From a virus: a stretch of 21,948 nt of DNA. Under the pieces are notes generated by a model. The model saw only the letters and a list, made by a program, of their open reading frames with translations, did not search any database and had not been told where the DNA came from. Numbering within the stretch: position 1 is the stretch's first letter; every line of letters starts with the position of its first letter. The translations under genes and the position numbers were made by a program. This document shows positions 1 through 21,948 of the stretch, one piece after another. The stretch is from the IMG/VR virus record IMGVR_UViG_3300027816_000446, positions 1 through 21,948 of that record. One strand, written 5' to 3'.

Positions 1-1
1 T

Positions 2-34
2 CAGATGTTTACATACTTAAACGACAAGTATTAA
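2..34 (+). CDS. 3' end of an upstream gene (partial)
   Basis: The frame beginning at base 2 is open from the window edge and stops at TAA 32-34, one base before the next ATG. The visible C-terminus is QMFTYLNDKY. Such close spacing is normal in this late region, so this is probably the tail of a real gene that starts outside the window. Ten residues are too few to assign a function. Confidence 0.45.
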   Translation, partial: QMFTYLNDKY

Positions 35-35
35 G

Positions 36-575
36 ATGGACGAAGAACAAATGGAATTGATGAGGGTGTTGTTATACAACGCCATAGTTACTGAACTCAG
101 AACACCATATAAACCACAAGGTTATAATGGTGAACCAAAGACTGGTTTCAATAGGAGGGGTTCAGTAGCAACAGGTCAGTTAATCAATGACTTAACAGTT
201 GAATGGGACGAAACCCCTGAGGGAAATTTCCAACTTGTTGTTTCATTTCCAACAATTCAACCAAGTTTTTTACCAAACATTATTGATGAAGGTAGAAGAC
301 CATCAACGAACTATCCCCCATTAGCGGCAATTGAAGCATGGGTTAGAGTTAAACCTGTATTTTTTAGAGACGCAAGAGGTAAGTTTACAAGAGGTACAGT
401 TAAACAAAGAGCATTCCTTGTAGCAAGGTCAATCAAGGAAAAAGGTTTCAAGGGAAGATTCTTCTTGGACAAAGCCGAAAATAAAGTGATAAATCAATTA
501 CAAAAAATGGGAGAAGAAGCAATGGCAAATTACTTCCAACAACTAATTGAAAATCAATTTGTAAATTTATTATAA
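36..575 (+). CDS. Putative tail-completion/neck protein (HK97 gp10-like)
   Basis: A 179-aa basic protein. The second half contains the segment YPPLAAIEAWVRVK, followed by AFLVARSIKEKGFKG and FLDKA. This pattern of a Pro-Leu helix, then an ARSI-x-x-KG segment, then FLDKA resembles HK97 gp10-like minor tail or tail-completion proteins, which sit at the head-tail or tail-terminator interface. No signal peptide or membrane segment is seen. The ATG lies two bases after an upstream stop, and the next gene starts five bases after this stop, so it is probably co-transcribed with the following tail genes. The family match is from remembered motif pattern only. A general neck protein is the main alternative. 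Confidence 0.55.
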   Translation: MDEEQMELMRVLLYNAIVTELRTPYKPQGYNGEPKTGFNRRGSVATGQLINDLTVEWDETPEGNFQLVVSFPTIQPSFLPNIIDEGRRPSTNYPPLAAIEAWVRVKPVFFRDARGKFTRGTVKQRAFLVARSIKEKGFKGRFFLDKAENKVINQLQKMGEEAMANYFQQLIENQFVNLL

Positions 576-579
576 TTAA

Positions 580-2844
580 ATGAGTGTAAGTATAATTAAA
601 AATCCTGCTAACTTCCAACCATCAAAATCAGATGCGTTGTATTTCACAGTTTCAGCAAGCACAGCAAATGAACCAAAGTTTAGATATGTCTATGAAATCT
701 ATGTAGAAGGTTATAAGGTATTTGAAGGTAAGTCTACCCCAAACCCTTATGGTCTTGGTATCATTGATGTATCAAGGGTATTAGATTCATACTTACAAAA
801 CTACCCTGTTGCTTATCACGATGAGACAGCAATATTCTTACATCAAACATCACCTTTTTCAAGAGCTTATGGTAATGAAGTTGTTGATTATTATATCCTT
901 GTTGGTGAGGAGTATGCAGATTCGTTTGTTGGAGCACTTACAGGATTTACAGGTATTGGAAACCAAGTAGGTTTTCCATCTGTTCCTTCATCTACTTACA
1001 AGGCATTTCTTGGAACGATGGGGGTTAATAGAAACGCAACACTAGCTGAGTGGGATACAGGTCAATTCACTTTATCAGGTAATCCACAACCAGCATTCCC
1101 ATATACCACAACAAATTTATTTTTAACAAACTCACCAAGGATTAGAGACATCAGTGTGGAGGAGTATTATACCCTATCATTTACCAATGCTCAACTTGGA
1201 GGTAGTTTTGTTTCAGAGCCTTATTATGTTGAATATAAATTCTATGATGTAAATGGATTTATAATTGATACAAAGAAGTATTCAAATATTGTTTCCAATG
1301 GTGGTGGTCCAATGACTTCATGTACCCAAGACTATCAAAACTATACCTTTACAGGTCTATCAGATTATAACATTTTAAATGTGGGGGCTGGTCCATTAAA
1401 CATCTACCAATTCCCTGGTCATACATCTTATTATACCGTTCAGTTGTTTGGTGGGGCTAGCACGACACCAGTGACGCCGACGCCCACCCCTAGCCAGACT
1501 CCAACCCTTAATTTAACACCAACCCCGAGTGTTACAACAACTCAGACGATGACTCCGACCCCAAGTAGCACTCCTCCTACTTGTTCTTGTGATAACTATA
1601 CAATTGAATCTACGGTTGGATTTACTCAACAAATATTCTACACAGATTGTAATGGTCTTTTCTTATCTTTTTATCTTGGACCTTATGATTTGATTTCAGA
1701 TTGTTTCTGTTATGTTGAACCAAGTCCTTATGTTATTATAACCAATTTGGGAGCTTGTGGGTCTCCACCAGTTACTCCAAGTATCACCCCATCACAAACA
1801 CCATCAGGTGCGGCAGGTGAGGTTTGCGTTTCAGGAACAACCATCAATGTAACAAACACAGGGTATATCAAATACACTGACTGCTCAGGTAATACTCAAT
1901 ATCAATTTATCAGTAGTCTTGGAATTTATACGATTACACCATGCCATTATTGTTCAACAATAAGTCCTGGTTTCCCTTATGCTGATGTTGCTAATTTCAA
2001 CAACAAAGTATGTGGATTTACATGTGCTACTCCTTCATTGACGCCGACGCCCACCCCTAGTGTGAGTTCATTAGCAAAACAAAATGTATTTGTTAGAGAT
2101 TGTTGTACAGGTCAACTTGAATATCAAGTTCAGGTTGCAGCTTCACTTGGTATTGGTAATACCGTTCTAATTGATGGGGAGTGTTATCAAATATATGCTC
2201 TTGGTGGAACAGGGTCTGTTGGAGATTATTCAACAGCTACCAACTACATCAATTGTAATGAGTGTGTGGCTGACTATCCTTGTCCTGTTGACCCACAAAA
2301 ACCAACACAACTCAAACCATCAGTTCAACCAGTAACGATTATACCAAGTGGTGGAACAGCTCCTTGTGTAAGTTATTCTGCTGTATCTGAAATGTTCCAA
2401 TTCAATGTGGTCCCTCCTTGTAATCAATTCTTCAACGAACAGATAATGTTTAAGAATAGATACGGAGCTTATGACTATTTCATGTTTGAAAAAGCAAAAG
2501 CTGAGGGTCTTGCAATCAATAGGGAAGTATATGGACAATGGAACATCAATTGGGGTTCACAAAATCCAATTAAGACAAATTATTCAAGAGGGACAACAGA
2601 CTTCAATACAGACATCACAGAAACCCATGTTGTGAACTCAGGTTTCATTTCACAACCAATGTTTGTGTGGTTGGAAGAATTGTATACAACAAATGACGCT
2701 TACCTTATCCAAACCGATGGAACACTATTCCCAATAAACATTGTTAACACGGAGTTTGTTAGAAAGACAAAAGGTAATAAGACTATGTTCAATATTGAAT
2801 TAACTTATACATTCTCCAATAACATCAAACTATTGAATAACTAA
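580..2844 (+). CDS. Large tail-associated protein with T/P-linked Cys modules inserted in its middle
   Basis: 754 aa. The N-terminal core (about residues 1-290, with YGLGIIDVSRVLDSYL) and C-terminal core (about 605-754, with NRYGAYDYFMFEK) look like ordinary soluble virion domains. Between them lie T/P-rich linkers at about 294-334, 393-411 and 484-498. They separate three Cys-containing modules: about 335-392 (YTDCNG), 412-483 (YTDCSGN) and 500-570 (VRDCCTG). YTDC-type modules of this kind recur in Bacteroidetes phage surface proteins. I infer a tail protein whose middle is exposed as a display or adhesion arm. It sits between a tail-completion candidate and a baseplate candidate, and its stop overlaps the next ATG by one base (TAATG). 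The exact function is not recognised. Confidence 0.6.
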   Translation: MSVSIIKNPANFQPSKSDALYFTVSASTANEPKFRYVYEIYVEGYKVFEGKSTPNPYGLGIIDVSRVLDSYLQNYPVAYHDETAIFLHQTSPFSRAYGNEVVDYYILVGEEYADSFVGALTGFTGIGNQVGFPSVPSSTYKAFLGTMGVNRNATLAEWDTGQFTLSGNPQPAFPYTTTNLFLTNSPRIRDISVEEYYTLSFTNAQLGGSFVSEPYYVEYKFYDVNGFIIDTKKYSNIVSNGGGPMTSCTQDYQNYTFTGLSDYNILNVGAGPLNIYQFPGHTSYYTVQLFGGASTTPVTPTPTPSQTPTLNLTPTPSVTTTQTMTPTPSSTPPTCSCDNYTIESTVGFTQQIFYTDCNGLFLSFYLGPYDLISDCFCYVEPSPYVIITNLGACGSPPVTPSITPSQTPSGAAGEVCVSGTTINVTNTGYIKYTDCSGNTQYQFISSLGIYTITPCHYCSTISPGFPYADVANFNNKVCGFTCATPSLTPTPTPSVSSLAKQNVFVRDCCTGQLEYQVQVAASLGIGNTVLIDGECYQIYALGGTGSVGDYSTATNYINCNECVADYPCPVDPQKPTQLKPSVQPVTIIPSGGTAPCVSYSAVSEMFQFNVVPPCNQFFNEQIMFKNRYGAYDYFMFEKAKAEGLAINREVYGQWNINWGSQNPIKTNYSRGTTDFNTDITETHVVNSGFISQPMFVWLEELYTTNDAYLIQTDGTLFPINIVNTEFVRKTKGNKTMFNIELTYTFSNNIKLLNN
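1459..1581 (+). repeat. T/P-rich linker coding tract (linker 1 of gene 580-2844)
   Basis: This tract encodes about 41 residues, almost all Thr, Pro, Ser, Gln and Val. It uses ACG, CCG, CCC and AGC codons much more than the flanking A/T-ending codons. A 22-nt stretch at 1472-1493 is repeated exactly at 2039-2060 inside linker 3 of the same gene. It acts as a flexible or extended spacer between the N-terminal core and the first Cys module. Confidence 0.8.
2029..2070 (+). repeat. T/P-rich linker coding tract (linker 3) with exact 22-nt repeat
   Basis: A short tract encoding TPSLTPTPTPSV. Bases 2039-2060 are identical to 1472-1493. It separates the second and third Cys modules. The exact identity in a gene whose other linkers are codon-scrambled suggests a recent copy or recombination event between linkers. 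Confidence 0.7.
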
Positions 2845-5411
2845 TGGATACAACCTTACTTGTACTTGGGGACAACAACCAATGGACTGAGCTTGACTTA
2901 TTTGAAGACCTACCAATAAATGTAATAATTCAGGAGACTGATATTACAGATATTGAATCAAGACGCTCACCCTATTCCAAGACATTTCAAATTCCTGGTA
3001 CAAAGAATAACAATGATTTCTTTGAACATTTCTATGAGGTTAATGCAATTGGTTATGACCCTTTAACAAGAAGACCTTGTGTTGTTCAATACAGGGGAAC
3101 AGATATCTTCAAGGGTTTCCTTAGACTTAACTCTGTTGAAAGAACAAAAGACCTTATTCAATATGAGGTATATATCCTATCAGAAATAACAGATTTCAGT
3201 TCATTGGTTCAAGATAAAAACCTTAAAGAGTTATCTTGGTTGGAATATAACCATATTCAAAACTATGATACTGTAACTCAATCTTGGTCAGCAGATAGTG
3301 GTGATGTTAATGGTCTATTTGGTGGTAGTGTTATCTATCCTATGATACATTATGGGTATGACTATCAACCAGCAAGTGCGACAACCCCCACCTTTAAGTT
3401 TGCGGTAAATGACCCAAAGGGAATCTACCTATCAGGTAATTCAATGCCACCAACTTATTTCAAACCAGCAATGAGGGTTAAGACCATCATTGAAAAAATC
3501 TTTGCTTCAAGTGGTTATGAAATTGAATCAAACTTTTTTGAGTCAGAATATTTTAGAGGTATCTACATTGACCTTGCAGCAAATGGTAAGCTTGGGGTAG
3601 AGACAGCATCAGCCAGAACAAACCAAAACATTTTTAGAGTATATGGAAATCCCTTACCATTAGCACAGGAGTTTTCTTATGCTAATGGTACAATCCAACA
3701 AATTAAGATGGGTAGAATATCATCAACAGATGGTTATGACCCCTCGTTTAATTTTAACGAAACATATTCTGCATATCAGATACCCTACTCAGGTCAGTAT
3801 TCCTTTGAATTTAAGGGAAAGGTGAACCAAAGATACTCTAATAACTATGTGTCCACATATTATGGTATTTCAATATACAAAGCTTCAAGACCCCAAGACT
3901 TAACCGACCCTAATAAAAGGGTTGCCGTTACGGGAACAACAGATGGTCTTGTTGCATTTAACTATCTAAATGCTAATAACCAAAGAATATTCTTGAACAA
4001 CTGCCAGTTAAACGCTGGTGATTGGGTGGGGTTATTCATTAGATTTAACACAAGTAGTTCATCAAATAGAAATGCGGGGTTATGGGTTGGTCCAACTGAT
4101 TGGATTGGAACGGGAGCAAGATGGGAGTTATATAATTCACCAACATTTGTTGCAAATAACATTGTGGATATGAAGCTTCAATTCCCTGAAATAAGTTGTT
4201 TGGACTTTGTTAAAGCAATTGTTAAGATGTTTAACATGGTAGTGGTTCAGACCAATGAAACCAAGAAGATTAGAATGGAGCCACTCAATTGGTATTTTGC
4301 TCAAAACTTTGCCAAGACGGTTGATTGGTCCCAATGGTTTGATGAAAACTCACCATATAGAATTGAACCTGTTAACTTCCAATTACAAAAAGAATATAAC
4401 TTCAAGTATCTATCAGCAGAAGATGAACACCTTGGAAAGTTATATGAAGATGAATATGAATTACCTTTTGGAACAAAGAGGTTTGTGGCAACAAGTGATA
4501 TCCTAACAGGAACGGTTGACTTTGAGTTTCCATTTAGACCCTTCCCTTCTGATGTGATGACTGGTTCAACCAATCTTATCATTCCAATGGTTTATAAGTA
4601 CGATGTTGCAACGGGTAAAGAAATACCTTACTCAAATAAAAACCATATATTCTTTTGGTGTGGAAATAGATACTTCTATTCTGATGAGCAGAAGACACAA
4701 AAACTAACTTGGTGGATAACATCGGGAGGAACACCAGTTCAATGGAATACCTATCCATGTGTGAACCATCTATCATCATTAGACAAACAAGATGCTGAGT
4801 TGGTATCAGACTTAAACTTTGATAAGACAACAGATTTCTATGATGAAGAAAATTCTGTTGTTCAACAATATACAGCAAACAATGTGTATCAGTTATGGTA
4901 TGGGGATTACTTCAATAATCTATATTCACCTGAAACAAGAAGGGTAAGTGGTAGATTTCTTTTTGAACCAATCTTTATATCACAGATTAACTTAACAGAT
5001 AAGGTGTGGTTAAAGGATTCCCTTTTCCAAATTGAAAAGATAAATGAAGCTGACCTTGTGAATTGGAAACTAACAGATGTATCTTTAATCAAACTTGTAA
5101 CACCTTATAATAAGTTTACCCCACCAGCACCTGATTATTCTGTATCACCCAACGAAGCTTATCCTCCATCGGGAGCAACATTTGCAATCACAGGATTTGT
5201 TTCAACACAACAATCAGATGTTTGTAATAACACAGCACCAATAACCAATGTGTGGGCTTCACAAAACCCCGTAGTTGAAGGAACATACTTATACTACAAC
5301 TCATTAGCCACAAGTGCATTTACCACTGGTACCTTCTTTAAACAGACCACTGGTTCAACGACTTATGTTGCGATAAACAACTTGGGACTAGCAACGGAAA
5401 ACCAATGCTAA
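2844..5411 (+). CDS. Putative baseplate/tail-tip structural protein
   Basis: 855 aa. The N-terminus reads DLPINVIIQETDITDIESR followed by SPYSKTFQIPGTKNN. This pattern (a strand, DI-x-x-IE-x-R, then S-K-T-x-x-IPGT-x-NN) is familiar from large tail proteins of Bacteroidetes phages, and their exact role is not established. The central region is Tyr/Phe/Asn-rich, probably beta, and has no membrane segment. The last 65 residues (WASQNPVVEGTYLYYNSL ... NQC) look like a small Cys-ended display module attached to the core. The gene overlaps its upstream neighbour by one base and lies before the tape measure, which fits a tail-tip or baseplate component. A distal tail or fibre-attachment protein is equally possible. 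Confidence 0.55.
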   Translation: MDTTLLVLGDNNQWTELDLFEDLPINVIIQETDITDIESRRSPYSKTFQIPGTKNNNDFFEHFYEVNAIGYDPLTRRPCVVQYRGTDIFKGFLRLNSVERTKDLIQYEVYILSEITDFSSLVQDKNLKELSWLEYNHIQNYDTVTQSWSADSGDVNGLFGGSVIYPMIHYGYDYQPASATTPTFKFAVNDPKGIYLSGNSMPPTYFKPAMRVKTIIEKIFASSGYEIESNFFESEYFRGIYIDLAANGKLGVETASARTNQNIFRVYGNPLPLAQEFSYANGTIQQIKMGRISSTDGYDPSFNFNETYSAYQIPYSGQYSFEFKGKVNQRYSNNYVSTYYGISIYKASRPQDLTDPNKRVAVTGTTDGLVAFNYLNANNQRIFLNNCQLNAGDWVGLFIRFNTSSSSNRNAGLWVGPTDWIGTGARWELYNSPTFVANNIVDMKLQFPEISCLDFVKAIVKMFNMVVVQTNETKKIRMEPLNWYFAQNFAKTVDWSQWFDENSPYRIEPVNFQLQKEYNFKYLSAEDEHLGKLYEDEYELPFGTKRFVATSDILTGTVDFEFPFRPFPSDVMTGSTNLIIPMVYKYDVATGKEIPYSNKNHIFFWCGNRYFYSDEQKTQKLTWWITSGGTPVQWNTYPCVNHLSSLDKQDAELVSDLNFDKTTDFYDEENSVVQQYTANNVYQLWYGDYFNNLYSPETRRVSGRFLFEPIFISQINLTDKVWLKDSLFQIEKINEADLVNWKLTDVSLIKLVTPYNKFTPPAPDYSVSPNEAYPPSGATFAITGFVSTQQSDVCNNTAPITNVWASQNPVVEGTYLYYNSLATSAFTTGTFFKQTTGSTTYVAINNLGLATENQC

Positions 5412-5438
5412 TAACCCTGTTATTCACTATTTATTGAT

Positions 5439-8400
5439 ATGGCTAAAAATATTGCATTAACGCTCACCATCGGTGGTGTTAAACAAAACATCACAAACAT
5501 CAAGGAGCTTGAAACTGCCATCAAGGGTGCAGAAGAACAACTCAAAGGTTTAACCATTGGGTCAGAAGGTTTTAAGAAGTTATCCTCAGATGTTAAAAAT
5601 GCAAAAGGTGTTCTTGAAGATTTCAATGAATCGGTAAAGGGACAGGAGTTGGAAAAAAGAGTTGGAGCCTTTGCCAAAGTTGGGGAAGGTATCACAGCAT
5701 CTTTTGCGGGTGCCCAAGCAGCCATAAGTTTATTTGGAACGGAGAGTGAAGCGGTCGCAGAAGCAGCAGCCAAAGCCCAATCATTATTAACCATCGCACT
5801 TGCTGCCAGGTCGGCAGCCGAAGGTGTTGTTGCCGTTAGAACGGTTGCAGCCAACATCGCAACATACGCCTCGGCTGCGGCAGCAAACGCTGCGACAACA
5901 GCCACAAGGGTATTATGGGCAACCCTCGCAGCTAACCCACTTGGAGCAATCCTTGCTGTGGTTGGTTTGTTGGTAGCGGCATATGTTACCCTAACAGGTT
6001 CAACAAAGGAACAAGTTAATGTTCAGAACGAACTAAACAAGGCAACCTCAGATGAAGCTCGGGGTCTTCAAAACTCACTTGTTATTTTAACAGAGTTCAA
6101 CGGACAAAGAGATTTACAAAACAAGGAAATACAAAAACTTGTTAAACAATATCCTGGTTTTAATGCCTTCATTGATAAAGAAAACAAACTTAACCAACAA
6201 GGTGTAAAGTTTATTCAATTGAAAATCAAACAATACGAACTTGAAGCTCAGGCTAAATTGATTACTCAAAAGATTGCGGAAAACTCAATCAAAATCTTGG
6301 AGATTGAATCCCAAAGTATCTTTGATAATGTTTCATTTTGGGAGAGTGCTTGGAATACTATAAAGTCAGGGGGACAAATAACTTCATCAGTATTGGCTGA
6401 TGCACAAACTGGTCTTGCAAACCAAAGAAAAAAAATTCAAGAAGTAACAGCAGAAAACGAGAGATGGAGAAAATCCCTAAGTGATGTATATGTTCAAACA
6501 GATGATGTATTAAAACAACTTAAACCATTTGAAGAACAACTTAACACTCAGGTTAAACTTGAAAAGGACCTTAACACTCAAAAGGAAAATTCAAAGAAAA
6601 ACCAAGAGGAATTAGCCGCAGCTTACAAAAAGGGATTGACTTCAACGATTGATTTGGCAGGTGCTGTTAAGGAGCTTGACGACTCACTTAAAAAATATAA
6701 TCAAACAATTGAAAGGGTTTCAAAGATTGAATATGACGCACCAGTTGTAGAACAATTGAAAAATATTCAGGAAAACACAAAAAGAGCCGCTGAGGTTTTG
6801 GTTGATGATGTAACAAAAATCAATAATGCGTTCAATGGTATAGGTGTTGGTCCAAATGGTTTACCAAAAGATGAGTTATTAAAAGTATTCAAAGACATTA
6901 GAAGTGAACTTGAAAATTCATTTATTGCATTATTTAATAATGGTAAGGGACTTGACTTCACTGGTATAAGAAAGAAATTTATTGAAGGTGGAAAACAACT
7001 TACACAAGACCAAAAAAATATCTTATCTGACCTTGTAAGTTCATACGAAGATGTATTTAGGTTCCTTAACGACAATCAACTCTATGGGTTGGGTGTACAA
7101 CTACAAAACATTTCAGTTGCATGGAATGATTTCAGAGGTGAAATTAACGAAACTGAAAGTGGTGGTAAAGCATTACTCAATATCCTTGGGGAAATTTCTG
7201 CTGCAAATAGAAAATTTGTTAATGAGTTTACAGGTAAAGACCTTGAAATTGCCCCTATTCAATTTGACCCAACGAAGGTTCAAAAAAATGCAACTGAGTT
7301 TATTAAACTACTTGAAACAAATATCTATCCAACGATAGCTACAAGACTGATTGCTGCTCAGGTAGACATTGAAAGAAAGGTTGTTGCAACGACAACTGGT
7401 ACGGTTAAAGCAGAAGCAGAAGGTAGATTAAAAGCTCTTGCAGACCAATTTGAAGCATTTATCAAGACAGGTAAAATTGTTGGTAATAACACAAAGATTA
7501 CAGCAGAAGCTGTTGATGCTAATGTTCAAAAGATAATCGGAACATTCTTGGGAATGGCAGACGCAATTACAGTTGCTGAACAAAAAATTATTCTCACTAA
7601 CATTGAGGTTAATAAGTTAACCAAAAATCTTCAAGATAATCCTGCTCTTTTATCCAAAGCAATTGGTGGTCTTGTAACTGAAAACATTGATGCATTAAGT
7701 AGACTTATCTTGGGTGCAAGAACAGAAGAGGAAAAACTTGAAGAGCAATTTACCAAGAAGTATAAAGAGAATGAGCAAGAAAGAATTGACTTTAAAAAAC
7801 TTCTTGAAAAACAAGGTCTTGATTTATCAAAAGCTACTTACGATGACCTTCTAAAAGCTTATATTGCTTATAAGAAGAAGGAAGTTGCTGCTGATAAAGA
7901 TGCTGAAAAAGAAAAACAAAAAGGTAGACAAGAGACCTATAACAATATATTAAAGGGTATTGAATTATTTTCACAAACCCTTAATCAGATATCCGCTTTA
8001 ACTCAGGAAAGAATTAGAACAGATTTGAAATCACTTGAAATTGCAGAAAAGAAAACACTTGAAAAAGTGGTAGGTGAAAGTGAGTCAGCAGCGGCTAAAA
8101 GAATTGAAATTCAAGAGGAGTATGCTGCAAAGAGAAAAGAATTGGAAAAGAAAGGTGCTGTTCAAGCCCTTCAATTTTCACTTGTTCAAACAATAGCAAA
8201 CGGAGCCCAAGCATTTGTTAAAGCCTTGGCTGAACTTGGACCTGTTCTTGGTCCAATCATGGCAGGGGTAAATGCGGCTCTGACTTTGGCACAAGTAGTT
8301 ATTATTCAAGACCAAATATCCAACGCTCAGGCAATGAGAAAGGGTGGTATATTGAAAGCTCAGGGTGGTATGATACTAAGGGGACCATCACACGAGAATG

Positions 8401-8672
8401 GTGGAATACCTTTGGCTCAAATGGGAGTGGTTGCCGAGGGTAATGAAGCAATTATAAACAGACAATCAACAATGAATTTCCAAGGCTTGTTAAGTTCAAT
8501 TAACCAAGCTGGTGGAGGTCGTCCATTGGTGATGAACAATTTTGATGATTCAAGGATTGTTGAAGCGTTAGCTAAACAACAACAAAAACCTATTAGAGCT
8601 TATGTTCTTGAATCAGATATAACAAACGAACAATTGATATCCAAGAGATTGGATTCGTTGTCTAAATTTTAA
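5439..8672 (+). CDS. Tail tape measure protein
   Basis: 1077 aa. It is mostly predicted helix, rich in Lys, Glu, Gln and Ala. An Ala-rich region leads to a hydrophobic segment at about residues 157-187 (TLAANPLGAILAVVGLLVAAY). A second hydrophobic stretch lies at about 915-955 (LGPVLGPIMAGVNAALTLAQ). The C-terminus has the Gly-rich tail typical of tape measures (RKGGILKAQGGMILRGP, then VAEGNEAIINRQS). Tape measures set tail length and are injected at infection. At the usual 1.5 Å per residue this one would imply a tail of roughly 160 nm. The start follows a 27-base A/T-rich gap, and the next gene begins three bases after the stop. Confidence 0.9.
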   Translation: MAKNIALTLTIGGVKQNITNIKELETAIKGAEEQLKGLTIGSEGFKKLSSDVKNAKGVLEDFNESVKGQELEKRVGAFAKVGEGITASFAGAQAAISLFGTESEAVAEAAAKAQSLLTIALAARSAAEGVVAVRTVAANIATYASAAAANAATTATRVLWATLAANPLGAILAVVGLLVAAYVTLTGSTKEQVNVQNELNKATSDEARGLQNSLVILTEFNGQRDLQNKEIQKLVKQYPGFNAFIDKENKLNQQGVKFIQLKIKQYELEAQAKLITQKIAENSIKILEIESQSIFDNVSFWESAWNTIKSGGQITSSVLADAQTGLANQRKKIQEVTAENERWRKSLSDVYVQTDDVLKQLKPFEEQLNTQVKLEKDLNTQKENSKKNQEELAAAYKKGLTSTIDLAGAVKELDDSLKKYNQTIERVSKIEYDAPVVEQLKNIQENTKRAAEVLVDDVTKINNAFNGIGVGPNGLPKDELLKVFKDIRSELENSFIALFNNGKGLDFTGIRKKFIEGGKQLTQDQKNILSDLVSSYEDVFRFLNDNQLYGLGVQLQNISVAWNDFRGEINETESGGKALLNILGEISAANRKFVNEFTGKDLEIAPIQFDPTKVQKNATEFIKLLETNIYPTIATRLIAAQVDIERKVVATTTGTVKAEAEGRLKALADQFEAFIKTGKIVGNNTKITAEAVDANVQKIIGTFLGMADAITVAEQKIILTNIEVNKLTKNLQDNPALLSKAIGGLVTENIDALSRLILGARTEEEKLEEQFTKKYKENEQERIDFKKLLEKQGLDLSKATYDDLLKAYIAYKKKEVAADKDAEKEKQKGRQETYNNILKGIELFSQTLNQISALTQERIRTDLKSLEIAEKKTLEKVVGESESAAAKRIEIQEEYAAKRKELEKKGAVQALQFSLVQTIANGAQAFVKALAELGPVLGPIMAGVNAALTLAQVVIIQDQISNAQAMRKGGILKAQGGMILRGPSHENGGIPLAQMGVVAEGNEAIINRQSTMNFQGLLSSINQAGGGRPLVMNNFDDSRIVEALAKQQQKPIRAYVLESDITNEQLISKRLDSLSKF

Positions 8673-8675
8673 TCT

Positions 8676-10940
8676 ATGGCACTGAAAGTTATTGAACTAT
8701 TGGTAGACGATGCTTTAACAGGGGATACTCGTGTTGAAGAAATTGCACTTGTATTACAACCAGCAATTGAAACAGAATTTATGTGGTTTGGAAGACAATC
8801 ATTTGAAACATATAACGACTACCCACAAGCCGCTCGTGAAAATGCGTGTAAGGTATTAAGATGGAGAGACGAGCATGGTGATGAAGTTCAAGGAATGACC
8901 CAAGTGGGTTGGACAAGAGCTAATCAACTATGCTCAGGTGAAAACATTTCAGAGGAAACAATTGCCAGAATGTCCGCATTTGAAAGACATAGAAGGAATA
9001 GTCAGATAGCCCCCGAGTTTCAAGGAACACCTTGGAAAGATGCTGGTTATGTTGCTTGGTTAGGTTGGGGAGGAACAGAAGGTGTAGAATGGGCTCAGAA
9101 GAAATTGCAGACCATTAGAGAGGAGATGGAAATAAATACAAGTAATCTTAAACCTTGGTCAAAGACCTCAGGGGATACGGAAATGTGTGGTTGTAGTGGA
9201 GGATACTATGATATGCAAGAAGGTCCATGTTGGGAAGGGTACGAAATGATAGGCTGGAAGAGAAATGCTGAGGGAGTTAAGGTGCCAAATTGTGTTCCAA
9301 AAGAAGAGTTATCACAATATCCGATTGGACAAATCAGCAGTGATTCCTTAATCACAGGAAATAATTGTGGTTGTGGTTGTCCTGATAATGGTTGTTGGGA
9401 CGATGGTGGAACATACTTTGCAATAACAATCAATGGGGTACCAGTATTTGATAATCCTGCCCAAGCTGCCACATACGCACAGGTTATTGGTTGCAATGGT
9501 TCACATGTTCATATGGTAGATGGTGTTGAAATGTATATGCCTTGTGAAATTCATTCTGACGCTATTGACCAAGACGACGAACTTGGTGAGTATACAGAAC
9601 AAGAATATGAGATTGCCAAACTCCTTCAATTCTTATCAAGAACAGACAAACAAAAGTTTGAAGCTGTGATTGAATCAATGAGGGGTGCAACACTACAAGA
9701 AATAAAAGATAGAGACCATAAAACCCCGACAACATACTTCAAGTATGAAAGGGTATTGACTGGTTCCCCTGATAGAGAGTTTTGTGATTCAATTGAAGAC
9801 AGATATTTTAGAAGATTGGAGATTGACCTTCTTCGTGATACCAATCGTGATTTCGGTCATAACAGAGAGCCATATTCAAAGTGGTTATACAAGGGTGGAC
9901 CTAACTGCGTTCACGCTTGGAGAAAGTTTTTGGTTCAAGGAAAAGATGTTGTTGACCAAGGGTTTGCTGCTGGTAAAGCAGGAATGCCACCAAAGTCAAT
10001 GCCGAATAACGGATATTATTCTGAGGAAACCAAAAAAGCAAGTGAAAAAGCTTATGCAATTTCACAATCACAAAAGATGACCAGAGCTTCATCACAAGTT
10101 ATTATAGTTGATATGGACGATACCTTGGTAAGAGGTAATTCCCCAATCAAGAAGACCATAGATTATATTAACGAAAAAGCTAAGACATATAGAATCGTTG
10201 TTGTTTCAGGAAGACAGAAGTCAAGAACGGAAGAAACAAAAAGACACCTCAACGAACTTGGGGTATTATGGGACGACATTTATTTGTCTGATTTCCCACA
10301 AGGTCCAAACGCATCAAATGCATTTAAAGAATATAAGGCAAAGTGGTTGATGGAAAAAGGTTATCAGATTGTGGAAGCAATTGATAACGATGCTGAGGCA
10401 AGAAGAGCATACCAAAGAGCTGGTGTTAAATCAATATCACCTGTATCTTTATCTATGGGGTATAACAAACAAGCTCAGTTTTCAATTGACGAAGAACAAA
10501 GAATGTTATATTCACCAGCAATGAAACCAGGGATTTTAATTCCAAGGATAGATGAAATAACAAGAGAAAAATATTTTGTTACATTCAAACCTGAAACAAT
10601 CAAGGTTATGAGTCAAAGATTTCTTATTGAAAAAAGAACGGACAAAACAAACTATGAACATTCCAACCAAAAGTTTGATGGGGTGTATCTTGTTGAATCT
10701 TGGATTGTAGATGGTGAGCAGGATAAAGCTTATAACATGGGGTATTCAAAACAAGATGTTCCTGTTGGGACCTGGATGGTTGGATATCGTGTGGATAATG
10801 ACGAAGTGTGGGAAATGATTAAACAAGGCAAAGTAAAAGGGTTATCAATAGAAGGAAACTTTGAGTACAAATTTTCGGTAGAAAATACTGATAGATATTT
10901 ACTTAAAGAAATCATAAACATTCTAAATCAAATAAACTAA
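8676..10940 (+). CDS. Multidomain prohead protease (XkdF-like) with embedded HAD phosphatase domain
   Basis: 754 aa with at least four parts. Residues about 50-155 form a phage domain of unknown role with the pattern A-x-KVLRWRDEHG ... RANQL ... RMSAF-x-RH ... AWLGWGG. Residues about 170-295 are Cys/His-rich (CGCSGG, CGCGCPDNGC, MPCEIHSD). Residues about 475-590 form a HAD-type phosphatase: DMDDT at D479-T483 (motif I), VVVSGR with S511 (motif II) and DNDAEAR at D570-D572 (motif IV). Residues about 605-745 match the XkdF-like putative serine protease, with candidate catalytic H662, E674 and S724 (GLSIEG). XkdF-type enzymes are thought to mature the prohead. The gene precedes the scaffold and capsid genes, as expected for a protease. 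The HAD substrate is unknown. The triad assignment is inferred by analogy with HK97-type prohead proteases. Confidence 0.8.
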   Translation: MALKVIELLVDDALTGDTRVEEIALVLQPAIETEFMWFGRQSFETYNDYPQAARENACKVLRWRDEHGDEVQGMTQVGWTRANQLCSGENISEETIARMSAFERHRRNSQIAPEFQGTPWKDAGYVAWLGWGGTEGVEWAQKKLQTIREEMEINTSNLKPWSKTSGDTEMCGCSGGYYDMQEGPCWEGYEMIGWKRNAEGVKVPNCVPKEELSQYPIGQISSDSLITGNNCGCGCPDNGCWDDGGTYFAITINGVPVFDNPAQAATYAQVIGCNGSHVHMVDGVEMYMPCEIHSDAIDQDDELGEYTEQEYEIAKLLQFLSRTDKQKFEAVIESMRGATLQEIKDRDHKTPTTYFKYERVLTGSPDREFCDSIEDRYFRRLEIDLLRDTNRDFGHNREPYSKWLYKGGPNCVHAWRKFLVQGKDVVDQGFAAGKAGMPPKSMPNNGYYSEETKKASEKAYAISQSQKMTRASSQVIIVDMDDTLVRGNSPIKKTIDYINEKAKTYRIVVVSGRQKSRTEETKRHLNELGVLWDDIYLSDFPQGPNASNAFKEYKAKWLMEKGYQIVEAIDNDAEARRAYQRAGVKSISPVSLSMGYNKQAQFSIDEEQRMLYSPAMKPGILIPRIDEITREKYFVTFKPETIKVMSQRFLIEKRTDKTNYEHSNQKFDGVYLVESWIVDGEQDKAYNMGYSKQDVPVGTWMVGYRVDNDEVWEMIKQGKVKGLSIEGNFEYKFSVENTDRYLLKEIINILNQIN

Positions 10941-10945
10941 TAATT

Positions 10946-11854
10946 ATGAATGCAACACAAGCACTTGATAAGATTGTTAAGTTATTAGGTTTGAGATTCA
11001 AAAAGGAATCTTTTTTCACTACAATTTTAGATGACGGAAAAACTGAGGTTACCAACAATTCTGATGGTGAGTTTCAGGTAGGTCAAACTCTATATGTTGT
11101 TTCAGAAGCAACACTACAACCAGCTCCGATGGGGGTTCACAAAACTCGTGAGGGTTTGGTGATTTCGTTAGATGAAGAATCTACAATCATCAAGTTGGAA
11201 GTTGAACAGGCAGAAGAAGAAGTAGAAAGAGACCAAGAGGAAGTTGAAAGTTCAAAAGAAGTTTCAATGACCGTTGCAGAAGATGCTCAGGGACAGAAAT
11301 TGGAATCACCAACATTTGATGTGGGTGAAGAAGTATATGTTCTTGGTCCTGATGGTGAAAAGAGTAAAGCACCCGATGGCGAGCACCAAGTTGTTTTAAA
11401 AGACAGCGAAGGCAATGAAAACAAAATCAGAATCCAAACCGTTGACGGCAAAATCGTTCAAAGAGAAAATGTTGAACAAATGGCTTACGAAGACATGGCA
11501 GAATTCCCTTGGGACGAATGCATGTTGAAAATGGCAGAAGAGGGTTATTCAGAAGAAGTATCAGCTAGAATTTGTGGTTCAATCAAAGCTAAAAATATGA
11601 CCAAAGAAAAGATGTCTACGGACTTATACTTTGAGCAGGTAGCACAGGTTGAAAAACTTAAAGATGGTATTACACAACTTTTATCCCTTGTAGAAACAAT
11701 AAACGGAAAATTCAAAACTGAAATTTCTGACCTTAAATCTGAACTTCAAGCTTTTAAAAATGCACCTGAAAGAAAACCAGTAGATGCAAAGATTGATATC
11801 AAAGAAAAATTTGAGGATTACAGAGTTCAGCTCCTTAAAGAATTAAGAAAATAA
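10946..11854 (+). CDS. Putative capsid scaffold protein
   Basis: 302 aa, very acidic in the middle (a Glu-rich run near residues 85-105). The C-terminal third is probably coiled coil (VAQVEKLKDGITQLLSLVE through SELQAFKN), ending in a basic tail (LLKELRK). This composition and the position between prohead protease and major capsid gene fit a scaffold that is cleaved or expelled during head maturation. Residues about 187-214 (WDECMLKMAEEGYSEEVS, then ARICGSIK) form a small module often seen next to XkdF-like proteases. It starts five bases after the protease stop. The sequence itself is weakly conserved, so the call rests on context and composition. Confidence 0.65.
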   Translation: MNATQALDKIVKLLGLRFKKESFFTTILDDGKTEVTNNSDGEFQVGQTLYVVSEATLQPAPMGVHKTREGLVISLDEESTIIKLEVEQAEEEVERDQEEVESSKEVSMTVAEDAQGQKLESPTFDVGEEVYVLGPDGEKSKAPDGEHQVVLKDSEGNENKIRIQTVDGKIVQRENVEQMAYEDMAEFPWDECMLKMAEEGYSEEVSARICGSIKAKNMTKEKMSTDLYFEQVAQVEKLKDGITQLLSLVETINGKFKTEISDLKSELQAFKNAPERKPVDAKIDIKEKFEDYRVQLLKELRK

Positions 11855-11879
11855 ACAAAAAACAAAAACAATAATCACT

Positions 11880-12833
11880 ATGAAAAAGAATGAAAAATTT
11901 TCATACAACCTCTCCAATTTGAGTGTGTGGGTGGACGAAAACGCTACCGACATGTTAATCAAAAGTATTCTTGGAGAGACGTTACCAAAGTACGCTACAA
12001 TACGTCCGAATATTAAGGGGACAGAACAGGTAGGGTTCTTAACGAACAATGTTATCTTCCAAGATGGTACTTGTGGATTTAACGCAACTGGTGATACCAC
12101 AATTTCACAAGTAACAATTGCTACTTGTAACAAGAAGGTTAACCAATCACTTTGTGCGTACGATTTGTACGACTACTTTTTGAGTCAGAGACTTTCTAAC
12201 TCAAACTTTCAAGAGACAGTACCTTTTGAGGAGTTAATCATCACAGATATTTCTAACAGAATTGCTGATTCTATTGAAAAGCAATTGTGGAGAAATACAA
12301 CTGCGACTGGTGGTACTGAGTACAACTCACAGTGTTTTGACGGAGTTTTAGCTCTTGTTACTTCTGGTAATGGTGCTACTCAGGTTGCTTACACAGCAGC
12401 TACTTCAAGCAATGGTCTTGATGTATTTTCAACTTACTACGAAAACATTCCTGCGAATGTATTACATTTGAATGACTTAATCGCATTCTGCTCTTACTCT
12501 GATTATAGAGGTCTTGTAGCTTCAATGAGAAAATCATCTTATGTAAACTTATTCAGCTTTGATGATGCTTCTGCAGCACAAGGTCAAGAGTGGTCAGTAA
12601 TGTTACCAGGAACGAATGTTAGAGTTATTCCAACACAAGGTCTTGACGGACAAAATGCTGTTGTTGTAGGTCCAGCTTCTTACTTCATGGTAGGTATGAA
12701 CGCAACAGACAATGGCGGTATTGAAATCAAAGGTATGTATGACCCTTACGAAGATATCGTAAAAATCATCGCTCGTATGGTATATGGTCTTGGAGTATTC
12801 TCTGTGGATTCATTCGTACTTGCTAAAAACTAA
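11880..12833 (+). CDS. Major capsid protein (probable HK97 fold)
   Basis: 317 aa. The N-terminal helical region (SVWVDENATDMLIKSIL) is followed by TLPKYATIRPNIKGTEQVGF. The rest is mixed alpha/beta and includes EELIITDISNRIADSIEKQLW and a C-terminal GIEIKGMYDPYEDIVKIIAR ... GVF segment typical of HK97-like capsid cores. Length and position, directly after protease and scaffold, match a major capsid protein. Unlike HK97 itself there is no long N-terminal delta domain, consistent with the separate scaffold gene. The leader at 11855-11879 is extremely A-rich with no Shine-Dalgarno, as usual for highly expressed Bacteroidota genes. Confidence 0.8.
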   Translation: MKKNEKFSYNLSNLSVWVDENATDMLIKSILGETLPKYATIRPNIKGTEQVGFLTNNVIFQDGTCGFNATGDTTISQVTIATCNKKVNQSLCAYDLYDYFLSQRLSNSNFQETVPFEELIITDISNRIADSIEKQLWRNTTATGGTEYNSQCFDGVLALVTSGNGATQVAYTAATSSNGLDVFSTYYENIPANVLHLNDLIAFCSYSDYRGLVASMRKSSYVNLFSFDDASAAQGQEWSVMLPGTNVRVIPTQGLDGQNAVVVGPASYFMVGMNATDNGGIEIKGMYDPYEDIVKIIARMVYGLGVFSVDSFVLAKN

Positions 12834-12860
12834 TAAACCAAATTTTAAAATATATAAACT

Positions 12861-13644
12861 ATGTCGTGTTATATAGACCAAGGATACACACTGGATTAGC
12901 GTTTAACAGTCCAGTCTAAATTGGGTGAATTGCTGGAAACTCCGAGAGGACAATCAGCAGCCAAGTTTCCGAAGTGTAGAAAGTAGGAAAAAGGTTCAGA
13001 GACTAGAAGGTGAGTAACACAAACAATAAACCTTCCACGAGTGCCCAACAACAGAAATGTTGATGATATAGTCCGAACACCACGAATAAATGAAGGTGGT
13101 GAAGTTGAAGATAAAGAGCTTCAACGATAACAAAAAGTGTAGAAATGCATCTATTGGTGGTATCAAAGAAATGTGGATTTTGGGTGATAGTGGTCATACG
13201 ATTTCTGGCTTCACAACATCTGGTAGTGATGAAATTACTGGATTCAGTGGCTCAGGGACTTGGTATCACTTTGAACTTGTTAAACAATCTTCTTCATTCA
13301 CTGAGGATATTTTGGTTAACGATGTTGCTCAATCTGTTACATTCCAACCAGCAGTGGTAATATCCTTACCGAAACTTAACCAAACGCTTAGAAATTTATT
13401 CTTTGATTTGGTAAAACAAAATGAACTTTACATTATTATCAAAGATAATAATGAGCGTTATTGGGCTGTTGCTTGGAGTAACGGCGCGATGGTGACCACT
13501 GCTAGTCAGCAGACGGGTCAGGCGTATAATGATTTAAATGGAATATCAGTTACAATGACGGGAGGGGAGCCAAATCCCGCTCGTGAGATTGATGTTACAA
13601 CAACATTAGCAGCAATCGCAACAGGATTTACAGTTCAATCCTAA
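12861..13644 (+). CDS. Putative major tail/virion structural protein, split by a group I intron (exons 12861-12896 and 13138-13644)
   Basis: Exon 1 encodes MSCYIDQGYTLD. Exon 2 continues in frame with CRNASIGGIKEMWIL, giving a 180-aa protein. Reading straight through fails because TAG lies directly at 12897-12899. The start is preceded by the A/T-rich leader ATATAAACT, which resembles the one before the gene at 18287. The C-terminal part (AYNDLNGISVTMTGGEPNPA) resembles the ending of phage tail-tube-like proteins, and the position just after the capsid gene fits a major tail or head-associated protein. A naive gene caller would instead start at the in-intron ATG 13090, giving a wrong N-terminus (MKVVKLKIKSF...). 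The splice boundaries are inferred from intron structure and reading frame. The function is tentative. Confidence 0.75.
12897..13137 (+). ncRNA. Group I self-splicing intron (IA-like), 241 nt, no ORF
   Basis: The canonical core elements are visible in order. P1: exon end ACTGGAT (12890-12896) pairs fully with the guide GTCCAGT (12909-12915), with the expected U·G at the 5' splice site. P3: TTGGG 12921-12925 with CCCAA 13044-13048. P4: TGCTG 12931-12935 with CAGCA 12955-12959. P5: TCC-GAGA-GGA 12941-12950. P6a: TTTCC 12966-12970 with GGAAA 12986-12990. P7: GACTA 13001-13005 (R element GTTCAGAGACTA) with TAGTC 13069-13073 (S element GATATAGTCC). P7.1: GAAGG/CCTTC 13006-13035. P8: CAACA-GAAA-TGTTG 13049-13062. 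P9.1: GTTGAAG/CTTCAAC 13104-13125. P10: ACA 12906-12908 with TGT 13138-13140. The terminal G is 13137. The P7.1 hairpin between P7 and P3 suggests subgroup IA. No homing endonuclease is encoded. Confidence 0.93.
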
Positions 13645-13654
13645 TATATAAATT

Positions 13655-13685
13655 TAAGGGGGGTTTATTCCCCCCTTATTTTAGC
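13655..13685 (+). terminator. Rho-independent-like terminator after the intron-split gene
   Basis: A perfect 9-bp stem, TAAGGGGGG (13655-13663) with CCCCCCTTA (13670-13678), and a 6-nt TTTATT loop. It is followed by TTATTTT, i.e. a U-rich tract on the plus strand. It lies 11 bases after the stop of the split tail gene and before the adhesion cassette. It probably ends or attenuates the head/tail transcript. Confidence 0.8.
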
Positions 13686-13698
13686 CAATATTTTATAC

Positions 13699-15576
13699 AT
13701 GAAATTACAATGGGGTGGCAGAAATTATAGACCTGTCGGAAATTATATTAGAGTTTACAAACCAACAATACAAGAATTGATGAAATCCCAAGCTCAAAGA
13801 ACGCGCTTGGGTTCAGCGATTTTAACAGGTGAAATGATTTCAGGTATCGGTGATGCTTATGGTCCTGATGTTGTTGTTACGCCAACGCAAACAGCAACAA
13901 GTCAACCGACTCCTACTCCAAGCATTACTCCAACCTTGACTGAAACTCCCACGAATACTCCTACCACAACTTTAACCCCATCTGTAACTCCATCATCTAC
14001 ACCTTATCCAATTGTTCAACCATCATTGTGGTTTGATGCAAGTGATTCAACGACAATGAATTTAATTCTGTCGGGTGGAACAACATATATTTCACAACTT
14101 ACCTCTAAGGGTACTGAGAATTGGACTTTAACAGGTCAAACATCTGATAGGTATCCAACATATTCTGCTTCAACATCGTTCCCTGGTTCACCAAATATTA
14201 TCAGATTTACACCAAACGCTTCAACAGCTTTAAGAAAAGGATTGGTTGCTTTTGATAGAACACCATTATTACATTCAGGGTCAACCATATTTGTTGTTTG
14301 GTCAAATCCAGCAGGCACACCAGCCTTTACGAATCAGTTATATTCAGGTAATACGAACGGAACACTTGCTCAAAGTGGGTCTGATATTTTTGATAGATTA
14401 CAATTTGCTGGTTTTATTGGTGGAACAAATTTAAATAATACAAATATTTATCCACAAGCATCATCACAAGTTGCGGGTGTTCCTACACCTTATACTTCAA
14501 CGACACTTAATGGTAAGTTTTTGATGAAAGCAGTTTTACCTGCTAATCCTGGCTTTGGTAGTTGGGAATTAAACCAATCAGCAGGAACAAGTACAACACT
14601 ATTTACAGGCACAACTGTAAGTCCAAGATGGAATGCTTTTAATCTTGGTTGTACTACCAACAATACCCAACAATTATTCGGTACAAATAACAATATTGAA
14701 TTAGCTGAAATGATGGTATTCAATTATGAATTATCATCATCAGAACAAGAAGCTGTTGAACTATATTTAAGAGACAAATGGAGATACGATGAATGGGCTT
14801 CACCTGTTCCGACTCCTACGCAGACAAGTTCACCAACTCCGAGCATAACACCACAAGTTACGAGCACTCCAACGCCGAGTAGCACACCACCAGCATTTTC
14901 ACCGTCAGGAATAACAGACCTTGAATATTGGTTTATGGGTGCTAGTGGTTCATCAGTTTCATCTTGGACAAACTATGGTTTGTTAGGTGGTTCAATTACT
15001 CAAGGTACAGGTGCAAGACAACCCGATATTATAACAGGAGCAACTCTTGGTTCATATACTGGAACCGCTGTTCAGTTTTTAACAAGGGACAACATGAATG
15101 GAACATTTACCACAAAAGATTTTTCTGCTAGTACAATATTCTTTGTTGGTAGAATGGCTAATAATGCTAGCCAAAGTGGAATTTATGCGGTGGCATCACT
15201 TCCTGTTACTTCAACTTCATTTGAATATCAAAATTATAGTTCAGAGTATAGAATAGCTCTTAATCCTGACTTGTTCACAATACCAGGTGCTAGCGCAAAT
15301 ACACTCAATGGTATTCCTCAGATAATGTGTGCTTCAGGCAATACCTCAGATTTTGAGGTTCAAGTGTTGACTGGAGCGGGGGTAATCGCACCTATTTCAA
15401 ATGCATTTTTCAATTCAACAATTGTTTCCTCTATACAATTCGGTTTGGACACTCCTGGTTCTGGTATTAACATACAAATACACGAATATATCATGTATGA
15501 TAGAAAGTTGAGTTCAACTGAATTTAACAATGTAGTCAATTATCTTAAAACAAAATATCAATTTAACACATGGTAG
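13699..15576 (+). CDS. Two-domain LamG/concanavalin-like adhesion protein with T/P linkers
   Basis: 625 aa. The short N-terminal anchor (about residues 1-58, MKLQWGGRNYRPVGNYIR) is probably what attaches to the virion. It is followed by T/P linker A (about 61-103), lectin-like domain 1 (about 108-365, starting WFDASDS and ending LAEMMVFNYELSSSEQEAV-ELYLRDKW), T/P linker B (about 368-400) and lectin-like domain 2 (about 403-625, starting LEYWFMGASG and ending YDRKLSSTEFNNVVNYLKTK). The closing pattern of aromatic-x-x-x-LS-x-x-E-x-x-x-V-x-x-YL-x-x-K is typical of LamG/concanavalin A-like jelly rolls, which often bind glycans. I infer a host-surface or mucus-binding fibre protein. It overlaps the next gene by 7 bases. 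No enzymatic motif is seen. Confidence 0.75.
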   Translation: MKLQWGGRNYRPVGNYIRVYKPTIQELMKSQAQRTRLGSAILTGEMISGIGDAYGPDVVVTPTQTATSQPTPTPSITPTLTETPTNTPTTTLTPSVTPSSTPYPIVQPSLWFDASDSTTMNLILSGGTTYISQLTSKGTENWTLTGQTSDRYPTYSASTSFPGSPNIIRFTPNASTALRKGLVAFDRTPLLHSGSTIFVVWSNPAGTPAFTNQLYSGNTNGTLAQSGSDIFDRLQFAGFIGGTNLNNTNIYPQASSQVAGVPTPYTSTTLNGKFLMKAVLPANPGFGSWELNQSAGTSTTLFTGTTVSPRWNAFNLGCTTNNTQQLFGTNNNIELAEMMVFNYELSSSEQEAVELYLRDKWRYDEWASPVPTPTQTSSPTPSITPQVTSTPTPSSTPPAFSPSGITDLEYWFMGASGSSVSSWTNYGLLGGSITQGTGARQPDIITGATLGSYTGTAVQFLTRDNMNGTFTTKDFSASTIFFVGRMANNASQSGIYAVASLPVTSTSFEYQNYSSEYRIALNPDLFTIPGASANTLNGIPQIMCASGNTSDFEVQVLTGAGVIAPISNAFFNSTIVSSIQFGLDTPGSGINIQIHEYIMYDRKLSSTEFNNVVNYLKTKYQFNTW

Positions 15577-15857
15577 AATATATTATTTTCTTGCAGGAAC
15601 AAGAAGCAAAAGACTTAATAACAAGAATCAATACTTGTATGGGATATCCAAACGAACAAGCACAAACATGGCAGATTTTGCCTGATGAAATGTGTGAGTT
15701 TGATTTGGAAACTGGTGATAAATTACCAATAGGTTATGGTGTTATCATCAAAGAAAGAATTTATGACTGCTTAACAGCAGAAGAAAAGACTGAGGTATTA
15801 GACCTCCCATCAAATATAAACACTTGTTCATGGGTTGTTTCAGGCTCAACATTCTAA
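15570..15857 (+). CDS. Small protein beside the adhesion genes, unknown function
   Basis: 95 aa. It begins MVEYIIFLQEQEAKDLITRI, has four Cys residues and an acidic middle (EMCEFDLETGDKLP), and contains no signal peptide or membrane segment. It is wedged between two lectin-like genes, overlapping the first by 7 bases and ending three bases before the second. Small proteins in such positions can be fibre-assembly chaperones or capping proteins, but nothing in the sequence proves this. Translational coupling to the upstream gene is likely. Confidence 0.7.
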   Translation: MVEYIIFLQEQEAKDLITRINTCMGYPNEQAQTWQILPDEMCEFDLETGDKLPIGYGVIIKERIYDCLTAEEKTEVLDLPSNINTCSWVVSGSTF

Positions 15858-15860
15858 AAG

Positions 15861-17468
15861 ATGTCTACACAAAGAAGAACATTTTTAAAGACTTGGTGGT
15901 CACCATATCTTGGGGAGTGGAGACCATTCCACGATAACTATATCTATGCCTCAAATACAGGGTGTACATTTTCAGGTAGTGCGGTTTATTCACCTGTGCC
16001 TCCGACCCCTTCAATGACCGCAAGCCCGACTTTAACACAAACTCCGTCAAATACTCCTACTTTAACCCCGACCGCAACTCCACAAGTAACTCCATCTGTT
16101 ACTCAGACAATGACGCCTACCACGACTGAAACTCTTACGGCGACCCCAACGGTTACTCCGACCACTACAACTACTTTAACTGCAACTGAGACTAGCACGC
16201 CTACCGCAACTCCACAAGTCACAACTACTGCAACAAACACGAGCACTCCAACCAACACTCCTACCGTAACAAATTCACCAACGACAACTACGACTTTAAC
16301 CGCTACTCCTTCACAAACGCCTTCAATTACACCGAGTGTGACGCCAACACAAACACCTGGATTCACACCAACTACTACCTTGACGCCGAGTCCGACTACC
16401 ACAACTACTTTAACTGCAACACAGACACAAACTCCGTCAATAACTCCTAGCCCGACCGCTACTCAACCAGCATTTAATCCTAGCTCAATAGGAAATCTTC
16501 AATACTGGTTTAAGTCAACAGATGGAGCTTCTGTTTCTTCTTGGACTAATAATGGTTTAATTGGTGGTTCATTGACTCAGCCGACAGCAGCAAACCAACC
16601 ACAAATTGTTTCTAACGATACTTTTGGATTTGGTTATACAGGTCAATCAGTTAATTTCACAAGTCGTGACTGGATGTATCTAAATCACCCATCATCTGCT
16701 ACAACATTTACAGGTAAGACATTCTTCTTTGTGGCTAATGTTAAAGATAGGTCAACAGCAGGTTGGGCTATTGGAATACAAGAAGCATCTGGTTATACAA
16801 GTTCAAACTCAATTTTTGACTATCAATTCTATGATGGTTCATTAACCACTGTTTCAAGAAGTAGACCTGGTAGAAGACAATTTACATTTACAACGGGGTC
16901 AACTTTATTTGCAGCGTCAGGTTTAACTACAACAGGATATACCGCCGCTGTAAACGATGTTGTTGGCACGAGTGCTTCTACGGTATACGCTGGAACAAAT
17001 GCGGTATACATTGGATTTGGTTATGATTCAGGTTCAGCGAATGTGAATGATATTTCTGTGTTTGAATTTTTGGGTTATAATAAGTTATTAACACAATCCG
17101 AATTTGACCAAGTATTGAATTATTTGAAAACAAAATATGCTTATTCCTTAATCAACCCTACGCCCACGCCCACCGTGACTCCAACTAAAACACCAAGTGT
17201 TACTAACTCGCCTACCCCTACTTTGGGAACAGGTTATTTCTTCTATAATGTAGAAGCTTACGATAAAAGTTCATGTGCTCTTGTTACCACAGGAACACTT
17301 AAATTGAAATCAAATGTTTATTATGCTCTTGGTAATTTCGTTTGTAGTAGTTCATCAACTTACAAATATAAACTAATCAGTAATGCGTCAGGACCTACCG
17401 CAACATGGACATTGGAGACTTGGATAGGTGGTTCAAACTGTGCTGGACTAAGTTGTACAATCCCTTAA
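15861..17468 (+). CDS. T/P-stalk adhesion protein with one LamG-like domain and a Cys-containing C-terminal module
   Basis: 535 aa. The N-terminal anchor is about 1-45 (TFLKTWWSPYLGEWRPFHDN). A very long T/P-rich stalk spans about 46-203. The LamG-like domain at about 205-428 starts LQYWFKSTDGASVSSWTNNG and ends NKLLTQSEFDQVLNYLKTK. A short T/P linker (about 432-455) leads to a small C-terminal module (GYFFYNVEAYDKSSC ... NCAGLSC). The LamG domain is clearly paralogous to domain 2 of the protein at 13699-15576. The stalk should project the binding domain away from the virion. I infer an adhesin or receptor-binding fibre component. The glycan or receptor is unknown. Confidence 0.75.
   Translation: MSTQRRTFLKTWWSPYLGEWRPFHDNYIYASNTGCTFSGSAVYSPVPPTPSMTASPTLTQTPSNTPTLTPTATPQVTPSVTQTMTPTTTETLTATPTVTPTTTTTLTATETSTPTATPQVTTTATNTSTPTNTPTVTNSPTTTTTLTATPSQTPSITPSVTPTQTPGFTPTTTLTPSPTTTTTLTATQTQTPSITPSPTATQPAFNPSSIGNLQYWFKSTDGASVSSWTNNGLIGGSLTQPTAANQPQIVSNDTFGFGYTGQSVNFTSRDWMYLNHPSSATTFTGKTFFFVANVKDRSTAGWAIGIQEASGYTSSNSIFDYQFYDGSLTTVSRSRPGRRQFTFTTGSTLFAASGLTTTGYTAAVNDVVGTSASTVYAGTNAVYIGFGYDSGSANVNDISVFEFLGYNKLLTQSEFDQVLNYLKTKYAYSLINPTPTPTVTPTKTPSVTNSPTPTLGTGYFFYNVEAYDKSSCALVTTGTLKLKSNVYYALGNFVCSSSSTYKYKLISNASGPTATWTLETWIGGSNCAGLSCTIP
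15996..16470 (+). repeat. Long T/P-rich stalk coding tract
   Basis: About 158 codons, almost all Thr and Pro with Ser, Val, Gln, Ala and Leu. It reads as loose repeats of TPT, TPS, TPQVT and TTTLTAT. All four Thr codons and all Pro codons are mixed, including many ACG and CCG, while flanking sequence prefers A/T-ending codons. Only short exact repeats remain, for example a 20-nt block at 16167-16186 that recurs at 16401-16420. Confidence 0.85.
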
Positions 17469-17471
17469 TAT

Positions 17472-18275
17472 ATGGCAATACCAGTTCTAATAACATTAAC
17501 TAATATGGGTTCAGCTGTTGGACCATTTAATCTTTATTCAGATGTGGATAACTATGTTATTCCATTTGAACAAGATGTTCCTGCTTCTGCATTTACATAT
17601 GGTTATTATACTGCACTTGTTCCTGATGGGACATTGAACATTAAAGTTCAATCAGAGGGGGAATGTCTTAACTACATTATTACCATTGTTCAAAACTTAC
17701 CCACTCCTTCTGTAACTCCACAAAACACTCCCACAGCGACAGTAACTCCGAGCCCGACGACCACATTAACTCAAACTCCGCAAGTCACTGCGAGCATGAC
17801 TCCAACTCCAAGCGTAACAATTGGATTGACTCCCACAGAGACCCCACAAGTAACAAGCACACCCACCACTAGCCCAACACAAACCATAACGCAAACTCCG
17901 TCAAGCACCCCTCCACAAGCGACTCCTACACAGACTGGCACACCACAAGTTACTCCAAGTCAGACTAGTACAAATCCTGGTGGTCAGTTGTATGTTTATG
18001 CAAGATATATAAACACTTCACAGGAGTTTGGTTATAGTCTTAATGGTGGTTCATACTTAGGAATTGGAACACCAGCATCAATGAGTTGTGATTATATTGC
18101 AACCATTTCAGGTCTTCAAGTTGGGGATACAATCGTATTTTCAACCTTGTTAGCATGTAGCATAAACGGGGACACAGCAGATTGTCCAAATTCAACGACA
18201 GGTTGTTCTTATACTCATAATTTTGTTGGAACAACTTATGTTTATATTACTGTTGACGCAAGTGTATGTTGTTAA
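17472..18275 (+). CDS. T/P-linked virion surface protein with C-terminal Cys module
   Basis: 267 aa. The N-terminal domain is about 1-75 (MAIPVLITLTNMGSAVGPFN ... CLNYIITIVQNLP). A T/P-rich linker spans about 76-166. A C-terminal module (about 168-267) starts YVYARYINTSQEFGYSLNGG, contains six or more Cys (CSINGDTADC, TTGCSYTH) and ends DASVCC. The architecture matches its upstream neighbour: core, T/P spacer, then small Cys-containing display module. It begins three bases after the previous stop. I infer another surface-exposed tail or fibre decoration. No catalytic motif is visible. Confidence 0.7.
   Translation: MAIPVLITLTNMGSAVGPFNLYSDVDNYVIPFEQDVPASAFTYGYYTALVPDGTLNIKVQSEGECLNYIITIVQNLPTPSVTPQNTPTATVTPSPTTTLTQTPQVTASMTPTPSVTIGLTPTETPQVTSTPTTSPTQTITQTPSSTPPQATPTQTGTPQVTPSQTSTNPGGQLYVYARYINTSQEFGYSLNGGSYLGIGTPASMSCDYIATISGLQVGDTIVFSTLLACSINGDTADCPNSTTGCSYTHNFVGTTYVYITVDASVCC
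17698..17969 (+). repeat. T/P-rich linker coding tract (gene 17472-18275)
   Basis: About 90 codons of Thr, Pro, Ser and Gln with the recurring units TPQVT, TPSVT and QTPS. The codon mix resembles the other linkers in the window (ACT, ACG, CCG, AGC). It joins the N-terminal core to the Cys-rich C-terminal module. Confidence 0.8.
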
Positions 18276-18286
18276 AAAAATAAACT

Positions 18287-18721
18287 ATGATATATCTACA
18301 ACAAGGTTCATTAAATAATCAAGCACTAGTTACCTGTTCAAGAAACAAGTCGTTAGCTGGTGCTGTTACTTATTTGTGGACCGTTCGTCATAAGTTATCA
18401 CAACAGACGGCAAGGTTTATTCCTTATCGTGAGCCATCACTTGCTGTGGGGTATGAGCCTTCAAAGGATTTATTTTTGATATCAATTGACGATTCTTTAC
18501 CTGAGGTTTTAATTGGTAGTTCAGGGACAACCGCAAATGTTCATCTAATTCCTGGTGAGTGGTATCTAAAAATCTATGAGCAATATTCACCAACGAATTT
18601 ACTTCCTTCACAATCTTATGATGTCGTATATGAGGGAATGTTGATGGTAGAAACTGATAGTCCAATAGGAACACTAAACTACACAGGTAATACGGAAGCG
18701 GTTATTATATATCAAAACTAA
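18287..18721 (+). CDS. Small virion-region protein of unknown function
   Basis: 144 aa, probably all beta (VTYLWTVRHKLSQQ, DLFLISIDDSLPEVLIG, EWYLKIYEQYSP). No signal peptide, membrane segment or low-complexity linker is present. It lies between the adhesion cassette and the portal gene. Its leader AAATAAACT resembles that of the intron-split tail gene. The final segment (GTLNYTGNTEAVIIYQN) is strand-like. I do not recognise the family. A minor structural or fibre-base protein is likely from context. Confidence 0.75.
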   Translation: MIYLQQGSLNNQALVTCSRNKSLAGAVTYLWTVRHKLSQQTARFIPYREPSLAVGYEPSKDLFLISIDDSLPEVLIGSSGTTANVHLIPGEWYLKIYEQYSPTNLLPSQSYDVVYEGMLMVETDSPIGTLNYTGNTEAVIIYQN

Positions 18722-18738
18722 CCTATATTTATTATAAG

Positions 18739-19821
18739 ATGAAGAAAGTAATACAAAATATTCAATTTTCCAAACAACTTGATTCCCTCGTTAAATTTGA
18801 GGAGCGTGTAATGCGTGGTGTGCCTTGGGTAAGTTGGGGACAAGATAACATATTTGTTATGGGTCTATATGACCTATTGGATTTTTCACCAATCCATAAT
18901 GCTTGTATTCGTTCCAAGATAGACAATGTCGTGGGACAAGGATTTATTACTGACTATCGTATTTCAACCAAAGAAACTTTGAATGATGTATTCAGAGATA
19001 TGGTATTTGATTACCTTGTTACAGGTAATTTATTCCTTGAAGTTATTTGGAAGGAAGACAGAAGCCAAGGACTTGCTGGTATACACTATATTCCATCAAA
19101 ATATATGAGGGTAGGTTTACCTGATAACGCAGAAATGGAAGTTGAAAAATACTACTACTGCCGTGACTGGTTAAACTTTAAGAAGTCAGGGGTAATTGAA
19201 TTTCTTCAATTTAATCCAAAGGTATTCACTCACAGACAGATTGTTCATATAAGGGATAGAAACCCCGCCTATTGGGCTTATGGAGCACCACAATACCTTT
19301 CTGTTGCAAACGACATAAGATTGAACCATGCAATATCTGTACACAATCTTGGACTAATCACTAACGGCGGATATCCTGGTTTGTGGGTGCATTTTTCTGA
19401 TGGCTATCCTCAATCTGAACAAGAAGAAAGGGACATACTTCGTCAAATTGAAAATCGCTACTCTGGTCCTTCGTCAGCGGGGCGTATCACCGTCAGCTAT
19501 TCCGATGGGGATTTGGGTAAACCAGAAATCACACAGATAGCATCAGGAATGCAGCAAGGAGCTTATACTGAAATCTTTGAACTTATCCAAAGACAAATCT
19601 TATCAGGACATAAAATCCCTGATGGAGCTCTTATTGGTCTTCCTTCACCAACAGGATTTAATTCAGGTGCTGAATTACTTGAAACAGCCCACAGGTTATT
19701 TATGAAAACATCAATTATGCCAGTTCAGAATTTCTTAATTCGTGAATTGAAACCTTTAATTGAACTTACAAATGTCGGAATACCTGTTGACCTAAAAATT
19801 GAACAAAACACTGTAATCTAA
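18739..19821 (+). CDS. Portal protein
   Basis: 360 aa. The signature portal features are LDFSPIHNACIRSKIDNVVGQGF near the N-terminus, DYLVTGNLFLEVIW, IHYIPSKYMRV, and the central block WAYGAPQYLSVANDIRLNHA followed by NLGLITNGGYPG. This pattern fits the PBSX/HK97-type phage portal family, which forms the dodecameric DNA gate at one head vertex. It is shorter than many portals (usually 400-550 aa), mainly from a short C-terminus. Its stop overlaps the next ATG (TAATG), as in many portal-adaptor pairs. The location after the fibre genes rather than before the protease is unusual. Confidence 0.85.
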   Translation: MKKVIQNIQFSKQLDSLVKFEERVMRGVPWVSWGQDNIFVMGLYDLLDFSPIHNACIRSKIDNVVGQGFITDYRISTKETLNDVFRDMVFDYLVTGNLFLEVIWKEDRSQGLAGIHYIPSKYMRVGLPDNAEMEVEKYYYCRDWLNFKKSGVIEFLQFNPKVFTHRQIVHIRDRNPAYWAYGAPQYLSVANDIRLNHAISVHNLGLITNGGYPGLWVHFSDGYPQSEQEERDILRQIENRYSGPSSAGRITVSYSDGDLGKPEITQIASGMQQGAYTEIFELIQRQILSGHKIPDGALIGLPSPTGFNSGAELLETAHRLFMKTSIMPVQNFLIRELKPLIELTNVGIPVDLKIEQNTVI

Positions 19822-20399
19822 TGACTGATGTATTTTTTATATCCGAGGATTATTTGAAAACGAATACTGCAATCAACGAAAATGTTGACTCAGGTGAACT
19901 TAGATTTGCAATCCTTACTGCCCAAAATATAAACATTCAGGAGACACTGGGTCAACCACTCTATGAAGAAATACAATTCCAAGTATCAGGTAGTAGTTTA
20001 ACTCCTGATAACAAGTATCTATTGGACAAATACATCGTTCCTGCAACAACTCAGTGGGCTTATTACCACGGACTTGATAACTTCTTTGTGAAGTGGGTAA
20101 ATGTGGGTCTTGTACAGAATAGAAACGAGCAAGGGTCAAACATTGATATCAGAACATTCAAGTATCTTAAAGATAATGCAAGGTCCACAGCTGAGTTTTT
20201 TGACCAAAATATGAGGAGATGGTTATGTGCCAAAGCTAACCTATATCCAAAGTATAATGTCGTTGATATTGGAAAGATTCTACCTGAAAGAGGGTCAGCA
20301 AATCGTAGGTCAATTGCAATGAAACCAACTCAGTTTTACAATAGTTGGTATGGTCCCGTTCCAAGTTCAATTACAGGTGCTTTTCCAGCTCAGGCTTAA
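19821..20399 (+). CDS. Putative head-tail connector/adaptor
   Basis: 192 aa, mostly helical. It starts with FFISEDYLKTNTAINENVDSG, then AILTAQNINIQETLGQPLYE, LLDKYIVPATTQWAYYHGLD and a helix with RSTAEFFDQNMRRWL. This layout (an early helix stating the number of subunit contacts, ETLG-x-PLY, then a long helix with Trp/Tyr) is typical of gp6-like adaptor proteins of Bacteroidetes phages. It is translationally coupled to the portal by a one-base overlap, which supports a role at the portal ring. It is the last plus-strand gene and ends overlapping a convergent gene by four bases. Confidence 0.65.
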   Translation: MTDVFFISEDYLKTNTAINENVDSGELRFAILTAQNINIQETLGQPLYEEIQFQVSGSSLTPDNKYLLDKYIVPATTQWAYYHGLDNFFVKWVNVGLVQNRNEQGSNIDIRTFKYLKDNARSTAEFFDQNMRRWLCAKANLYPKYNVVDIGKILPERGSANRRSIAMKPTQFYNSWYGPVPSSITGAFPAQA

Positions 20400-20689
20400 C
20401 TATCCAAGTCGGGAAAATTTTGACGAGCATTTTCTAAGTCAGTTTCTTTTAGGTCTAACATATATCTGATTGCGGCTACAACACCTGAGTTAAAACCATG
20501 TTCAAAATTTGAATCATCGTTTCTCAATTTGTCTACAAGCTCAGGGAATTGTGATTCAATTCTATCATAGTTTTTTCTTGCCAATTCAATCGTAGAAAGG
20601 GTAGTTTCATTTGTCCTTGCAAACCACAACATATCTGTGTATACACTGTGTAGTTCAATCATTTCTTTGAAAACATCTGAATATTTCAT
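20396..20689 (-). CDS. Small hypothetical protein, first of the minus-strand block
   Basis: 97 aa, acidic and probably all helical (MKYSDVFKEMIELHSVYTDM, then FPELVDKLRNDDSNFEHGFN and VVAAIRYMLDL). No signal peptide or metal motif. Its stop overlaps the stop region of the convergent adaptor gene by four bases, so read-through antisense RNA is likely at this junction. A TATCTTAG box lies about 22 bases upstream of the start. Function is not recognised. Confidence 0.75.
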   Translation of the reverse strand: MKYSDVFKEMIELHSVYTDMLWFARTNETTLSTIELARKNYDRIESQFPELVDKLRNDDSNFEHGFNSGVVAAIRYMLDLKETDLENARQNFPDLDS

Positions 20690-20710
20690 ATTTGTTATTT
20701 TAATGGTGAG

Positions 20711-20721
20711 TTGCTAAGATA
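20711..20721 (-). promoter_or_regulatory. Promoter-like box TATCTTAGCAA upstream of gene 20396-20689
   Basis: Read on the minus strand, TATCTTAGCAACTCA precedes the ATG by about 21 bases. It is a near match to the Bacteroidetes -7 box TAnnTTTG. The same 11 bases occur at the same relative place before the next gene (20951-20961). No clear -33 element is visible. Confidence 0.5.
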
Positions 20722-20727
20722 AGAAAA

Positions 20728-20934
20728 TTATTTCAGTACAGGAATATCCAAGTAAGATTTACTTTTAAAAATTACTCTAAGAACATCAAAACTACCATTC
20801 TGAGTTTTCTTGTACATTGTTGCAATGTGTTGTGAAAACATTGAAGGTGATTTCTTAATGTGTTTACTAATACCTGATTGAACAGATGATTTAAACTCTT
20901 TGTAATCCTTGATTGAAATTTCCCTGATAGTCAT
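20728..20934 (-). CDS. Small basic hypothetical protein
   Basis: 68 aa, Lys- and Ser-rich (EISIKDYKEFKSSVQSGISK, then HIKKSPSMFSQHIATMYKK). The C-terminal half is strand-like (FDVLRVIFKSKSYLDIPVLK). The high positive charge could suit nucleic acid binding, but no known fold is recognised. It is preceded by the same TATCTTAGCAA box as its neighbour and separated from it by 38 bases. Confidence 0.7.
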   Translation of the reverse strand: MTIREISIKDYKEFKSSVQSGISKHIKKSPSMFSQHIATMYKKTQNGSFDVLRVIFKSKSYLDIPVLK

Positions 20935-20950
20935 AGTGTTTAATTTTGAA

Positions 20951-20961
20951 TTGCTAAGATA
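20951..20961 (-). promoter_or_regulatory. Promoter-like box TATCTTAGCAA upstream of gene 20728-20934
   Basis: On the minus strand, TATCTTAGCAATTCA lies 16 bases before the ATG. It shares 11 identical bases with the box at 20711-20721, and the flanks TAATTTT..TATCTTAGCAA also match closely. It is a probable -7-type element or a shared operator for these two genes. Confidence 0.5.
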
Positions 20962-20966
20962 TAAAA

Positions 20967-21272
20967 TTAAAAGGTACCAGCCAAATCAAGCTTGTTAATT
21001 AGACAAAATTCTCCTTCTTTTTTATTCTCATAAACGAGTGAAGTAAACTTGTGCCCGAACTCATTATAGGAAACACCAATAACATCAAATTCTTTGTTAA
21101 AAATATCCTTAGGAACGGGGTGATTTTTGATTGTGGCAGAAGCACATAGTTCAATCATTAGGTCAATGAGAGAAATATTCATGTTTCTTTGCTGAACACC
21201 TTTGATGTTACCTTCAAATTTGTTGTTACCGTAAGCAATTGCATTGATTCGTGTGTCTTGTGTAAGTTTCAT
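20967..21272 (-). CDS. Small hypothetical protein
   Basis: 101 aa, mixed composition. It begins MKLTQDTRINAIAYGNNKFE, continues with a helix (SLIDLMIELCASATI) and ends with strands (EFDVIGVSYNEFGHKFTSLV ... GEFCLINKLDLAGTF). No metal-binding or catalytic motif is seen. It has its own upstream TATCTTTG box within a 38-bp leader shared with the next gene. Function is not recognised. Confidence 0.75.
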   Translation of the reverse strand: MKLTQDTRINAIAYGNNKFEGNIKGVQQRNMNISLIDLMIELCASATIKNHPVPKDIFNKEFDVIGVSYNEFGHKFTSLVYENKKEGEFCLINKLDLAGTF

Positions 21273-21306
21273 TGTGTTTGTTTTTTATTGATGAAGAACA
21301 AAGATA
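21269..21306 (-). repeat. 38-bp direct repeat, copy 1 (promoter box plus leader)
   Basis: Identical to 21602-21639. On the minus strand it runs from TATCTTTG through a short leader (TTCTTCATCAATAAAAAACA, then AACACA) to ATGA, so it includes the start codon. It is discussed as a duplicated regulatory cassette. Confidence 0.9.
21299..21306 (-). promoter_or_regulatory. Bacteroidetes-type -7 box TATCTTTG for gene 20967-21272
   Basis: On the minus strand, TATCTTTG matches the Bacteroidetes sigma consensus TAnnTTTG exactly and lies 26 bases before the ATG. A T-rich stretch (GTTTTTA) about 19 bases further upstream could be a weak -33 element. An A-rich leader without Shine-Dalgarno follows. Confidence 0.7.
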
Positions 21307-21311
21307 TTGAA

Positions 21312-21605
21312 TTATTTTGATTTAATAAAAACTTTATTTAACAGAGTTAAAAAATTTGTTGTAGTCATCTCCTTTTCAAGTTCATTGAAATAATTGAAAC
21401 AGTCGGTTGCAATTTTAAGACCTTTATCATTTGTAATGTCTATGTTGATTACGGGGGAGTCGTTATCAACATATCCCATCCAGAAATTTATTGAACCGCA
21501 GTCACAATTTGAACATGGGTAGATTGCAATTTTAAATTCTTGACTGGTAGATTGTAGGTTAATTCCACGAAGGTTTTGAAGTAGTTGTTTGTTTTTGGGA
21601 GTCAT
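21312..21605 (-). CDS. Small hypothetical protein with a Cys cluster
   Basis: 97 aa. A Cys cluster C31-x2-C34-x-C36 (YPCSNCDCGS) is followed by a strand-rich region (INFWMGYVDNDSPVINIDIT). The C-terminal half is helical (LKIATDCFNYFNELEKEM). The cluster could be half of a metal site, but a second Cys/His pair is not obvious. It has its own promoter-like box and a leader identical to that of the neighbouring gene 20967-21272. Function is unknown. Confidence 0.75.
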   Translation of the reverse strand: MTPKNKQLLQNLRGINLQSTSQEFKIAIYPCSNCDCGSINFWMGYVDNDSPVINIDITNDKGLKIATDCFNYFNELEKEMTTTNFLTLLNKVFIKSK

Positions 21606-21639
21606 TGTGTTTGTTTTTTATTGATGAAGAACAAAGATA
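21602..21639 (-). repeat. 38-bp direct repeat, copy 2 (promoter box plus leader)
   Basis: Identical to 21269-21306, including the -7 box, the untranslated leader and the start codon. Similarity stops just outside on both sides, so only the regulatory segment has been duplicated, not the gene. Confidence 0.9.
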
Positions 21640-21663
21640 CTACTTTATTTGATATCACAAAAA
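21632..21663 (-). promoter_or_regulatory. Full Bacteroidetes-type promoter for gene 21312-21605
   Basis: On the minus strand, TTTTTG (21658-21663), an 18-base spacer and TATCTTTG (21632-21639) match the TTTG / TAnnTTTG promoter layout of Bacteroidota. The start codon lies 26 bases downstream of the -7 box. This is the best promoter in the window. Confidence 0.75.
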
Positions 21664-21670
21664 TTATTTT

Positions 21671-21700
21671 AAAAAAAAATGGGGGATATTTCTATCCCCC
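21671..21700 (-). terminator. Rho-independent terminator of the gene at 21727-21948
   Basis: On the minus strand, an 8-bp perfect stem GGGGGATA/TATCCCCC (21681-21700) with a GAAA tetraloop is followed by ATTTTTTTTT. This is a classic intrinsic terminator. It isolates the partial gene at the window end from the downstream promoter at 21632-21663. A second small perfect hairpin (TAAGAC-CCCC-GTCTTA, 21714-21729) overlaps the stop codon. Confidence 0.88.
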
Positions 21701-21726
21701 TTGACCACACATATAAGACCCCCGTC

Positions 21727-21948
21727 TTAGAAAGCTTCTACATTCTTTAAGTCCTTTAATAACTCTTCAAGTTTTTGGTCATGTTTTAACTTGAAATACT
21801 CGTCCATTCTTGGAACGAATCTATCGTCTCCTGTCTCCATCCAGTTCTGAACACGCTCGGTAACCAACATAATGTCCTTCATGCTCCATTGAAGATTATG
21901 AGCGGTCATAAGGGTCATGGCTGTTTTAAGTGCTGATTGTCTGTTTGT
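21727..21948 (-). CDS. Hypothetical protein, 5' end outside the window (partial)
   Basis: The minus-strand frame is open to the window edge: TNRQSALKTA precedes the first internal Met. The visible 74 residues are helical and charged (MKDIMLVTERVQNWMETGDD, then FKLKHDQKLEELLKDLKN). An ATG at 21916-21918 would give a 63-aa protein, but the in-frame upstream residues read as a continuing helix, so I favour a longer gene. It ends in a strong terminator. Function is not recognised. Confidence 0.65.
   Translation of the reverse strand, partial: TNRQSALKTAMTLMTAHNLQWSMKDIMLVTERVQNWMETGDDRFVPRMDEYFKLKHDQKLEELLKDLKNVEAF

Follow-up and report, generated by a model that had tools for sequence, protein, structure and literature searches.

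An ORF-less group I intron in a late-module phage gene, its natural intronless alleles and its same-site relative in a distant phage

The viral contig studied here (IMG/VR record IMGVR_UViG_3300027816_000446; its positions 1–21,948, i.e., the whole 21,948-nt stretch analyzed, are hereinafter the window) raises the question of whether a late gene interrupted after its twelfth codon is restored at the RNA level by a group I intron and, if so, how an intron of this kind might move between phages. On the first point, we are close to certain that a group I intron, complete and ORF-less, occupies 12897–13137 of the forward strand and separates codon 12 from codon 13 of a late-module gene. The initial annotation had proposed a group I intron with these exact ends and an exon-joined protein; three lines of evidence, namely a covariance-model match, natural intronless alleles and covariation, concur with it.

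Intron boundaries and the exon-joined gene

The Rfam group I model (RF00028, Intron_gpI) matches 12860–13094 over its full length (model positions 1–253) with 63.8 bits (E = 2.5e-14) against a curated cut-off of 50 bits, and no other match in an Rfam search of the window reaches a cut-off. Deletion of the 241 nt joins exon 1 (12861–12896; codons 1–12, MSCYIDQGYTLD) to exon 2 (13138–13644; codons 13–180 and the stop codon) in a single frame of 180 codons, as had been predicted, and intronless relatives (e.g., L002–L016) match the product end to end at 96–98% identity, L002 and L004 being among the closest. In all, the protein is uninterrupted in 23 related viral contigs (L002–L016 and L021–L028; about 72–98% identical), which start like exon 1 and have its GAT (or GAC) joined straight to TGT/TGC; the intronless allele across the insertion site reads CTTTAGATTGTAGA. 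This GAT|TGT junction fixes the intron site with a one-base ambiguity between 12897–13137 and 12898–13138, and we chose the former because it places a U-G at the end of P1 and a G at the end of the intron; only these two rules exclude the shift. The intron opens with TAG, a stop in the frame of exon 1, and no ORF of at least 60 aa lies wholly within the 241 nt, in keeping with the earlier description of the element as ORF-less.

The 180-aa protein belongs to phrog_19091, a family annotated as of unknown function. Its gene is situated between a 317-aa putative major capsid gene (11880–12833, forward strand, intronless in the window), which shows a weak match to Nonlabens phages P12024S/L, and other late genes of a module that includes a tape-measure protein and a portal. 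A role in the virion or its assembly is plausible; the initial annotation went further in calling it an abundant structural gene, a description derived from position that the membership in phrog_19091 does not confirm. The 180-aa protein matches no family in a Pfam search. Profile searches against PDB sequences gave nothing convincing; in Foldseek, no PDB entry matched at E below 0.08, and the viral models matched were those of uncharacterized phage proteins. Structure prediction gave mean pLDDT values of 46.6 for this protein and 27.1 for the putative capsid protein, from which no fold is named.

Among named phages, the Nonlabens phages P12024S/L, which infect a marine flavobacterium, have the best matches to the portal and putative capsid proteins. 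These affinities lend slight support to the earlier label of a Bacteroidetes-type phage. A bacterial genome collection contains no gene related to the 180-aa gene and, therefore, no host is assignable from a prophage. Elsewhere in the window, 8676–10940 codes for a 754-aa protein combining an acid-phosphatase/HAD-like domain (residues ~475–570) with an XkdF-type protease domain (605–728), and Thr/Pro-rich stretches of the type TPTPSVTPSQTP are common to four late proteins (580–2844, 13699–15576, 15861–17468 and 17472–18275).

Ribozyme architecture and predicted splicing

The elements recognized in the initial annotation (P1, P3, P4, P5, P7, P8, R, S, P7.1, P10 and the terminal G) were each recovered at their positions, and we add P6, P6a, P9 and P9.1; all are on the forward strand. 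P1 is formed by the exon segment ACTGGAT (12890–12896), with U at the splice site, and the internal guide GTCCAGT (12909–12915), seen in both sequence and fold, as a 7-bp helix ending in U-G. From the sequence, ACA (12906–12908) and TGT of exon 2 (13138–13140) constitute a P10 of only 3 bp. The core then unfolds through the 5′ strand of P3 (12921–12926, with its partner at 13043–13048), P4 (12931–12936/12954–12959), which is invariant in the alignment described below, P5 (12941–12943/12948–12950), with two of three pairs covarying, P6 (12960–12961/12994–12995) and P6a (12966–12970/12986–12990), with five of five pairs covarying. The R element GTTCAGAGACTA (12994–13005) includes the 5′ strand of P7 (12999–13005), in which 12999 pairs with 13074 and 13001–13005 pair with 13069–13073. 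It is followed by the P7.1 hairpin (13006–13011/13030–13035; five of six pairs changed on both sides), P8 (13049–13053/13058–13062; four of five) and the S element GATATAGTCC with the 3′ strand of P7 (13065–13074), which is nearly invariant in 15 related introns. P9 (13078–13083/13096–13101) and P9.1 (13104–13110/13119–13125) come from the minimum-energy fold, and the intron ends in a terminal guanosine (omega-G) at 13137. Assignment to type IA agrees with the P7.1, which is present and covarying, the subgroup being marked by P7.1 and P7.2 between the 5′ strand of P7 and the 3′ strand of P3, and P7.2 being not delimited here.

The segment 12885–13147 folds with −63.9 kcal/mol (z = −3.70; none of 200 shuffles was as stable), and its minimum-energy structure includes P1, P3, P4, P5, P7.1, P8, P9 and P9.1. 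For covariation, 15 related introns from viral contigs were aligned from P3 to S and scored on the structure of the window. Paired cells amount to 94.0%, versus 76.9% for shuffled alignments and 24–43% for slid versions of the structure, its derivation from the window introducing a bias relative to the slid versions and none relative to the shuffles. Both sides have changed in 22 of the 39 pairs, and the covariation score is 0.496 versus 0.157, with none of 500 shuffles scoring as high, a contrast that kinship among the aligned introns can inflate. P3, P6a, P7.1 and P8 all covary, with five of the six P3 pairs changed on both sides and 95.6% of its cells paired; in P7, the outermost pair (12999–13074) is G-C, A-U or U-A across the introns and the other five pairs are constant.

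Group I introns are excised by the attack of a guanosine at the 5′ site followed by that of exon 1 at the 3′ site. We infer from these sequence features that 12897–13137 is removed in cis by this path: in the folded transcript, the internal guide would pair with the last bases of exon 1, guanosine would attack after the U of GAU (U12896) and the freed exon 1 would attack after G13137, with the joined exons encoding the 180-aa protein. The in-frame TAG at the intron start would halt ribosomes ahead of the ribozyme core, which might protect its folding, and unspliced RNA would yield only 12 residues.

It is highly improbable that the intron has instead decayed into a splicing-incompetent remnant of a split gene, with exon 2 being translated from the internal ATG at 13090 through 13137 as an N-terminally altered protein. 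While the mechanical ORF 13090–13644 is open in frame with exon 2, the core elements, P1, P10 and the terminal G are all intact and covarying, and an identical copy of the intron is found in two further contigs. Moreover, the frame from ATG 13090 is not conserved, since in a related intron from a distant phage (L204) a stop codon interrupts it at the corresponding position. Such a product would also lose C3, Y9, L11 and D12 of exon 1, which are invariant in the aligned homologues; D12 and C13, the residues flanking the intron site, are both invariant in ten of these, down to 33% identity. With splicing as the preferred reading, the gene call is corrected: naive annotation gives either a 184-aa protein with 16 false residues (from ATG 13090) or a gene that has lost its true start.

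Alleles, lateral spread and mobility

The identical intron is present in L018 and L020 (full records L042 and L043), from strains nearly identical to the window, and L052, a 99.95% match to the window, ends within it. A scan of 50 further records, mostly distant homologues (34–37% identity), found no intron. As a separate observation, two contigs nearly identical to the window (L017 and L019) have base 1 of exon 2 as their own first base. This looks like a fork of the assembly graph at the 3′ splice site and would suggest mixed intron-plus and intron-minus populations. As no allele was found that lacks the intron but has both exons as in the window, we do not count these starts as evidence. 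We also considered a co-conversion tract in the window itself, where four synonymous changes lie in the exon by the site (11 of 15 positions identical versus about 90% around), and set it aside as weakly supported and equally explicable by selection on P1.

A pattern scan recovered an ORF-less intron at exactly the same codon in L204, a 32-kb contig of a distant phage, and the same intron type at a contig end, L237. The introns of the window and L204 are 82.4% identical, a figure that partly reflects the slow evolution of the catalytic core, as against 60.9% for the spliced coding sequences, 59.8% for the proteins and 55% for the upstream putative capsid proteins. The L204 intron likewise ends in G and opens with an in-frame stop, TGA in its case, and its P1 covaries: exon and guide are CTGGAT/GTCCAG in the window and TTGGAT/GTCCAA in L204, both exons encoding Leu-Asp with synonymous Leu codons. 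The exon ends of all three intron-bearing alleles (window, L204 and L237) conform to NTGGAT, versus about 10% of the intronless rows, among which some contigs are represented more than once; P1 position −4 is mismatched in most intronless alleles, and G occurs there in only about one-tenth of such rows.

Lateral transfer of the intron at a fixed site is thus well supported by sequence comparison, since the identity of the introns far exceeds that of the host genes at one site and nearer relatives lack the element, with up to 93% identity in the case of the L204 gene. An immobile, vertically inherited intron whose patchy presence reflects loss appears unlikely: the want of an endonuclease in the intron or among the genes found nearby favors it, as does the fact that the window, L042 and L043 are near-identical strains, but it has to contend with an intron at 82% in a host gene at 61%, with the intronless nearer relatives of both carriers, and with the co-conversion tract of a sister intron.

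This sister, another ORF-less group I intron of 257–258 nt, interrupts the upstream putative major capsid gene in five of the related contigs (L002, L005, L007, L012 and L022; loci L034–L038). Its P1 is again of 7 bp ending in U-G (GTTCCGT/GCGGAAC), and the 257-nt copies are identical in four contigs despite differing surrounding genes. L022 and the intronless L023 are 98–100% identical over most of the compared region, whereas the ~100–150 bp upstream of the intron in L022 are 60–85% identical to L023 (in 20-base bins near the intron). In this tract L022 follows instead the L005/L007 type, which bears the intron, with identity climbing to 100% beside the intron. Set within an L023-like backbone, it is a co-conversion tract, the signature of homing by DNA break repair. 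Such carriage of flanking exon DNA makes it quite improbable that the spread went through RNA, with reverse splicing at a site matching P1 and subsequent reverse transcription, even though an intron without an endonuclease and the P1 target NTGGAT common to the carriers would suit that route. Accordingly, we favor DNA homing, in which the window intron would have spread through break repair at an intronless site, the endonuclease having acted in trans or having been lost since.

Searches of the window and of the intron-bearing contigs, which are fragments, gave no match to the HNH_3 (PF13392), GIY-YIG (PF01541) or NUMOD4 (PF07463) families; HNH_3 matches occur in two intronless relatives. The homing step is therefore without its enzyme, no endonuclease of these families being present near the intron. 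The earlier suggestion of mobilization by an endonuclease encoded elsewhere is compatible with the lateral movement, though no such enzyme was identified nearby, and mobilization in trans remains plausible. We tentatively raise the possibility that the two ORF-less introns in neighboring virion-module genes are kept mobile in trans, through an endonuclease gene that lies in another part of these genomes or is brought in by co-infecting phages; if true, virion genes would be exchanged by intron homing without an intron-borne enzyme. There is precedent in the "collaborative homing" of the S-PM2 psbA intron with the free-standing F-CphI (PMC6083498) and in the trans homing of T4-type phages (review PMC3984707). 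S-PM2 psbA matches the core of the window intron at 71%; however, the endonuclease gene there is adjacent and tested, whereas none was found in the window. In an intronless relative, the L023 record (G022), a free-standing HNH_3 ORF (112 aa; 10305–10433, minus strand) lies just past the portal and adaptor genes.

Group I introns in known phage virion genes

The premise that phage introns reside mainly in DNA-metabolism genes is dated by published capsid and tail cases; group I introns in such genes are already established, and the window intron joins them. Mycobacteriophages have them in a tail gene (BAKA/Optimus) and a capsid gene (LittleE), with splicing proven by RT-PCR (PMC3706429). The BAKA/Optimus case is similar in being a small endonuclease-less intron in a virion gene, with U before the 5′ site, a 3′ G and intronless relatives, while the LittleE intron differs in carrying a putative endonuclease; all are from actinobacterial phages with experimentally shown splicing, unlike the window intron, which is known from its sequence. 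For crAss-like phages of Bacteroidetes (Delta and Zeta), up to three group I introns in one capsid gene are reported (PMC10136315). The window resembles them in that a group I intron interrupts a plausible virion gene of a phage with possible Bacteroidetes affinities, but they are gut Crassvirales, as opposed to an unclassified phage with the intron in a phrog_19091 gene. The intron of Flavobacterium phage Fpv1 (KU599877) shares 79.7% identity with that of the window across 137 nt of core sequence, but is followed by a homing-endonuclease ORF and has another gene neighborhood. The present locus is valuable for bringing together naturally occurring alleles with and without the intron in one phage group and a sister intron with co-conversion, a combination that makes the spread of endonuclease-less introns among phages directly testable.

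Two other contigs show introns in head genes. In L173 (IMGVR_UViG_3300035670_006316; minus strand, 911–3711), a major head protein gene (phrog_1005) has four Rfam group I matches and an apparent fifth intron, the P5 loop region of which would hold a homing-endonuclease ORF, exceeding the three reported for the crAss-like capsid gene (PMC10136315). L189, from an unrelated phage, has an ORF-less group I intron (89.1 bits; minus strand, 6018–6257) in a major capsid gene (Pfam Phage_capsid_2, E = 1.9e-70).
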